From: Maritalea myrionectae DSM 19524 | Lineage (GTDB): Bacteria > Pseudomonadota > Alphaproteobacteria > Rhizobiales > Devosiaceae | Length of the DNA: 64,000 bases | Direction: 5' to 3' | Assembly (NCBI RefSeq): GCF_000423365.1 | Contig: NZ_AUHV01000003.1 | Span: 310,001 to 374,000 of the forward strand | Shown: piece after piece, positions 1 to 64,000 of the stretch | How positions within the stretch are numbered: position 1 is the first letter of the stretch | Layout of the letters: every line of letters starts with the position of its first letter | Position numbers and translations under genes: made by a program | The notes under the pieces: model-generated | What the model saw: only the letters and a program-made list of their open reading frames with translations | Databases searched by the model: none | What the model was told of the DNA's origin: nothing

Positions 1-2
1 AT

Positions 3-449
3 CGCCTTGATCGCAAAGCGCTCGTCTCAATCCTGACACCGAACGTGTTGAAACATCTGCCCGCGCCACTGCAATTTGATGCCACCACCCAAACCCTTGA
101 CGATTGGATCGCTGCACGTTTGGCGGAAAGTGATCTACTGATGATCAGAACAAACAATCCGTCCGCTCTGATCGGTCTTTTGATCCTGGCCAGATTTCAA
201 GAGCCGCCCCAACCACCCCAGATCCATCTGGGCTACCTGTTGAGCGAATACGCATGGGGCAAGGGCTACGCAACAGAGCTGGTTGCCGGGCTGGTCGCAT
301 GGTATCGCGCCCAGCACCTGCCAGCCCACCTATGGGGCGGTGTGGAAACGGCCAACCCCGCTTCAGCCAAAGTGCTGCAAAAGGCCGGGTTCCAACGCGA
401 GGCGGGTGAAGCCGCAGAAGGCACAGAGATGTACAAGCTGGTCATTTAA
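3..449 (+). CDS. GNAT-family N-acetyltransferase, 5' end cut by window edge
   Basis: Acetyl-CoA-dependent N-acetyltransferase of the GNAT fold; the acceptor cannot be told. The reading frame is open to the first base, and a GTG 45 bases in looks internal because in-frame codons before it read like protein, so the start probably lies outside the window. Visible family signs are the beta4/A-motif region (HLGYLLSEYAWGKGYATELV, a variant of the Q/R-x-x-G-x-G/A acetyl-CoA loop) and the closing ETANPASAKVLQKAGF segment typical of GNATs that modify proteins or small amines. It stands alone, converging on the next gene. Confidence 0.8.
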   Translation, partial: RLDRKALVSILTPNVLKHLPAPLQFDATTQTLDDWIAARLAESDLLMIRTNNPSALIGLLILARFQEPPQPPQIHLGYLLSEYAWGKGYATELVAGLVAWYRAQHLPAHLWGGVETANPASAKVLQKAGFQREAGEAAEGTEMYKLVI

Positions 450-468
450 GTCGCCAGCACGCCCTCAC

Positions 469-840
469 CTATGCGCGATCCCACTTAAAACACACTGTGT
501 TTGGAAAATCCGGCAACCAATCTTCGCGCCGCTCAACCCATATTTCATAGTCAGGCACAAACTGGCTGGGCGCATCCAACGCCCCCAAATGCAATTCAAT
601 TTCATCATCAGTAACCGCAAAAACTGAACCACCACACTCTGGGCAAAAATGCCGCCCTTGATAGCTTTTGGTCTCCCCAGTCACCTCCACCGCACCAGAG
701 GGAAATATCGCCGCAGCGTAAAACAAAGCCCCATGATGCTTGCGACAATCCATGCAATGACAAACGCCTACCCGATCCGGTTGTCCACTTGCCATCACCC
801 GCACCTTGCCACAAGCACATCCGCCTTTATGCTGGGTCAC
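469..840 (-). CDS. GFA (CENP-V/GFA) domain zinc protein
   Basis: Small protein of the glutathione-dependent formaldehyde-activating (GFA) family, of which many members have no shown activity. The zinc ligands are visible: CACGKVR near the N-terminus, CHCMDC about 20 residues later and CPECG in the second half, the CxC / CxxCxxC / CxxC layout of the fold. An upstream in-frame ATG would add ten residues, but GGGAG lies 7 bases before a GTG, so the GTG start (124 residues) is preferred. A second, unrelated-looking GFA gene lies near 16.6 kb. Confidence 0.8.
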   Translation of the reverse strand: MTQHKGGCACGKVRVMASGQPDRVGVCHCMDCRKHHGALFYAAAIFPSGAVEVTGETKSYQGRHFCPECGGSVFAVTDDEIELHLGALDAPSQFVPDYEIWVERREDWLPDFPNTVCFKWDRA

Positions 841-894
841 GCGATTTCTCCCGCTTCTAAACTGCTCCAACTATTAGATGCAGTGTTGCACTCT

Positions 895-2022
895 TCAGCT
901 CAAATTCAAGGCAACCTCACTGCATTCAGATACAACTTCGATGTTAAATCGTTCTAAAGCTTGAAGATATTCAGACAGAGTGATTAATCCACAGCAAGGA
1001 TACGCCCCCACTGGAAGCTGAACTCCATCCGCGATTTTCTTAGCCAACAGAATTGCCGGGATTGTCGGTATATGCGGGCCATCTCCATCGCGAGCGAGAA
1101 TAAACCAACGTCGCTCAACTCTTTTGGGGATTTTGTCGGAACTTAAACCAGTCAGAATAACATGCATGCCACCGTCGGCACTTCCCAATCCATTGAACCA
1201 GTTGCTCATGCTTAACATGGGAGCTGCAAGATTCTCGAGCGACAACGGAACACCCGCACGAACAAGCCAACTTAGCCCCCATAGCCCAAGGTGCAACAAA
1301 TCAATTTCCAGCCCCGCAGAAAACTGTATTGACCTAATGTTGTGCCGCACTGGCAATAAATCCAAATCAGGTATCTCGCAGTTCGCCATCCAACGATTAC
1401 CTAAGCCAGGATATCTTTGACGATAAAGGTCCTGCCATCCAAACACTTGAGGACGAATCCCAGAGAATGGCGCAAGTGGCCTACCAACATAGCCTAAAAT
1501 CCCCTGTGTTGTTGCGAGTCCGCGTTCTGCTCGTTGGCCCGGCGCAATGCCATATTTCATGTTTTCTATAGTCGAAAACTCATTCCGAAATTCGCTAACA
1601 ACAGCATCTGAGAGCGCGGGCACTGTGCTCGCACCGGCGATGACAGAAACATCCGCAGATTTAGAAATTTGATCCAACTCAGATATGCCACAAACAAAAT
1701 CACGGCCATCGGCAAGGTCAATGTAGTGAACATGACGAGTAATAGCTATCCGTGCAACATCATAGTCCTGCCGTTGGAATGGTCCAACAGTGTTCACTAT
1801 GACATCAGGGCAATATGTCGATAAGGCTTGGTCCAAATCATTCGGGATCGTGAGACAAAGTGGGGTAGCAAAATCCCCAATTTCGTCTGCAAGATTTTTT
1901 GACTTTTCCAATGAGCGGCCAGCGATCAAAACTTCAACACCGTCGGCCGCCAAGGCATGGGCGATCCGCTTACCGAAATTGCCATACCCACCCAAAATCA
2001 TAACTTTATTCGGCAAGCTCAA
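895..2022 (-). CDS. saccharopine dehydrogenase-like NAD(P)-binding protein
   Basis: A 375-residue protein with a Rossmann nucleotide-binding start (ILGGYGNFGKR, residues 9-19) and the general form of saccharopine dehydrogenase-like oxidoreductases. The substrate is unknown, and these proteins usually do not take part in lysine metabolism. It overlaps the DUF4166 gene before it by 17 bases, which implies translational coupling. From memory, DUF4166 is in many bacteria fused to or beside such a dehydrogenase, so the two probably work together, perhaps on a lipid or surface compound. The DNA looks AT-richer than the neighbouring housekeeping genes. Confidence 0.8.
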   Translation of the reverse strand: MSLPNKVMILGGYGNFGKRIAHALAADGVEVLIAGRSLEKSKNLADEIGDFATPLCLTIPNDLDQALSTYCPDVIVNTVGPFQRQDYDVARIAITRHVHYIDLADGRDFVCGISELDQISKSADVSVIAGASTVPALSDAVVSEFRNEFSTIENMKYGIAPGQRAERGLATTQGILGYVGRPLAPFSGIRPQVFGWQDLYRQRYPGLGNRWMANCEIPDLDLLPVRHNIRSIQFSAGLEIDLLHLGLWGLSWLVRAGVPLSLENLAAPMLSMSNWFNGLGSADGGMHVILTGLSSDKIPKRVERRWFILARDGDGPHIPTIPAILLAKKIADGVQLPVGAYPCCGLITLSEYLQALERFNIEVVSECSEVALNLS

Positions 2023-2623
2023 TTTCCTCTATTTCAAATTGGCCCGAGTAAGAATAGATCCGGCCAAATATCGGATGGCGTATAACCATCTCCATTCGAA
2101 ATGAAGTTTCACTCACAGCCTCTTCCCACGCAGCGGGTTTTCCAATCAACCATGACACAGGTAAAGGCAAATCAACCCGACCAATACGAAGTCGATACCC
2201 AAGATGCTGCAGATGGATTCGACCATTTTCAAATGAGTAGCTTGAATGCCACCCGACACCCAATCCGGTCCACTCAATAACTTGGTTGCCTTCGACTGTC
2301 TCCACGTAAGAAGAAAACTTCATCTCGGTACTATCGTTGAGCAATATTGTGCGATCATACCAAAAATATGGCCGGTCCGATTTGGTCCTAAATGATACCC
2401 TCGCGACCAACTGATCAGCTGAAACTGGAATTAACGTCTTGGTCCATCTAAACAAAAATTCTAACGGGCGAATTAGGGGACTTTGCCAAACCGACATGAT
2501 TCCAGAAACCCGAACAATATCATCATGCCAAGGACAGTTGGCATAGTGTACTCGGAAGACGGTCGGCAGTGAATCCCAGTTTTTCCCGAAAATGTCCTTA
2601 AAAAACGGCTTTCGAACCGACAT
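2006..2623 (-). CDS. DUF4166 domain protein
   Basis: 205-residue protein recognised as DUF4166 from its overall pattern (SLPTVFRVHYA near the N-terminus, YFWYDRTI, IEWTGLGVGW in the middle, and GRIYSYSGQFE near the end). Molecular function is not established. It is first in a two-gene unit with the saccharopine dehydrogenase-like gene, and its end overlaps the start of that gene. Only 32 bases separate it from the divergent DUF2269 gene, so the two promoters must overlap. No signal peptide or membrane segment is evident. Confidence 0.7.
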   Translation of the reverse strand: MSVRKPFFKDIFGKNWDSLPTVFRVHYANCPWHDDIVRVSGIMSVWQSPLIRPLEFLFRWTKTLIPVSADQLVARVSFRTKSDRPYFWYDRTILLNDSTEMKFSSYVETVEGNQVIEWTGLGVGWHSSYSFENGRIHLQHLGYRLRIGRVDLPLPVSWLIGKPAAWEEAVSETSFRMEMVIRHPIFGRIYSYSGQFEIEEIELAE

Positions 2624-2655
2624 AAGTATTCACTTCTGCTAACAAATTCAGTCAT

Positions 2656-3129
2656 ATGTTTAGCATGGATTATCTGACTTTGAAGTGGATTCACATTTTA
2701 AGCTCCACCGTGCTCTTTGGCACCGGGATTGGGCTGGCATTTTATTTTTTTGCGGCACATCGCGTCGGCAACCTGGCGTCTATCCAATTCACCACAAGAA
2801 TGGTCGTCAAAGGCGACCTAATATTCACCACACCGTCTGGAATCGTCCAGATCATCAGTGGTTTACTCCTCTTGAATGAGTTGGGGATTCCGCTAACCGA
2901 GCCATGGATGTCATATGCATTGGCGCTATTCATTTTTGCGGGCCTATGCTGGCTGCCTGTCGTCTGGATACAAATAAGAATGCGAGACATAGCCAATAAT
3001 GTCTCGCAACTTCAACAACTTCCAGAACAGTATTGGCGTTTGAACAAAATGTGGATCATGCTTGGTTCATTAGCCTTCCCTGCCCTCATTTTGGTGTTTT
3101 GGCTGATGGTGAACAAGCCGAACCTCTAA
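2656..3129 (+). CDS. DUF2269 family integral membrane protein
   Basis: 157-residue protein with four hydrophobic segments at roughly residues 8-28, 50-72, 84-107 and 130-152, and the early LKWIHILSSTVLFGTGIG segment typical of DUF2269. The function of the family is unknown. It is divergent from the DUF4166/dehydrogenase pair and very close to it, so the three probably form one functional islet. A second in-frame ATG three codons later is an equally possible start. A hairpin in the gap beyond it is shared with the convergent rpoD gene. Confidence 0.75.
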   Translation: MFSMDYLTLKWIHILSSTVLFGTGIGLAFYFFAAHRVGNLASIQFTTRMVVKGDLIFTTPSGIVQIISGLLLLNELGIPLTEPWMSYALALFIFAGLCWLPVVWIQIRMRDIANNVSQLQQLPEQYWRLNKMWIMLGSLAFPALILVFWLMVNKPNL

Positions 3130-3170
3130 TTCGAACAACTCTGCGCACAACCAAATCCAGCATCAACCAC

Positions 3171-3200
3171 AAAAAAGGCGCCCCATCAGGAGCGCCTTTT
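3171..3200 (-). terminator. Rho-independent terminator of rpoD (probably bidirectional)
   Basis: Arms AAAAGGCGC and GCGCCTTTT with a ten-base loop. On the minus strand the hairpin is followed by six T, right for stopping rpoD; on the plus strand the right arm ends in TTTT, so it may also stop the DUF2269 transcript. Confidence 0.8.
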
Positions 3201-3227
3201 AATTTCTCAAATCTAAAGCAAATTACC

Positions 3228-5213
3228 TTAGCTATCCAAGAAGCTACGCAGTTTGCGGCTGCGGCTTGGGTGCTTCAGCTTGCGCAAGGCCTTCGCCTCA
3301 ATCTGACGGATACGTTCCCGCGTCACGCTGAACTGCTGACCAACCTCTTCAAGCGTATGGTCTGTGTTCATGCCAATACCAAAGCGCATCCGCAACACGC
3401 GTTCTTCACGTGGTGTCAGCGAGGCCAACACACGGGTTGTGGTTTCACGCAAATTGGATTGGATCGCAGAGTCGATCGGTTGCACCGCGTTTGAATCCGG
3501 GATAAAATCGCCCAAATTGCTGTCTTCTTCGTCGCCAATTGGCGTTTCCAAAGAAATCGGCTCTTTCGCGATTTTCAGCACTTTGCGCACCTTATCCAAA
3601 GGCATTTGCAGCTTTTCGCTCAATTCCTCTGGTGTCGGCTCGCGGCCAATCTCGTGCAACATCTGGCGCGATGTCCGAACGATTTTGTTGATCGTCTCGA
3701 TCATATGCACCGGAATACGGATCGTACGCGCCTGGTCAGCAATAGACCGCGTAATCGCCTGACGAATCCACCATGTGGCATAAGTCGAGAACTTATAGCC
3801 CCGGCGATATTCAAACTTATCAACCGCCTTCATCAAACCGATATTGCCCTCTTGGATCAGATCCAGGAACTGCAAACCACGGTTTGTGTATTTTTTCGCA
3901 ATCGAAATCACGAGGCGCAAGTTTGCCTCAACCATTTCTTTTTTCGCAATGGCGGCTTCGCGCTCACCCTTTTGCACCTTGTGCACAATCTTGCGATATT
4001 CGGAAATGTCCATGCCGGTTTCAGTGGCAAGGGTTTTGATTTCTTCGCGCAACTCTTCAATCATGTCGCGCTCGGCCACAGCAAAGTTGGTCCAGCCCGG
4101 CTTTGGCAGTGTGGAAATGGTATCCACCCAATCCGGCGCCAGTTCGTTGCCGTGATATTCGGTCAAAAAGTCTTCGCGCTGAATGCCATAGCTTTCCGCC
4201 AATCGCAGCAAACGGCCTTCAATGCGCACCAAACCTTTGTTGATGTCATAAAGCTGTTCAACCAGCGCTTCAATCCGGCCATTGTGCAAGGAAAGTGACT
4301 TCACTTCCGCAATCACTTCAGCTTTCAGCGAGTTCAGCTTTTTCAACTGTTTGTCGGTCAGCGTGCTGGAGGCCAGCTTTTGCTCAACCTGCTCATCATG
4401 CAACTTGCGCAACTTGGCGTAAGTGTTCGCAATCAGATCAAAGGTTTCAACAACCTGCGGCTTAAGCTCAGCTTCCATGGCTGACAATGAGAGGTTGTTT
4501 TCAAACTCGTCATCATCATCATCGTCGTCGCTGTTTTCGCCGCCTTCGTCAGACTTTTCTTCAGCCGTTTTTTCCTCAGCCGGCTTATTGGTCTCGCCTT
4601 CTGCGGGAATGGTTGGCTCTTCTTTGGCGTCTGGGCCCGCATAGGTTGCTTCCAGATCGATAATGTCGCGCAGCAAAATTTCGCCTTCGGCCAACTGCTC
4701 GCGCCAAATAATAATCGCCTGGAAGGTCAAGGGGCTTTCGCAAAGCCCTTCGATCATGGTTTCACGACCAGCTTCAATCCGTTTTGCAATCGCAATCTCG
4801 CCTTCGCGAGACAACAGCTCCACTGTGCCCATTTCGCGCAAATACATGCGCACCGGATCGTCCGTGCGGTCTGAACCTTCACGGGCGTTGGATTTAGACG
4901 CAACGGCGGTGCCGGTTGCAACTGTAAGCTCGGTGCTGCTGGATTCTTTTTCAGCTTCGCGCTCTTCGGCTTCATCTTCTTCGATCACGGAAATGCCCAT
5001 TTCAGAGAGCATCGCCATCACATCTTCAATCTGCTCTGAAGAAACCTGATCGGAGGGCAAAACCTCATTGAGCACTTCATAAGTGACATAGCCACGCTTC
5101 TTGGCGGCCCGAATCATTTTCTTTACAGATGATGCGGAAAGATCGAGGAGCGGACCGTCTTGAGCTTCGGCGCTGCCTTCCTGCTTCTCGTTTTCCTTAG
5201 CCTTAGTCGCCAT
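3228..5213 (-). CDS. rpoD: RNA polymerase primary sigma factor RpoD (sigma-70)
   Basis: Housekeeping sigma factor giving RNA polymerase its -35/-10 specificity. The 661 residues show region 1.1 at the N-terminus, region 1.2 ([20 protein letters not shown], about residues 120-140), the non-conserved region with an acidic run near residue 230 (seven Asp in a row), region 2 with [16 protein letters not shown], region 3, and region 4 with [20 protein letters not shown] near the C-terminus. AGGAGA stands 7 bases before the ATG. It lies downstream of dnaG on the same strand with a 184-base gap that may hold its own promoter. The length suits alphaproteobacterial RpoD. Confidence 0.97.
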
Positions 5214-5397
5214 TCATTGTTCTCCTGAACGCGGGGATGGCAGAATTGCCTGCTTATATCTCGCTCCGAACAAGGGAGGGATATTTGCTCTACCCTAGCG
5301 CATATCCAAATCTCATTTCACATTCGTTACCATGGAGAGTATTTGAACGCCAAATACGCGAAAACCGCCGACCGACCCTCCGCTTTTTTTAAAAAGC

Positions 5398-7326
5398 TTA
5401 GAGACCCCGCGTCGAGCGCCCTGATAACGAACCAAACCCTTCAATCAAAGCTTCCGTGCCATCAACACTGGATAGTTGGTTCTGTATGTCGCGTAGCCGT
5501 TCATAAGATTCTTCACTTGGGTCATTTCCAAGTGCCAATTCGGCCGCTTTCAGTTCTTTATTTAATCGAACTGATTTATAATGCAAGGCCAAAGCGTGAT
5601 TTAAGCCGATTTCGGCATCACTTTTGTCCGCTTTTTCCTGTACCTGCCAAATGCCCTGCCGCCGCACTTGGTCATGGATCGTGGCCAGCGCCTCGGTCAA
5701 ACCGCGCTGTTCAACCGCCTCTTTCAGCTGCGCGGCGGTCACGTTCGGGTCCATCGCCACGGCGTTTACCAACATGTCGAGCATCTGCGTGGCCACTTGG
5801 CTGGTTAGTTCCAAATTCGCCAGATCTTCCAAATGTTGCTCGGCCAATTCCGGGTGATTGATCAATCCCAACAAAATAACCGCCTCGCGCGGATGCATGG
5901 ACCCGACGCTTGTGCTTTTCAGCCGCTGCATCAGGCTCGAGCTCGGCGCATAGCTTTTACGGCCATTGGTCTTAATCGACCCAAAATTTGAATTGCGTCC
6001 GCCTCCGCCGCCAGCACCCCGGCGATAGGGCTTGTTCCCTTGCGGCCGGAAAAAGCGATACAGCATGTCATTAAAGGCCTGCCCATAATGCTTTTTCACC
6101 GATGGATCAGCAATTTCATTGGCCAAGCCGCGCAGCCGCGCCTCTAACTCGGCCCGCGCTTCCGGCGTTTCCACATTGGCGTTCTGCGTCTCGCGGTTCC
6201 AAATCGCTTGCGACAGTGGCACCGCGCTGGCCAGCAGATCTTCAAAGCCTTTACGCCCCTCTGCCTTGATCAGATCATCAGGGTCAACGCCTTCGGGCAG
6301 GGTCACGATTTTAGCGCTTTGGCCCGGCTTGAGCATCGGCAACATCACATCCATCGAGCGCCCCGCCGCGCGTTGACCGGCAGTGTCGCCATCGAAGCAA
6401 AGCACAGGCGTTGATGTCATTTTCCACAGCAGACCCAAATGCTCATCTGTGAGGGCGGTGCCAAGGGGAGCCACAGCCCCATGGAACCCCGCCTGCACAC
6501 AGGCAATCACATCCATATAGCCTTCAACCACCACCAGCGGCTTGCCATCATGGGCCGCCTGCCGCGCCATTTGGCCATTATAAAGCGTGCGGCGCTTATG
6601 GAAGAGCTCAGTTTCGGGCGAGTTGAGATATTTCGCCCGCGCTTCAGGCGACATTGCTCGCCCACCAAACGCCACCACGCGGCCGCGAAAATCCTCAATC
6701 GGAAACATCAAGCGGTTGCGAAATCGATCAAACGGCACGGCAATATCGTCACCCGCCACCAGCAGGCCACAGGCAATCATTTGCTGCGCCGTCACTTGGT
6801 TTTGCGCCAAAAACTCTTTCAGCCCATTGCGACTGTCTGGTGCAAAGCCCAACCGGAACTGCTCTTGAATTTTCGGTGACACACCGCGTTCATTCAGATA
6901 GCCCCGCGCCCGCGCGCCCACATTTGCAGCCAGCGCCTGTTCAAAATATTGCGCTGCCAAATCCATCACATCATAAAGGCTATTGCGCTTTTGCTGCCGC
7001 GCTTCTTGCTGCGGGTCACGCGCGGGCATTTGCACCCCGGCTTGCCCCGCCAGCCGCTCCACCGCTTCTGGAAAGCTCAAACCGCCTTTTTCCACCAGAA
7101 AACGAAAATGGTCGCCCGTAACGCCACAGCCGAAGCAGTGATAAATACCCTTGCGGTCGTCAGCGTGAAAGCTCGGCGTCTTTTCCCCATGAAACGGGCA
7201 GCAGGCCCAAAAGTCCCCGCGCCCAGGCTGCGACTTGCGCTTGTCCCAAGATACAAATTCGCCCACCACCTGCGAAATATTCAGGCGTTCACGAATCTCA
7301 TCTAAAAATTGGTCACTAAATCGCAT
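5398..7326 (-). CDS. dnaG: DNA primase DnaG
   Basis: Makes the RNA primers for DNA replication at the fork. The 642 residues carry the CHC2 zinc ribbon (C43, H46, C64, C67), the primase core with the TOPRIM motifs VVEGYMDVIA and CFDGDTAGQRA, a glycine-rich linker (GGGGG near residue 445) and a C-terminal DnaB-interaction region. It is followed on the same strand by rpoD, the old macromolecular-synthesis arrangement without rpsU. The unknown secreted protein gene ends only 9 bases before its start, so the two may be co-transcribed. Confidence 0.97.
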   Translation of the reverse strand: MRFSDQFLDEIRERLNISQVVGEFVSWDKRKSQPGRGDFWACCPFHGEKTPSFHADDRKGIYHCFGCGVTGDHFRFLVEKGGLSFPEAVERLAGQAGVQMPARDPQQEARQQKRNSLYDVMDLAAQYFEQALAANVGARARGYLNERGVSPKIQEQFRLGFAPDSRNGLKEFLAQNQVTAQQMIACGLLVAGDDIAVPFDRFRNRLMFPIEDFRGRVVAFGGRAMSPEARAKYLNSPETELFHKRRTLYNGQMARQAAHDGKPLVVVEGYMDVIACVQAGFHGAVAPLGTALTDEHLGLLWKMTSTPVLCFDGDTAGQRAAGRSMDVMLPMLKPGQSAKIVTLPEGVDPDDLIKAEGRKGFEDLLASAVPLSQAIWNRETQNANVETPEARAELEARLRGLANEIADPSVKKHYGQAFNDMLYRFFRPQGNKPYRRGAGGGGGRNSNFGSIKTNGRKSYAPSSSLMQRLKSTSVGSMHPREAVILLGLINHPELAEQHLEDLANLELTSQVATQMLDMLVNAVAMDPNVTAAQLKEAVEQRGLTEALATIHDQVRRQGIWQVQEKADKSDAEIGLNHALALHYKSVRLNKELKAAELALGNDPSEESYERLRDIQNQLSSVDGTEALIEGFGSLSGRSTRGL

Positions 7327-7335
7327 GGTGTCCTA

Positions 7336-8532
7336 TCAATTAAACCACAAGGCGAACATACCAGCTTGGCCGCCCGTCATCCGTGAAAAGCGCTGCATCA
7401 CATCTGTATCAACAACGCGCCCCTTCTCCATAAAAGGCGCGAATGCGGCACCATGTACCATCAACAGCAGATCGAAATCCCCTGGGTTAGTCAAAAGCTT
7501 ATTGATGTTGATCCCCACTTGGGTGTCGTCACGCCCCTCGATTCGCCAAAACGGCACCAACGCCTCACCAGCCAACACCGCATCAAGTTCGGCCAAGACA
7601 TCCTGCCAGCCATCGGCAACCTCCTTTGTCACAGGCACACCAAACGCAGAACTTTGGTTTGGGTTGGGCAACCACTCAGCCTGATCATCTTCTTCCAGCG
7701 CCACCAAGCGCCAAAACTCTTTATTAGCGGCAATCATGCCTTGAAAGTGGGTGAGCGCCTTTTGTGTCCGTGCCACTTCCGGCTGACCATGCAACGCGGT
7801 AACGATAATGGCGATCGTATCAATAATGTTTTCGTCGCCAAATATCGGATCGCGTTCCAAGATTCCCAATTCACGCATCCGGGTACTACCATCGGTCACC
7901 TTCTTGATCGCAGATGTCGGATCAACCGAAAGCACCATTTCTGCCATGCCCTGCATCACACGTGTGTAAGCCAACAGCCATTGCGCGTCGGCACGATCAA
8001 ACTGCACAATCGGCAACTCTACGTCTGCGGCCTGCCGCATATCAAAGAACCCGGCCATAAACATGCCCATGGATTCGTCAGGCGCGCGCACCCCGTCCTT
8101 ATCCACATCGAACCACACATCATTCAAATCAATCGTCAGCGCAAGTTCGTCTTCACCTATGTCTGCAAGCGCCCGCTCCGCCTCGGCCAGGCGTTCCAGC
8201 GCGCCAGTCAGGCCGATTTCGATAAAGGCGGGGTCAAATTCTGAATTGGGATTTACCCGCAGGACAGTCTGGCCGCCCGGCACCAACGGCAAGCGTCCTG
8301 AATAATTTTCATAACGCGAATGCAGCATATATTGTACCGCATCTAACGTGTGCAACGCGCCAAGCATAAAGCTTTTGCGGGCGCTGTTTTCCTGTTCGGC
8401 AGCATAATCGAGACCGCTAGAAACGCCCTGTTCTGCCAGAATGGCGCTCAGTTCCGATGGCTGTGCCGCCTGCCCATGGGCACCGCCCGCCAAACCCAAG
8501 CTCAAAAAAAGACCTAAAATAAAATGCCGCAT
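7336..8532 (-). CDS. secreted protein of unknown function with one EF-hand-like loop
   Basis: I do not recognise this 398-residue protein. A Sec signal peptide (MRHFILGLFLSLGLAGGAHG, cut near residue 20) predicts export to the periplasm or outside. The start is the ATG with GGAGG five bases upstream; an in-frame ATG eight codons earlier has no such site. About a third of the way in, DVDKDGVRAPDE fits a calcium-binding DxDxDG loop. The rest has no membrane segment, and its even spread of Ala, Leu and Asp suggests helices. It stands between a GNAT gene and dnaG on the same strand, with no obvious link in function. Confidence 0.7.
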   Translation of the reverse strand: MRHFILGLFLSLGLAGGAHGQAAQPSELSAILAEQGVSSGLDYAAEQENSARKSFMLGALHTLDAVQYMLHSRYENYSGRLPLVPGGQTVLRVNPNSEFDPAFIEIGLTGALERLAEAERALADIGEDELALTIDLNDVWFDVDKDGVRAPDESMGMFMAGFFDMRQAADVELPIVQFDRADAQWLLAYTRVMQGMAEMVLSVDPTSAIKKVTDGSTRMRELGILERDPIFGDENIIDTIAIIVTALHGQPEVARTQKALTHFQGMIAANKEFWRLVALEEDDQAEWLPNPNQSSAFGVPVTKEVADGWQDVLAELDAVLAGEALVPFWRIEGRDDTQVGININKLLTNPGDFDLLLMVHGAAFAPFMEKGRVVDTDVMQRFSRMTGGQAGMFALWFN

Positions 8533-8638
8533 GCTCGCCTCCGGGCACCCCGACATTGAGGTGCCATTGTTTCAATAAGTGACAATAGAACTATCTAATG
8601 CGCTCGGGAACGGAAAAGCAAATACCCAATGGTGCAAG

Positions 8639-9160
8639 TCAAACAGGTTCGACGATCAGCATCTGCTCAAGGTGGACAATATCGCCCTCAAAGCCAAATG
8701 CCGCGCCACCATCCTGATCAATTCGGGAAACGCCAAAGCCACACTTCTCCAACACGCGGATTGAAGCGGGGTTGGACGATAAAGCGTGCGCCGTGGCCAC
8801 ATCAAATCCATCGTCGCGCAGCTTTTCAAGCGCCTGCCGCACCATGGCGGTGGCCACCCCCTGCCCCGCATGGCTTTGGGCCACGCGATAGCCGAGGTCT
8901 GCCCGCTCCCCATCGTAAACAAGGTTCAACCGCGCCACGATGTCATCGCCGTCAAAGACAACATAGTAGGCGCCTCGCCCCGTCTTCGCTTCTTCGCAAA
9001 GGATGTTCACCGCTTCCGCCATGCCCTCATCTGTGAGCATGCGCAGTGGTCGCTTGGGCACAAACTCGGCGAAATAATCGCCATTACCCCGCTCAAAGCG
9101 CAGCAATGCCGCCACATGACCTTCGGAAATTGGGGTTAGTTGAGGCTCAAATACTGACAT
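8639..9160 (-). CDS. GNAT-family N-acetyltransferase (RimJ/RimL-like)
   Basis: 173-residue acetyltransferase with the acetyl-CoA loop motif QSHAGQGVATAMVRQAL (about residues 95-111) and the typical ending SNPASIRVLEKCGFG. It resembles the RimJ/RimL group that acetylates protein N-termini or small molecules, but the target cannot be told. Its start is 2 bases past the stop of the YqeY gene, so the two form an operon. Confidence 0.85.
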   Translation of the reverse strand: MSVFEPQLTPISEGHVAALLRFERGNGDYFAEFVPKRPLRMLTDEGMAEAVNILCEEAKTGRGAYYVVFDGDDIVARLNLVYDGERADLGYRVAQSHAGQGVATAMVRQALEKLRDDGFDVATAHALSSNPASIRVLEKCGFGVSRIDQDGGAAFGFEGDIVHLEQMLIVEPV

Positions 9161-9162
9161 GT

Positions 9163-9615
9163 TTAGCCGTTCAGTTTGGCTTTCACATTTTTGGAGGCTT
9201 GGCCAAAATCGATACGGCCCGGATATTTGGCTTTCAAAATACCCACAACTTTGCCCATATCTTTCAGGCTTTGCGCCTCAGTTTGCGCAATGGCCTCGTC
9301 AATGGCGGCGTCCACTTCGTCTTCGCTCAAAGGCTTGGGCAAGAAATCCTGAATGGTTTTGATCTCAGCCCGTTCCTGCTCAGCCAGTTCTTCGCGGCCA
9401 TTTTCGGCGTAAACAGCGGCAGATTCTTCGCGCTGCTTCACCATTTTTTGCAAAATCTGTAAAATTTCTGCGTCGTCCACAGCCTCTTTGCCTTTGCCCC
9501 GCGCTTCAATGTCACGATCTTTGATCGCCGCACTGATCAGGCGCAATGTGCCCAATCGACTTGAGTCACGGCTTTTCAGGGCTTGCTTAAGGGCTTGGTT
9601 GATTTGGTCTCGCAT
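9163..9615 (-). CDS. yqeY: GatB/YqeY domain protein
   Basis: 150-residue YqeY-type protein, related to the tRNA-binding tail of amidotransferase subunit GatB; its exact role is not settled. Recognised from MRDQINQALKQALKSRD at the start, RLISAAIKDRDIEARG, and the closing DFGQASKNVKAKL, with length normal for the family. It is first in a two-gene unit with the GNAT gene and divergent from carA. Conserved closeness to carA in Alphaproteobacteria is known from memory. Confidence 0.9.
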   Translation of the reverse strand: MRDQINQALKQALKSRDSSRLGTLRLISAAIKDRDIEARGKGKEAVDDAEILQILQKMVKQREESAAVYAENGREELAEQERAEIKTIQDFLPKPLSEDEVDAAIDEAIAQTEAQSLKDMGKVVGILKAKYPGRIDFGQASKNVKAKLNG

Positions 9616-9650
9616 GAAGCATCATCTTTTGCTGTTGAAACAAGGGTTGA

Positions 9651-9679
9651 GTTATACCTAAGGCTAACCTTTATGCCAA
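9651..9679 (-). promoter_or_regulatory. sigma-70-type promoter of the yqeY-GNAT unit
   Basis: On the minus strand TTGGCA and TATAAC are separated by exactly 17 bases. The -10 ends 36 bases before the yqeY start codon, giving a short leader. This is the clearest promoter in the carA/yqeY divergent gap. Confidence 0.6.
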
Positions 9680-9885
9680 TGCCTCTTTATAAAAACATCT
9701 AAGCGACTGAAATTAAACAGTTAAATCTTTGATGGAATCGGTTGATTTTCTGCGCCTGCTCCCTTAGTGTCCATCCGATCCAGACCAAATCGGGTGAGCC
9801 TACGCGCAGCTAGACAATGAGCTGCCCTAAAGCCACACCCAAATGGTGGATCGGTTACATTCAGCGATCAAAAGGAATGGCCGAA

Positions 9886-11064
9886 ATGTCGGGTTGGCAA
9901 GAAACCAAAGCTACAGCACTTCTAATCTTTCAAGATGGAACAATTGTCGAAGGCCAAGGCCTCGGCGCAACGGGCCATGCGGTCGGCGAAGTGTGTTTCA
10001 ACACCGCCATCACAGGCTATCAGGAAATCCTGACCGATCTGTCCTATGCCGGACAAATCATCACCTTCACCTTCCCCCACATTGGCAATATCGGTGCCAA
10101 CGCGGAAGATGTGGAAACAGTGAAAATGGCATCCGCTCCCGGCGCACGCGGTTGTGTGCTCAAAGCCGACATCACCAACCCGTCAAACTATCGCTCAGCC
10201 GAACATTTGAACGATTGGCTCAAAGCCAACAATATTATCGGCATTTCCGGCGTCGACACCCGCGCCCTCACCGCCATGATCCGCGACAAAGGTTTTGCCA
10301 ACGCCATCATCGCGCACGATCCTGAAGGCAATTTCGAAATTGATATCCTGAAAGCCGAAGCCGCCAAGTTTGCAGGCCTCGAAAATCTGGATTTGGCCAA
10401 AACGGTTTCGACCGCCCAAACCTACAAATGGAATGAACGCTCTTGGGAGTGGGAAGAACGGGTTATCGATCCGAAGGAAGCTGAATTCCACATTGTGGCT
10501 GTTGACTATGGCGCCAAAGCCAACATTTTGCGCTGCCTGGTTGATCAAGATGCAACGGTCACCGTTGTGAACGCTGAAACACCGGCAAAAGACATTTTGG
10601 CCCTCAATCCTGACGGCATCTTCCTCTCCAATGGCCCGGGTGACCCGGCCGCCACTGGCGAATATGCGGTGCCGATCATCAAAGAATTGATTGAAAGCGG
10701 TTTGCCTATTTTCGGCATTTGCCTTGGCCACCAATTGCTGGCCCTTGCCCTGGGTGCAAAAACCAAAAAGATGCACCAGGGTCACCATGGCGCCAACCAC
10801 CCGGTGAAGGATTTGACCACCACGAAAGTGGAGATCACGTCTATGAACCATGGCTTCGCTGTGGATGGCGACACTTTGCCAGCAGGCATCACCGAAACCC
10901 ACAAATCCTTGTTTGATGGATCAAACTGCGGCTTGATGGTTGACGATAAACCGATCTTCTCCGTGCAACACCACCCTGAAGCATCCCCCGGCCCGCACGA
11001 TAGCCACTATCTGTTTGCCCGCTTTATGGACAATGTGAAATCACACAAAAAAGAGGCGGCATAA
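9886..11064 (+). CDS. carA: carbamoyl phosphate synthase small subunit
   Basis: Glutaminase subunit that feeds ammonia to CarB for carbamoyl phosphate, a precursor of arginine and pyrimidines. The 392 residues show the N-terminal CPSase domain (GYQEILTDLSYAGQ), then a class I amidotransferase domain with nucleophile Cys in FGICLGHQLLAL near residue 280 and the catalytic HHPEASPGP near residue 362. The start is placed at the ATG preceded by AAAAGGA at 8 bases; earlier in-frame starts would add unneeded residues. carB lies about 16 kb away rather than adjacent, common in this class of bacteria. Confidence 0.96.
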   Translation: MSGWQETKATALLIFQDGTIVEGQGLGATGHAVGEVCFNTAITGYQEILTDLSYAGQIITFTFPHIGNIGANAEDVETVKMASAPGARGCVLKADITNPSNYRSAEHLNDWLKANNIIGISGVDTRALTAMIRDKGFANAIIAHDPEGNFEIDILKAEAAKFAGLENLDLAKTVSTAQTYKWNERSWEWEERVIDPKEAEFHIVAVDYGAKANILRCLVDQDATVTVVNAETPAKDILALNPDGIFLSNGPGDPAATGEYAVPIIKELIESGLPIFGICLGHQLLALALGAKTKKMHQGHHGANHPVKDLTTTKVEITSMNHGFAVDGDTLPAGITETHKSLFDGSNCGLMVDDKPIFSVQHHPEASPGPHDSHYLFARFMDNVKSHKKEAA

Positions 11065-11090
11065 CCACCTCTTTTAACGAAACAAGTTTG

Positions 11091-11132
11091 ATAGGCGAGC
11101 GGGATTTAAGCCATCCCCTCGCCTATTTTTTT
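11091..11132 (+). terminator. Rho-independent terminator of carA
   Basis: Two-part stem (ATAGGCGAG/CTCGCCTAT and GGGAT/ATCCC with one bulged C) followed by seven T. It overlaps the last codons of the convergent acyltransferase gene. A smaller hairpin (AAAAGAGG/CCTCTTTT) straddles the carA stop codon. Confidence 0.85.
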
Positions 11133-12272
11133 GGGCAATAGCCGGCTGATAAACATCAAGATGCCTTCAGCAAACCACTCGGCACCTTTGCGGAACCGCC
11201 ATTCAAATGCCCAAGAGAATAAGAACGCCGCAATCCCAGTTGAAACAATTGTGAGCGGCAGGCTAATCGCATAACCCAGCGTCGGCGTCATTGCGCGAAG
11301 CAACAAATAGCCCAAATTCTCGTGCAGCAGATACCAAGAATAGCTCACTAAACCGACCTGCGTCAGACTTGGTGTGATCAATGGAATATGTGGCAGTCGC
11401 CATCCTTCGGCAAAAGACCGAAATAAAACGATGAGCCAGAATGTGATGATCACGGGCAGCAAAGTCCTGGGGCCAAATAAATAGGGCGAAATCCCTGCCG
11501 CTTGGCTAAACACCACCAAACTGGCCAAAAGCATTTGTAGTTTGAAAGCGTTTGAAAAATGCCAGCGGCCTTTGGCCAATTGTGCGCCGAGCACACCAAG
11601 GGCAAAGAAAGGCAAAAACGGCGCGATCAGGACCAGTCGCAAGCCAGTCGCCACTTTCCATATCGGATCAAACACAAGGCCAGCCCAAAACGTCAATAGC
11701 CAGAAAATAGCCAACACCACGCTCAATCGGTGAAAGAATTCCACCAATCGGTTGCTGTTCTTAAACGCCATGGCGCAAAAACCGATCAATGCATAAAACT
11801 GCAACTCGACCGTAATCGACCAAAACGAACCATTGACCCATTCAAAAATGCCACCCAAAAACAGCAGATTACCCACCAAATCTGTCCAATTGGGCTGTGT
11901 GGGCCTGAAATCGAATTGAGGCAATAGCGGCAACGGCACAATCTGATCCAGCGCGAACAATAAGATCGCCGCGGCCGCAAAGGCCGGATAAATCCGTGAA
12001 AACCGTTTGGCGAAAAACCGCCAAATTGTGGGCGCCCGCTCCAACGTGTAGAAAATGCAATATCCAGACAGGATGAAAAAGAAATAGACGCCGACCCAGC
12101 CAAAAACGACGGGCAGAGCCAACGGCTCAGCCGCGCCGAAAACAGTCGCTGGCAAGCGCGCTGTATAATGATAAAGGATCACCAGCAGAATGGCCGCAGC
12201 GCGGAAAATATCCAGCGTCACATCGCGTTCAGCACCAGCTCGAATAGCATTGTCAGTGTGCGAAACAGTCAT
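11106..12272 (-). CDS. acyltransferase 3 family membrane protein
   Basis: 388-residue integral membrane acyltransferase of the OafA/NodX/Acyl_transf_3 family, which moves acyl groups to sugars of surface polysaccharide or lipids. The start holds the family pattern LDIFRAAAILLVILYHY with the catalytic-type His, followed by about ten hydrophobic segments and the motif GSFWSITVELQFYAL near residue 150. The ending is basic and cytoplasmic-like (RKGAEW). It stands alone between carA and a metallopeptidase gene, so its substrate cannot be inferred. Confidence 0.88.
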   Translation of the reverse strand: MTVSHTDNAIRAGAERDVTLDIFRAAAILLVILYHYTARLPATVFGAAEPLALPVVFGWVGVYFFFILSGYCIFYTLERAPTIWRFFAKRFSRIYPAFAAAAILLFALDQIVPLPLLPQFDFRPTQPNWTDLVGNLLFLGGIFEWVNGSFWSITVELQFYALIGFCAMAFKNSNRLVEFFHRLSVVLAIFWLLTFWAGLVFDPIWKVATGLRLVLIAPFLPFFALGVLGAQLAKGRWHFSNAFKLQMLLASLVVFSQAAGISPYLFGPRTLLPVIITFWLIVLFRSFAEGWRLPHIPLITPSLTQVGLVSYSWYLLHENLGYLLLRAMTPTLGYAISLPLTIVSTGIAAFLFSWAFEWRFRKGAEWFAEGILMFISRLLPKKIGEGMA

Positions 12273-12364
12273 TTGCGGTTCCTTGTTCAGTCGCCACCAT
12301 TATCACTCGCTTCGCACGCGCCTACCATCTTTAGCTTTTGTTAAGCTTAATCCTTAAACTTTTA

Positions 12365-13276
12365 TCAACCAATCGTATCGCACGCCTGCACATCGCCGGT
12401 TTTATATCCGCGTGAAAACCATTCCATGCGCTGGGCTGACGTGCCGTGGCTGAACGTCTTTGGCACGGCAAAACCTTGGGTGCGCTTTTGCAGCGTGTCA
12501 TCGCCAATCTGTTCAGCAGCGTTGAGCGCTTCACGAATATCGCCGCGGTCCAACAAGTTTTGCTCACCAACATAATTGGCCCAGATCCCCGCATAGCAAT
12601 CTGCCTGCAGCTCTATGCGCACCGAATAAGCATTCTCCTCTTCTTGCGGCAACGCGCCACGCAATCGATTAAATTCAGGCAATGTGCCAACCAATTGCTG
12701 CACATGATGGCCCACCTCATGCGCCAACACATAGGCTTGTGCGAAATCACCGCTCGCCCCAAATTGATCGCGCAATTGCGCGTAAAATGCCGGATCAAGA
12801 TAGATCTTCTGATCACCGGGACAATAAAATGGCCCGGTGCGGGCGCTGGCCACGCCACACGGAGACGTGGTTTGCCCTGAAAACAGCACCAGCTTCGGTG
12901 GCACATAAGTCATGTCATTCTGTTCAAACACCAATGTCCAGAGATCTTCAGTCTCGGCCAGATTGACCGCGACAAAATCAAGCAACCGATCCTCACCCGC
13001 ATCCGCCATGGGTAGATTATCACTTGGTCGTTGCGTGTAAGACCCGCCGCTATTGCTCAAATCGCCGCCAATTAAGCTCAGGGGATTGATCCCCAGCAGC
13101 CACGCGACACCGAGCACCACAAGCAGCATTAAAAGTCCGCCACCACCACCGCGCGCCGCGCGTCCTCGTGGCATCGGGATACGGACCCGACGGCCAGATC
13201 TGCCCCCAGAGGGCCCCGATCGCCGGCCACGGCGATCCTCAACATTGCGACTACGCCGCCGACCTTCCCATTTCAT
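12365..13276 (-). CDS. neutral zinc metallopeptidase (YpfJ type), membrane-anchored
   Basis: 303-residue putative metallopeptidase. The first 40 residues are very rich in Arg and Gly, followed by one membrane segment (about residues 45-65), so the catalytic part probably faces the periplasm. The zinc motif HEVGHHVQQL (HExxH) is present in the second half, with downstream Asp/Glu residues in the ELQADCYAGIWA region that supply the third ligand in this family. Length and order fit the YpfJ/Zn_peptidase family, whose substrates are not known. Divergent from cpdB. Confidence 0.88.
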   Translation of the reverse strand: MKWEGRRRSRNVEDRRGRRSGPSGGRSGRRVRIPMPRGRAARGGGGGLLMLLVVLGVAWLLGINPLSLIGGDLSNSGGSYTQRPSDNLPMADAGEDRLLDFVAVNLAETEDLWTLVFEQNDMTYVPPKLVLFSGQTTSPCGVASARTGPFYCPGDQKIYLDPAFYAQLRDQFGASGDFAQAYVLAHEVGHHVQQLVGTLPEFNRLRGALPQEEENAYSVRIELQADCYAGIWANYVGEQNLLDRGDIREALNAAEQIGDDTLQKRTQGFAVPKTFSHGTSAQRMEWFSRGYKTGDVQACDTIG

Positions 13277-13371
13277 GATTCAATCATCCTCACTTAACCA
13301 TCTAATTTAATTGCCACTTTCTGGAGGGCCTGTCCACTTATCCACCGCACCAAAATTAAATTTTGACCAAA

Positions 13372-13400
13372 CTGTCAAAAATCATACATCATTCCGTCAT
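13372..13400 (+). promoter_or_regulatory. possible Pho box before cpdB
   Basis: Three heptamers at an 11-base period, CTGTCAA, CATACAT and CCGTCAT, resemble the CTGTCAT-N4-CTGTCAT direct repeats bound by PhoB. The position, 83 bases before the cpdB start, and the phosphate-scavenging role of CpdB fit. The middle unit is poor, so this is a tentative call. Confidence 0.45.
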
Positions 13401-13482
13401 CGAACCGCGTCAAATGTGCCCGCCAACGAAGGCCCAAGCGATCGACTTTTACTTACATCGCATTTTTCCAATGGAGGGAACT

Positions 13483-15462
13483 ATGTCTCACTTTAACTCT
13501 ATTTCTCGCCGCGCATTCCTTGCTGGCGCGGCTGGGGCAGGCACCTTGGTTGCCATGCACCCCTTTTCTGCAATGGCCAATAGCGCACAAGCACATTTGC
13601 GCTTGATGGAAACGACAGATATTCACGTCGCCATCCACCCCTATGACTATTATGCCGATCGCCCGAACGACACGATGGGCCTGGCTCGTACCGCGAGAAT
13701 TATTGAAAATATTCGTGCCGAAGCCACCAACACAATGCTTGTCGACAATGGCGACCTGATCCAGGGCAACCCGATGGGCGACTATGTTGCCTATGAGCGC
13801 GGCTTTAAAGAGGGTGACCTGCACCCCATGATCGCCGCCATGAACACGCTGGGCTACGACATCGCCACCGTTGGCAACCACGAGTTCAATTATGGTCTGC
13901 CGTTCCTCGAAAAAGCACTTGCGGGCTCAAGCTTCCCATTTGTGTGCGCCAACATCGTGATGGGCACCACATTGGGTGATGATCCCACCAAAGACAAAAC
14001 GCTGCTGCCGCCATTCAAGATTTTGGAAAAGCAAATCACCGATGGCGCAGGGGAAACCCACACTGTTAAAGTTGGCTTTATCGGCTTTGTGCCGCCACAA
14101 ATCATGGTTTGGGATTACCAGCATCTGAACGGCAAAGTCACCACCCGTGACATTGTGCAAACAGCACAGGCCTATGTGCCTTTGATGAAAGAACAAGGCG
14201 CCGATTTGATTGTCGCCCTCTCCCACTCTGGCATTAGCGGCGAACCGCAAACTGATATGATGGGCAATGCGTCACTTTATTTGGCTGGCGTTGAGGACAT
14301 TGATGTTGTGTTCACCGGCCACCACCACAATGTGTTCCCCAGCTCACAATATGACGGCATTGAAGGCGTGGACACAACCAACGGCACATTGCAGGGCAAG
14401 CCATCGGTGATGCCCGGTTTCTGGGGCTCCCATATGGGTCTGATCGATTTGTTGATCGAGAAAAGCGGCAATGAGTGGAAGATCATCTCCCACACCTCAG
14501 AAGCGCGCCCGATCTATGAGCGCATAGAACGCGAAGTCAAACCTTTGGTTGAATCTGTACCCGCTGTTCTGGCCTCCGTGCAGAAAACCCATGATGAAAC
14601 GCTTGAATATGTGCGGACTGCCGTGGGCGAAACCGCAGCCAAGCTGCATTCTTACTTTGCACTCGTCGCCGACGATCCTTCGGTACAAATCGTCTCTCAA
14701 GCCCAGCTTTGGTACACCGAGCAAATGATGCGCGGCACCGAGTGGGAAGGCTTGCCCATCCTGTCCGCAGCTGCACCGTTCAAAGCCGGTGGCCGTGGTG
14801 GTCCGGATTATTATACCGACGTACCCGTCGGGCCGGTGGCCATTAAAAACGTGGCGGACCTTTACCTCTATCCAAACACCGTGCGCGCGGTGTTAATCGA
14901 TGGCCGTGGCGTAAAAGAATGGTTGGAGCGCTCCGCAGGCATCTTTAATCAGGTGGAACCGGGATCAACTGATCAGAAACTGATCAATGATGAATTCCCA
15001 TCTTACAATTTCGATGTGATTGACGGCGTCACCTACAAAATCGACGTGTCGCAACCGTCGAAATATCCACCACGCGGCGGCGACGCTATCAACCCGGATG
15101 CATCACGCATCGTGGATCTGCGCTACAATGGCGAACCGATCGACATGGACCAGAAGTTCGTTGTGGCCACCAACAATTACCGCGCATCTGGCGGCGGCAG
15201 CTTCCCTGGGCTTGGCGATGATGTCATCATCTTTGTGGGGCCGGACACCAACCGCGATGTGATCGTGCGCTACATCGTTGAAAAAGGCACGATCAACCCA
15301 CAGGCCGATAGCAATTGGTCCCTCGCCCCTCTCGACAACACAACTGTTTTGTTTGAAACTGGTCCAAATGCAAAGGCTCATGTGGAAGACGTCACAGCGG
15401 TGAAGATCGACTATGTGGGCCAAGCGGATAGCGGGTTCGGAACCTATCGCATCACGCTGTAA
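13483..15462 (+). CDS. cpdB: 2',3'-cyclic-nucleotide 2'-phosphodiesterase/3'-nucleotidase, Tat-exported
   Basis: Periplasmic enzyme that opens 2',3'-cyclic nucleotides and removes 3'-phosphate, releasing nucleoside and phosphate. The 659 residues begin with a Tat signal ([13 protein letters not shown]), then a calcineurin-type metallophosphatase domain with [32 protein letters not shown] and GHHHNVFP, then the 5'-nucleotidase C-terminal domain. The start is the ATG with GGAGGG upstream; a longer frame lacks one. The order fits CpdB, whereas the Tat rather than Sec signal differs from E. coli. It has its own terminator. Confidence 0.93.
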
Positions 15463-15496
15463 CGCAAACGAAATCAAGCATCCTAACCTGGCTTGT

Positions 15497-15527
15497 AGGG
15501 CGGCGTTTTATCACGCTGCCCTTTTTT
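15497..15527 (+). terminator. Rho-independent terminator of cpdB
   Basis: Nine-base stem AGGGCGGCG/CGCTGCCCT with one G-T pair, then six T. Confidence 0.85.
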
Positions 15528-15633
15528 ATGCCCCAAAAAATTGAACAGTCTTTTCATAATTCAATCTTTTGTTAATCTCATCCAATCGCCACAATTCCGC
15601 GTAACAATGACATCATTACAAGGGAGGCCTAAA

Positions 15634-16404
15634 ATGCAATTTTCAAGAAGAGACTTTTTACGCACCGGCGCTATCGTCGCTGGCGGCATCACATTTGTAC
15701 CTTTTAGCGCTTTGGCAGATGGTCACAATATGCATGAGTATAAAACCGATAATGGCATGATCAAAGTTCACCCGATCAGCCACGCATCTGTGGTGTTGGA
15801 AACACCCGAGGGCGTGATTTATGTGGATACAGTTGGCGATCCAGCGCAATATGCGGATCTGCCCGCACCTGATCTCATTCTAATCACCCACGAACATGGC
15901 GATCACTATAATGCGGAAACGCTCAGCGCATTGATTGGTGATGACACAAAGCTGCTCACCAACCCGGCTGTGTTTGACATGTTGCCAGAGAACCTCACAG
16001 CAAATGCCATGCAAATCGGCAATGGTGGCGTAACCAGCTTCAATGAAGTGAATATCGAAGCTATCCCGGCATATAACACCACAGAAGAACGCAAAAACTT
16101 CCACCCCAAAGGCCGCGATAACGGCTATGTCCTCACACTGGATGGCTTCCGCCTCTATATTTCCGGCGACACGGAAGACATACCTGAAATGCGCGCGCTT
16201 GAAGATATTGATTTGGCATTTGTGTGCATGAACCTGCCCTTCACCATGGACGCAAAAGCCGCCGCTTCCGCCGTGGCAGAGTTCAAACCAAAAGTGGTTT
16301 ACCCCTATCACTATCGCGGTCGTGACAATGGCACGCAAGACCCCGCAGAGTTCGCCAATATGGTTGGCGCCGCTGCTGAAGTCAAAATGGGCGATTGGTA
16401 CTAA
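15634..16404 (+). CDS. metallo-beta-lactamase-fold hydrolase, Tat-exported
   Basis: 256-residue protein of the UlaG-like/beta-lactamase superfamily 3 (YtnP/UPF0173 form). A Tat signal (SRRDFLRTG) starts at residue 4, so it folds in the cytoplasm, presumably with metal, before export. The metal motif THEHGDHYNAE (HxHxDH) is near residue 90 and the later ISGDTEDIPEM and YPYHYRG supply further ligands. The substrate is unknown; the family includes lactonases and phosphodiesterases. GGGAGG lies 7 bases before the ATG. It lies between two strong terminators and is therefore monocistronic, close to the Tat-exported CpdB. Confidence 0.87.
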   Translation: MQFSRRDFLRTGAIVAGGITFVPFSALADGHNMHEYKTDNGMIKVHPISHASVVLETPEGVIYVDTVGDPAQYADLPAPDLILITHEHGDHYNAETLSALIGDDTKLLTNPAVFDMLPENLTANAMQIGNGGVTSFNEVNIEAIPAYNTTEERKNFHPKGRDNGYVLTLDGFRLYISGDTEDIPEMRALEDIDLAFVCMNLPFTMDAKAAASAVAEFKPKVVYPYHYRGRDNGTQDPAEFANMVGAAAEVKMGDWY

Positions 16405-16429
16405 TTCAAAATCACATTTTCAAAACGCG

Positions 16430-16461
16430 CCGCACCCAAAGACACTTGGGTGCGGTTTTTT
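16430..16461 (+). terminator. Rho-independent terminator
   Basis: Perfect ten-base stem CCGCACCCAA/TTGGGTGCGG with a six-base loop, then six T; ends the metallo-beta-lactamase-fold gene. Confidence 0.92.
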
Positions 16462-16539
16462 GTTGAAGCAATGCGGCACACAACAACGATCAAAACCGCT
16501 GGCTTCAAAACAAACATTCCAGCTTGACGACTCTATTTT

Positions 16540-16554
16540 GTTCACTTTATGTTC
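16540..16554 (+). promoter_or_regulatory. possible LexA (SOS) box, GTTC-N7-GTTC
   Basis: Exact match to the alphaproteobacterial LexA pattern, 50 bases before the GFA gene, lying just after TTGACG that could serve as a -35. A match of this length is expected once or twice by chance in 64 kb, so the promoter position is the main support. Confidence 0.4.
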
Positions 16555-16604
16555 CAACTGAAATTCAAATCAGTTTAACCGACATCCAAAGTGAAAGAAA
16601 AAAC

Positions 16605-16997
16605 ATGATCAAAGGAAGCTGTTGTTGCGGCACGGTGAAGTTCGAGCTCAAAAACAAACCCTCCATGCTGGGCACATGCCATTGTTCTCGCTGCCGAAAG
16701 GTGGGCGCCAGCGCGATCATCTTTGTCAAAAAAGACGATTTGGTTTGGGTGCAAGGCAAAGACCAGGTGGCCACATACAAGCCAGAAGCGCCCTATAAAT
16801 ATGAGCGCAATTTCTGCAAAAACTGCGGCACGTCACTGGGCGAAATTCTTTCAAATGACGATAGCTTCCCCATCGCTGCCAATGCGATCGACAGCGAACT
16901 TGATCTGAAAAACCAGATGCATGAATTCGTCGCCGAAAAACCCTCATGGTATGAAATTTGCGATGAGGCCGCGCGAAATATGGAGCACCCTGCCTAG
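16605..16997 (+). CDS. GFA domain zinc protein, possibly damage-inducible
   Basis: 130-residue CENP-V/GFA protein. Zinc ligands are seen in CCCGTVKF at the N-terminus, CHCSRCRKVG about 20 residues on, and CKNCGTSLGE near residue 70. The family is named for a glutathione-formaldehyde enzyme, but many members have unknown substrates. The ATG follows an A-rich stretch with only a weak ribosome site; a TTG start further upstream is in frame but unlikely. A LexA-like box sits in its promoter. It has no partner genes: the upstream gene is terminated and the downstream gene converges. Confidence 0.8.
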   Translation: MIKGSCCCGTVKFELKNKPSMLGTCHCSRCRKVGASAIIFVKKDDLVWVQGKDQVATYKPEAPYKYERNFCKNCGTSLGEILSNDDSFPIAANAIDSELDLKNQMHEFVAEKPSWYEICDEAARNMEHPA

Positions 16998-17015
16998 GCC
17001 GGGCGCACCAAGAGC

Positions 17016-18104
17016 TTAGAGCGCAATGTGCGCCACCACCGGATAATGGTCCGATATTTGATAATATTTCGGGCCATCATCACCAATCTGGCGTAAAATA
17101 TCCGCATCCTTCACCCAATCATCCGGCCCATTGCGGCTGTAAAGAATGTGGTCAATCCACACCCGATGATAGGTGTGGTTAAATATCGGATCGGCAAACG
17201 AGGTTGTGGAATTATCTTCAAAGTTCAGCCGCGCCTTGTCTTTATCGCTCAACCGATCAAATAGCGCATTGCCCAGCACCAAATCCGGGTGCCACACCGA
17301 GCCCATCAGGCTTTCCACCCCGCTCGCTTTTAGCTTCATTTCGCTGGTGTCAAAACCGGGGCCATCATTAATGTCACCGCACACGATCAACGGGATATCT
17401 TTGGTCTCGTCGTCCGATAAATAGCCGTCCAAAAACGCCATGCGAAACTGCCGACATTGCGCCAGCAACCGTTCCCGGTTCGCATCCGCCATCGCCCACC
17501 AGCGCGACCATTCATGGGCCGAAAAAATGCCCTTGCTTTTGAGGTGCAGCCCCACCACGCGAAAGATTTTGCCATCCACCAACTTGATTTCAGCATAGAC
17601 GGGACGCCGCTCAAACCGAAACCATTCGGGGATTTTATCGGTGCCCACATCCATCCAGAACGGCTCGCTCGCCTCAAAAATTGCGCCGCTATTCTCATCC
17701 ATGCTGTCAAAAATGCGCATCGGCGTTGGCGCATCAAACTTGTTGCCATCAACGCGCACCGCAATGCCCACACATTGCGACGAACTCCACACATCCGTGC
17801 GGCCCGGCCCGTTGATTGATTTCGACGTCTGGATAAAACATTGCCAATCGCCGGGGGCCAGCTCATCAAACAAAAGCTGCAATTCTTCAGTTTTGTTCGG
17901 CCCCTCCACAATTACCATCAAATCGGCATTGATATGCTGCAACGCCAACGCAATATCGGCCTTGCGTTCGGCAATGGTCACCTTCTTGTTGCGATCCGCG
18001 AAATCAGCATCATCTTTAAAAACGCTCGGTGCGCCATTGCTGCCACCGGTGAAAAGATTATTCAGCCACTCCATATTCCATACGGCAAATTTAATCTCCG
18101 CCAT
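17016..18104 (-). CDS. endonuclease/exonuclease/phosphatase family protein
   Basis: 362-residue member of the DNase I-like (EEP) superfamily of metal-dependent phosphodiesterases. Motifs: VWNMEWLNNLF at the N-terminus with the metal-binding Asn and a Glu in IVEGPN, GLHLKSKG in the middle, VCGDINDGPG, and the closing SDHYPVVAHI with catalytic Asp-His. The substrate could be a nucleic acid, phospholipid or inositol phosphate; no signal peptide is seen. A GGAGGG site selects the internal ATG over one six codons earlier. It stands alone. Confidence 0.85.
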   Translation of the reverse strand: MAEIKFAVWNMEWLNNLFTGGSNGAPSVFKDDADFADRNKKVTIAERKADIALALQHINADLMVIVEGPNKTEELQLLFDELAPGDWQCFIQTSKSINGPGRTDVWSSSQCVGIAVRVDGNKFDAPTPMRIFDSMDENSGAIFEASEPFWMDVGTDKIPEWFRFERRPVYAEIKLVDGKIFRVVGLHLKSKGIFSAHEWSRWWAMADANRERLLAQCRQFRMAFLDGYLSDDETKDIPLIVCGDINDGPGFDTSEMKLKASGVESLMGSVWHPDLVLGNALFDRLSDKDKARLNFEDNSTTSFADPIFNHTYHRVWIDHILYSRNGPDDWVKDADILRQIGDDGPKYYQISDHYPVVAHIAL

Positions 18105-18251
18105 GAGATCCCTCCCTGCCAAAGTAAAAATAAAAAACGCGCACTAAAATAGGGGCGCATCTTACCAGAAAAATGACGGGGATAAATATGGTCCGATGCG
18201 GGGGTACGCACCGGACCATGCTGCTCAAACCCTAGGAAGGAGAGAGTGAAA

Positions 18252-18587
18252 CTAAAGCGAGCAAATTTCTGAACGCGTGAGAAAGCGTTTCTCGCGTCCA
18301 TTGTCGAGGGAAAACATGCCGCCACGTCCGGGCACCACGTCGATGATCAAATTGGTGTGCTTCCACGCCTCAAATTGATCGCCGCCAATATAGAAGGGCG
18401 CACCGCCAATCTCACCCAACAGCACATCATCATCGCTGATCATCAGATCCCCCTGCGCATAGCACATGGGCGAAGAACCGTCGCAACAGCCGCCGGATTG
18501 ATGAAACATGATCGGGCCGTGATCGCGCTTGATCTCTTCAATCAATTCAAGCGCCGCATCCGTCGCGGTAACCTTTTGCTGTGTCAT
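18252..18587 (-). CDS. DUF779 domain protein
   Basis: 111-residue protein with the DUF779 cysteine pattern FHQSGGCCDGSSPMC at residues 28-42, likely a metal site. It lies directly after the aldehyde dehydrogenase gene on the same strand with a 49-base gap, an arrangement that is common for this family, so it is probably an accessory to aldehyde oxidation. The biochemical role is not established. A hairpin with ATGGTCC/GGACCAT arms lies about 30 bases beyond its stop and may end the unit, although it lacks a clean T run. Confidence 0.85.
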   Translation of the reverse strand: MTQQKVTATDAALELIEEIKRDHGPIMFHQSGGCCDGSSPMCYAQGDLMISDDDVLLGEIGGAPFYIGGDQFEAWKHTNLIIDVVPGRGGMFSLDNGREKRFLTRSEICSL

Positions 18588-18636
18588 GTTGCCCCCTCAA
18601 GGAATGGGGCTGATCGCTCAGCCCCGCACCGTTCGA

Positions 18637-20154
18637 TCAAAAGAAACCAAGCTTTTGTGGCGCATAGCTCACCAGCATATTTTTGGTTTGCTGATAATGA
18701 TCCAGCATTTTCAAATGGTTCTCACGGCCAATGCCAGATTGCTTATAGCCACCAAACGCCGCATGGGCTGGGTAAGCATGGTAGCAGTTGGTCCACACGC
18801 GACCGGCCTGAATGGCGCGACCAAAGCGATAGCAAGTGTTCGCATCGCGGCTCCACACGCCAGCACCCAGGCCATAAAGCGTGTCATTGGCAATGGAAAG
18901 CGCCTCATCATTGTCCTTAAAGGTGGTCACAGACACAACAGGTCCAAAAATCTCTTCTTGGAAAATGCGCATCTTGTTATCGCCTTTAAACACGGTCGGC
19001 TGAACGTAATAGCCGTTCTCCAGATCACCGCCCAAATGCGCCTGCCCGCCACCGGCAAGCACTTCCGCGCCTTCCTGACGGCCAATATCGAGATAAGACA
19101 AGATTTTCTCAAGCTGCTCTGATGACGCCTGCGCGCCAATCATCGTGGCTGAATCCAGTGGGTTACCCTGCACAATCGCGTTCACCCGCTTCAAAGCCCG
19201 CTCCATAAATTCATCATAAATGTCTTCATGGATCAGTGCACGGCTTGGGCAGGTGCACACTTCGCCCTGGTTCAGCGCAAACATCACAAAGCCTTCAATC
19301 GCCTTGTCGAAATAATCATCATCCTCGCGGGTGACATCTTTAAAGAAAATGTTCGGAGACTTGCCGCCCAATTCCAGCGTCACTGGAATGATGTTCTGGC
19401 TGGCATATTGCATGATCAGGCGGCCTGTTGTGGTCTCGCCAGTAAAGGCGATTTTGGCAATCCGCTTGCTGGACGCCAAAGGCTTGCCCGCTTCAAGGCC
19501 GAACCCGTTCACCACGTTCAGCACGCCCTTCGGCAACACATCCGCGATCAATTCCAGCAACACCATGATGGAGGCCGGGGTTTGCTCCGCTGGCTTTAGC
19601 ACCACGCAGTTGCCCGCAGCCAATGCCGGGGCCAGTTTCCACGTCGCCATCAAAATCGGGAAGTTCCACGGAATGATCTGCCCCACAACGCCCAATGGCT
19701 CATGGAAGTGATAGGCAATCGTGTCATTGTCGATTTCGGCAATCGAGCCTTCCTGCGCCCGGATCACCCCACCAAAATAGCGGAAATGGTCAATCGCCAA
19801 CGGCAAATCAGCGGCGGTTGTTTCGCGGATCGGCTTGCCATTGTCCCATGTCTCGGCTTCCGCCAACAGGTCCAGATTGGCTTCCATAATGTCCGCAATC
19901 TTGTTGAGCATCACCGCCCGCTCTGCCTGGCTGGTGCGGCCCCAGGCATCTTTCGCCGCATGCGCTGCATCCAGCGCCGCTTCAATATCCGCTTCATTCG
20001 AGCGCGCCACTTCGCACAGCACTTGGCCATTCACCGGCGAGGTGTTTTCGAAATATTTGCCAGATTTCGGCTCCACAAATTCACCATTGATGAAGTTGCC
20101 ATATTTCGCTTTGTAGATGCGCGATGCAGATTTGGTAATATCAATCTTGTTCAT
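18637..20154 (-). CDS. NAD-dependent aldehyde dehydrogenase (ExaC/AldB type)
   Basis: 505-residue aldehyde dehydrogenase, probably oxidising acetaldehyde or similar short aldehydes. Visible motifs: [29 protein letters not shown], the NAD-binding [10 protein letters not shown]-like segment ([10 protein letters not shown]), [12 protein letters not shown] with the general base Glu, [11 protein letters not shown] with the catalytic Cys, and [10 protein letters not shown]. The ATG follows GGAGGATAGA. It is divergent from an AcoR-like regulator and followed by DUF779, the usual set for regulated aldehyde use. The C-terminus YAPQKLGFF also fits the ExaC/AldB group. Confidence 0.93.
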
Positions 20155-20255
20155 TCTATCCTCCTCAAATCCCTTTCTCCCAAAAGGGGTGAAGATCACC
20201 ATGCATGGGGCACTAACCAAGGTCAGCCCATCCACAACATCGCACCGTCTCAACC

Positions 20256-20273
20256 TGTCTCACTTTCGCGACA
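20256..20273. promoter_or_regulatory. palindromic operator candidate in the aldehyde dehydrogenase/regulator gap
   Basis: TGTCTC-N6-GCGACA, in the 219-base divergent gap, is an imperfect palindrome with the same spacing as three more copies further on. It is a likely site for the divergent AcoR-like regulator. No GG-N10-GC sigma-54 promoter was seen here. Confidence 0.5.
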
Positions 20274-20373
20274 GATTGGGTCGCAAATCGCCTTCCACAC
20301 CCCCAGAGCGGATTTACCCCCCTATTGCAGCGCAATCTCTTCTGCTAATCTTTTAGCTGGGAGGACTTTGATA

Positions 20374-21333
20374 ATGGCAACCACGCGTTCGCATGCGGAT
20401 TATGTCCGTTCAATTGTCGAAAAAGATCGCAGTGCAACTCAGTCTAGTTTGGCCGCATCCTGGCGACGTTCCATGCTGCATTATGGCCTAACGCCAGAGC
20501 AGAAACTACGCGCCGAACAAGTATCCAGCACCGAGCTGGGCGAAGCGCTTGGCCAACTCGATTTTCTGATGCATGTGGCCCGCCCCACCCTCGAAAAGCT
20601 ATTCCAAACCGTCAGCCAATCCGGCTGCTGCGTCGTACTGTCCGATATGGATGGGGTTATTCTCAACGCCCATTCGCAAGCGGGCGACGATATGATGTTC
20701 AACCAATGGGGCCTCACCAAAGGCGCTATTTGGAGCGAAGCCAACCAAGGCACCAATGGCATTGGCACCTGCGCGGCAGAGCAACGCCCGGTGGTCATCC
20801 ACCGCGACCAGCATTTCAAAAGTCAAAACACCATGATGAGCTGCATGGGCGCGCCAGTCTTTGATAATGAAGGCAAAATGATCGCCGTACTCGACATTTC
20901 CAGTTGCCGCAACGACATGACCAGCGGCATCGCCCATGTGTTCGGCAAGGTGGTGGCCGACACCGCCCAGCGCATCGAGCAAGACTATTTCCGCGCCACT
21001 TATAACGATGCACGGGTCATCATTGCCCCCACCGAGGATTTGAACGCCACCGCTCTGTTCGCTGTCGATCAAGACGATCTCGTCATCGGTGCCAACCGCC
21101 ACGCCCGCCGCGCCTTCGGCGTCGATCAGGCCATGCTGGCCGACCCAACGCCCATCAGTGATATTGTGCAAACAGGCGAGGCCCGAACCAATCTGCAAAG
21201 CGCCGAAAAGTCAGAATTCCGCCGCGCCCTCGCCCGCACCAAAGGCAACGTCTCCCTCGCCGCCAAAGACCTAGGCATCAGCCGCGCCACCATGTACCGC
21301 CGCATGCAGAAGCTGGGTATCTCGTCGAACTAA
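20374..21333 (+). CDS. AcoR-like regulator: GAF plus Fis-type HTH, no AAA+ domain
   Basis: 319-residue regulator, probably of the divergent aldehyde dehydrogenase. Residues 25-55 hold the AcoR-type start (SSLAASWRRSMLHYGL), residues 80-200 a GAF sensor-like region with ANQGTNGIGTCAAEQRPVVI, and the end an HTH_8/Fis domain (GNVSLAAKDLGISRATMYRR). The central AAA+ ATPase with its GAFTGA loop found in full AcoR is missing, so it should not activate sigma-54; it probably acts with sigma-70. GGGAGGA lies 9 bases before the ATG. A long upstream frame extension is only a shadow of the dehydrogenase. Confidence 0.88.
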   Translation: MATTRSHADYVRSIVEKDRSATQSSLAASWRRSMLHYGLTPEQKLRAEQVSSTELGEALGQLDFLMHVARPTLEKLFQTVSQSGCCVVLSDMDGVILNAHSQAGDDMMFNQWGLTKGAIWSEANQGTNGIGTCAAEQRPVVIHRDQHFKSQNTMMSCMGAPVFDNEGKMIAVLDISSCRNDMTSGIAHVFGKVVADTAQRIEQDYFRATYNDARVIIAPTEDLNATALFAVDQDDLVIGANRHARRAFGVDQAMLADPTPISDIVQTGEARTNLQSAEKSEFRRALARTKGNVSLAAKDLGISRATMYRRMQKLGISSN

Positions 21334-21353
21334 GCGGGGCTGCACACAAAAAT

Positions 21354-21378
21354 GGCGCAGATCATTTCTGCGCCTTTT
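21354..21378 (+). terminator. terminator of the AcoR-like gene
   Basis: Eight-base stem GGCGCAGA/TCTGCGCC with a five-base loop and a short TTTT run. Confidence 0.75.
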
Positions 21379-21389
21379 GCTTGCTGATT

Positions 21390-21448
21390 TGTCTCAACTC
21401 TGCGCCAGAAAACTTTTTTCCACAGCGCCGAGTCTCAATTCTGAGACA
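21390..21448. promoter_or_regulatory. two operator-like palindromes 41 bases apart
   Basis: TGTCTC-N6-GCGCCA starts at 21390 and AGTCTC-N6-GAGACA at 21431, matching the half-sites and six-base spacing of the aldehyde dehydrogenase site. The 41-base separation is about four helix turns. They lie past the regulator's terminator and about 95 bases before the next gene. Confidence 0.45.
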
Positions 21449-21543
21449 GAATGAAGCCTAAAAATTCGCAGCTTCCATTTTTGGTCAAAAGAGAGATAAG
21501 TTAAACACTAAACTCAACAGAAATTGCTCTGAAACCTATACTC

Positions 21544-21981
21544 ATGGAAATCTTAGTTCTACTAGCATTCGGCTTTGTCGCTCTAACTATCTGGCAGATA
21601 AAGTGGCTATACGAAGTCACCCCGACCAACCCGAAAATGAACAAAACGCCAGAACAACTCAGAAATGAGACCTACGCCACTAAGGCTAGGGTTGTCATCT
21701 CCACGGCATTGCTTTTGATATTTGCGCTGGCCACTCTCGTCTTGCTTGAATTGGAAGAAGATTTTCTAGCTATGATGTCTGGTTTCGGTTTTTTTATTTG
21801 CTTCGCGTTCACCATCGGCTCAACTATGACGACTTTTCTTTATATAGTTTTCGACAAAAAGGGACGATATGCGTTCGGCAAGAATTTCTCGAACGGCAGT
21901 GAGCTCTATGTCGGCAATGTTCCCTTCGGAAGCAAATTTATCATAAGAGAAGTGATCACCGATGGTTCCGACACCAAATAA
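21544..21981 (+). CDS. small membrane protein of unknown function
   Basis: I do not recognise this 145-residue protein. Three hydrophobic segments are visible: residues 1-20, about 50-70 and 77-102. A charged stretch (NPKMNKTPEQLRNETYATKAR) separates the first two and a soluble tail of about 40 residues ends the protein. No clear ribosome site precedes the ATG. The DNA is AT-richer than its neighbours. Two palindromes like the one at the aldehyde dehydrogenase promoter stand upstream, so the same regulator may control it. It is followed by a broken copy of the regulator's end. Confidence 0.6.
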   Translation: MEILVLLAFGFVALTIWQIKWLYEVTPTNPKMNKTPEQLRNETYATKARVVISTALLLIFALATLVLLELEEDFLAMMSGFGFFICFAFTIGSTMTTFLYIVFDKKGRYAFGKNFSNGSELYVGNVPFGSKFIIREVITDGSDTK

Positions 21982-21999
21982 AGGTGCTCACTACACCCC

Positions 22000-22144
22000 A
22001 ATTTGAAAAGTGCCGGAAAGTCAAAATTCCGCCGCGCACTCGCCCGCACCATTGGCAATGTTTCCATCGCCGCCAAAGACCTAGACATCAGCCCGCGCCA
22101 CCATGTACCGCCGCATGCAAAAGCTGGGGCTGAATAGCAACTAG
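22000..22144 (+). pseudogene. broken duplicate of the AcoR-like regulator's HTH domain
   Basis: This stretch matches the last ~45 codons of the AcoR-like gene at nucleotide level (FRRALARTxGNVSxAAKDL, then RATMYRRMQKLG), ending in its own stop TAG. One extra C after the ATCAGC codons shifts the frame, and no upstream part of the gene remains. It is a remnant of a duplicated or lost second regulator. An adjacent GGCGGCG/CGCCGC hairpin may be its old terminator. Confidence 0.85.
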
Positions 22145-22186
22145 GCGGCGCTTAAATTTCGCCGCTATTTCACCTCGCAAAAAGCT

Positions 22187-22540
22187 TCAAACACCATCAT
22201 CGCATAACTGTGAGCGTAGTGTGGTAATTGCTTGAGCCGGAACCCTTTCAGCATTCAGAAACCCGCCAGTAGCAAGCCATTCGGAGTTCTTTGGATTTAG
22301 GCAATCAACCTGAAGAATGCCAAAAAAATCTCCATGCTTTCCGTCGCCGCGTATGAATACCTCATAGGTTTCATTATACGCGCTGTAATCGGCAGGCGTT
22401 GCATACCACCATTGTTTATAGGGAGGCGGTAAATCCTCTGTGTCTTCGAGCAGCAAAAACGTCTCACCCGCCTGCGTGTCAGTCGCCAAACCGAAGACAG
22501 AAGCCAATAAAAGCATAGAAACAACCAAATGTTTTTTCAT
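22187..22540 (-). CDS. small secreted protein of unknown function
   Basis: 117 residues starting with a clear Sec signal (MKKHLVVSMLLLASVFGLA, cleaved after DTQA near residue 26). The mature part has a PPPYKQWWY segment, two Cys (in QVDCLN and SQLCDDG) that could form a disulfide, and no other known motif. An in-frame ATG 33 codons upstream would bury the signal peptide and is rejected. It lies between the regulator remnant and zntB in AT-richer DNA. An operator-like palindrome lies about 190 bases upstream. Confidence 0.65.
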   Translation of the reverse strand: MKKHLVVSMLLLASVFGLATDTQAGETFLLLEDTEDLPPPYKQWWYATPADYSAYNETYEVFIRGDGKHGDFFGILQVDCLNPKNSEWLATGGFLNAERVPAQAITTLRSQLCDDGV

Positions 22541-22714
22541 ATCTAGTGCCTTTTTGGTTTTCGAACCCCAGTTTCGCACCTCAAGGCCGAAAAATTGCGA
22601 TTCGAAGCCAATCCAATGTAATGCGCAAAATATGTTCATAGTATCGGCGAACTGTCCGAGAGCTAGCGGTGTCGGTTCAGGTTCGGAACAACCCGTTATC
22701 GAACAAACCGTTTA

Positions 22715-22745
22715 TCCACAGCACCGAGTCTCAACTCTGAGACAG
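22715..22745. repeat. second copy of a 31-base block with an operator-like palindrome
   Basis: Matches bases 21419-21449 at 29 of 31 positions, including AGTCTC-N6-GAGACA. The first copy follows the intact AcoR-like gene, this one follows its broken duplicate, so both belong to one duplication. Confidence 0.8.
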
Positions 22746-22754
22746 TTTGAGACC

Positions 22755-23735
22755 TCAAAATAACTTCAACTTTTTAAAGATCAAATATTCGATCCCGAAC
22801 ACAAACAAAATAAACCCACAAACCACGGCAAAACCGAAAGGGTTGTCCATAAGTGGCACGCCACCAACATTCATGCCCAACAGCCCAGTCAAAAAACCGA
22901 CAGGCAGAAAGAACGCCGCCACAATGGTCAGGACCAGCATTTGCTTGTTCATAAATTCGGCCCGTTCATCCAAGATTTGATCGTGGATGATTTGCGCCCG
23001 ATCGCGAATTGAATCCAATTCCTCACACACACGAGTTACCCGCTCCACCGCTTCCCGCAAATGACTGAGCGTCAATTTGGAAATCCAGCTAAAGCCTTCC
23101 AATTCAAATGTCGTCAACGCATCACGCTGAGGAAACATATACCGGCGCAATATAATTGAAGAGCGCCTGATTTCGGCTAGATGGCGGCGCACCGCTGGCA
23201 TTTCTGCATCCGCGAGGTTCTCTTCCACCCCATCAACTTGCTCATTGAGCTCAGCCACGACCGGCTCCACCCGATCAGCAAGCCGCAGCGCGAAAACGGC
23301 CACCAAATCTCCCGAAGTTTTCGGCGCCCGCCCGCTGGTGATCATATCCACCACATCGTCAATCGCTTTAAGGCGCCGAATGCCACAACTGATCACGCGG
23401 TTTTGCTCAACCCAAATGCGGATGGAAATCATGTCTTCAGGTTCCGCACCCTCGTTCAGATTTACACCCCGCAAAATCAGAATGGCACCCTTCTCGCTGG
23501 GCGTGCACCGCGGCCGCGTCTCTTCTGCTGAAAGCGCATTCACAACAAGCGGGTCCAGATCTTGCTCATTCAAGACAGACCGAAGCTGGTCGATATTGCC
23601 CTGCACATGAACCCATTTGAAGCCCTGCGCCGATGATGCCTTATCTGCTGCGGAGGTGGCATTTACATCAAGTTTCTTCGATGTGCCATCTTTGAATATG
23701 TCATACGCAAATGCGAAATTTTGATCAGTTGTCAT
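22755..23735 (-). CDS. zntB: ZntB-type zinc transporter (CorA family)
   Basis: 326-residue inner-membrane divalent cation transporter. The long N-terminal cytoplasmic part is followed by two membrane helices at the end, with the CorA-family signature GMN (GLLGMNVGGVPL) between them. The GMNVGG form fits ZntB (zinc) better than CorA (magnesium). The protein ends in a lysine-rich tail (IFKKLKLF). It stands alone; nothing in the promoter gap shows how it is regulated. Confidence 0.88.
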   Translation of the reverse strand: MTTDQNFAFAYDIFKDGTSKKLDVNATSAADKASSAQGFKWVHVQGNIDQLRSVLNEQDLDPLVVNALSAEETRPRCTPSEKGAILILRGVNLNEGAEPEDMISIRIWVEQNRVISCGIRRLKAIDDVVDMITSGRAPKTSGDLVAVFALRLADRVEPVVAELNEQVDGVEENLADAEMPAVRRHLAEIRRSSIILRRYMFPQRDALTTFELEGFSWISKLTLSHLREAVERVTRVCEELDSIRDRAQIIHDQILDERAEFMNKQMLVLTIVAAFFLPVGFLTGLLGMNVGGVPLMDNPFGFAVVCGFILFVFGIEYLIFKKLKLF

Positions 23736-23925
23736 GGCGCAAGAATAACAACTAATGCGTCATTTGAAATGACATTCTTATCCCAAAGCGCAAATTTCAG
23801 TTCGTGGCGGGCCACAGATATTGCGCGCGTTCATCACGCTAAGCCCAAGTTTTAATTGCGCACACCAGTGCTGTGATTTATCTATTTCCGTGACTCAAAC
23901 TCTCCGCATTCCCTCAGGTCTCATC

Positions 23926-24390
23926 ATGTCCAATCTCACCATTCGCCCCGCTACCCGCGACGACATCGCGACCATTTTGGCCCTATCGATCGGCGGCAAC
24001 GCGCCGGGGCGGGTGAATATTGATGATGCGGACGAGGCCGATAATGATGACTATCAGCGTGCTTTTGATTTGATCGAGCAAGACCCGAACAACATGTTCT
24101 TCATCGCCGAACTGGATGGTGAGAAAATCGGCTGCATGCAGATCAATTTGCTGCAAGGTTTGGCGGGGCGCGGTCGCCTGCGGGCGCAATTGGAAGGCGT
24201 CCATATTCGCGCGGACCGGCGTGGCCAAGGCCTGGGCGGCGAAATGATCGAGTGGGCGATTGCCTTCGCCAAATCGAAAGGCGCGGGCATGGTGCAGCTG
24301 ACCTCCTCAAAAAATCGTCCTGAAGCCCACCGCTTTTATGAACGTTTGGGCTTTGACCGCTCCCATGAAGGCTTTAAATTGTCGCTCTGA
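23926..24390 (+). CDS. GNAT-family N-acetyltransferase
   Basis: 154-residue acetyltransferase with the acetyl-CoA motif RADRRGQGLGGEMIEWAI (about residues 90-107) and the ending EAHRFYERLGFDRSHEGF, close to the group acting on small amines or toxins. The start is placed at the ATG beginning MSNLTIRPATRDD, the usual GNAT opening; a longer frame has no ribosome site. It is followed 28 bases later by a glutathione transferase gene, then a DMT exporter with one base of overlap, so the three probably form a detoxification unit. Confidence 0.85.
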   Translation: MSNLTIRPATRDDIATILALSIGGNAPGRVNIDDADEADNDDYQRAFDLIEQDPNNMFFIAELDGEKIGCMQINLLQGLAGRGRLRAQLEGVHIRADRRGQGLGGEMIEWAIAFAKSKGAGMVQLTSSKNRPEAHRFYERLGFDRSHEGFKLSL

Positions 24391-24418
24391 AACGGAATTT
24401 CTCCAAAGGCTTGCTGTT

Positions 24419-25015
24419 ATGAAACTCTTGATCTCACATGCATCCCCCTACGCCCGCAAATGCCGCGTTACCGCACTTGAGAAAGGCATTCAAGGCATTG
24501 AAGAGCTGCATGTCAGCCCGTTGGACGAGCCCGAAAAGCTAAATCATCTCAATCCGCTGGGCAAAATTCCTTGCCTCATCTATGGCGAAAACAAAACCCT
24601 GTTCGATAGCCCGGTGATCTGCGCCTATTTTGATGAAATCGGCGAAGGCCCGCGCCTGATGCCGAAGGACGGCAATGCCCATTGGGCCATGCGGCGACAT
24701 GAAGCACTGTTCGATGGGCTTTTGGATAGCGCGTTAAATATTGTCATTGATTTGCGAAAGCCCGAAGAGCAGCACTCCGAGCAATGGCAGCAACGCTGGG
24801 GCTGCGCCATTGATCGCGCGCTCTCGCAGGCCCAAAACGAGCTGGACAAGATTGAAGGCGATCTGTCGACAGCGCAAATCGCGCTGGCCTGCGCCATCGG
24901 CTATTTGCATTTCCGTTTGGGCAAGCATGATTGGCTTGCGCCCTATCCCTATTTGAATGAATGGTATGAAGCGTTTGCGCAGCGCCCATCCATGCAGGCG
25001 ACACAACCGAAATAA
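24419..25015 (+). CDS. glutathione S-transferase family protein
   Basis: 198-residue GST. The thioredoxin-like N-terminal domain reads MKLLISHASPYARKCRVTAL, with Ser/Tyr near the glutathione site, NPLGKIPCLIY with the cis-proline and DSPVICAYFDE for the gamma-glutamyl group; the helical C-terminal domain follows from residue 85. It resembles the YibF-like group. The start overlaps the frame of the GNAT gene slightly upstream, but AAAGG before the ATG supports this start. Its stop overlaps the next ATG by one base, a sign of coupled translation. Confidence 0.88.
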   Translation: MKLLISHASPYARKCRVTALEKGIQGIEELHVSPLDEPEKLNHLNPLGKIPCLIYGENKTLFDSPVICAYFDEIGEGPRLMPKDGNAHWAMRRHEALFDGLLDSALNIVIDLRKPEEQHSEQWQQRWGCAIDRALSQAQNELDKIEGDLSTAQIALACAIGYLHFRLGKHDWLAPYPYLNEWYEAFAQRPSMQATQPK

Positions 25016-25926
25016 TGACTCGCAATCAGGCCACACTCATTGGCGCAACATCCATCTTGAATTGGTCGTTTCTGGCACTCTTTACGGCCGCCAGCGGGCG
25101 TGTGCCGCCCTTCCAACTGTGTGCCATGGCTTTTGCGATTGGCGCCTTGGTTGGTGCCACCAGATGGGTCAAAAACCCAAACGCCATAAAGCAGATGAAA
25201 CAACCTGTCTTGGTATGGCTGCTCGGCATTGGTGGCCTGTTCGGCTACCATTTCTTCTATTTCACGTCCTTGCGCAACGCCCCGCCGGTGGATGCTGGCT
25301 TGATCAACTATTTATGGCCTTTGCTGATCGTCCTGTTTTCGGCGCTGTTGCCAGGCGAAAAGCTTAAACCGCATCACGTCTTGGGGGCGTTGTTGGGTCT
25401 CGGCGGCGCAGTGCTTATCGTCACCAAAGGCCGCGGCATCGAAGTCGACCCGCGATATGCCTTTGGCTATGCGATCGGCATATGTGGCGCGCTCACATGG
25501 TCAAGCTATTCTGTGTTGTCACGACGGGTTGCGCACGTGCCCACAAATGCCGTCACTGGCTTTTGCGCGGCCACGGCGGTCCTGTCATTCTTTTGCCATT
25601 TGATTTGGGAGCAAACGGTGTGGCCCGCCGATTTTGGGCAATGGCTGGCCGTGCTCGGTCTTGGCCTAGGCCCCTTGGGCATTGCCTTTTACACATGGGA
25701 CTTGGGCATGAAAAAAGGCGATATCCAATTGCTCGGCGCAGGCGCATATCTTGCCCCGCTCCTGTCAACGCTCATCCTGATCGGCTTCGGCATGGGCGAA
25801 TTTTCGTGGGCCATTGGCGCCGCATGTGTGCTCATCACCGTGGGCGCGTTAATCGCGTCCAAGGATATGATCCGACGCAAAAAGCCATTGCCGCAACCGC
25901 CTAACGTGCAATCGCCCCCAACTTAG
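25015..25926 (+). CDS. DMT superfamily transporter (EamA)
   Basis: 303-residue inner-membrane exporter with ten hydrophobic segments in two EamA repeats. The segment NYLWPLLIVLFSALLPGEKL in the first repeat and IGFGMGEFSWAIGAACVLI in the second are typical. The substrate may be amino acids, metabolites or a conjugate, as the gene is coupled to a glutathione transferase. Its last 26 bases overlap the 3' end of the convergent serine hydrolase gene. Confidence 0.9.
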   Translation: MTRNQATLIGATSILNWSFLALFTAASGRVPPFQLCAMAFAIGALVGATRWVKNPNAIKQMKQPVLVWLLGIGGLFGYHFFYFTSLRNAPPVDAGLINYLWPLLIVLFSALLPGEKLKPHHVLGALLGLGGAVLIVTKGRGIEVDPRYAFGYAIGICGALTWSSYSVLSRRVAHVPTNAVTGFCAATAVLSFFCHLIWEQTVWPADFGQWLAVLGLGLGPLGIAFYTWDLGMKKGDIQLLGAGAYLAPLLSTLILIGFGMGEFSWAIGAACVLITVGALIASKDMIRRKKPLPQPPNVQSPPT

Positions 25927-27169
25927 CCGCCAGTTCATCCCCCATGGTGCGCCCCAAATAGGTGCTGTTGGCGAGGGCAATAACCGCTTTGCCCGCATCT
26001 GGATAAAGGCGGATCATGGCCACATGGCCCATGCCCCCACCGCCGTGAATGGCGACTTTGCCCTGCTCTGTGTCTTTCAGATAAAAGCTCAAACCAAACT
26101 CAACACCTTCGCTGTCGGGCACAGGGCTAGACGCTGCCGCCACAATCGGCTGTACCATCCGATCCACATTCTGTGCCGTGATCAACCGCTGGCCATCATG
26201 GACCCCGCCGTTCAACAACAGGCGCAAAAACTTTTCCAAATCTTCGATTGGGCCAATCAAGCCTGTCGCCCCCTTTTGGTCGCTATAGACGTGATTGAAA
26301 CTCATCATGCCGGCATCATGCGATCGAATAGCACGATCCATATCCACAAATTGCCCCGCCAACAGGCTCATAAAATCGCGCGGATGGGTGCCGATGGCTT
26401 CATCTTCCGCCATAAGATCTGAATAGGCAAAGCCGGTCCGGTCCATGCCCAACGGCTCCAATATCGCTTCGGTCACATATTGCTCGTACGGCACGCCAGC
26501 GGCTTTTTCAATCACGGCGGCAAGCACCAAATATCCCATATTGGAATAATGCCCTTCCGCCCCCGGCGCCGCCAACATCCCATTATGCTCTGGCAGTTTT
26601 TCGGCTAAAAACTTTGTTTGGTTAGGATGCGGGTCGCCATCAAAATGAACCCAGCCCAAAATAGCGGGGCCAACATCTTTTAGGCCAGACGAATGGGACA
26701 GGAGCTGCTTGATGGTGATGCTTTGGGAAGCGGCTTTATCTTCCAGCTCGAAAAACGGCACATATTGTTGCACCCGATCATCAAGTGAAAGCTTGCCCTG
26801 CTCTTCCAGTTCCACAATGGCGACCATGGTAAAAAGCTTGGTCAGCGACCACCACTGAAACACAGATTGTCGTGTGATCTCGCGGCCACTCGCCACATCG
26901 GCCACGCCATATTCGGCGGCATATTGAATGCCCTCACGATCAATCACCGAGACAGCAATGCCCGGCGGCGCATTTTGCTCAACAGCTTGTTGCAGCTTTT
27001 CGCCGATCTCCTCGTAGGATGATGCCTGTTCCGGCAAATCTAATTGCGGCGGCATAACGGGATAGCGCAGCACAAACGCGCCAATGGCCAAAATCAGAAT
27101 CACAAGGATTGATATCGCAATATGCTGCCAGCGCATTTTATGTCCCGCCTCTGGTTGGTCTGTTTCCAA
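25901..27169 (-). CDS. serine hydrolase, beta-lactamase/class C penicillin-binding family
   Basis: 422-residue protein with one N-terminal membrane anchor (about residues 14-31) and a serine beta-lactamase-like domain facing the periplasm. The catalytic SxxK is seen in WWSLTKL, the YxN in GHYSNMGY, and a HGGGGMGH segment takes the place of KTG. Such proteins act as esterases, D-amino-acid peptidases or are of unknown function; beta-lactam resistance is not implied. It converges on and overlaps the DMT gene, and is divergent from carB across a 325-base gap. Confidence 0.87.
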   Translation of the reverse strand: METDQPEAGHKMRWQHIAISILVILILAIGAFVLRYPVMPPQLDLPEQASSYEEIGEKLQQAVEQNAPPGIAVSVIDREGIQYAAEYGVADVASGREITRQSVFQWWSLTKLFTMVAIVELEEQGKLSLDDRVQQYVPFFELEDKAASQSITIKQLLSHSSGLKDVGPAILGWVHFDGDPHPNQTKFLAEKLPEHNGMLAAPGAEGHYSNMGYLVLAAVIEKAAGVPYEQYVTEAILEPLGMDRTGFAYSDLMAEDEAIGTHPRDFMSLLAGQFVDMDRAIRSHDAGMMSFNHVYSDQKGATGLIGPIEDLEKFLRLLLNGGVHDGQRLITAQNVDRMVQPIVAAASSPVPDSEGVEFGLSFYLKDTEQGKVAIHGGGGMGHVAMIRLYPDAGKAVIALANSTYLGRTMGDELAAKLGAIAR

Positions 27170-27494
27170 GGAAATGGGCGCGAAATTTGTTTTATCAAGG
27201 ATTGAAGGTGTGAATTGCCCTCAGTGCCACACTTACGCACGCATAGAGGCACCCCAAACGCCAACTACGAATACGCGGCAACGCCCGTTATTCCACGACG
27301 AAAAACCTCCGAAAATGGCGCATATTCAAAAGAATCCTAAAACTAATGCGACAAAACAAAAATTTTCTCCGCCTTTGGGGTTTCCCTTTTGCATTTTTGC
27401 GCCTAAAACGCCCGCTTAGCCACATATTTATGAATCGCAACCCAGCACATTGGTTCCTTGCATACCAACGTGTTGAATGATGCCGAGTGATGCT
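27170..27494. other. gap between serine hydrolase and carB, nothing clear
   Basis: This 325-base divergent gap must hold both promoters. I found no convincing -35/-10 pair, leader peptide, riboswitch or terminator-like hairpin, and no short coding frame with a ribosome site. Confidence 0.5.
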
Positions 27495-30400
27495 ATGCCA
27501 AAACGTGAAGATATCTCCTCCATTCTAATTGTCGGTGCCGGACCCATTATTATTGGTCAGGCCTGCGAATTTGACTATTCAGGCACCCAAGCCTGTAAAG
27601 CCCTGAAGGCGGAGGGATACCGAATAATTTTGGTCAACTCCAACCCGGCCACCATCATGACCGACCCGGACATGGCGGATGCGACCTATATGGAGCCCAT
27701 CACCCCGGAAGTGGTGGCCAAGATCATTGAAAAAGAACGCCCCGATGCGATTCTCCCCACCATGGGCGGCCAAACCGCGCTGAACTGTGCCCTTTCCCTG
27801 CGCAAAATGGGCGTGTTGGAAAAATATAATGTGGAAATGATCGGCGCGACAGCCGAAGCGATTGATAAAGCGGAAGACCGTGAATTGTTCCGCGCCGCGA
27901 TGGACAAGATCAATCTTGAAACCGCTAAATCCATGTTGGCCCACAACATCACGGAAGCGATGGAAGCACTCGAATTTGTTGGCTTGCCAGCCATCATTCG
28001 CCCATCCTTCACCATGGGCGGCACTGGCGGTGGCGTGGCCTACAACCGCGAGGAATATCTCTCGATCGTGGAAGCAGGCATTGATGCATCCCCGACCAAC
28101 GAGGTGTTGGTTGAAGAAAGCATCATCGGCTGGAAAGAATATGAGATGGAAGTTGTCCGCGATAAAAAGGACAATTGCATCATCATCTGCTCCATCGAAA
28201 ACATCGACCCAATGGGCGTGCACACGGGCGACAGCATCACCGTGGCGCCTGCGCTTACCTTGACGGATAAAGAATATCAGATCATGCGCGACGCCTCTTT
28301 GGCCGTTCTGCGCGAAATCGGTGTGGAAACAGGCGGCTCGAACGTACAGTTCGCCGTGAACCCTGCCGATGGCCGTTTGATCGTGATTGAAATGAACCCC
28401 CGCGTGTCGCGTTCATCTGCGCTGGCTTCGAAAGCCACCGGCTTCCCAATCGCCAAAGTTGCTGCGCGCTTGGCCGTGGGCTACACCTTGGACGAGCTTG
28501 AAAACGACATCACCGGCGGCGCAACCCCGGCCAGCTTCGAACCAAGCATCGACTATGTGGTCACCAAAATTCCACGCTTTGCCTTTGAGAAATTCCCGGG
28601 CTCTGACCCTCGACTGACCACAGCCATGAAGTCTGTGGGCGAAGCGATGGCCATTGGCCGGACCTTCCAGGAGAGCTTCCAAAAAGCCTTGCGCTCTTTG
28701 GAAACAGGCTTGTCTGGCTTTAACGAAATCGACATTAAGGGCCTTGGCGCTGGCGACGACAAAAATGCCGTGCGCGCGGCACTTGGCACACCAACACCAG
28801 ACCGGATTTTGGTGGTGGCACAAGCCATGCGGCTTGGTTTTGACGATGAGTTTATCTTCCGCGCCTGCGCCATCGACCCATGGGTCTTGGAGCAAATCCG
28901 CGGCATTGTCGAAATGGAAGCCAAAGTGCTTGAGCATGGCCTGCCCGACAACGCCCAGCAAATGCGCAAGCTGAAAAGCATGGGCTTTTCTGATGCGCGC
29001 TTGGCGGATCTGTCCGGCAAAAAGCCACGCGAAATCAAGGTCATCCGTGATGAGCTTGACGTGCATCCGGTTTACAAACGCATCGACACCTGCGCGGCAG
29101 AATTCGCCTCACCGACAGCCTATATGTACTCCACATATGAAGTGCCATTCGCGGGCGAATTGGTCAACGAAGCCCATCCGAGTGATCGCAAGAAAATCGT
29201 CATTTTGGGCGGCGGTCCAAACCGGATTGGCCAAGGCATCGAGTTTGACTATTGCTGCTGTCACGCCTCCTTCGCTTGCGCAGAAGCAGGCTATGAAACC
29301 ATCATGGTCAACTGTAACCCCGAAACAGTGTCCACCGACTATGACACTTCAGATCGCCTCTATTTCGAGCCGCTCACCAAAGAAGATGTGTTGGAAATTC
29401 TGCGCACCGAACAGTCCAAAGGCACTTTAGCTGGTGTGATCGTGCAGTTCGGTGGTCAAACACCGCTTGGCCTTGCCAACGACATTAAGCGCGCAGGCTT
29501 CCCAATCCTCGGCACTCAGCCTGAAATGATTGATTTGGCCGAAGATCGGGACCAGTTCAAAAAGCTATTGAACGACCTCGACTTGACCCAGCCGTCAAAC
29601 GGCATTGCCCACTCGCTGGAGCAAGCGCGGATCGTGGCGGAAAACATTTCTTATCCGCTGGTTATCCGCCCATCCAACGTGTTGGGTGGCCGCGCCATGG
29701 TCATCGCGCACAATTCGGATGAGTTCGAAGATTATGTGCAAGGCACCCTCACCGAGTTGGTGCCCCCGCATATTCGCCAAAAATACCCCAACGACAAAAC
29801 TGGCCAGATCAACTCTGTGCTGGCCGAAGGCCCGTTGCTGTTCGATAGCTATCTTGGCGGCGCCATCGAGATTGATGTGGATGCCCTGTGCGACGGCAAA
29901 GACGTGTTTGTTGCTGGCATCATGGAGCACATTGAAGAAGCAGGCGTCCACTCTGGTGACAGTGCATGTACCCTGCCGCCACGCTCGCTGGATGAGAAAA
30001 CTATTGCCGAAATCAAACGCCAGACCACAGATCTCGCACTTGCGCTTGGTGTGGGCGGTTTGATGAATGTGCAATACGCCCTCAAAGATGGCCAGCTCTA
30101 TGTCCTCGAAGTGAACCCACGCGCTTCGCGTACGGTGCCATTCGTTGCCAAAGTGATTGGCTATCCGGTCGCCGCAATCGCGTCGCGGATCATGGCGGGC
30201 GAAAGCCTGGCCAGCTTTAATCTGAAAGAGCGTAAGCTGAAGCACATTGCCGTAAAAGAAGCGGTCTTCCCGTTCGCGCGATTCCCCGGCGTCGATACAG
30301 TTTTGGGGCCAGAAATGCGCTCTACAGGCGAAGTGATTGGCTTGGATAATGATTACGCCATCGCGTTCGCGAAAAGCCAGTTGGGCGGCGGCACCAAGGT

Positions 30401-30806
30401 GCCAAAGTCCGGCACAGTGTTCGTGTCCGTGCGTGATCAGGATAAAGCGGCAATCCTTGCGTCTATCCAAAAGCTGCAGGAAACCGGCTTTAAGGTGATC
30501 GCCACCAGCGGTACTCGTCGCTTCCTGTCTGAAAATGGCATTGAGTGCGAAAAGGTCAATAAAGTGCTTGAGGGTCGACCACACATTGTCGACGCCATGA
30601 AAAACGGTGAAGTGCAGCTGGTGATCAACACCACCGAAGGGGCACAAGCCCTGCGCGACAGCCGCGATTTGCGGCGCACCGCATTGCTGAATAAAATCCC
30701 TTACTACACCACAATCGCCGGCGCGATTGCGGCTGTTGAAGGCATTGTTGCCTACTCTACTGACAATGTGAAGGTAACATCGGTTCAAGACTATTTTGCC
30801 GCATAA
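27495..30806 (+). CDS. carB: carbamoyl phosphate synthase large subunit
   Basis: Makes carbamoyl phosphate from bicarbonate, two ATP and ammonia delivered by CarA. The 1103 residues hold two homologous ATP-grasp halves (openings [20 protein letters not shown] and [20 protein letters not shown]), the oligomerisation domain between them and the C-terminal MGS-like allosteric domain ([20 protein letters not shown]). The ATG giving MPKREDI fits known CarB starts; two ATG codons 15-18 bases earlier are in frame too. carA lies about 16 kb upstream on the same strand. Confidence 0.96.
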
Positions 30807-30810
30807 AGCA

Positions 30811-30845
30811 AAAAAAGTGGGCAGCCCGACCAATAGGCTGCCCAC
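30811..30845 (-). terminator. terminator at the carB end, oriented for the hemoglobin operon
   Basis: Perfect ten-base stem GTGGGCAGCC/GGCTGCCCAC with a nine-base loop. The T run (six) is on the minus strand, so it ends the small-membrane-protein operon; in the carB direction no T run follows, though the hairpin may still help. Confidence 0.85.
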
Positions 30846-30890
30846 ATTGCATGCACAAGACCAACGGCGTGAGATCTTAAAGGGCGCCTA

Positions 30891-30998
30891 TCAAGTCAGT
30901 GCAAACCATGCCCAAATATAAAGAGGCATGGGTGCAAATCCCCAAAGCAAAAGCCAGGGGGCCATCAGGAGAAATCGGTGAAAAGGAGAATGCATCAT
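30891..30998 (-). CDS. 35-residue membrane protein, last gene of the hemoglobin operon
   Basis: A small gene easily missed by length cut-offs. It codes 35 residues with a basic start (MMHSPFHRF) and one strongly hydrophobic, Trp-rich stretch (about residues 9-34), predicting a single membrane helix. AGGAG stands 7 bases before its ATG, which overlaps the stop of the 74-residue gene in the ATGA manner, and a strong terminator on the same strand follows 45 bases later. I do not know a family. The context suggests a role beside the truncated hemoglobin in nitric oxide or respiratory chemistry, by analogy with small subunits of membrane oxidases; this is inference. Confidence 0.65.
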   Translation of the reverse strand: MMHSPFHRFLLMAPWLLLWGFAPMPLYIWAWFALT

Positions 30999-31219
30999 CC
31001 GATCACTCCTAATATGTAGAGCAATGTCACCACCACGAGCACAGATTTCCAAAACCAAAAACCCGTCTTGGCGGCCAGAATAAACTGCCGCCCCACCGGA
31101 TCTCGGCTCAGCGCGATCTGCGGCTCGTTAAAGTGTTTCCGTTCAGAAAACACGACGATGACGAAAACGCTCATCATCAAAACGGTCAATCCCATGAAGG
31201 CGTAAACAACATACATCAT
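30995..31219 (-). CDS. 74-residue two-helix membrane protein, middle gene of the hemoglobin operon
   Basis: Small membrane protein with two hydrophobic helices (about residues 3-24 and 55-73) joined by a polar loop of 30 residues (SERKHFNEPQIALSRDPVGR). I do not recognise its family. Its ATG overlaps the stop of the truncated hemoglobin gene by 4 bases (ATGA) and its own stop overlaps the next start the same way, so the three proteins are probably made together. A function in membrane docking of the hemoglobin or in electron transfer is possible but not shown. Confidence 0.75.
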   Translation of the reverse strand: MMYVVYAFMGLTVLMMSVFVIVVFSERKHFNEPQIALSRDPVGRQFILAAKTGFWFWKSVLVVVTLLYILGVIG

Positions 31220-31653
31220 GACGATATTCCCAATTCTTCGTCTGGATCGTAAAACATGCCCATCATAAGGCTGCGCGCAATATTGCGGGCGCGGTCCTGA
31301 AAGAAAGCCTTCGCCTCTGGGGTGGGGGCAACCTCATCCAAATTTTCGTCAAAAAGCTGCAACCAACGGGCGAAATGCGTTTTGGTCACATTTTTCAGCT
31401 TTAAGTGCGCAGGCATGGGGCGGCCTTCATATTCCCCTGTTTTCAGGGCAATCGCGCGCCAAAACTGCTTCATCTTGACCAAGTGCGGCTCCCATTGATC
31501 CTGAATCACCGCATCAAAGATGGGCCCCAACTCCGCGTCATTGCGCACCTTGGTGTAAAAGCCATCGACCATCTGAGACACAAATTCCGCGTCGATTCCA
31601 TAGGACTTGGCCTGGCGACGATAATTCTCTCGATGGACCTGCGCAAAACTCAT
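31216..31653 (-). CDS. group III truncated hemoglobin
   Basis: 145-residue 2-over-2 globin, class III, cytoplasmic, in this family linked to nitric oxide or microaerobic chemistry. Class signs are MVDGFYTKVRNDAELGPIF near the N-terminus, FWRAIALKTGEYEGRPMPAH in the middle with the heme-pocket Trp and proximal His, and HFARWLQLFDENL. The ATG chosen begins MSFAQVHREN; earlier in-frame ATGs would place the NsrR box inside the gene. It is divergent from an NsrR-like regulator across 88 bases and heads a three-gene coupled operon. Confidence 0.92.
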   Translation of the reverse strand: MSFAQVHRENYRRQAKSYGIDAEFVSQMVDGFYTKVRNDAELGPIFDAVIQDQWEPHLVKMKQFWRAIALKTGEYEGRPMPAHLKLKNVTKTHFARWLQLFDENLDEVAPTPEAKAFFQDRARNIARSLMMGMFYDPDEELGISS

Positions 31654-31669
31654 TTGAAACACTTTCCAA

Positions 31670-31692
31670 AACATGTATATTAAATGCATCTT
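31670..31692. promoter_or_regulatory. NsrR operator
   Basis: 23-base 11-1-11 palindrome: the right arm AAATGCATCTT matches the NsrR half-site exactly, and the left arm AACATGTATAT matches it at 8 of 11 positions. It lies 17 bases before the hemoglobin start and 50 before the regulator start, so it may control both directions. Confidence 0.85.
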
Positions 31693-31741
31693 TACAAAAA
31701 CAGGCCGAGAACGCAACCTCAAATTTGGCCAATTCGAATGA

Positions 31742-32206
31742 GTGAGACAATTTGTGCATCTAACGTCGCAAACAGATTATAGCCTTCGCCTTCTGATGCT
31801 CTTGGGCATGGTGGCCCCCAACAAAATGACCATTTCTCAGGTTGCCAACATATTGAAGCTCAAGAGAAACCATCTCACAAAGATTGTGCATCACCTCGCC
31901 AAGCACGACATTTTGCACACTTCACGCGGCAAATCCGGCGGCATCAGCTTAAGTGAAGTCGCACCAGACAAAACAATCACCGAGCTCATTCGCATTTCTG
32001 AGCCCAATTTTGCTCTCGTGGAATGCCTCGATAGAAAAAAATGTGCATGCGAATTTGCCGGATATTGCGAATTGACTGCCCTGTTTACTTCGGCCCGCAC
32101 CGCTTTCTTTGATGTGCTGAGCGATAAAACTTTGGGCGATATTATCAGAAGCAAAAAACAATCATCACCGTTACTTAATAAACGAATTGTTGCTGAAAGC
32201 ATGTGA
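31742..32206 (+). CDS. nsrR: Rrf2-family regulator, NsrR-like (nitric oxide sensing)
   Basis: 154-residue repressor of the Rrf2 family. The N-terminal winged helix (TDYSLRLLMLLG, ISQVANILKLKRNHLTKIVHHL) is followed by the cluster-binding segment with Cys in VECLD, KCAC and GYC, three or more cysteines set like those holding the [Fe-S] cluster of NsrR. In the family NO destroys or nitrosylates the cluster and releases DNA. The start overlaps no other ribosome-site candidate; the protein begins MRQFVHLTSQTDYSLR, like known NsrR proteins. A matching operator lies just upstream. Confidence 0.88.
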   Translation: MRQFVHLTSQTDYSLRLLMLLGMVAPNKMTISQVANILKLKRNHLTKIVHHLAKHDILHTSRGKSGGISLSEVAPDKTITELIRISEPNFALVECLDRKKCACEFAGYCELTALFTSARTAFFDVLSDKTLGDIIRSKKQSSPLLNKRIVAESM

Positions 32207-32403
32207 ATTTTATTCGCATTTCCATTCTGTTTTGACTTGAAAATGTCACAAATAAATCTTACCCTTAAAAAATCGACTATTGGCCGAACGACCTGGCCGG
32301 AGCTACCTCCGCGAACGAAACCGTTTCTACCAACATCGATTACAGCCTCAGTGCAATCGATGCATTGGGGAAACTGGCACTAAATTCGCGAAAGGAATAC
32401 ATT

Positions 32404-32616
32404 ATGCCTCAAGGTACAGTTAAATGGTTCAACACCCAAAAGGGTTATGGCTTTATTCAACCAGATGATGGCGGCAACGACGTGTTTGTACACATCTCTG
32501 CTGTTCAAAAAGCTGGCATGGCTCAGTTGGACGAAGGTCAAAAATTGTCATACGAGATTCTGCAAGACCAACGTTCTGGCAAATCATCTGCTGGCGAGCT
32601 GGTTGCAGCTGACTAA
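32404..32616 (+). CDS. cold-shock domain protein (CspA family)
   Basis: 70-residue RNA/DNA chaperone with the RNP-1-like [10 protein letters not shown] and RNP-2-like VFVHISAV motifs and the opening [16 protein letters not shown] lies just before the ATG. It has a leader of nearly 200 bases upstream with several small palindromes (for example GGCCGAACGACCTGGCC), as CspA genes regulated through their 5' UTR often do; no specific thermosensor fold could be confirmed by eye. A terminator follows. Confidence 0.95.
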
Positions 32617-32679
32617 ATTTGGCGTTTTGCCAGATTTATGCCACCATTGACAGATTATGGTGGTCACACCACATTTAAT

Positions 32680-32710
32680 CGCGACTTGTCATTCGGCCAG
32701 TCGCGGTTTT
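32680..32710 (+). terminator. terminator of the cold-shock gene
   Basis: Stem CGCGACT/AGTCGCG with a 12-base loop, then GTTTT. Another hairpin (CCACCAT/ATGGTGG) stands 15 bases before it. Confidence 0.7.
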
Positions 32711-32846
32711 AAATTTAACAAGTATTGCGGCTCCACAATGCGGGGCCGATTTTTCGTTTAGCGACCGTTTGCAACAGACCAATTTGGTCGGGCTTGCCCG
32801 GCCAGAACAAGATTTGTGTAAGCGCAACTAAAAGGATGTGAGCTTT

Positions 32847-33320
32847 ATGGACAAAATCCCTATGACCGTTTCCGGTCACCAGGCCTTGCGCGAAGAACTG
32901 AACAATCGCTTGTCAGTTGAACGCCCGCGCATCATCCAAGATATTTCTGAAGCGCGCGCCCATGGCGACCTGTCAGAAAACGCCGAGTATCATGCGGCAA
33001 AGGAACAACAAAGCCTCAATGAAGGCCGCATTCAGGAGCTTGAGAGCATCCTGACACTTGCGGATGTCATTGATGTGTCAAAATTGAGCGGCGACACCGT
33101 TAAGTTTGGCGCCACTGTTTTGCTGATTGACGAAGATACAGAATTGGAAAAAACCTACCAGATCGTTGGCGACCCTGAAGCCGACGCCAGCGCAGGTCGA
33201 ATTTCCATTTCGTCCCCCATTTCACGTGCATTGATTGGCAAAGAAGTTGGCGACAGCGTTGAAGTCACGGCCCCTGGCGGTGCTCATTCATACGAAATCT
33301 TGGAAATTAAATATATCTAA
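32847..33320 (+). CDS. greA: transcription elongation factor GreA
   Basis: Rescues stalled RNA polymerase by stimulating transcript cleavage. The 157 residues match GreA in length, with the coiled-coil arm ([20 protein letters not shown], holding the acidic tip) and the C-terminal FKBP-like domain ([16 protein letters not shown]). A GTG three codons upstream sits too near the AAAGGA site, so the ATG is preferred. A strong terminator follows; the next gene is trxB. Confidence 0.97.
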
Positions 33321-33346
33321 TGCCATCGGCATTGTGAGACAAATTG

Positions 33347-33379
33347 CCCCGGCTTTCACGAAAGCCGGGGTTTTCTTTT
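33347..33379 (+). terminator. terminator of greA
   Basis: Ten-base perfect stem CCCCGGCTTT/AAAGCCGGGG with loop CACG, then TTTTCTTTT. Confidence 0.92.
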
Positions 33380-33475
33380 CTCTTTTTGTGCACGCCGCAT
33401 CGCCGCTGCTTGCAACCGGGCGTGGCGATACCTAAACTATACACAACATCAATGCTTAAAAAGAAGGTTGCGCTT

Positions 33476-34429
33476 ATGCACGCTCCTGTCATGATTATTG
33501 GCTCCGGCCCCGCAGGCTATTCTGCCGCAATTTACGCCGCACGCGCCATGCTTGAACCTGTTGTCATTCAGGGCATCCAGCCCGGTGGCCAGCTCACCAT
33601 CACCACGGAAGTGGAAAACTATCCCGGTTTCGCTGAAATGATCCAAGGCCCTTGGCTGATGGAGCAAATGAAAGCACAAGCCGAAGCGATGGGCACCAAA
33701 AACATCACCGATACAATTATCAATGTGGATTTGGACAAACGCCCCTTCACCCTCACCGGCGATAGCGGCACCATCTACACTTGCGACAGCCTGATCATCG
33801 CCACTGGCGCACAAGCCAAATGGCTGGGCATCCCGTCAGAACAGGCTTTCCAAGGCTTTGGCGTCTCTGCTTGCGCCACTTGTGACGGCTTTTTCTATCG
33901 CGACAAGCATGTGATTGTGGTTGGCGGCGGCAACACGGCTGTTGAAGAAGCCCTGTTCCTCACCAATTTTGCCTCAAAGGTGACTGTCATTCACCGCCGT
34001 GACTCGTTCCGCGCCGAAAAGATTTTGCAGCAACGCCTGTTCAAAAACGAAAAGATCGAAGTGCTGTGGGACAGTGAGTTGGAAGAAGTTCTCGGCACTG
34101 AGGGCATTCCGCGCACAGTGACGGGCGCGAAAGTCAAAAACCGCAACACAGGCGAAGTCACCGAAATGGACGTGGACGGCGTGTTTATTGCCATTGGCCA
34201 CGCCCCAGCCACCAGCTTGTTTGAAGGCAAGTTGGAAATGAAGCATGGCGGCTATCTGGTCACCGCACCAGACAGCACCGCCACCAACATCCCCGGCGTT
34301 TACGCCGCAGGCGACGTGACCGACGATATTTACCGTCAGGCCGTCACCGCTGCTGGTATGGGCTGCATGGCTGCTTTGGAAGCTGAGAAATTCTTGGCCG
34401 AGCAAGAAGTCGCCGAGGCTGCTGAATAA
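33476..34429 (+). CDS. trxB: thioredoxin-disulfide reductase
   Basis: NADPH-dependent flavoenzyme that reduces thioredoxin in the cytoplasm. The 317 residues show the FAD site IIGSGPAGYSAAIYAAR at the start, the redox pair in SACATCDG (CxxC near residue 136), the NADPH site VVGGGNTAVEEAL and the closing GVYAAGDVTDDIYRQ. The ATG with GAAGG 8 bases upstream is used; a long upstream extension is ruled out. Its stop overlaps the start of the LysR gene by one base, so the two are co-translated. This pair is conserved in rhizobia (known from memory). Confidence 0.96.
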   Translation: MHAPVMIIGSGPAGYSAAIYAARAMLEPVVIQGIQPGGQLTITTEVENYPGFAEMIQGPWLMEQMKAQAEAMGTKNITDTIINVDLDKRPFTLTGDSGTIYTCDSLIIATGAQAKWLGIPSEQAFQGFGVSACATCDGFFYRDKHVIVVGGGNTAVEEALFLTNFASKVTVIHRRDSFRAEKILQQRLFKNEKIEVLWDSELEEVLGTEGIPRTVTGAKVKNRNTGEVTEMDVDGVFIAIGHAPATSLFEGKLEMKHGGYLVTAPDSTATNIPGVYAAGDVTDDIYRQAVTAAGMGCMAALEAEKFLAEQEVAEAAE

Positions 34430-35325
34430 TGGCCATTGATTGGGACCGCCTGCGGGTTTTTCATGTCGTCGCCGAAGCCGGCAGCTTCACCCATGCGGGG
34501 GAGCGTTTGGGCATGAGCCAGTCTGCGGTTTCCCGTCAAATCTCCTCGTTGGAGGATAGCCTTGGTCTCAAACTGTTCATCCGCCACGCCCGCGGGCTGG
34601 TGATGACAGAGGTGGGCGAGCAATTGTTCCGCACCGCCCACCGCATGGCTTGGGAATTGCAGTCCGTAGAAGCGCAAATGACCGAAAGCCAAGACATGCC
34701 GTCCGGGCCACTTTTGGTCACCACGACAGTTGGTTTTGGCTCCACATGGCTCACCTCGCGCATTGATGAGTTTTTGGATCGTTATCCAACCATCCAAATG
34801 GAAATCAAACTCAATGATTCTGAGCTCGACCTCGCTATGCGTGAGGCGGATGTCGCCATTCGGTTGCACCGCCCCAACCAATCAGAGCTGATTCAGCGCA
34901 AGCTGTTCACTGTGCATTTCCACCTCTATGCCTCAACCTCCTATTTGGAGAAATTTGGCATTCCGAAATGCGTCGAGGATTTAGACAATCACCGCATCAT
35001 CACTTTTGGGAATCCCAGTCCCGAATATTTGGGTGACGTGAATTATTTGGAGCGATTGGGCCGCCCAGAGAACAATCCGCGCCAGCCCATTCTGCGCGTC
35101 AACGCGATTTATGGCATGATGCAAGCCGCGCGCGAAGGCATTGGCATCGCCATGCTGCCCGACTATATCACCGAGGGCGAACCAAGCCTTGTGCAAGTGC
35201 TTGATGACGTGGAAACCCCTGAATTTGAAACATATTTTGTTTATCCACCAGCGCTAAAAGCTTCCAAGCGCGTCGGCGTTTTCCGTGACTTTTTGGTCTC
35301 AAAGGCCCGCGACTGGTCCTTCTAA
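34429..35325 (+). CDS. lsrB: LysR-type regulator of the LsrB/VtlR group
   Basis: 298-residue LysR regulator: winged-helix domain at residues 1-65 (DWDRLRVFHVVAEAGSFTHA) and a periplasmic-binding-like effector domain to the end. It resembles from memory the rhizobial LsrB and Brucella VtlR proteins, known to respond to redox or host signals and to activate small RNA genes; the co-translation with trxB is the same. Four small RNA genes with matching LysR boxes begin directly downstream, so they are its probable targets. No extra cysteine pattern for redox sensing could be confirmed by eye. Confidence 0.85.
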   Translation: MAIDWDRLRVFHVVAEAGSFTHAGERLGMSQSAVSRQISSLEDSLGLKLFIRHARGLVMTEVGEQLFRTAHRMAWELQSVEAQMTESQDMPSGPLLVTTTVGFGSTWLTSRIDEFLDRYPTIQMEIKLNDSELDLAMREADVAIRLHRPNQSELIQRKLFTVHFHLYASTSYLEKFGIPKCVEDLDNHRIITFGNPSPEYLGDVNYLERLGRPENNPRQPILRVNAIYGMMQAAREGIGIAMLPDYITEGEPSLVQVLDDVETPEFETYFVYPPALKASKRVGVFRDFLVSKARDWSF

Positions 35326-35344
35326 ATCAGTCGAAATTGCACAT

Positions 35345-35410
35345 ATGCATATGGCGCATGGCTGATATGCGCAATTAACATTTGCCAAATGTTAATTCCA
35401 TCTTCATAAC
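35345..35410 (+). promoter_or_regulatory. LysR box and promoter of small RNA 1
   Basis: ATGC-N7-GCAT (T-N11-A form) begins at 35345, then another ATGC. TTGCCA (-35) follows 37 bases after the first base of the box and CATAAC (-10) after 17 more. The box centre falls near -66, the usual LysR activator position. Confidence 0.75.
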
Positions 35411-35416
35411 CCGCCT

Positions 35417-35531
35417 CAAGAAAAGCGAAACACAAAGTTGTTCCTCCTCCCTCAACTTTTTCGCTATTCCCTCCTTGTAAGAGGTTTCCTCTTGAATTCT
35501 TTAGCCCCATCTTCGGATGGGGCTTTTTTTT
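35417..35531 (+). ncRNA. cuckoo/alpha-r14-type small RNA 1 (CCUCCUCCC loop)
   Basis: About 115 nt, no coding frame. The first hairpin (AAAGTTG/CAACTTT) shows CCTCCTCCC in its 12-base loop; a second, smaller hairpin is AAGAGG/CCTCTT; the terminator is GCCCCATC-TTCG-GATGGGGC plus eight T. The CCUCCUCCC loop is the mark of the cuckoo RNA family (CcsR RNAs of Rhodobacter, alpha-r14 RNAs of rhizobia), which bind Shine-Dalgarno-like purine runs in target messages. The 5' end is placed 7 bases after the -10 and is approximate. This copy has one full motif only and is the most diverged. Confidence 0.85.
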
Positions 35532-35571
35532 GGCCAAAATCGACACCGATCAGCAAACCTAATTTGCAGCC

Positions 35572-35637
35572 ATGCATTTTGCGCATACCCCATATGCACC
35601 AAACCCCATTGGCAAACCCAACCCTATGGGCCATATA
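35572..35637 (+). promoter_or_regulatory. LysR box and promoter of small RNA 2
   Basis: ATGCA-N4-GCGCAT box, second ATGC, TTGGCA (-35) at 37 bases from the box start, 17-base spacer, CATATA (-10). Same geometry as the other three units. Confidence 0.75.
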
Positions 35638-35643
35638 AGGGAC

Positions 35644-35776
35644 ATAACGTGATGACAACGTCCTCCTCCTCCCAGTTGTCAGATCGTTTTCGGCAGACAC
35701 CGTCCCTCCTCCCTCGATGTCTGCCCAACCTATTTAAAAGGACCTCGCCACCTCCTCCCGGCGAGGTCTTTTTTTT
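35644..35776 (+). ncRNA. cuckoo/alpha-r14-type small RNA 2 (three CCUCCUCCC loops)
   Basis: About 133 nt with three hairpins, each with CCTCCTCCC in the loop: TGACAAC/GTTGTCA, GGCAGACA/TGTCTGCC, and the terminator stem GACCTCGCC/GGCGAGGTC followed by eight T. The third motif is inside the terminator loop itself, which makes every structural element a target-binding loop. The 5' end is inferred from the promoter. It lies just before the lysE-like gene, separated by its terminator. Confidence 0.9.
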
Positions 35777-35868
35777 GCCCCAACGCATAGCTCCATTTTC
35801 GAAGATCCGCTCTTGCCCGACGCACGCACTCAGCGCATATTATGCCGACTTAGCGAGATGGAGTTGTT

Positions 35869-36507
35869 ATGGCCTGGTCTGAAATTTTAACGTTCACCTT
35901 TGTGGCCGCGTTGCTTGTCGCCTCACCAGGACCAAATGGCGTCCTTATTGCCAAAACAGTCCCGACTTCAGGTAAAGCCGCAGGCTTTGCCAACGTTTTA
36001 GGCTTCATCACCGCATTTTACTTGCATGGTGCCTTGGCCGTTTTGGGCATCTCCATCATATTGGTTCAATCTGCGGCGGCCTTCACCTTCGTCAAATATC
36101 TGGGGGCAGCCTATTTGTGCTGGATTGGCATCAAAGCGCTCTACGCTGCTGCCAAGGGTGTCTCTGCACCGGCAAAAGTGACCCCGGCAAAGCGTAAAAG
36201 AACATTGCGCAATGCCTATTTTGAAGGGCTGTTCACCAATGCGCTCAACCCCAAAGTGTCTATGTTTTACCTTGCGGCGTTTCCGCAATTTATCACCGTC
36301 GGTGAAACAAGCGCGGCCAGTTCATTCTTGTTGATCTTTATTCATTCCACCATGAATGCAATTTGGTTTGGCGCGATGGTTTTATTGTTCGCGCGCTTAA
36401 GCCGTTTTGCGCGCCAGGGCAACTTCCAACGCTGGCTTAAAGGCCTCACGGGTGTTGTCTTTGTTGGTTTCGGCATCAAACTCGCCAGTTTTCGACCCAA
36501 TATCTGA
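35869..36507 (+). CDS. LysE/RhtB-family exporter
   Basis: 212-residue inner-membrane exporter of the LysE superfamily (amino acids or related small molecules). The family opening TFVAALLVASPGPNGVLIAK is present, with six hydrophobic segments and the NALNPKVSMFYLAAFPQF motif in the second half. It is embedded between two pairs of small RNA genes. A one-mismatch form of the LysR box used by those RNAs (ACGCA-N4-GCGCA) lies 45 bases before its ATG but too close for the same promoter layout. Confidence 0.88.
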   Translation: MAWSEILTFTFVAALLVASPGPNGVLIAKTVPTSGKAAGFANVLGFITAFYLHGALAVLGISIILVQSAAAFTFVKYLGAAYLCWIGIKALYAAAKGVSAPAKVTPAKRKRTLRNAYFEGLFTNALNPKVSMFYLAAFPQFITVGETSAASSFLLIFIHSTMNAIWFGAMVLLFARLSRFARQGNFQRWLKGLTGVVFVGFGIKLASFRPNI

Positions 36508-36543
36508 TCAAATTCAACGCCTTAGACGGTCATAACGCGACCC

Positions 36544-36609
36544 ATGCAAAAAGCGCACGGCTCCCATGCGCATTTGCCCCTTGTAAAATCAACGCCGATA
36601 CCTCATATC
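36544..36609 (+). promoter_or_regulatory. LysR box and promoter of small RNA 3
   Basis: ATGCA-N4-GCGCA box and second ATGC, TTGTAA (-35) at 37 bases from the box start, 17-base spacer, CATATC (-10). Confidence 0.75.
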
Positions 36610-36615
36610 CCCCTT

Positions 36616-36746
36616 CATAAGAGTTGAGCGCGTTTCTCCTCCCTAGCGCAACGCTCTTTTTGAAGATGGCAAGCAACGTCCCTCCTCCCTCGATGTTTGC
36701 CAAAAACTATTCAAGGCCTCGTCTTTATGACGGGGCCTTTTTTTTT
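36616..36746 (+). ncRNA. cuckoo/alpha-r14-type small RNA 3
   Basis: About 131 nt. The first hairpin is short and holds a one-base variant (TCTCCTCCC) between GCGC arms; the second (GGCAAGCA/TGTTTGCC, one G-T pair) shows a full CCTCCTCCC; the terminator is AAGGCCTCGTC/GACGGGGCCTT followed by a run of T. The 5' end is inferred. Its second hairpin is nearly the same as those in RNAs 2 and 4. Confidence 0.88.
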
Positions 36747-36763
36747 GCGCCTTGAGCTTACCT

Positions 36764-36829
36764 ATGCAAAAAGCGCATCCCCCATATGCAATTTGAACGC
36801 TTGTAAATCTGACCGTGCAGACGCATATA
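36764..36829 (+). promoter_or_regulatory. LysR box and promoter of small RNA 4
   Basis: ATGCAAAAAGCGCAT box and second ATGC, TTGTAA (-35) at 37 bases from the box start, 17-base spacer, CATATA (-10). It shares CATATAAGGGACATAA with the promoter of RNA 2. Confidence 0.75.
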
Positions 36830-36835
36830 AGGGAC

Positions 36836-36958
36836 ATAAGAGTTGAGAACGCATCCTCCTCCCAGCGAACTCAACTCTCAAAAGAACAGCAAACACGTCC
36901 CTCCTCCCTCGTTGTTTGCTGTACCAATTAAGGCTTCGCTTTGTGCGGGGCCTTTTTT
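36836..36958 (+). ncRNA. cuckoo/alpha-r14-type small RNA 4
   Basis: About 123 nt. The first hairpin is GAGTTGAG/CTCAACTC with CCTCCTCCC in a wide loop; the second, a ten-base stem ACAGCAAACA/TGTTTGCTGT, shows another CCTCCTCCC; the terminator is AAGGCTTCGC/GCGGGGCCTT plus T run. The 5' end is inferred. Compensatory differences from RNA 3 in the arms, with identical loops, support the fold. Confidence 0.9.
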
Positions 36959-36973
36959 GGTTTTGGGGCCAAT

Positions 36974-37003
36974 AAAAAAGGGCCTGCACAATGTGCAAGC
37001 CCT
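36974..37003 (-). terminator. terminator of msrP
   Basis: On the minus strand AGGGCTTGCAC/GTGCAGGCCCT with a three-base loop and six T, 22 bases after the msrP stop. Confidence 0.85.
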
Positions 37004-37025
37004 CACCGTTCCCAATTCGGCTAAT

Positions 37026-37994
37026 CTAGCGATATAGCGCGTCGCCCAAATCATCCATACCTTCATAAAGACCTGCCACCTGCTCCGCATAGCCATTGAA
37101 CAGCTGGGTGGGCACGCGGTCGCCCGTATGCAACACACGCTCTGTGGCCTGGCTCCAGCGCGGATGCGGCACTTCCGGGTTCACATTGGCCCAAAAGCCA
37201 TATTCACGCGCCTGCAATTGCTCCCAAAAGCTAACAGGGCGCTCGTCGGCGAAAGTGAACCTGACAATAGATTTGATGGATTTAAAGCCATATTTCCATG
37301 GCAGCGCCAAGCGCAGCGGCGCCCCCATCTGGTTGGCCACCACCTTGCCATAAGCGCCCACAACCAAAAAGGACAGATCGTTTTGGGCTTCGGCCATGGT
37401 CACCCCTTCCACATAGGGCCACGGATACCAGGGCTGGGTTTTGATTCCCCGCGCCACATCAGGATCATTAAATGTTTCCATGCGCACAAATTTCGCGCCC
37501 GATGTTGGGGCAGCCATCTCCACAAGCTTGCGCAGTGGAAATCCAATCCATGGCACCGTCATCGACCATGCCTCTACACAACGGTGGCGGTAAAGACGCT
37601 CTTCCAGCGTCATTTTCGCCATCAGCTCATCAACATCCATTTTGATCGGTTTTTCCACCATCCCATCAATGGTGATTTTCCACGGCCGCGGATCCAGTGC
37701 TTGCGCGGCGCTGGCGATTTCTTTGTGCGAACCGAACTCATAAAAATTATTGTAATTAAGGTTCACATCTTCAGGCGTGAGGCCACGATCCAGTTCAAAT
37801 GATTCATTCCGATCCGCCGCAAGCGCGGCACGCCCCTCTTGGGCAAAGGCTTTCGAAATATTCAATCCACTGCTGGCAGCAATAGCGCCAGCGGCCAATC
37901 CGCCAGCCATAATTTGGCGACGGTTGAGAAAGACGGTTTCGGGCGTTGCCTCCGCTTCACTCAGTTGCCAGCTTGGCGATTTACGAATATGCAT
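37026..37994 (-). CDS. msrP: periplasmic methionine sulfoxide reductase catalytic subunit
   Basis: Molybdopterin enzyme (formerly YedY) that repairs oxidised methionine in periplasmic proteins. The 322 residues begin with a Tat signal (FLNRRQIMAGGLAAGAIAA, near residues 22-40), then YNNFYEFGSHKE, RHRCVEAWSMTVPWIGFPL with the molybdenum-ligand Cys, and LPWKYGFKSIKSIVRF. The start with GGGAGA 7 bases upstream is used. The usual membrane partner MsrQ is not adjacent, so electron supply must come from elsewhere in the genome. Confidence 0.95.
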   Translation of the reverse strand: MHIRKSPSWQLSEAEATPETVFLNRRQIMAGGLAAGAIAASSGLNISKAFAQEGRAALAADRNESFELDRGLTPEDVNLNYNNFYEFGSHKEIASAAQALDPRPWKITIDGMVEKPIKMDVDELMAKMTLEERLYRHRCVEAWSMTVPWIGFPLRKLVEMAAPTSGAKFVRMETFNDPDVARGIKTQPWYPWPYVEGVTMAEAQNDLSFLVVGAYGKVVANQMGAPLRLALPWKYGFKSIKSIVRFTFADERPVSFWEQLQAREYGFWANVNPEVPHPRWSQATERVLHTGDRVPTQLFNGYAEQVAGLYEGMDDLGDALYR

Positions 37995-38154
37995 GAAGTG
38001 ATCTCCCATTTGTGCTTATGCCAGTTAAAACGGGTTTGCACTCACGGGCAAATGATCAAAGATAAATTCCTCGTGAGGAAGATCATGCTCGACAACGGGA
38101 TTATTTTTTGATCAAAAGGTCAAATAAATTGTCGACCAGTAGGTAAGGTTGGAT

Positions 38155-39030
38155 ATGAGCATCATCAATTTTGGGTCAATCAATATCGACTATGTCCACC
38201 GCGTGCCCCATTTTCCCCAGCCGGGCGAAACATTGGCCGCGACATCATTTGAGAAGGGATTGGGCGGCAAAGGCGCCAACCAATCGATCGCCATTGCGCG
38301 CGCCAATGGCGACATCAAGCATTTCGGCCAAATCGGCGCAGATGATGGCTGGGTCCTCGACATTTTAAAAAATGCAGGCGTCGACACAGGCAAAGTTGCG
38401 GTCACGGACACGCCCACAGGCCATGCCATCATTTATGTTGATGATAGCGGCGAGAACAATATTGTCCTCAATGGCGGCGCCAACCAAACCTTCACCAATG
38501 ACGCGATTGAAGCCGCACTGGCTGATGCCACTGCGAGCGATTGGCTGCTGTTTCAAAACGAAACCAACAATATCGACCACGCCCTCAAAGTCGCCCAAAA
38601 GAACGGCATGAAGATCGCCTATGCCGCTGCCCCCTTTGACGCGCAACGCGCCGCCAGCATCATCCCGCATGTGGATTTGATCGCGGTCAACGAAATTGAA
38701 GCCCAGCAATTGGCGCAAGCCTCCGGCAAGCCCATTGATCAGCTAGAATGCGATTATGTGCTGGTCACCAAGGGCGAAAAAGGCGCAGAGCTGCGCACGC
38801 CCTCGGGCACCTTTACCAGCACCAGCTTTAAAGTGGACGCCATCGACACCACCGGCGCGGGCGACACCTTTTTGGGCTATTTCCTCGCAGAGTTCGATAA
38901 GGGCACCGATCCAGAGCGCGCCCTCAAAATTGCCAGCGCCGCCAGCGCCATCCAGGTCACTCGCCTTGGTGCGGCCAGCGCCATCCCCACATATGACGAA
39001 GTTCAAACCTTTTTGGAGACCAATTCATGA
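38155..39030 (+). CDS. PfkB-family sugar kinase (ribokinase-like)
   Basis: 291-residue kinase, probably making ribose-5-phosphate from ribose. Family signs: NFGSINIDYVHRV at the start, GGKGANQSIAIARANG (residues 39-54, sugar site) and DTTGAGDTFLGYFLAEF (ATP/anion-hole motif with catalytic Asp) near residue 240. An in-frame TTG two codons upstream is too near the TAAGG site. It overlaps the nucleoside hydrolase gene by 4 bases, so ribose freed by that enzyme is the likely substrate. Confidence 0.9.
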   Translation: MSIINFGSINIDYVHRVPHFPQPGETLAATSFEKGLGGKGANQSIAIARANGDIKHFGQIGADDGWVLDILKNAGVDTGKVAVTDTPTGHAIIYVDDSGENNIVLNGGANQTFTNDAIEAALADATASDWLLFQNETNNIDHALKVAQKNGMKIAYAAAPFDAQRAASIIPHVDLIAVNEIEAQQLAQASGKPIDQLECDYVLVTKGEKGAELRTPSGTFTSTSFKVDAIDTTGAGDTFLGYFLAEFDKGTDPERALKIASAASAIQVTRLGAASAIPTYDEVQTFLETNS

Positions 39031-39971
39031 GCCAACATAAAATCATTTTGGACACAGATCCGGGCATCGATGATGCCATGGCCATCCATCATATATATGC
39101 CGACTCGCGCCTTGAATTGTTGGGCATGACGACGGTTTTCGGCAATGTGCCAGTGACCACAGCCACCCGCAATGCGCTGCATCTGGCCGAGATGGTCGGC
39201 GCAGACACGCCTGTTGCCGAAGGTGCACCAGTTCCTTTGGTGCAAACACCCAACCCGCACGCCGATTTCGTGCATGGTGTTGAAGGCTTTGGCGATTATC
39301 CCCGCACAAATCCATCGCGCAAAAAAGACCCACGCAGCGCCGCCCAGTTCTTGTGCGAAATGACCGCCGAACAGCCCGGCGAAATCACCATTTGCGCCGT
39401 TGGCCCATTGACCAATTTGGCCCTTGCGCTTGAGCATGATCCCGCCATCGCCAAAAACGTGAAAAACGTGGTGATCATGGGCGGCGCGGTCGATGCCCCC
39501 GGCAACGTCACCGAATTTGCAGAAGCCAATGTGTGGAACGATCCCCACGCCGCGCAAAAAGTGTTCGATGCGGAATGGGACGTCACCTTAGTTGGCCTGG
39601 ACGTAACCCAGCAAATCGTTTGCACATTGGACGACTTTGCCAAAGTCAGCGAAAGCTCGCCAGAAATTGGCGAGTTTTTGAGCCAGATTTCAACATATTA
39701 CATCAATTTCTACGTGAACAATGTCGGCCTGCAAGGCTGCGCCTTGCACGACCCAGCCGCCATCATCGCGCTGACAGACCCTGAATTGTTCAACACCAAA
39801 CATGTTGCATTGAACACAGTGCCTGACGGCAATGAAGTAGGCAACACGGTGGAAGTGAATGATGGTGTTCGCCGCGTTCACGTGTGCACCTCAGCGGACA
39901 GCGACGCCGTACGCAAAGTCTTCCTCGACACCCTCGCCAATGCCGATGCCCGCAAGGCGGCCCGTCAATAG
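39027..39971 (+). CDS. inosine-uridine-preferring nucleoside hydrolase family
   Basis: 314-residue enzyme that splits ribonucleosides to base plus ribose. The calcium-binding opening ILDTDPGIDDAMAI (residues 7-20) and the later NVTEFAEANVWNDPHAA with active-site residues are typical. No signal peptide, so cytoplasmic. The ATGA overlap with the ribokinase-like gene gives a two-step nucleoside salvage unit. The base preference cannot be told. Confidence 0.93.
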   Translation: MSQHKIILDTDPGIDDAMAIHHIYADSRLELLGMTTVFGNVPVTTATRNALHLAEMVGADTPVAEGAPVPLVQTPNPHADFVHGVEGFGDYPRTNPSRKKDPRSAAQFLCEMTAEQPGEITICAVGPLTNLALALEHDPAIAKNVKNVVIMGGAVDAPGNVTEFAEANVWNDPHAAQKVFDAEWDVTLVGLDVTQQIVCTLDDFAKVSESSPEIGEFLSQISTYYINFYVNNVGLQGCALHDPAAIIALTDPELFNTKHVALNTVPDGNEVGNTVEVNDGVRRVHVCTSADSDAVRKVFLDTLANADARKAARQ

Positions 39972-39999
39972 GCCAAAGGCACAGCACAAATAAAGGTTA

Positions 40000-40020
40000 G
40001 CCCCGGATCAAGTCCGGGGC
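40000..40020. repeat. short palindrome of the GGATCAAGTCC type
   Basis: GCCCCGGA-TCAAG-TCCGGGGC. The core recurs in the gap after recQ (57090), so it is a dispersed repeat rather than a plain terminator; no T run follows. Confidence 0.65.
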
Positions 40021-40069
40021 GACCGTGTGGTTGGTCCCGTCCCTTATGTCGCGATCAATTCGCGCACGC

Positions 40070-41272
40070 CTACTTCAGCCCCGCGCAATAGGCTTCAATC
40101 CGATCACAAGCCCGCTCAAGTTCGGTCAAGGACAAGGCATAGGACACCCGAAAATAGGGTGACAAGCCATAAGCGCCGCCATGCACGCTGGCCACATTTT
40201 GCTCCGCCAACAAGCCCATCACAAAATCCTCGTCATTCTCGATGACTTTGCCGTCCGCGCGCGCTTTGCCGATAAAGCTTGCGCAGGATGGATAGACATA
40301 AAACGCCCCATCCGGCGTCAAACAGTCCATGCCCTCAATTTTGTTCAAGCGATCCACTACAAAGTCGCGGCGGCTGCTAAACGCGTCACGCCACTTATCC
40401 AAAAAGCTCTGATCGCCTTCCAGCGCTTCCACGCTCGCCCATTGCGCAATTGAACATGGGTTGGAGGTGGATTGTCCCTGCAGCTTATTCATCGCAGCCA
40501 TCAGCCAGCTGGGGCCGGTGCAATAGCCAATCCGCCATCCGGTCATCCCATAGGCTTTCGATACGCCATTCATGGTCACAATGCGGTCCTGCAAATCAGG
40601 CGCCACTTCTGCCAAGGTCGCAAATTTCGCGTCGCCATAAACAAGATGCTCATAAATATCATCCATCAGCACCATCACATGCGGATATTTACGCAAAACC
40701 TCAGCCAACGCCTTCAATTCATCCGCGCTATAAACCGCCCCGGTGGGGTTTGAAGGGCTATTGAGCAGCAACCACACCGTTTTGTCAGTGATGGCGTCAT
40801 CCAATTGTGCGGGCGTAATTTTAAACCCCTGGGCCGCATCCGCCGCCAGAATAATTGGCGTCGCCCCGGTCAACCGCACCATTTCAGGATAAGACACCCA
40901 GTAAGGCGCGGGGATGATCGCCTCATCCCCTTCATCCAAGGTCGCCATCATCGCATTATAGATGATCTGCTTGCCGCCTGTGGCGACGAAGCAATTTGCG
41001 GGGTCAGTTTTAATTCCATTATCCCGCGCAAATTTGCGGGCAATCGCCGCTTTCAATTCTGGAATGCCGCTCGCAGCCGTATAGCGTGTTTTGCCCTCGT
41101 CCATCGCCCGCTTGGCCGCATTGCGAATGGGTTCCGGCGTATCAAAATCGGGCTCGCCCGCGCTCAGGGCAATCACGTCGTCACCCGCCGCTTTCTTTTC
41201 CAATGCCAATTGAGAGATCGCCATAGAGGCAGAGGGCTTGATGCGACGCAGAGCAGCGGAGACTTTTTCCAT
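40070..41272 (-). CDS. aatA: aspartate aminotransferase (class I/II PLP)
   Basis: 400-residue pyridoxal-phosphate aminotransferase of subgroup I-gamma/Ib, interconverting aspartate and oxaloacetate and probably also acting on prephenate or aromatic acids. Seen: ISQLALEKKAAGDDVIALSAG opening (split here as ISQLALEKK and DVIALSAGEPDF), NSPSNPTGAVY, MDDIYEHLVYG, and NGVSKAYGMTGWRIGY with the PLP Lys. The internal ATG (MEKVSAAL) is chosen; an ATG ten codons earlier is possible. Monocistronic. Confidence 0.93.
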   Translation of the reverse strand: MEKVSAALRRIKPSASMAISQLALEKKAAGDDVIALSAGEPDFDTPEPIRNAAKRAMDEGKTRYTAASGIPELKAAIARKFARDNGIKTDPANCFVATGGKQIIYNAMMATLDEGDEAIIPAPYWVSYPEMVRLTGATPIILAADAAQGFKITPAQLDDAITDKTVWLLLNSPSNPTGAVYSADELKALAEVLRKYPHVMVLMDDIYEHLVYGDAKFATLAEVAPDLQDRIVTMNGVSKAYGMTGWRIGYCTGPSWLMAAMNKLQGQSTSNPCSIAQWASVEALEGDQSFLDKWRDAFSSRRDFVVDRLNKIEGMDCLTPDGAFYVYPSCASFIGKARADGKVIENDEDFVMGLLAEQNVASVHGGAYGLSPYFRVSYALSLTELERACDRIEAYCAGLK

Positions 41273-41526
41273 TTTTGATGGCCTTTTAAGGAATTGATTC
41301 ATTTAAGTGACGCCAGCATATAGCTTTTTCGCCCTGGCGTCCTGAGAGGCGAATTGGGGGTTTAAACAGGATTGAACCAATTTCGTTGCTATTTGGCAAC
41401 GCATATTTTGTTAAGCTTTATGGCAGTCACAAATTGGCCTAAATTTCTGCCGCAATTTTTCTTATTTCATCCAAAATTCTCCCTCAGTTCGTCTGCATAT
41501 TCGGTCCTGTTCAAAGGAGCGAATAA

Positions 41527-41778
41527 ATGAAGAAGCAATCAAAAATCCTACCCCCCCTCACTATTGGATTTGCCCTTTTCTTGGGAGCAGGTGCAGTTGC
41601 CAGCCCTGCCTTTGCGGCAACACATAACCCTGCGGACCAAGTCGCCCTTGGCATTATTATCCCTGCTCTCGTCATTTGTCTGGCCATCATTGTAGAACTG
41701 TGGCGGACAACGACAAACGCCACGCGCCGCACGTCCCCGGTGCGTGTGCGGAAAAGCAAAAAGCCGACCAGCAAATAA
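41527..41778 (+). CDS. small membrane protein with signal-like start
   Basis: 83 residues, not recognised. A Sec signal-like N-terminus (KILPPLTIGFALFLGAGAVA, with a possible cut after AFA near residue 30) is followed by a second hydrophobic segment (residues 39-60) and a basic tail (RTTTNATRRTSPVRVRKSKK). It may be a single-pass protein with its tail in the cytoplasm. GGAG lies 7 bases before the ATG, and it has its own terminator, so it is a real free-standing gene. Confidence 0.65.
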   Translation: MKKQSKILPPLTIGFALFLGAGAVASPAFAATHNPADQVALGIIIPALVICLAIIVELWRTTTNATRRTSPVRVRKSKKPTSK

Positions 41779-41808
41779 CTCCCCCCTCCAAATCGGCTTT
41801 TGTTTTGG

Positions 41809-41838
41809 CCAGCCCTTTGATAAAAGGGCTGGTTTTTT
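41809..41838 (+). terminator. terminator of the 83-residue membrane protein gene
   Basis: Perfect ten-base stem CCAGCCCTTT/AAAGGGCTGG with a four-base loop and six T. Confidence 0.92.
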
Positions 41839-41963
41839 AGTGTCTTAGCCAGCATCTTACCAAACTTACCAATTTGTCATGTGGTGGCAAACTTCCGGCA
41901 AGTTGAGCCTGACTATCTTCAATCTCGATCAGACGCACTCTATGGATCGAAAGGAAGATCAAA

Positions 41964-42554
41964 ATGAAAAAGCTATCAACACTTGCCATCACCGCCGCAC
42001 TGGTCGGCACCCTTACCGCGTCAGCGCTCGCCCCAATGACTGCTTCTGCCAATAATCATGGCGAAGGCCAACGCGCTGAGCAGCAGCACAAAGGCAAGAA
42101 AGGCGGCCAACATCGCATGGTTCGCGGCGGCCACGGTTTCCTCGGCATGGTTTGTGCGCCACAAGGTGCGGAACGGGCCAATGAACGTCTGGATAAAATG
42201 GCGGAGAGACTACAACTGACCGCCGATCAAACCGCCGCCTTTGACAGCTTCAAAGCCGCCGTAACCGAAGCGCAAACCGAAGCCGCTGAGGCATGTGCAC
42301 CCCTAAAAGAGGGTGAAGTCACCTCCCCGGTGGAGCGTATGGAAAAACGGCAAGCCATGATGCAGTTGCAGCTTGATGCCATGAGCCAAATCACCCCGGC
42401 CTTTGCCGATTTCTACGACACACTCACAGACGAGCAACAGGCTGAAATGGCGAAGAAAGGCCCCAAAGGCGAACGCGGCGAAAAAGGTGAGCGCGGCAAA
42501 CACGGTCCAAACGACAATGACGACGATGATCGTGAGGATGACAGCGACGCATAG
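41964..42554 (+). CDS. Spy/CpxP-like periplasmic LTxxQ protein
   Basis: 196-residue exported protein. Sec signal (residues 1-30), then a helical body with two LTxxQ-type motifs, LTADQTAAFD and LTDEQQAEM, as in Spy/CpxP envelope chaperones. It is Gly/His/Lys-rich after the signal (QQHKGKKGGQH) and ends in a charged tail rich in Asp (NDNDDDDREDDSDA). The tail and His-rich part might bind metal. GAAAGGAAG precedes the ATG. Confidence 0.8.
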   Translation: MKKLSTLAITAALVGTLTASALAPMTASANNHGEGQRAEQQHKGKKGGQHRMVRGGHGFLGMVCAPQGAERANERLDKMAERLQLTADQTAAFDSFKAAVTEAQTEAAEACAPLKEGEVTSPVERMEKRQAMMQLQLDAMSQITPAFADFYDTLTDEQQAEMAKKGPKGERGEKGERGKHGPNDNDDDDREDDSDA

Positions 42555-42651
42555 TTCCAACCCGTAAACATTATGTGACGCTGTCGCTGGTGGCCCAATT
42601 GTGCCCCGGGCCGCCAGCACCTCTCTCCCAACGCCACAAATGTTATCTGAT

Positions 42652-42697
42652 TGAGCCGTTTGCATGAAATATTGTGGACGGCTCATCAATTTTTTTG
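42652..42697 (+). terminator. probable terminator of the Spy-like gene
   Basis: Stem TGAGCCGT/ACGGCTCA with an 18-base loop, then eight T a few bases on. A second strong hairpin (GGCCC/GGGCC core) lies between it and the stop codon. Confidence 0.6.
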
Positions 42698-42767
42698 ACG
42701 CCCTACCGCCTTGCCAAGCCCGAGCCAGCCCGATACCACTTTGGTACAACCAAATGAGGGGGACTCC

Positions 42768-43994
42768 ATGAATTTGCCTGTAAACCCATCAATTTTCCGC
42801 AAGCATTTTCCTGCTTTTGCCGAAAATGACCTGAAAGGCTGGGCTTTTTTTGAAAATGCTGGGGGCGCCTATATGTGCCAACAAGTGATTGATCGCTACA
42901 ATCACTATTTCACAGCGCACAAATTGCAGCCCTACGGCCAATATCCCGCATCTAAAGAAGCGGGTGCGGAAATGGATGATGGGCACGATTCTATGGCGCG
43001 CTTGCTCAATGTGCATGTGGATTGGATTCACTTTGGCCCCTCCACCACCGCCAACACCTACACGCTGGCCCACGCCTTTGGCCAGGTGCTGAACGCTGGC
43101 GACGCGATCATCGTCACCAATCAGGATCATGAGGCCAATACGGGCGCTGTGCGCCGCATGGCAGCTGAAAAAGGCCTTGAAGTGCGTGAATGGCAGGTCA
43201 ATCCTGCCACCGGATCCCTCGAATTTTCTGCGTTTGAAAATCTGTTGGACGATAAAGTCAAACTGATCACGTTCCCACACGCCTCAAACATTGTTGGCGA
43301 GATCAATCCTGTGGCCGAAATCTGTGCGGCAGCGAAAAAAGTCGGCGCGAAAACCATTGTTGATGGCGTCGCCTATGCGCCACACTCCATGCCTGACCTC
43401 ACGGCCTTGGGCGCAGACATTTATCTGTTTTCCACCTACAAAACCTTCGGTCCCCACCAGGGCTTGATGGCCATCGATCCTGAATTGGCCAAAGCGCTGC
43501 CAAACCAAGGTCACTTCTTCAATGATGGCATCTTGCGCAAACGCCTTGTGCCAGCGGGGCCAGACCACGCGCAAATCGCCGCCAGTGCCGGCATCGCCGC
43601 CTATTTTGATGATATTGCAAAAGATCTGAACATCGCGGCACCAAACAATGGGGAGCGCAACCTCTTCAACGCTTTGCGAGATCAGGAAACCGCCCTGCTC
43701 ACCCCGCTGATAGATTATTTGAAATCGTCCAACAAAGTGCGCCTTGTCGGCACCGATAATTTGGATGCGCGAGTGCCAACCATTTCTATAATTTGTGAGA
43801 AGCCCGGCCTCGAATTGGCCCGCGATTTGGCTGACCATAAAATCATGGCGGCAGGCGGCCACTTCTATGTTTATCGGTTGATGGAAGGCATGGATGTCGA
43901 TCCAAATCACGGCGTCTTGCGCACCTCGTTTGTTCACTATACAGAGGAAGCCGAAATTCAACAATTGATCAGCGCCCTCGATCAGGTGCTCTGA
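42768..43994 (+). CDS. class V PLP aminotransferase, desulfurase-like without the catalytic Cys
   Basis: 408-residue PLP enzyme of the cysteine desulfurase/selenocysteine lyase fold. PLP Lys is in YLFSTYKTFGPHQG; the His-Asp sandwich is in NQDHEANTG and VDGVAYAPH. Where SufS has GHHCAMPLM, this protein has GGHFYVYRLM, so the catalytic Cys is replaced by Phe. It is therefore unlikely to be a desulfurase and may be an epimerase-like or lyase enzyme. GAGGGGGAC precedes the ATG. A DMT exporter gene follows after 23 bases. Confidence 0.85.
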   Translation: MNLPVNPSIFRKHFPAFAENDLKGWAFFENAGGAYMCQQVIDRYNHYFTAHKLQPYGQYPASKEAGAEMDDGHDSMARLLNVHVDWIHFGPSTTANTYTLAHAFGQVLNAGDAIIVTNQDHEANTGAVRRMAAEKGLEVREWQVNPATGSLEFSAFENLLDDKVKLITFPHASNIVGEINPVAEICAAAKKVGAKTIVDGVAYAPHSMPDLTALGADIYLFSTYKTFGPHQGLMAIDPELAKALPNQGHFFNDGILRKRLVPAGPDHAQIAASAGIAAYFDDIAKDLNIAAPNNGERNLFNALRDQETALLTPLIDYLKSSNKVRLVGTDNLDARVPTISIICEKPGLELARDLADHKIMAAGGHFYVYRLMEGMDVDPNHGVLRTSFVHYTEEAEIQQLISALDQVL

Positions 43995-44017
43995 CAACCT
44001 TCCAAGCAAAACGGAAC

Positions 44018-44944
44018 ATGCCTATGCCCCGCTCCATGGCGACCTTTATCATGATTATTGCCACCATGGTGTGGGGATTTGCATTCATCGCGCAAAAATC
44101 CGCAATGGATTCCATGGGGCCGCTCACCTTTTTGGCGTCGCGCTATTTGCTCGGCGGCATCGTCATTCTGCCTTTGGCGTGGTTCGAACATAAACGCCAG
44201 GCCGAACCGATCTCCAAACGGGCATGGGGCCTCATCTTCATCCTGAGTGCCGCCTTTTTCCTCGGCTCATGGTTGCAACAAGCGGGCCTTTTAACTGCAA
44301 CTGTCACCAATGCAGGTTTCCTGACGGGGCTATACGTCTTCTTTGTGCCGTTTATCTTGACCCTGTTTTTCCGACAAAAGCTGCACTATATCGTTTGGGT
44401 TTGCGCGCCCTTGGCGCTCCTCGGCCTTTATTTGCTCAACGGCGCCCGCCTAGACAATTTTGTCGTCGGCGATTTCCTCGTCATGAGCAGCGCGATTTTC
44501 TGGGCCGTACACGTCATGATGCTCGGCTATACCGCTGCACTGACCAAACGGCCAATTACGGTGTCAGCATTCGTGTTTATCCTTGCCGGTCTTTATAGCC
44601 TTGGCGGCGGCTTCGCGCTCGAAACCGTCAACCTTGAAGTGCTGCAATTGGGTTGGAAAGAGATTGTTTATGCGGGCTTACTGTCCACAGCAGTTGGCTT
44701 CACCTTGCAGGCCATCGGCCAGCAACATGTGCCTGCGGCCAATGCCGCCATCATTCTATCTGGGGAGAGCTTGTTTGCCGCCATTGGCGCCGCCCTGGTG
44801 TTGGGCGAACGCCTAAGCTTGGTGGGTTATTTTGGCGCTGTTTTGATTTTCATCGCCATCGTGCTGGTTGAAACCGTGCCGATCATTCAGGCGAAGCGGA
44901 AGCAAAAGCACCCGATCGATCCGGTCACCAATCTCGAATTATAG
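44018..44944 (+). CDS. DMT superfamily transporter (EamA)
   Basis: 308-residue inner-membrane exporter with about ten helices in two EamA repeats. Typical segments are TMVWGFAFIAQKSAMDSMGP in the first repeat and AIILSGESLFAAIGAALVLG in the second. It is close behind the PLP-enzyme gene on the same strand and may export the product of that enzyme. Its last six bases overlap the convergent DUF2147 gene. A second ATG two codons on is an equally good start. Confidence 0.88.
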   Translation: MPMPRSMATFIMIIATMVWGFAFIAQKSAMDSMGPLTFLASRYLLGGIVILPLAWFEHKRQAEPISKRAWGLIFILSAAFFLGSWLQQAGLLTATVTNAGFLTGLYVFFVPFILTLFFRQKLHYIVWVCAPLALLGLYLLNGARLDNFVVGDFLVMSSAIFWAVHVMMLGYTAALTKRPITVSAFVFILAGLYSLGGGFALETVNLEVLQLGWKEIVYAGLLSTAVGFTLQAIGQQHVPAANAAIILSGESLFAAIGAALVLGERLSLVGYFGAVLIFIAIVLVETVPIIQAKRKQKHPIDPVTNLEL

Positions 44945-45340
44945 GTCTGAGAATTTATCGAGGGTCACTTCCTCGCACCAAATCAGCATACAGGCATCAA
45001 CTTTCAGCTTGTCCGGCGAAAGCTGTGTCACGTTACCGCGAATGGTGTGGCCCCTAAGCGTGATCTTGCCGCGCCATTTATTCTCGCCACGCCGTGGAAG
45101 CTCGGAAAACAAATAGGTGCCCAAGAGCGATGTGTTCTCAGCATTTTGGTGCTCTGGTTGAATCCAGTGCACAAGACCGCAAAGCTTGGTGTTGTCGTCG
45201 CCGCAATAAGTAATCTTATAACGCGACTCTTTGTTTGCCGGTTGCCAAATGCCTTCCGGATTCATGTCCTGCGCCATGGATACGCCAGTTGAAAAAAGAC
45301 CAAAAAGGCCAGCTACCAATAATGTTTTAATTCCGCGCAT
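44939..45340 (-). CDS. DUF2147 family exported protein
   Basis: 133-residue protein with a Sec signal (residues 1-23, cut after SMA) and the DUF2147 body: GIWQPANKESRYKITYCGDD, CGLVHWIQPE, and GKITLRGHTIRGNVTQLS, each cut short here. Two Cys near the end (DACMLIWCEE) could form a disulfide. Family function is unknown; structures show lipocalin-like barrels. GGAG lies 9 bases before the ATG. Confidence 0.85.
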   Translation of the reverse strand: MRGIKTLLVAGLFGLFSTGVSMAQDMNPEGIWQPANKESRYKITYCGDDNTKLCGLVHWIQPEHQNAENTSLLGTYLFSELPRRGENKWRGKITLRGHTIRGNVTQLSPDKLKVDACMLIWCEEVTLDKFSDL

Positions 45341-45422
45341 TGAAATCTCCTTGTTCAAGCGCCGCCCGCATGATGTTCAGTACATAGGGATCATGGCGCG
45401 ATTGTGAACAGGCAACGATCAA

Positions 45423-46094
45423 TTAAAACACATGTTCCATCAAATAACGGTTAAGCGGCGACATGTTGGCGCAAATTTCCACCACAAAATCGCGCAGCTT
45501 GTCGGCATTGTTGAAAACTGCCGGGTCATAAGATTGCCGCGCGTTGCGCACCACCAAACCCTTATATTTCAACCAATTGGCATAAGGCACGTCAGCATCA
45601 AACCCGCGTGGCACCCGCGCCAATTGCGGCGCCATCAATTGCACCCCGTGCGCTTCAACGGCGCCCACCACATCCGAAATCTTTTTGCCCTCATCAGAAA
45701 CGATTTGCGCCCGCATTCGCGCCAATTGTTCCTTGTCGAGCGCCCAAAATCCTGCGCCAAACCCATATCCGTCCTTGTGCAGCGCAATGTGCGTGCCGGG
45801 TGATTTCGTGGCATGATGACCAGCCCAAAACACCAGATGAACATGTGTGTTGTACGGGGTTTTATCCTTCGAAAATCGGGTGTCGCGATAAATGCGCCGC
45901 AATGAACCATTGGTTTTTGCTTCCGCCTGCAACGGGGGGTTGAGCGCAGCCAAAGGCTCGTGAACCGCCGCCACAAGCGACAGGATCGGCGTCACAATAT
46001 CATCTTGGTAGGTCTGCTTGTGGTCGCCAAACCATGCCTTTTCATTATTCTTTTCCAGCGCGGCCAAAAACGCTTGCACATGTTCGATATTCAT
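45423..46094 (-). CDS. DUF2461 (TIGR02453) family protein
   Basis: 223-residue cytoplasmic protein of unknown function. Recognised from AFLAALEKNNEKAWFGDHKQ near the start, RIYRDTRFSKDKTPYNTHVH in the middle (a strongly conserved basic patch) and GFGAGFWALDKEQLARMR. The start is chosen for the GGAGG site upstream. It stands alone next to a gap of over 400 bases that holds a small-RNA candidate on the other strand. Confidence 0.9.
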   Translation of the reverse strand: MNIEHVQAFLAALEKNNEKAWFGDHKQTYQDDIVTPILSLVAAVHEPLAALNPPLQAEAKTNGSLRRIYRDTRFSKDKTPYNTHVHLVFWAGHHATKSPGTHIALHKDGYGFGAGFWALDKEQLARMRAQIVSDEGKKISDVVGAVEAHGVQLMAPQLARVPRGFDADVPYANWLKYKGLVVRNARQSYDPAVFNNADKLRDFVVEICANMSPLNRYLMEHVF

Positions 46095-46291
46095 TTTCCG
46101 TGCCTCCCTCCTGGCTTTATACCTCGTTTTACGCAACTAGAGATATGTCGATTGGGACAACTTGATTTCGACAGCAGAGGGCGAATTATTTTCCCATTGC
46201 TCAGGCCAACTCGATCCTCGGCCTGTGGATTGTCACAAATCCGACACATTGCCGACACCAAAATGTAAAAGTCGACCCATAACGTTGTCGA

Positions 46292-46408
46292 TGTTGAAAA
46301 CAGCATTCCCGTCTTCAACAAATCAGTTGCAATAGCCCCCAAAAATTGCAACCGGCATGCGCCCCCGAATGCATGCCATAGGCCGCTCCGCCAGCGGCCT
46401 TCTTTTTT
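46292..46408 (+). ncRNA. orphan small RNA candidate with four hairpins and C-rich loops
   Basis: In the 444-base gap before tdk, four consecutive stems occur: TGTTGAA/TTCAACA (loop with ATTCCC), GTTGCAA/TTGCAAC (loop TAGCCCCCAAAAA), GGCATGC/GCATGCC (loop GCCCCCGAAT), and GGCCGCT/AGCGGCC followed by TTCTTTTTT. No plus-strand gene lies upstream that this terminator could serve. Two loops share GCCCCC. A CATAAC that could be a -10 lies just before the first hairpin, but no good -35 at 17 bases was seen. The true 5' end is unknown; no known family is recognised. Confidence 0.65.
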
Positions 46409-46538
46409 GCCAAACTGCTCAATTCGCAAAAACTGTGACGAACTGCGCTTTTACACCCGCCGCGCCCTTCAAATTGCGGCGATCTCGTTCATAATGAAAT
46501 GATCGAATCTTATTGGGGCCCAACACGGGATAAGAGGC

Positions 46539-47207
46539 ATGGCCAAACTCTATTTTTCATATGCAGCGATGAATGCGGGCAAGTCCACAATCCTCTTGCA
46601 GGCCGCCCACAACTATCAAGAGCGCGGCATGAACGCGCGGCTTTACACCTCAGCGCTCTATGCTGACGGGGGTGTTGGAAAGATTTCTTCACGTATCGGT
46701 TTGGACGTGGCCGCCAATCTCTACAGCACCGAAGACAATCTGCTCGATCAGATCATCAAGGCCAATAAAGACAAAAAGGTCGATTGCATCTTTGTGGATG
46801 AGGCGCAATTCCTCACCGCAACGCAGGTTTGGCAATTGGCCCGTGTTGCAGACCATATGAACATTCCGGTGATGTGCTACGGGCTGCGCACCGATTTTCA
46901 GGGTAAATTGTTTGAAGGCTCGGCTGAGCTTTTGGCCATTGCCGACATTTTGCGCGAAATCCGCACCATCTGCGAGTGCGGACGCAAGGCCACCATGGTG
47001 GTGCGCTATGATGAGCATGGCCAACCCATGCGTGAAGGCGATCAAGTCGCCATCGGCAAAGAGATTTACGTATCCATGTGCCGCAAACATTGGGAAGAAA
47101 AAATGCGCGATCCGGGTGTGGTGACCAGTTTTCGACTTGAGCCCAACGCCAACACAGCGCTAACTTTGGATGATGACGACGACGATTCATTGGCCCAATT
47201 AGGATAG
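46539..47207 (+). CDS. tdk: thymidine kinase
   Basis: Salvages thymidine to dTMP with ATP. The 222 residues show the P-loop YAAMNAGKST (residues 8-17), FVDEAQFLT (Walker B/DEAQ motif) near residue 88, the lasso region and zinc-binding Cys in ICECGRKA and MCRKH. An acidic tail (DDDDDDSLAQLG) is added at the C-terminus. The thioesterase gene follows after 12 bases, so the two probably share a transcript. Confidence 0.95.
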   Translation: MAKLYFSYAAMNAGKSTILLQAAHNYQERGMNARLYTSALYADGGVGKISSRIGLDVAANLYSTEDNLLDQIIKANKDKKVDCIFVDEAQFLTATQVWQLARVADHMNIPVMCYGLRTDFQGKLFEGSAELLAIADILREIRTICECGRKATMVVRYDEHGQPMREGDQVAIGKEIYVSMCRKHWEEKMRDPGVVTSFRLEPNANTALTLDDDDDDSLAQLG

Positions 47208-47219
47208 GTTGAACAAACA

Positions 47220-47603
47220 ATGCCCCATCAAGAAGAGCCAAAAGGCGAGTTGACCTTGCGAACTGTTGCCATGCCAGCAGACACCAACCCGGCAGGTGAC
47301 ATTTTCGGCGGTTGGGTGTTGAGCCAGATGGACATCGCCGGCGGCATTGCAGCGTCGGAACGGGCCAATTCACGTGTCGTCACCGTCGCTATCGAGGCGA
47401 TGACCTTCATCTCCCCGGTCAAAATCGGCGATGTATTGTGTGTTTACACAACCATCGAAAAAACCGGCACAACGTCCATCAGCGTTTATATGGAAGCCTG
47501 GGCCCGCCGCAACCGCGCCACAGATCGGGTCAAAGTGACCGATGGCACCTTCGTTTATGTCGCCTTGGACGCCACCGGCAAACCGGCCCCTGTTAATAAA
47601 TAG
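47220..47603 (+). CDS. acyl-CoA thioesterase (YciA-like hotdog)
   Basis: 127-residue hotdog-fold enzyme cleaving acyl-CoA. Visible: TVAMPADTNPAGDIFGGWVL with the catalytic Asn/Asp region, SQMDIAGGIAA, and SPVKIGDVLCVYTTIEKTG. It resembles YciA, which acts on a wide range of CoA esters. It probably shares the tdk transcript. Confidence 0.92.
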   Translation: MPHQEEPKGELTLRTVAMPADTNPAGDIFGGWVLSQMDIAGGIAASERANSRVVTVAIEAMTFISPVKIGDVLCVYTTIEKTGTTSISVYMEAWARRNRATDRVKVTDGTFVYVALDATGKPAPVNK

Positions 47604-47760
47604 CAGCCCATCAGCACCTAAATCGGCACATCCTTTGGCTCGACACCGTCATATTTTAAGATGAACGGAATATTAACGATGCCGTTCAGCAACCATTCAG
47701 GCGCAATATCGTTCTATCTCCCATATGAGAAACAAACTGAATCATTTAGGGAGAGAAAAA

Positions 47761-48609
47761 ATGAGCCTCAGTAAACTTATCAAAACCTCCAGCTTGGCCC
47801 TTGCTGGCGTCATGATCTTTACCGGCGCTGCAATGGCTTTCCCTGCATCATCAAAGACAGCACTGAATGTCCGGTCCGGCCCCAGCACCAATTTTCGGGT
47901 GGTTGACGCCCTTTATGCTGGTGAGCGGGTGAACGTTGAACGCTGTACCAATTCACGCAGCTGGTGCTATATCACGCACACTGGCCCAGATGGCTGGGTG
48001 TCTTCGAAATATCTACAGCGCCGCGGCGATGGCGGCGGCAGCAATGATGGTGGCGGCGATTCAAGCAATGCTTACACAGCCCGCGCAACCACTGCCCTCA
48101 ATATACGCTCCGGCCCCAGCACCAACCGTAGCGTTGTTGATGCGCTTTACACCGGTGAACGTGTAAGTGTTAATCGCTGTTCTGGCAGCTGGTGCTACAT
48201 CACACACAATGGTCCTGATGGTTGGGTTTCCAAGCGATATTTGGAACGCATCGGCAGCGGCGGCAGCAGCGGCAGTAGCGATCCCAGCTTCTCATTTCAA
48301 TTTGGCAGTGACGGTGAGTTCAAGTTCAGTTTCGGCAATCGTCCAGAGCCTCAAGAAAGAGCACGCGCCTGCTTTTACAGCGAACCCGGCTTCCGCGGCC
48401 GCAGCTTCTGCCTAGACAAAGGTGAATCTGTCCGCCGTCTGCGGGGTGGCTGGAACGACCAGATCAGCTCCATGCGTGTCTTTGGCGATGTTGAAGTGAC
48501 CGCCTGTGAACATGCCCGCTACCGTGGCCTATGCCGCACTGTGGACCGCAGCTTCCGTCGGATCGGACCACGGATGAACAATGAGATCTCATCTATCAAA
48601 GTCCAGTAG
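47761..48609 (+). CDS. secreted protein with two SH3b domains and a beta/gamma-crystallin-like domain
   Basis: 282-residue exported protein: Sec signal (residues 1-27), two bacterial SH3 repeats (TALNVRSGPSTNFRVVDALY and TALNIRSGPSTNRSVVDALY, each ending GPDGWVS.YL), Gly/Ser-rich linkers after each, and a C-terminal crystallin-like domain (ACFYSEPGFRGRSFCLDKGE, then SSMRVFGDVEVTACEHARYR). SH3b domains usually bind peptidoglycan, so it may be a wall- or surface-associated protein. GGGAGAG precedes the ATG. It is on its own transcript. Confidence 0.85.
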   Translation: MSLSKLIKTSSLALAGVMIFTGAAMAFPASSKTALNVRSGPSTNFRVVDALYAGERVNVERCTNSRSWCYITHTGPDGWVSSKYLQRRGDGGGSNDGGGDSSNAYTARATTALNIRSGPSTNRSVVDALYTGERVSVNRCSGSWCYITHNGPDGWVSKRYLERIGSGGSSGSSDPSFSFQFGSDGEFKFSFGNRPEPQERARACFYSEPGFRGRSFCLDKGESVRRLRGGWNDQISSMRVFGDVEVTACEHARYRGLCRTVDRSFRRIGPRMNNEISSIKVQ

Positions 48610-48636
48610 ACTTTGAAGATAGCGTGAGCGCTACGG

Positions 48637-48663
48637 CACCCCCGATCCTTTGGACCGGGGGTG
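48637..48663 (+). terminator. hairpin after the SH3b protein gene
   Basis: Stem CACCCCCG/CGGGGGTG extended inside by GATC/GGAC-type pairs. Only TTG follows, so termination is possible but not certain. Confidence 0.5.
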
Positions 48664-48722
48664 TTGTCGTATTTTAGCCGCGATTGTAGACTTTGCTGAA
48701 CCGAAGCTGGGGAGGGACCGTC

Positions 48723-49448
48723 ATGCGCATCGCTATTATTATCTCTGCTATATTGCTCGCCATTGGCGTATCCGGTGCTGGCTGGTTGGCTGGCCAATCT
48801 TTAGAACGATCTCGCGAACCCATCCGCACCGTCACGGTCAAAGGGCTGGCGGAGCAGCAAGTTAAAGCCGATCTCGGCTTCTGGCCGATCAAATTTGTCG
48901 CGACAGGGCCCACATTAGACGCCGCCCGTGCTGAGCTGGAGCTGGCCGAACAGTCCGTTCGCAGTTTCCTAGGCGAACAAGGGTTTGGCGGCGATGACAT
49001 TCTGGTGCAAAACATCAAGGTGGAAGATCGGTTCACAGGCTATAATGGGGCAAATTACCCCGCAGAGGCCCGCTTCACCCTCACAGAAGATCTGTTGGTC
49101 ACCACCAATGAAGTGGATCAACTCGCAGAAGCCGCCCGTAACATCACAGAATTGCTCCGCGCTGGTGTCGTGTTCTCGTCAGACGCTTGGTCCGGTGGCC
49201 CCTCTTTTGTCTTTACGGGCCTCAACGACTTGAAGGGCGACATGCTCACGCAAGCCACCCAACGCGCCCGCGAAGCTGCACAACAATTTGCCGTCCAGTC
49301 AGACTCCAAAGTCGGCAATATCCAAACCGCCAACCAAGGCGTGTTCCAAATCCTGCCAGCTGTCGATATTCCCAATGATCGACCAGATCGCCAAATTGAG
49401 AAAAAAGTGCGCGTAGTCACCACAATCACCTATTTCCTCGTAGATTAG
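48723..49448 (+). CDS. SIMPL (DUF541) domain protein
   Basis: 241-residue envelope protein. An uncleaved or cleaved N-terminal hydrophobic segment (residues 3-26) is followed by a SIMPL domain starting at RTVTVKGLAEQQVKADLGFW. The family includes the periplasmic stress-linked protein YggE, with no fixed biochemical role. GGGGAGGG precedes the ATG. It stands free, without partners. Confidence 0.87.
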   Translation: MRIAIIISAILLAIGVSGAGWLAGQSLERSREPIRTVTVKGLAEQQVKADLGFWPIKFVATGPTLDAARAELELAEQSVRSFLGEQGFGGDDILVQNIKVEDRFTGYNGANYPAEARFTLTEDLLVTTNEVDQLAEAARNITELLRAGVVFSSDAWSGGPSFVFTGLNDLKGDMLTQATQRAREAAQQFAVQSDSKVGNIQTANQGVFQILPAVDIPNDRPDRQIEKKVRVVTTITYFLVD

Positions 49449-49601
49449 GCCCGCCCAATCGCCGAGCGGTTGACATAAGCTGCTCGGCCCTAAAACCCAT
49501 CAGACTTGCCAAAATGTCGCACCCATGCATTCATTAATCGTTGGTTTGGGGGCGCCAGCAGGCAATTTGCCATATTTGCCTCCAATGTTCTGGGGGACAT
49601 T

Positions 49602-49988
49602 ATGGAAGAAATCACAACAAATATCAGCTGGATCGCCATAATCGTTGGGGCGGTTTTGGCATTCATCGCGGGCTGGCTTTGGTACTCACCAATGCTGTTT
49701 GGCAAAAAATGGGCTGAAGGCAGCGGCGTAGAAATGAATGACGCCTCAAGCATGCCGATGGGCGCAATGGCTGCGCAAGTCATTGGGCTGATCATCGTGG
49801 CCTGGTTTGTGGCGGCAATGGCGGCACAAAACCTGCTGCTCAGCACCATTTTGGCCGTCATTGGCTTCACCATTTTGCAATGGTCCGGCAATTCATTTTC
49901 CGGCAAGTCCAATTACGCAAAATTGGTGGATGCAGGCTATTGGCTGGTCAGCGTGATCATCATGATCGCCGTGCAGGCCGTCCTATAA
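49602..49988 (+). CDS. DUF1761 family membrane protein
   Basis: 128-residue protein with four hydrophobic segments (about residues 9-28, 52-74, 76-94 and 106-127). DUF1761 features are GWLWYSPMLFGKKWAEG after the first helix and GNSFSGKSNYAKLVDAGYWL before the last. The function is unknown. GGGGG lies 7 bases before the ATG. A frame extension of 32 codons upstream has no support. Confidence 0.8.
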   Translation: MEEITTNISWIAIIVGAVLAFIAGWLWYSPMLFGKKWAEGSGVEMNDASSMPMGAMAAQVIGLIIVAWFVAAMAAQNLLLSTILAVIGFTILQWSGNSFSGKSNYAKLVDAGYWLVSVIIMIAVQAVL

Positions 49989-50012
49989 AAAAGGGCCCAT
50001 AGATGGGCCCTT
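49987..50012 (-). terminator. bidirectional terminator between DUF1761 and MFS genes
   Basis: AAGGGCCCAT/ATGGGCCCTT stem; the minus-strand side has the longer T run and ends the MFS transcript. Confidence 0.8.
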
Positions 50013-50040
50013 CTCAACTTCAATCATGTGGCTGCCGCAC

Positions 50041-51525
50041 TTAGTGGTTGGCAGCCGCAGCCTCTTTCGCATCGGCAGGGCGGCGCACAAAAAATGCAGC
50101 AGCCACGGCAAATGTAAAAATCACCGCGCCGCACATAAACGCCCAGCGAATGCCGCTGGTCAGCGCAGGTATGGCGTCCAATCCCGCCTCGCCTGCCATC
50201 CGCGTTTGGATCGACATAACCGCCACAAACAAGGCCACCCCTGCCGCGCCAGACACTTGTTGAATGCTGCCCAACATGGCACTGCCGTGTGAATAGAGTT
50301 TCGCGGGAACCGAGCCAAGGCCCGACGTAAAGAGCGGCGTAAACACAAGCGCCAAACCAAGGCTCAACACCATATGACCCACCAGAATATTATAAACGCT
50401 CGTGGTTTCGCCAACCTGCGTGAGGGCCCACAGCACCGCCGACACAAGCAAGGTGCCCGGTATCACCAGCGGACGCGGACCATAGCGGTCGTAAAGCCGA
50501 CCAACCGTTGGGGCCGCCAGCCCCATCAACAACCCGCCCGGCATCAGCAAAAACCCGGTTTGCAGCGCATCGATGCCCAACACATTCTGGGTATAGATCG
50601 GCAGCAAAATCACCGTGCCCAACAACACAGCCATGCTGATCGCCAACATGGCAACACAGATGGTGTAAAGTCGAGACTGGAAGGTTCTGAAATCCAACAG
50701 CGCCGCATCTTTTTTCTGCAACGACAATTGCCGTAAAACGAACACGACCATGACGACGACACCAACAATTAGCGGTGTCCAGCTTGGCACTCCAGCAATG
50801 TCGCTCGTGCCTTCGCCGCTCAAGCCGGACAAGCCATAAACGAGGCCGCCAAAGGCAATCGCAGACAGGATCACGGACAAAATGTCCAAAGGCGCATAGC
50901 GCGGCTCCGTCACATTCTTCATATATTTGGCACCCACCGCCAAGGCCAACAGCGCAATAGGCAGCACCAGAATAAACAGCCAACGCCACTCCATAAAGTT
51001 CAGCACAAAGCCGGAGATGGCTGGCCCAATGGCGGGCGCAACCGAGATAACAATCGAAATATTGCCCATGGTTTTGCCACGACCTTCAGGCGGCACAAGG
51101 GTCATCACCGTAGTCATCAGCAACGGCATCATAATCGCCGTGCCCACGGCCTGAATCACACGCCCAAAGATCAAAAGCTCCAGCCCCGGCGCCACCGCAC
51201 AGATAAATGTACCGACACTAAAAACACTCATCGCCAAAATGAAAATCGGCCGCGTATTCATCCGCTGGATCAAAAACCCCGTCACCGGGATCACCACGGC
51301 CATGGTCAGCAAGAACGCCGTCGTCAACCATTGTACGGCACCCGCCGTCACGTCCAACGCCAACATCAAGCGTGGCAATGCCACGGTCATGATGGTTTCA
51401 TTGAGAAACACCACAAAGGTGGACACCAGCAAAAGGGCGATCACCAGCCTGTTGCGGCCAGAATGGTCGGGGGCGTCATCGGTTTGAGGCACTGCCCCAA
51501 CTTCGGATTGATCAATATCGGTCAT
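50041..51525 (-). CDS. MFS multidrug transporter, DHA2 (EmrB/QacA) type
   Basis: 494-residue efflux pump with about 14 hydrophobic segments. Seen: the opening helix with FLNETIMTVALPRLMLALD, the A-motif-like GRVIQAVGTAIMMPLLM and RGKTMGNISI, and PAIGPAISGFVLNFMEWRW (motif C). Drug or biocide export is likely but the substrate is unknown. It is divergent from uvrB; no partner periplasmic adaptor (EmrA type) is adjacent. Confidence 0.92.
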   Translation of the reverse strand: MTDIDQSEVGAVPQTDDAPDHSGRNRLVIALLLVSTFVVFLNETIMTVALPRLMLALDVTAGAVQWLTTAFLLTMAVVIPVTGFLIQRMNTRPIFILAMSVFSVGTFICAVAPGLELLIFGRVIQAVGTAIMMPLLMTTVMTLVPPEGRGKTMGNISIVISVAPAIGPAISGFVLNFMEWRWLFILVLPIALLALAVGAKYMKNVTEPRYAPLDILSVILSAIAFGGLVYGLSGLSGEGTSDIAGVPSWTPLIVGVVVMVVFVLRQLSLQKKDAALLDFRTFQSRLYTICVAMLAISMAVLLGTVILLPIYTQNVLGIDALQTGFLLMPGGLLMGLAAPTVGRLYDRYGPRPLVIPGTLLVSAVLWALTQVGETTSVYNILVGHMVLSLGLALVFTPLFTSGLGSVPAKLYSHGSAMLGSIQQVSGAAGVALFVAVMSIQTRMAGEAGLDAIPALTSGIRWAFMCGAVIFTFAVAAAFFVRRPADAKEAAAANH

Positions 51526-51650
51526 GAAAACCTTCTTCGCATGCGATGCGGATGGAGGAAAAAGAGTCGGCGGGGCAGCATAAATGCACCCGGGTGCGAC
51601 ATTCTGTCAACATTATTATGAGATTTTCCTTTTCTTGCGGAACACGCCTT

Positions 51651-51665
51651 GTTCTCTTTACGTTC
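51651..51665 (+). promoter_or_regulatory. LexA (SOS) box of uvrB
   Basis: GTTC-N7-GTTC, the alphaproteobacterial LexA site, 76 bases before the uvrB start codon. uvrB is a known SOS gene, which supports the call. Confidence 0.85.
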
Positions 51666-51741
51666 CAACCTACATTCCCTATACTGATCTCAACAGACTC
51701 GCGGTCCGTATCTGCAGCACATCCGCACCAAGGTAGTTTTC

Positions 51742-54243
51742 ATGAGCGACGATAAAAAATCTCAACGGCCGCAGAAGGCCGACTTTTCCATCGACGAATT
51801 CATCAGTGAAATCGAAAAAGCGGAAGAGATTGAGGCTTCGAAGCCTTTGCCGCAGCAGCGTTTGAAGAATAAGCGCGCGCTCGATCGTGCTGATGCCGAT
51901 GCGGCCAAGCGGAAAACCACAAAAACCTCTAATCCGGACACCAAAACCGGCATGTCCAAGCGCTCGCCAAAGTCCAAGGCGAACGCGGTGGAACGGCCCA
52001 CCAACTTGGATGGCTTTTCCGAGATGCCTCAGGCCGGGTTCAACCATATCCCCGAGGCCAAAGCCAAAAGCAAAGAGAATGCAAAATCGCTCACTGGCTC
52101 ATCGGGCGGCGTCACCGCGACAGTGCAAGCGCTGCAGGATCTAATTGAACATGGCCGAAAAGAAGTGGAAGGCACCGAGGCGTGGCAACCCCACCGCCCT
52201 TCCCGGCCGCCAAAGTTGGAAGGCGGCATCAGCTTTGAATTGGCGACAGATTTTACACCACAGGGCGACCAGCCCGCGGCCATCGCCGAACTGGGCGAAG
52301 GCATTGAAAATGGCGAAACCGATCAGGTGCTTTTGGGCGTCACAGGTTCCGGTAAAACCTTCACTGTGGCGTCGCTGATCGCGCAAACACAGCGTCCGGC
52401 CTTGATCCTTGCGCCCAACAAAACATTGGCCGCGCAGCTTTATGGCGAATTCAAGAGCTTCTTCCCCAACAACGCGGTGGAATATTTCGTATCCTACTAC
52501 GATTATTACCAGCCTGAAGCCTATGTGCCGCGCACCGACACCTATATCGAAAAAGAATCCACCATCAATGAACAGATCGACCGGATGCGCCACTCAGCCA
52601 CCCGCGCCGTGCTCGAACGCGATGATGTGATCATAGTCGCCTCAGTCTCCTGTATTTACGGTATCGGCTCGGTCGAGGGCTATACCTCCATGATCGTCGA
52701 TCTGTCCGAAGGTCAAAAGATTGATCAGCGCGAATTGCTCGCCGAGCTGGTGGCGCTACAATATAAGCGCAACGAAGCCGCTTTCACCCGTGGCACGTTC
52801 CGCGTGCGCGGCGACACCATCGAAATCTTCCCCGCCCACTATGACACCGCCGCCTGGCGCGTCACCCTGTGGGGCGATGAGATTGAAGAAATTGTCGAAT
52901 TCGATCCGCTCACCGGCAGAAAGGCTGCCAAGCTCAAACATATCCGCCTCTATGCGAACTCACACTATGTGACCCCGCGCCCAACCCTGACCCAAGCGAT
53001 CAAGCACATCAAAACCGAGTTGCAAGGCCGCCTGCAGGAACTGAACGGCGCAGGCCGTTTCCTTGAAGCGCAACGCTTGGAACAGCGCACCCTCTTCGAT
53101 CTGGAAATGATGGAAGCCACCGGCTCCTGCGCCGGCATTGAAAACTATTCGCGCTATCTCACTGGCCGCAAGCCCGGCGAGCCGCCCCCAACCCTGTTCG
53201 AATATCTGCCCGACAATGCCATGCTGTTCGTGGACGAAAGCCACGTGACCATCGGCCAGCTGGGCGCCATGTATCGCGGCGACTTCCGCCGCAAGGCCAC
53301 CTTGGCCGAATATGGCTTCCGCCTGCCGTCCGCCATGGACAACCGCCCGCTCCGCTTTGAAGAGTGGAACGCCATGCGGCCGCAATCGGTCTATGTGTCG
53401 GCCACCCCGGGCAATTGGGAAATGGACCAGACGGGCGGCGTGTTCGCTGAGCAAGTCATTCGCCCCACCGGCCTTATTGATCCACCCGTGGAAATTCGCC
53501 CGGCCACCAATCAGGTGGACGATGTGATCGACGAAGTGAAAAAGGTCGCCAAGCAGGGCTACCGCACTTTGCTGACCACATTGACCAAAAAGATGGCCGA
53601 AGACCTCACCGAATATATGCACGAGCAAGGCATCAAGGTCCGCTATATGCACTCGGACGTGGATACGGTGGAGCGGATTGAAATCATCCGCGATCTCCGC
53701 CTCGGCGCCTTCGACGTGCTGGTGGGCATCAACTTGCTACGTGAGGGGTTGGACATTCCCGAATGTGCCCTCGTCGCCATCCTCGATGCGGATAAAGAAG
53801 GTTTCTTACGCTCTGAAACCTCCTTGATCCAGACCATCGGCCGCGCCGCGCGGAATGTGGACGGTCGAGTTGTGCTTTACGCCGATCGCATCACGGGCTC
53901 TATGGAACGGGCGATAGCCGAAACCAACCGCCGCCGCGAAAAGCAAGTCGCCTACAATGAAGAGCATGGCATCACGCCGCAATCGATCAAGTCGAACATC
54001 AAAAACATCATGGAATCCGTCTATGAAGGCGACCGCGTCACCGTGGCCACCGGCAAAGACAAGTTCTCTAAAGGTGATGTGCATGTGGGCGACAACCTCG
54101 CTGCGACGATTAAAGACCTCGAAGCCAAAATGCGCGACGCCGCCACCAACCTCGAGTTCGAAGAAGCCGCCCGCCTCCGCGATGAGGTCAAGCGCCTGAA
54201 AGAAATGGAACTCGACGTGATGGACTCGCATCTGGGCGAATAA
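51742..54243 (+). CDS. uvrB: excinuclease ABC subunit B with N-terminal extension
   Basis: Damage-verification helicase of nucleotide excision repair. The canonical protein begins near residue 165 ([20 protein letters not shown]) with Walker [11 protein letters not shown], the beta-hairpin [19 protein letters not shown]-like [12 protein letters not shown], helicase motifs and the C-terminal UVR domain ([20 protein letters not shown]). The first 165 residues are Lys/Ala/Ser-rich and probably disordered; such extensions are usual in Rhizobiales. An SOS box is present upstream. Confidence 0.96.
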
Positions 54244-54482
54244 CATCTCTGGCGGATGGTGAATTCCCTCATCATCCGCCACGCCTTCACCACTCGTGTC
54301 CAGATCTCCGCGCCACAAGAAAGACGAAAAAAGCTCACTGCCGCGGTCTTTTTTAAAGCATCTACACGCCCAAAATCACAAAAACCCTCAATAAGATCAA
54401 TTAGTTTTGATCAGTTTGATTTCTTGACCAACCCCTGAAGCTCAACTAAAAATCAGTTAAAGCAATCAAACAAGGAAATCAC

Positions 54483-55016
54483 ATGCGTTACATCATTTTG
54501 GCCCTGCTGGTTGGATTAGGGTTCACCTCTCCTGCCGCCGCTCAAACCTTCAGCAGCGGCGACTGGGCCGCCAGCAAAATCGGTCAGGTTTGTTACGTCT
54601 TCACAACCCGATCTGCCCGCGACACCTCTGGCGCGCTCGTCTTCCGCTTTGAAAACCAAGGATATAACGCAGGTTTCAGCTATGAATATGCGCCATGGCC
54701 CGGCGAAACAGGCGCACCTTGGGGTGAAAATGACTATGTCGCCCTCGAAGTGGACGGGGAAGTCACATGGCTCAGCGACGAAATGCTCGCCGACCTCGGC
54801 CCAACCGGCTACAACGCGTCCATGACCAGCGGCTTCGTTTCGGAAATGATCACCGAGCTTAACGGCGCCTCGGACTCGATCGGCTTTGCGATGGAACGCC
54901 AGTCAGACGGCGAAACCGTGCTTTACGGCTTGTTCTCACCCGCTGGGTTTACCGAAAGCATGGCCCGCGCTGGCGAAATGTGCCAGTTCAGCCCAAGCGC
55001 TTTGCCCGCGAGCTAA
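54483..55016 (+). CDS. secreted protein, IalB-like at best
   Basis: 177-residue exported protein: Sec signal (MRYIILALLVGLGFTSPAAA) followed by FSSGDWAASKIGQVCYVFT, which recalls the start of invasion-associated locus B (IalB) domains, with a second Cys near the end (GEMCQFSP). The match is distant and the function is unknown. AAGGAAATC lies before the ATG. A palindrome (CCCCGCAA/TTGCGGGG) without T run follows its stop. Confidence 0.65.
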   Translation: MRYIILALLVGLGFTSPAAAQTFSSGDWAASKIGQVCYVFTTRSARDTSGALVFRFENQGYNAGFSYEYAPWPGETGAPWGENDYVALEVDGEVTWLSDEMLADLGPTGYNASMTSGFVSEMITELNGASDSIGFAMERQSDGETVLYGLFSPAGFTESMARAGEMCQFSPSALPAS

Positions 55017-55175
55017 ACAGCTAAATTTGGCGCGCCCCGCAAATTGCGGGGCCGTCCCTCCATGGCGACCAAACATAACGGTTGAAGGCCGCTCGGTTGC
55101 ATATCATTCAGGCTCAATCTGCATTACAGTTGCCCGCGAATCCGCGACCAAACTTATTGTCTTAACTTTGAGCCT

Positions 55176-56990
55176 ATGACCAACACCCCCCTCAGCATTC
55201 TGCGCGATTATTACGGATATGACGCCTTTCGCGGCCAGCAGGAAGACGTCATCAATCATGTGGTCGAGGGCGGCAATGCCTTTGTGCTGATGCCAACGGG
55301 CGCGGGTAAGTCACTTTGCTATCAAATCCCGGCGCTTTGCCGCAACGGCGTTGCGGTTGTGGTGTCCCCGCTGATCGCCTTGATGCAAGACCAGATCAAC
55401 GCCCTTGATCAAATGAACATCAAATCCGCCGCGATCAACTCAACCATGACTTTCGAAGAAGTGAGCATCGTGCGGCAGCAGGTGCGCGAAGGCACAATTG
55501 ACCTGCTCTATGTCGCCCCCGAACGGCTGATGATGCCGGACTTTTTGTCCTTCCTCGACAAATGCAACATCGCCCTGTTTGCCATCGACGAAGCCCACTG
55601 CGTGTCCGAATGGGGCCACGATTTTCGCCCTGATTACGCGGCGCTCTCGATGCTGGCCGAACGTTTCCCCAATGTGCCCCGCATTGCCCTCACCGCCACC
55701 GCAGATGCGCAAACCCGTGCCGACATTGTTCACCGCCTCGCGCTCGACGATGGCCGCAGCTTTATCGGCGGCTTTGACCGTCCTAACATCAATTATTCAA
55801 TTGCCCTGCGCAATTCCCCCCGCAATCAGGTCCTGCGGTTCCTCAAGGATAAGCACCCCGAGGATTGCGGGATCATCTATTGCCTGTCGCGCAAAAATGT
55901 TGAGGAGATGGCCGCATGGCTCTGTGAACAGGGCATCGAAGCGCTGCCTTATCATGCCGGGCTTTCAAGCGAAGTGCGCGCGCAAAATCAGCAGGCCTTT
56001 TTGCAGGGTGAGCGGGTGATCATGGTCGCCACTATCGCCTTTGGCATGGGGATCGACAAACCCGATGTGCGCTTTGTGGTGCATATGAACACGCCCAAAA
56101 ATATCGAAGCCTATTATCAGGAAACCGGCCGCGCTGGGCGCGACGGGCAACCCTCAAATGCGCTGATGCTCTATGGGCTGGAAGATGCCGCCCAGCAACG
56201 CCAATGGATTGAAGCCTCCACCGCCCCGTCCGAGCAAAAGCGCATTCAGCATCAAAAACTTGGCGCCCTATTCGGCCTTTGCGAAACCGCTAAATGCCGT
56301 CGTCAGGTGCTGCTCAACTATTTCGACGACAATTGCGATCCGTGCGGCAATTGCGACACCTGCGAACAGCCCCCGGAAACCTTCGACGCCTCGATTCCGG
56401 CACAAAAGGCCATATCCTGCGTCTATCGCACCGGCGAACGGTTCGGCATCGCCTATCTGATCGATGTGCTGCTCGGCACCGAAAACGATCGCATCACCCA
56501 GTTTGGCCACGACCAACTCCCAACCTTCGGCATTGGTCAGGATTTGACCAAACCCGAATGGCAAAACGTCTTCCGCCAATTGATCGCCAGCAATCTGCTG
56601 TGCCTCAATCCCGAAGGTCATGGCGGCTTTATGATCACCCGCGCCGGGCGCAACTTCCTAAAAGAAAAACCCGCCCTGCCCATGCGGCACTACGTAAAAC
56701 CCCTTCGCACCAAACGCAAAGCCCGCAGCAGCGCCGCGACATCGGTGCCGCTCAACACAGAGGATCAAACCCTGCTCAACACGCTAAGATCCGTGCGCAG
56801 CGACCTGGCCAAAACCAACAAGGTCCCCGCCTACGTCATCTTCCACGACCGCACCCTTGTTGAACTGGCCCAAGCCAAACCCACCAACCTCGACGCCATG
56901 CTGGAAATCAACGGCATCGGCAAATCCAAACTCGACCGCTATGGGCAGGTGTTTTTGGATGTGATCGCAAATGAGGGCAGTTCGGCCTAG
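55176..56990 (+). CDS. recQ: ATP-dependent DNA helicase RecQ
   Basis: 3'-5' helicase for recombination and fork repair. The 604 residues show LMPTGAGKSLCYQIPAL (Walker A), IDEAHCVSEWGHDFRPDY (DEAH), QETGRAGRDGQPS, the RQC zinc site (CRRQVLLNYF then CDPCGNCDTC) and a C-terminal HRDC domain (AKTNKVPAYVIFHDRTL). Complete and of usual length. It stands alone, followed by a repeat-rich gap. Confidence 0.96.
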   Translation: MTNTPLSILRDYYGYDAFRGQQEDVINHVVEGGNAFVLMPTGAGKSLCYQIPALCRNGVAVVVSPLIALMQDQINALDQMNIKSAAINSTMTFEEVSIVRQQVREGTIDLLYVAPERLMMPDFLSFLDKCNIALFAIDEAHCVSEWGHDFRPDYAALSMLAERFPNVPRIALTATADAQTRADIVHRLALDDGRSFIGGFDRPNINYSIALRNSPRNQVLRFLKDKHPEDCGIIYCLSRKNVEEMAAWLCEQGIEALPYHAGLSSEVRAQNQQAFLQGERVIMVATIAFGMGIDKPDVRFVVHMNTPKNIEAYYQETGRAGRDGQPSNALMLYGLEDAAQQRQWIEASTAPSEQKRIQHQKLGALFGLCETAKCRRQVLLNYFDDNCDPCGNCDTCEQPPETFDASIPAQKAISCVYRTGERFGIAYLIDVLLGTENDRITQFGHDQLPTFGIGQDLTKPEWQNVFRQLIASNLLCLNPEGHGGFMITRAGRNFLKEKPALPMRHYVKPLRTKRKARSSAATSVPLNTEDQTLLNTLRSVRSDLAKTNKVPAYVIFHDRTLVELAQAKPTNLDAMLEINGIGKSKLDRYGQVFLDVIANEGSSA

Positions 56991-57089
56991 ACAATTGGGT
57001 ATCGCACAAACTCCCTCCCCTCGTTGGGCAGGGTCAGGGTGGGAACTACCAAATCTCTGGCATTTTGCAAAGCTGAAAACTCAAATAGA

Positions 57090-57463
57090 TTACCGGATCA
57101 AGTCCGGTAATGACGGCGGTGTGTAACGCACTTCCTCAACAAATATCGACTTAGCCCAATCCCATGGAGCATAACCAGCATGGCCCATCCCCCGTCTCCC
57201 TAAGGCTTGACCCAAGGGAACAAGCAGCATCTCCAAATTAGCACCGCCTCACCACTCTCCCCCACGTCATTGCAAGACTTGATCTTGCAATCCATTTGCG
57301 CCCAGCCATACGGCAATTCACCCAAATCTATGACTAAAGCCGGCGCCACCCCACACCCGTCATCCCCGTGAAAACGGGGATCCAGGTAGGCACAAACCAA
57401 GACACACAAAGCCAACAACTTACTCGCGGAAAGTCCCATCTGGATTCCCGCCTACGCGAGAAT
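57090..57463. repeat. gap with four REP-like palindromes
   Basis: The 555-base gap after recQ has no gene. It holds TTACCGGA-TCAAG-TCCGGTAA (57090), ATTGCAAGA/TCTTGCAAT (57269), ATCCCCGT-GAAA-ACGGGGAT (57362) and ATTCCCGC/GCGAGAAT (57444, one mismatch), each next to GTCAT or ATGAC. They look like the dispersed intergenic palindromes common in alphaproteobacterial genomes. A C-rich stretch just after recQ (CCCTCCCC/GGCAGGG) is similar. Confidence 0.75.
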
Positions 57464-57545
57464 GACGGTGCCACATTATCGCGAACACCAACCCCAAACC
57501 CCGTCACCCTCTGGCTCGACCCGAGGGTCCATGCAGCATTTGCGA

Positions 57546-58889
57546 CTAGACACTCCGCCCAATCACCTCTACCGCCCGCGCAATATCCGCGTCAGTCGTG
57601 CGCCAAGACGACACTGAAAGGCGAAACACGCTTTCGCCCTGCCATTTCGACGGGCCAAACCAAACCTCACCCTCGTCGGTGATCCGGTTGAGCAGCGCCT
57701 CATTTTTCGCCGCATCGCCGAGCGTGCACAGCACCTGGTTCAGCACAACCCGATTCAGCACAGTCACGCCTTTGGCGCGCAACCCATCAGCAAGTTTTTG
57801 CGCTTGGTTGCAATGGCGGGTGACCATCTCGTCCACCCCCTCGCGACCTAAGCTGCGGAGCGCCGCCCAAATCGGCATGCCCCGGCCCCGGCGTGAAAAC
57901 TCAAGCACCAAATTCTTTTGCGCATAAGGTTCGGCGGTGGAATAAACCGCATCTGAATTCAACGCCGCGGCCAGTTCATCGGCGTGGCGGCAAATGGCCA
58001 TAGCGCCATCATATGGGGTGTTGAGCCATTTATGGCCGTCCGTGGTCCAGCTATCGGCCAGTTCAATGCCGTCGGTCAGCACCTTTTTGGATGTGCTGGC
58101 CCGCGCCCATAGCCCAAAGGCCCCGTCCACATGCACCCAGGCACCCGCTTTTTGCGCCATGGGGATGATCTCAGCAAAACGATCAAACTCGCCCATATTC
58201 ACTTCGCCAGCCTGCAACACAAGGATAGTTTTATCATCCAGCGCAGGCAATTGCTCTGGGATCACCCGGCCATATTCATCGCAAGGCGCCTCAATCAGGC
58301 GGTTCATGCCAAACCCGAGCAGCCGCGCTGCTTTCTTGACGGTGATGTGCACCGTTTGCGGCACCACCAATTTGATTTCGGGCGCGCCCATAAGCCCATC
58401 TTCATCCACATTCCAGCCGTGCCGCGCCAAAAGCGTGCGTCGCGCGGCCGCCAAAACTGAAAGGCCGCAAGCGGTGGCGCTGGTGCCAAAGCCAATCTGG
58501 CTTTCACGCGGCAGGTCCAGAATGTCCAGAACCCATTTGGTCGCCACCTCTTCGATTTTCGCCATCACGGGCGAATTCACAAATGAAGAGGCACATTGGT
58601 CCCACGCCATCGCCAATCGCTCCGCAGCGGCAGCTTCTGGCAGACTTGCCCCAATCACAAAGCCAAAATAGCGCCCGCCATTGCTGGTGACACTTGCCGG
58701 ATCGCCATAGCGGTGCAACATATTGAGCGTGTCTCCGGCCGCACTCGGCGCCGTGGGCAGCTCTTCATCAAACGCCACCAAATCATCCAGCGCCTGTTGG
58801 GTCGGAAACACCCGCCGCTCTGCTACCGAATGCAAATAATCTGCCGCAAGCCGATCGGCTTCGGCCAAAAGCGCCAATTCGTCTAACAT
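57546..58889 (-). CDS. PLP-dependent decarboxylase-like protein (DDC/glutamate decarboxylase fold)
   Basis: 447-residue type II PLP decarboxylase family protein. Seen: GFGTSATACGLSVLAAARR (cofactor phosphate region), VHITVKKAARLLGFG with the stacking His, WVHVDGAFGLWARAS with the PLP Asp, and SWTTDGHKWLNTPYDGAM with PLP Lys. The amino acid substrate is unknown. It follows an ArsR regulator gene by 20 bases on the same strand, so it is probably the controlled gene of that operon. Confidence 0.9.
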   Translation of the reverse strand: MLDELALLAEADRLAADYLHSVAERRVFPTQQALDDLVAFDEELPTAPSAAGDTLNMLHRYGDPASVTSNGGRYFGFVIGASLPEAAAAERLAMAWDQCASSFVNSPVMAKIEEVATKWVLDILDLPRESQIGFGTSATACGLSVLAAARRTLLARHGWNVDEDGLMGAPEIKLVVPQTVHITVKKAARLLGFGMNRLIEAPCDEYGRVIPEQLPALDDKTILVLQAGEVNMGEFDRFAEIIPMAQKAGAWVHVDGAFGLWARASTSKKVLTDGIELADSWTTDGHKWLNTPYDGAMAICRHADELAAALNSDAVYSTAEPYAQKNLVLEFSRRGRGMPIWAALRSLGREGVDEMVTRHCNQAQKLADGLRAKGVTVLNRVVLNQVLCTLGDAAKNEALLNRITDEGEVWFGPSKWQGESVFRLSVSSWRTTDADIARAVEVIGRSV

Positions 58890-58909
58890 AGCTTTTCCCT
58901 GAAATGCTC

Positions 58910-59218
58910 TTAAAGTTCGTTTTTAATCCGCTTGGCAATGGCGGCGATGGCCGCTTCCTCACGCTTATAGAAGGTGAATTTTTTGATCCGTGTGGCTTTG
59001 ACCAATCCGGCATCGCGCAACAGCGCCAAATGTTGCGACGCGGTGGGTGGGCTCACCTCCAATTTATCGGCAATATACATGGAGCAAACCCCGTCTTTGA
59101 TCAGGTCGCCATCAACCTGAGGTGGAAAATTCCCCACCGGGTCCTTCAACCATTCCAAAATTCTCAATCGCTTCTCATGGGCTAAAGCGTTCGCCACAAA
59201 CACAAAATCTTCTTCCAT
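58910..59218 (-). CDS. ArsR-family repressor
   Basis: 102-residue winged-helix regulator (HTH_20 type). Seen: ANALAHEKRLRILEWLKDP at the start and KLEVSPPTASQHLALLRDAG as recognition helix region. No Cys-rich metal site (CxC) of classical ArsR is present; the two Cys expected for arsenic sensing are missing, so another signal is likely. It heads an operon with the PLP decarboxylase and has a palindromic operator 6-36 bases before its start. Confidence 0.88.
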   Translation of the reverse strand: MEEDFVFVANALAHEKRLRILEWLKDPVGNFPPQVDGDLIKDGVCSMYIADKLEVSPPTASQHLALLRDAGLVKATRIKKFTFYKREEAAIAAIAKRIKNEL

Positions 59219-59224
59219 AGTTAT

Positions 59225-59254
59225 TCAATTAGCAAATTGACTAACTGAGTCAAT
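59225..59254. promoter_or_regulatory. palindromic operator of the ArsR operon
   Basis: ATTGACT-N5-AGTCAAT (59236-59254) overlapping TCAATT-N4-AATTGA (59225-59240), just before the ArsR start codon. The form suits an autorepressor of this family. Confidence 0.7.
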
Positions 59255-59514
59255 CAAAAACTTATCTCCGCCCCTTTGGCCGGTGGTATAATGGCCCCAC
59301 TTTTCGCACCAACGCTTTCCAGCGGCTTGTTGACGGACAAGGGGAAAGATGGGGCTTGCCCCATGTGGGAGAAGAGCGAGGCACACCTTCGGACGCGAGG
59401 GGGTGGCCAGCTTATCTTGCTTCGCCCGCCACCAAGGGCGTCAGGCGTTCGCGCTTGATGGAGATATTAGGGTCAGCCCTCCAAAAGCAGATAAGCCACG
59501 GAAAAATCCTTGCT

Positions 59515-59576
59515 GCACGAGGTGATGTTGAACTCACCCCATTCCCTAGGATGCCGAGTTGAACATCACCTCGTGC
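59515..59576. repeat. long perfect hairpin, 21-base arms
   Basis: Arms beginning GCACGAGGTGATG and ending CATCACCTCGTGC are perfectly complementary over 21 bases with a 20-base loop containing CCTAGG. No T run, so not a plain terminator. The rest of the 509-base gap (59219-59727) holds the ArsR operator, an FNR-type box and a short hairpin (ATGGGGC/GCCCCAT near 59350), but no gene I can support. Confidence 0.75.
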
Positions 59577-59666
59577 GCCGCAAATCGCCCCTCGACGGTA
59601 CTGGCCAGTCGAGCAATTTGTCGTGCCCAATCGCCAAAAAACAATATTGAACTTTCTGCCCGCTGT

Positions 59667-59680
59667 TTGATTTATATCAA
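59667..59680 (+). promoter_or_regulatory. FNR/FnrL-type box
   Basis: TTGAT-TTAT-ATCAA, an exact match to TTGAT-N4-ATCAA, 47 bases before the next start codon. This implies low-oxygen control of the downstream gene; a related CRP-family regulator is also possible. Confidence 0.7.
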
Positions 59681-59727
59681 ATAGAGACCCATTTAATTCA
59701 GTTAAATTCAAAGAAAGGGTAGGAAGA

Positions 59728-60162
59728 ATGCTTGAAAAACCTTCACTTATAAGGCGGGCGGCGATTGGTAAAACCATCGGACTTGTCTTTGGTTTGATCG
59801 CTTTTTTCATTTTGCCGATGATCACACCGGAAGTCACACTTACCTTCCGATTTGGCGTGGCACTTTACCTTATTATGATGGGCGGCTTTATCGGGATTAT
59901 GGGTGTGTTCACCTACCATCCGGTGCTGCACATGCCAATGCCCTGGTGGGTGCGTGGCCCAATGATCGGCGGTTTTATGATGCTGGTCTTGTGGATGATC
60001 GCGCAACCGCAGTTCGATGCAGTGGCCATCGCCATGTTTGGAGAAAATAGCATTTTCTCTTCCGGCGCTTGGTCAATTGTAGACGGGTTGGTCATTGGCG
60101 CCCTAATGAGTTTCCTTGCCACCCGGTTTGGAGGGGAAGGCAAAGAAACTGTCGGTCAGTAA
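59728..60162 (+). CDS. four-helix membrane protein, probably low-oxygen regulated
   Basis: 144-residue protein with four hydrophobic segments (about residues 13-31, 38-60, 75-95 and 115-136), Met-rich loops (HPVLHMPMPWW) and a short polar tail. I do not know its family. AAGGGTAGGAAG precedes the ATG. The perfect FNR-type box upstream suggests use under oxygen limitation. An RNA-like folded segment follows the stop by 26 bases and may end its transcript. Confidence 0.7.
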   Translation: MLEKPSLIRRAAIGKTIGLVFGLIAFFILPMITPEVTLTFRFGVALYLIMMGGFIGIMGVFTYHPVLHMPMPWWVRGPMIGGFMMLVLWMIAQPQFDAVAIAMFGENSIFSSGAWSIVDGLVIGALMSFLATRFGGEGKETVGQ

Positions 60163-60188
60163 CAGAGTAGCTACGGACCGACAGAATA

Positions 60189-60266
60189 GACGCAACCCCG
60201 GCATAGGCTGGGCGGCATTCATCTCATGCCTCGCAAGGGCCCAGAATATCCGGGTTGCGTCTTTTT
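60189..60266 (+). ncRNA. folded RNA element ending in a T run (complex terminator or small RNA)
   Basis: Nested helices: outer GACGCAACCCCGG with CCGGGTTGCGTC (one bulge), then CTGGGC/GCCCAG, then GGCA/TGCC with an 8-9-base loop; the outer stem is followed by TTTTT. It is far more elaborate than the other terminators in the window. It could simply end the membrane-protein transcript, or be the 3' end of or a whole small RNA. No known class recognised. Confidence 0.55.
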
Positions 60267-60305
60267 AAATCGGACAGGTGCTGGGCATGACCTCGCGATC
60301 ATCCC

Positions 60306-61223
60306 CTATCTGATCTCTCCGCGAATGCTCGCACCTGTCCGTATTTTTTTCTTCCGCTCACGCCACCACACTGTCAAGCCAGCGCCTACGGTAATCAATG
60401 CACCGATCAGGCTGATCCCATCGATCAAATCACCAAATGCAATAAAACTGAACACAATCGCCACCGGCAACATCATAAAGTTGAACGGTTGCAAGATGCT
60501 GGCCGGCGCTTCACGCAGCGACATGGTGAACAGCGTATGGGCAATATTGGCGGTGATGATGATTCCGCCAATCATCAACCAACCCTTGGGACCGAAATTT
60601 TCAAAGGTGGTGATGCCCACAGCGGTCGACAGCACAATGCCCACCAGCGCCATATAGGCCATGGAGGTGGACGTCCGGTCATGGGACGCCAGCATGCGGG
60701 TCACAATCGTATAGCCGGCAAAGCTGAACACGGCACCGAGCTGGAAGATAACGCCCATATTGAACTCCTGAAAGCCGGGACGAATCACGATCATGGTACC
60801 GATAAACCCGACGACAATCGCCACCCAGCGGATCAGCCCCACCTGCTCCCCCAATAAGGGAATGGCCAGCATCGTGGTGACAATGGGAAACAGCATAAAG
60901 ATCGCCTGCGTGTCGGCGAGCGGCAAAAAAGTCAGCGCCGCGGAAAAGCACCAGATGTCGGTCACCAGCAAGGTGCCACGGGTGATTTGCAACAGCGGCT
61001 TTTTGCTTTTCAGCGCCGTACGCAATGTACCTTCGCGCCACAGCCAGGCCAAAATAAAGACGCCCACGCCCCAAAAGCGCACCATCACCACCTGGGTAAA
61101 GGGATAATCATTGACCATGATCTTCACCATCACGTCCTGCACCCCAAACACAAGAATGGCGGCAAGCGTTAAACTGATCCCCTTGGCCACATTCGCGTCG
61201 GCCGGCACCTGAAGCACAGACAT
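60306..61223 (-). CDS. DMT superfamily transporter (EamA)
   Basis: 305-residue inner-membrane exporter with ten hydrophobic segments in two EamA repeats (LTLAAILVFGVQDVMVKIMV at the start; QPFNFMMLPVAIVFSFIAFG in the second repeat) and a basic tail (RERKKKIR). This resembles the S-adenosylmethionine/RhaT-like exporters, but the substrate is unknown. An ATG 46 codons upstream in frame is rejected because the added part is not membrane-like and AGGGA stands before the chosen ATG. Confidence 0.88.
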   Translation of the reverse strand: MSVLQVPADANVAKGISLTLAAILVFGVQDVMVKIMVNDYPFTQVVMVRFWGVGVFILAWLWREGTLRTALKSKKPLLQITRGTLLVTDIWCFSAALTFLPLADTQAIFMLFPIVTTMLAIPLLGEQVGLIRWVAIVVGFIGTMIVIRPGFQEFNMGVIFQLGAVFSFAGYTIVTRMLASHDRTSTSMAYMALVGIVLSTAVGITTFENFGPKGWLMIGGIIITANIAHTLFTMSLREAPASILQPFNFMMLPVAIVFSFIAFGDLIDGISLIGALITVGAGLTVWWRERKKKIRTGASIRGEIR

Positions 61224-61376
61224 TTTGAAATCCCTATTCACAAAAAGCGGAACCACGATATAGTCGCAGCAAAGACTAAAGGGCGACGCTAACAGCGAAA
61301 CGATACGTTGCCTATGCCAAATACATCGTCGGGGGATGACATTTTGAAATGTCCCCATCACAAAAGGAAATCATTG

Positions 61377-61718
61377 ATGCCGCACATTATTGTTGAATAC
61401 GCGCAAAACCTGGCTGGCGAGCGAGACATCCAAACAATGTGTGAGGCCATTTTCGATGAGATCGCTACCCACCCGACATTTCCCGACCCAACCGCCATTA
61501 AAGTACGGGCCCTGCCTTATCAGCATCATGTGCAAGCATTGGAAAATGACCGGTTTGTGCACGCCACCATTAAGCTGCTGCCGGGGCGTGATGAGGCGAC
61601 GAAAAAAGAGCTGACCGGCGCGCTGCATGCCTTGCTGCTGAAACGATTGCCCGAGGCGGCCAGCCATTCCGTCGATATCGAAGATTTGTCCAGCGCTTAC
61701 GTAAAATCAGCGCGATAG
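61377..61718 (+). CDS. 5-carboxymethyl-2-hydroxymuconate isomerase-like tautomerase
   Basis: 113-residue protein of the CHMI (HpaF-type) branch of the tautomerase superfamily. The processed N-terminus would be Pro (MPHIIVEYAQNL), the catalytic base of the fold. No other homoprotocatechuate pathway genes are nearby, so the true substrate may differ. AAAAGGA lies 8 bases before the ATG. The DUF1176 gene starts 12 bases after its stop. Confidence 0.87.
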   Translation: MPHIIVEYAQNLAGERDIQTMCEAIFDEIATHPTFPDPTAIKVRALPYQHHVQALENDRFVHATIKLLPGRDEATKKELTGALHALLLKRLPEAASHSVDIEDLSSAYVKSAR

Positions 61719-61730
61719 AGAGGTTCTCCC

Positions 61731-62792
61731 ATGCTCCGCTTTTTCAAGCCCGTCGGCATTGCCCTGCTCACCCTTGTTGTCAGTCTGCCCCTGGGCGCAA
61801 GTGCGGAGACCTTTGGCGAAAAACGCGCGTATTTCAAAGATTGGCTGACCGCCTGCCGCCCTACAACGGGCTATTGTTCGGCCACCACCTACATTAATCC
61901 CAATCCGCCCAGCGGCGCCGTCGCGGATTACATCTTGCGTGTGGGCCGGGCACAACAGGCACGCGATTGGGAAATCTCGCTGACCACCGTTGCCACTATG
62001 CCCACCAAAGACAGCTTCTTGGTGGTGGAAGACGGTCCGGACACACTCTATTTCAATCGGCCGCTGAGTTTGGCGGCGTATGGCGCGATTAATGACCTGT
62101 TTTTCCTCGGCAATGACGCCACGCGCCTGCTGCAAAAGATGCTGGCCAAACAAACGCTCACCGTTGAACTCGATACCGAGGCTGGGCGCCAATCGCTGCA
62201 GTTTTCCCTGAGTGGCCTCACCGCCTCTATGCTGTGGATCGATGACCAGCAGGATGCCGTCGGCAGTCCGCGTGTTGCGGGCTATGCGCCAGCCGACTAC
62301 GAGCGCGCCTTCGCCCTGCCCACCCCGCCGTCAGATATTCCGCAACCCGTTGCAGACCTGCACTTTGAGGGCGATGTGTGTGATTTCGAACCAATCGATG
62401 TAGAGAACGCCGGTTGGGAAGTTATGCAGCTGGATCAGGAGAACAGCCTGTTTATGCTGCCCTGCTCTTCCGGCGCATATAATTTGCTTTCGCGCTTCTA
62501 TATTTGGAATCCAACCCGGCAAACCGCGACGGTGCAGCATTTCGTCGATTATGGCGATACCAGTGGCTGGACCTCGGTGGACTATTTGGTGAACCCATAT
62601 ATCGACCCACATCGTTTGACGATTTCGTCATTCTCAAAATTTCGCGGTTTGGGCGATTGCGGCAGCGCAGGTACATGGCAATGGGCGGGCTACGGTCTAC
62701 AACTGCGCGAATATCACTACCAACCCACATGCGGCCTTGATTATGATGAGAATGCTGATTTGACGTTCCCACAAATCTTTCCAAAGGACTAG
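61731..62792 (+). CDS. DUF1176 family exported protein
   Basis: 353-residue secreted protein: Sec signal (residues 1-25, cut after ASA), then a body with WLTACRPTTGYCSATTY near the start and the C-terminal segment GDCGSAGTWQWAGYGLQLRE typical of DUF1176. Six or more Cys may pair in the periplasm. Function is unknown. GAGAGG precedes the ATG. It lies between the tautomerase and a DMT exporter gene with gaps of 12 and 2 bases, implying one operon. Confidence 0.85.
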   Translation: MLRFFKPVGIALLTLVVSLPLGASAETFGEKRAYFKDWLTACRPTTGYCSATTYINPNPPSGAVADYILRVGRAQQARDWEISLTTVATMPTKDSFLVVEDGPDTLYFNRPLSLAAYGAINDLFFLGNDATRLLQKMLAKQTLTVELDTEAGRQSLQFSLSGLTASMLWIDDQQDAVGSPRVAGYAPADYERAFALPTPPSDIPQPVADLHFEGDVCDFEPIDVENAGWEVMQLDQENSLFMLPCSSGAYNLLSRFYIWNPTRQTATVQHFVDYGDTSGWTSVDYLVNPYIDPHRLTISSFSKFRGLGDCGSAGTWQWAGYGLQLREYHYQPTCGLDYDENADLTFPQIFPKD

Positions 62793-62794
62793 AC

Positions 62795-63676
62795 GTGCGC
62801 CTATTCTTACTCACCGGTGCCGCAATGCTTGCCTTTGCGGCCAACTCGCTATTGAACCGAGCAGCCTTGGCAGAAAACGCCATCGACCCGCATAATTTCA
62901 CCCTGATGCGGCTGGGGTCTGGCGCGATCACCCTGATGCTGATTGCACTGATCGTCAATCGCAAATCAATGCGCGATATTGCTGCCGCCGGGACCTGGCC
63001 AAGCGCCATCGCGTTATTTGTTTATGCGCTCGGCTTTTCAATTGCCTATCTTTGGCTCGGCGCAGGTATGGGCGCGCTTATTCTGTTTGCCATGGTGCAA
63101 TTCACAATGCTTGGCACTGCCATCGCCAAAGGCGATCGCCCCTCGGCGCTGGAAATGGCTGGCTTGGTGATCGCACTGGTGGGTTTCGTTGCGCTGGTCA
63201 GCCCCGGCTTCGACCAGGCTCCGGATCTGCAAGCTGTCGGCCTGATGGCCTGTGCGGGTGTTGCTTGGGGCATCTATTCCCTATGGGGACGCGGCTCAAA
63301 ACACCCCACATTGGACACAGCAGGCAATTTCTGGCGCGCTTTTTTGATCGGCTCTGTGGTGATCGTCCCGATCATAGCCCTGCAACTCAGCCCAGCCTTG
63401 GTTAGCTTCAAAGGCATGGCCCTGGCCGTAGCATCCGGCGCACTTGCATCCGGCGTTGGCTATGCCATTTGGTACACAGCGCTGCCCGGCCTCACCCGCA
63501 CGCGAGCTGGCATTGTGCAGCTGAGCGTGCCCGCATTGGCCGCCATTGCCGGCGTGCTGTTTTTGGGCGAACCGCTGACGCTGAAATTCGGGCTATTGTC
63601 AGTGATGATTTTAGCAGGGGTTGGCCTTGCCACGTTGGCCAAACCAAAAGCTAATGCACAAAGTACCGGAAAATAA
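62795..63676 (+). CDS. DMT superfamily transporter (EamA)
   Basis: 293-residue exporter with ten hydrophobic segments in two EamA repeats; starts with GTG two bases past the DUF1176 stop. Typical segments are AFAANSLLNRAAL near the start and TRTRAGIVQLSVPALAAIAG near the end. It belongs to the same operon as the tautomerase and DUF1176 genes. The last 26 bases overlap the convergent gene at the window edge. Confidence 0.9.
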   Translation: MRLFLLTGAAMLAFAANSLLNRAALAENAIDPHNFTLMRLGSGAITLMLIALIVNRKSMRDIAAAGTWPSAIALFVYALGFSIAYLWLGAGMGALILFAMVQFTMLGTAIAKGDRPSALEMAGLVIALVGFVALVSPGFDQAPDLQAVGLMACAGVAWGIYSLWGRGSKHPTLDTAGNFWRAFLIGSVVIVPIIALQLSPALVSFKGMALAVASGALASGVGYAIWYTALPGLTRTRAGIVQLSVPALAAIAGVLFLGEPLTLKFGLLSVMILAGVGLATLAKPKANAQSTGK

Positions 63677-64000
63677 AGCCAAGCGAGATAAAATATGGCG
63701 CGAGCAAAGCAACGATAAAGATGCGCGCGCACAAATTCTTGAAACGCCAAATCAAGAGGGCCGCCAGCAGCACGCCAACCACCAGCTCCACCGCACCAAC
63801 AATGTCGCCATAGTTGGACCGCTGATAATAAGAGACCGGAGAGAAGAACCGCCAATCGGTGATGGGCCAGAAATGCACATGGGCATCGTCCGTATGCACA
63901 GGAAAATCTGACACGACGTGCAACATTGCGCCAGCTGCAAAGATACCGATTAGGCGCCAATAATACCGATATAGCGGCACATACATGGCCAGCATCCACC
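63651..64000 (-). CDS. membrane protein with HFWP motif, cut by window edge
   Basis: At least 116 residues, open beyond the window edge; an ATG five bases inside may be internal. It shows about three hydrophobic segments and the conserved polar string HTDDAHVHFWPITDWRFFSP, seen in small membrane proteins of Rhizobiales often labelled cobalamin biosynthesis CobQ without support. The His/Asp residues recall YdjM/LexA-binding membrane hydrolases. True function unknown. It converges on the DMT gene. Confidence 0.7.
   Translation of the reverse strand, partial: WMLAMYVPLYRYYWRLIGIFAAGAMLHVVSDFPVHTDDAHVHFWPITDWRFFSPVSYYQRSNYGDIVGAVELVVGVLLAALLIWRFKNLCARIFIVALLAPYFISLGFIFRYFVH

Follow-up and report, generated by a model that had tools for sequence, protein, structure and literature searches.

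Four tandem putative anti-Shine-Dalgarno small RNA genes beside lsrB in Maritalea myrionectae, with transporter mRNAs as predicted targets

The stretch of DNA analysed here (the window, 64,000 nucleotides, C2:310001-374000 of the 3.54-Mb genome of Maritalea myrionectae DSM 19524) carries, next to a gene for the LysR-type regulator LsrB, what is very probably a four-gene array of anti-Shine-Dalgarno small RNAs that act under LsrB and would silence transporter mRNAs. In the proposed mechanism, LsrB, produced from the gene immediately 5´, would bind an ATGC-N7-GCAY-N7-ATGC site before each unit, with the first two half-sites centred around -65, and would recruit RNA polymerase to a housekeeping-type promoter, like LsrB at NfeR1 in S. 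meliloti. Each RNA would show one to three CCUCCUCCC-type loops, carried on stems whose sequence drifts and whose pairing is retained. The predicted pairing partners of these loops are GGGAGGA(GG) sequences in ribosome-binding sites, mainly of ABC/TRAP transporter and catabolic mRNAs, and the pairing would block translation. At the sequence level, this reading is carried by the anatomy of the units, the uniqueness of a composite signal in the genome, conservation beside lsrB, the pairing of the stems and an enrichment of transporter genes among candidate targets; transcription, LsrB binding, the direction of regulation and the inducing signal are what we infer.

The features of the locus follow the order trxB, lsrB, unit 1, unit 2, a LysE/RhtB-type exporter gene, unit 3, unit 4 and then msrP on the opposite strand, the others all lying on the forward strand. 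The trxB ORF (33344..34429, thioredoxin-disulfide reductase), directly 5´ of lsrB, matches TIGR01292 with 416.6 bits against a cut-off of 343; since this match starts at residue 49, the true start of the gene is probably downstream of the listed TTG. The lsrB/vtlR orthologue occupies 34429..35325. The exporter gene between units 2 and 3 (35869..36507; TIGR00949 with 133.5 bits, below the cut-off of 184) is not part of the array. In another Maritalea locus (L004), the first loop of unit 3 is found about 140 bases past the last loop of unit 2, so that no exporter gene separates the two units there. No DUF1127 protein, the association known for CIN1, was recognised among the array ORFs of at least 25 amino acids, which were read by eye only.

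Each unit is preceded by an operator and a promoter of the same geometry. Operator 1 (35345..35370, ATGC-N7-GCAT-N7-ATGC) stands before promoter 1 (35382..35410; -35 TTGCCA, -10 CATAAC), with a predicted start at 35417. Operator 2 (35572..35597, ATGC-N7-GCAY-N7-ATGC) is followed by promoter 2 (35609..35637; TTGGCA and CATATA; start 35644), operator 3 (36544..36569, a GCAC variant) by promoter 3 (36581..36609; TTGTAA and CATATC; start 36616), and operator 4 (36764..36789), which retains the ATGC half-sites and has lost the TG core, by promoter 4 (36801..36829; TTGTAA and CATATA; start 36836). The initial annotation had stated that an ATGC-N7-GCAY box starts exactly 37 bases before the -35 in all four units and that the -35/-10 spacing is always 17 bases, and both statements hold for the hexamers located here. 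It had put the box centre near -66; with starts set 7 bases past the -10, the centre falls near -65. A third half-site, absent from that annotation, completes all four operators, the half-sites being 11 bases apart. An E. coli-type sigma-70 scan found none of the four promoters (2.2 expected by chance).

The box alone was rejected as evidence because its frequency is at chance level: the window has 5 copies of ATGCA-N6-GCAY where shuffles predict 3.7, and the genome has 95 (4 for the backward pattern). What carries the signal is box and promoter taken together. The pattern TGC-N7-GCAY-N22-TTG-N20-YATA is found only 4 times in the 3.54-Mb genome, always in the array, and the reversed-pattern control gives 0. 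The operator form known from S. meliloti, TGCA-N6-GCAT near -65, is present in units 1, 2 and 4, with GCAC in unit 3, and the published VtlR box of Brucella and Agrobacterium (GCAT-N3-TG-N3-T) fits unit 1 only. This VtlR box is also contained in the family consensus, TGCATGGCTG.CATG. Two block shuffles scored 22.8 and 14.2 with the operator matrix, so a single score of such a size proves nothing in itself.

That each of the four units carries CCUCCUCCC-type loops and its own terminator, as claimed initially, is borne out by sequence and folding. All 7 exact copies of CCTCCTCCC in the window lie inside the four units; 0.26 would be expected, and none of 100 shuffles reaches 7. Unit 1 (35417..35532) has one exact loop (35443), an unpaired UUCCCUCCU, a small hairpin and a terminator from 35503; unit 2 (35642..35776) has three CCUCCUCCC hairpins, all with exact loops, the third of which is the terminator. 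Unit 3 (36616..36748) combines one CTCCTCCC loop (36636) with one CCTCCTCCC loop (36681) and a terminator from 36713, and unit 4 (36835..36958) carries two CCTCCTCCC loops (36855, 36900) and a terminator from 36930. Units 1, 3 and 4 thus end in a terminator-like hairpin with a T-run. Every unit folds more stably than each of 200 shuffles (z -5.0, -7.7, -4.4 and -7.7 for units 1 to 4).

A covariance search of the cuckoo/alpha-r14 kind, suggested as a check in the initial annotation, gave a divided answer. Unit 2 passes the gathering cut-off of RF02344 (ar14) with 67.8 bits against 58.8 and satisfies the alpha-r14 rule of three hairpins, each with a CCUCCUCCC loop. Units 1, 3 and 4 stay below the cut-off (20.3, 25.8 and 33.7 bits) and fail the rule, units 3 and 4 having two loop hairpins plus a plain terminator and unit 1 having one. 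All four are cuckoo/alpha-r14-like, with the traits of the broad cuckoo family: a variable number of hairpins, CCUCCUCCC loops and drifting stems. The genome has 9 further CCTCCTCCC sites beyond the array, 4 of them just before an ATG; none of the 9 folds at ≤ -6 kcal/mol, the best reaching -4.9 on short arms (the unit 1 loop itself reaches -4.1).

Box conservation in relatives that keep the RNAs, the test set by the initial annotation, was followed in 61 lsrB relatives plus the window, a mostly Devosiaceae sample in which L059 and L060 look like outsiders by identity. The LysR protein of the window is 98% identical (best segment) to its counterparts in Maritalea mobilis and M. mediterranea. 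Downstream of lsrB, the window and the 61 relatives hold 173 loop clusters, of which 133 could be anchored on their -35/-10 without any use of the box. GCA stands at the exact offset in 127 of these 133 units, and 69 have the full TGC-N7-GCA; many others have the first half-site shifted closer by one or two bases. The GCA-N8-ATG offset is 0 in 104 units, -9 in 23, -13 in 2 and -10 in 1, with no other shift between -25 and +12; in the -9 rows inspected, the anchor was a second TTG nine bases on. The window, L003 and L004 together have 12 units, every one with ATGC-N7-GCAY-N7-ATG, which is also present in 5 of the 7 anchored units of L005 to L007. Conservation of the box thus holds in relatives. 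At least one box-bearing anchored unit is found in the window and 53 of the 61 relatives, and 29 of these 54 loci have three or four, so that tandem arrays of such predicted units run beside lsrB through the Devosiaceae. In the two other Maritalea loci, L003 and L004, there are four units with loop numbers matching those of the window, and this one-to-one retention of distinct units would fit dose or target tuning.

Among the 40 clusters left without an anchor, some are plainly no units, and others show the box by eye with divergent hexamers. Eight relatives are without an anchored box-bearing unit: L059 and L060; L041 and L045, with fewer than 150 bases of downstream sequence covered; L027 and L040, with no CCTCCTCC in the downstream stretch covered; and L051 and L053, which have loops that the -35/-10 rule left unanchored. 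A scan of 31 Devosiaceae genomes for the operator with one mismatch gave matches in 26. At gathering cut-offs, Rfam yielded only 3 ar14 matches and 1 RF00519 match in 17 of the 61 relatives, so it misses most of these arrays.

The stems of the loops point the same way. Because the first stem was poorly aligned among 23 unit-1 RNAs, a swapped-arm test was chosen. The 133 anchored units contain 308 loops with 251 distinct arm pairs; matched arms pair at ≤ -6 kcal/mol in 244 of the 251, against 772 of 3000 swapped combinations, only swaps with at least 8 differences over the 14 positions of the left arms entering the control. An earlier run without this divergence filter, which counted stems of six or more pairs, gave 305 of 308 matched against 1985 of 3050 swapped. 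In the window, 7 of 8 loops reach the same energy, the loop of unit 1 having only -4.1 kcal/mol in a short-arm fold. The sequence of the stems drifts while their pairing is retained, a pattern also reported for SmelA075 and SmelA099, two cuckoo-type RNAs (PMC3927594).

The single LysR regulator that the initial annotation proposed for all four units is probably LsrB, encoded next door. The best PDB match of the protein is 9hh1 (370 bits, 55% identity over 298 amino acids; next match 122 bits), which makes it a full-length orthologue of a characterised LsrB, and the genome holds one match at E ≤ 1e-70.

The link between operator and lsrB was followed beyond the family in 61 genomes (that of the window and 60 from its order), 56 of which have an lsrB match at E ≤ 1e-70. 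The best 30 lsrB loci of the 56 were taken with flanks of up to 1.5 kb, and 27 of them lie outside the family. Scored with a matrix built from the operators of 82 Devosiaceae units, with Maritalea left out and the 99th percentile of shuffles as threshold, 18 of the 27 loci have a site downstream of lsrB and none has one upstream; the remaining 9 have no operator site in the flank covered (≤ 1.5 kb). A CTCCC-type loop lies 52-73 bases past the TTG in 17 of the 18 loci with a site, and in L108 the first one is at 9. L120 and L130, from two further families, have three tandem units each, all predicted to be box-driven. The classical case among these loci is L132, an AbcR1/2 locus whose LsrB is 93% identical to 9hh1; its genome has three AbcR RNAs, two of them next to lsrB (127 and 119 bits) and one at another place.

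The cysteines of 9hh1 at 144, 236, 244 and 273 correspond to the positions given for A. tumefaciens LsrB in PMC11975290, in which C144-C273 is called a conserved pair in Agrobacterium LsrB. All four redox cysteines are missing in Maritalea LsrB, being replaced by V, A, M and V, respectively. C144 and C273 are both missing in all 61 LsrB sequences compared (the window and 60 relatives, the fragmentary L061 being left out); C236 is present in 35 and C244 in none, and 23 sequences are without any cysteine. Among the 27 loci outside the family, the C144/C273 pair occurs in L132 only. This distribution suggests that the Rhizobiaceae line added the redox input to LsrB. Since those cysteines are missing, the inducing signal in Maritalea cannot be the cysteine-pair switch proposed for Agrobacterium.

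AbcR1/AbcR2 (alpha-r15, RF02345) resemble the array in their place by lsrB/vtlR, in the LsrB operator (for AbcR1), in their anti-Shine-Dalgarno loops and in targeting transporter mRNAs. It has been reported that LsrB drives AbcR1, encoded beside lsrB, and that AbcR2 depends on RpoH1 (PMC8844928). In contrast to these systems, the genome of the window has no RF02345 match at E ≤ 1, and none of the 60 Devosiaceae-set loci checked has the AbcR-like second module downstream of lsrB. Outside the family, the motif CAG-N-TGTTCC-N-CTCT, which resembles the second module of the L132 RNAs, occurs in L108, L109, L112, L116, L117 and L128. These AbcR-like loci were recognised by the operator and by a short module picked out by eye in L132 and similar loci, and not by Rfam. 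In L117 and L128, the AbcR-like module is combined with CCTCCTCCC in the first hairpin. For five of the six AbcR-like loci, the Rfam AbcR model has no match in the genome, and for L109 it gives only a sub-threshold one of 29.9 bits, beside lsrB; in 17 loci of the order searched at E ≤ 0.001, there was no RF02345, and the sole match was SorX, below its cut-off.

On these sequence patterns, the regulator, operator and place are shared, and the RNAs found with them vary by lineage: AbcR in one, cuckoo arrays in a second and mixed forms in others. We infer, tentatively, that AbcR and cuckoo (alpha-r14) RNAs could be branches of one ancient family, born downstream of lsrB in the ancestor of the Hyphomicrobiales. 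The ancestral module would have comprised the regulator, a three-half-site operator and an anti-Shine-Dalgarno hairpin; Devosiaceae and some other families would have multiplied it in tandem, the Rhizobiaceae line would have remodelled it to AbcR1/2 and gained the cysteine redox switch, and alpha-r14 copies would have spread from it. The Rfam AbcR misses lower the probability of this shared origin, which we regard as somewhat doubtful.

The candidate targets were examined through the sequence that the loops are predicted to pair with. GGGAGGA followed by ATG after 3-11 bases occurs at 76 genome sites (backward control, 5). The first 30 in contig order, all on C1, gave 24 ORFs of at least 100 amino acids, six shorter ones being dropped. 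Pfam assigned 11 of the 24 to periplasmic solute-binding proteins and 15, including those 11, to parts of ABC/TRAP transporters; the rest comprised eight enzymes and one protein without a family. As a control, the Shine-Dalgarno sequence AAGGAGA, which has no match to the loops, was found at 93 sites (backward control, 4), and the first 30 (24 on C1) gave 20 ORFs of at least 100 amino acids, with ten dropped. Binding proteins number 11 of 24 for GGGAGGA against 0 of 20 for the control (Fisher p 0.0003), and ABC/TRAP parts 15 of 24 against 1 of 20 (Fisher p 0.00009). This enrichment is a correlation, in line with published transporter targets of NfeR1 and AbcR; the preference of transporter genes for GGGAGGA may also stem from other causes.

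Several other readings of the array can be weighed against an LsrB-driven set of distinct RNAs. The four units may be a single alpha-r14 family that arose by tandem duplication and is redundant, acting through dose only. They have promoter geometry and loops in common, and units 3 and 4 are alike in 5´ sequence and layout; against this, loop number and layout differ between units, only unit 2 passes the ar14 cut-off, and L003 and L004 keep four units with matching loop numbers. Unit 1 is moreover a distinct type, recognisable in Maritalea as well as in Devosia and other Devosiaceae, and so pure redundancy seems fairly unlikely. A narrower alternative makes unit 1 an MmgR (RF00519) RNA rather than a cuckoo RNA. 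It scores 37.4 bits with that model in the window, below the cut-off of 41, and 41.9 bits, above it, in L003. However, a better match (39.9 bits, also below the cut-off) lies elsewhere in the same genome, at C2:936853, with no such operator upstream by eye, and the RF00519 model finds matches at E ≤ 1 in 13 of 14 control genomes; we consider this assignment very unlikely.

The units may also be real anti-Shine-Dalgarno RNAs with a regulator other than LsrB at the box, or control may be split, units 3 and 4 answering to another regulator than units 1 and 2. LysR half-sites look alike, and the operator of unit 4, without the TG core of the family consensus, scores 7.3 with the family matrix (tenth in the window) against 23.1, 18.8 and 17.6 for the other three. 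Additional regulators are likely in 31 relatives, in which one array unit has an extra inverted repeat in the -35/-10 spacer. Nevertheless, the box accompanies lsrB in 18 of 27 loci of the order and matches the published LsrB and VtlR sites, and three half-sites with exact spacing are common to all four units, which makes another regulator quite unlikely. That the arrangement is a functionless chance assembly of C-rich repeats and half-sites is extremely unlikely: the box alone does occur at chance frequency, but the uniqueness of the composite, the conservation and the stem pairing all speak against it.

The preferred reading, an array of distinct RNAs activated by LsrB, is close to a system already described. 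In S. meliloti, transcription of NfeR1 requires LsrB, which recognises TGCA-N6-GCAT at -72/-57 in the promoter; NfeR1 is repressed by NtrC, and its loops act on ntrB (PMC10746234). The array resembles NfeR1 (alpha-r14, RF02344) in the CCUCCUCCC loops in three hairpins (unit 2), the LsrB-type box around -65, the housekeeping-type promoter with a 17-base spacer and the predicted transporter targets. Unlike NfeR1, it comprises four tandem units beside lsrB, with unequal loop numbers and one box each; S. meliloti has six NfeR1-type copies, only one of which was reliably detected (PMC7143759, a review of both RNA families). The mechanism is thus largely known, the activation of an alpha-r14 RNA by LsrB having been published for NfeR1 (PMC10746234).

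The regulator likewise resembles LsrB/VtlR of Agrobacterium, Sinorhizobium and Brucella, in its identity to 9hh1, in the neighbouring small RNA genes and in the VtlR box of unit 1; this box and the activation of a small RNA have been described in Agrobacterium (PMC7486931). It differs from A. tumefaciens LsrB at the four cysteine positions. Four tandem RNAs with CCUCCUCCC motifs are also known as CcsR1-4, the cuckoo RNAs of Rhodobacter sphaeroides. However, the CcsRs are processed by RNase E from one RpoHI/HII-driven transcript with ccaF1 (PMC10253847), whereas the Maritalea units, by their sequence, each have their own predicted promoter, box and terminator. A search by title and abstract found no paper on such Devosiaceae arrays, within a scope that left aside the cuckoo-family paper, two AbcR/VtlR papers and the Agrobacterium LysR paper of Eisfeld et al. 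The four-gene array beside the gene of its activator appears to be a new arrangement, with a close version known in rhizobia.

If the proposed history is true, AbcR and cuckoo/alpha-r14 RNAs, which have been named separately, would join as one regulator-linked module in many families of Hyphomicrobiales. It would also suggest that the RNA output of LsrB is older than its redox input. The Maritalea array would then offer a free-living system for asking why cells keep several similar transporter-silencing RNAs under one switch.

Tandem arrays of this kind are also found in other families of the order: two lsrB loci from Hyphomicrobiales outside Devosiaceae (L120 and L130) each carry three box-driven units in tandem, adjoining lsrB, with loops reading CTCCTCCC or CCCTCCC. 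In the window, a LysE/RhtB-type exporter gene (35869-36507) separates units 2 and 3, whereas these units are directly adjacent in the array of a relative, L004. A separate MmgR-like RNA is encoded elsewhere in the Maritalea genome (G000:C2:936853-936913; L097, L171), scoring 39.9 bits, slightly under the Rfam cut-off of 41 bits; inspection by eye revealed no LsrB operator at this RNA.

Outside the array, CCTCCTCCC occurs at nine sites in the same genome, four of which (C1:54757, C1:93263, C1:471543 and C3:189168) read GGGAGGAGG on the opposite strand, 3-9 bases ahead of an ATG. These four sites, with perfect complementarity over 9 bases, are putative targets of the loops. Among the genes behind them, one encodes an ABC ATPase and another a GFO/IDH/MocA oxidoreductase; the ORF at C1:93257 is doubtful, comprising just 60 amino acids.

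The LsrB proteins of Maritalea (34429-35325) and its relatives have lost all or nearly all of their cysteines, with 23 of the 61 sequences being cysteine-free. The published cysteine-pair switch (C144-C273 in Agrobacterium) is therefore inapplicable to LsrB of this group.

Finally, a TGACC-N4-GGTCA inverted repeat occupies the -35/-10 region of one unit per array at 31 Devosiaceae loci (e.g., L029, L033 and L039), and is absent from the promoters of the window's units 1-4. Across 219 kb scanned downstream of lsrB, 31 of its 32 occurrences fall within the -35/-10 region of a unit. At these 31 loci, the repeat is likely the operator of a second regulator, acting on a single array member.
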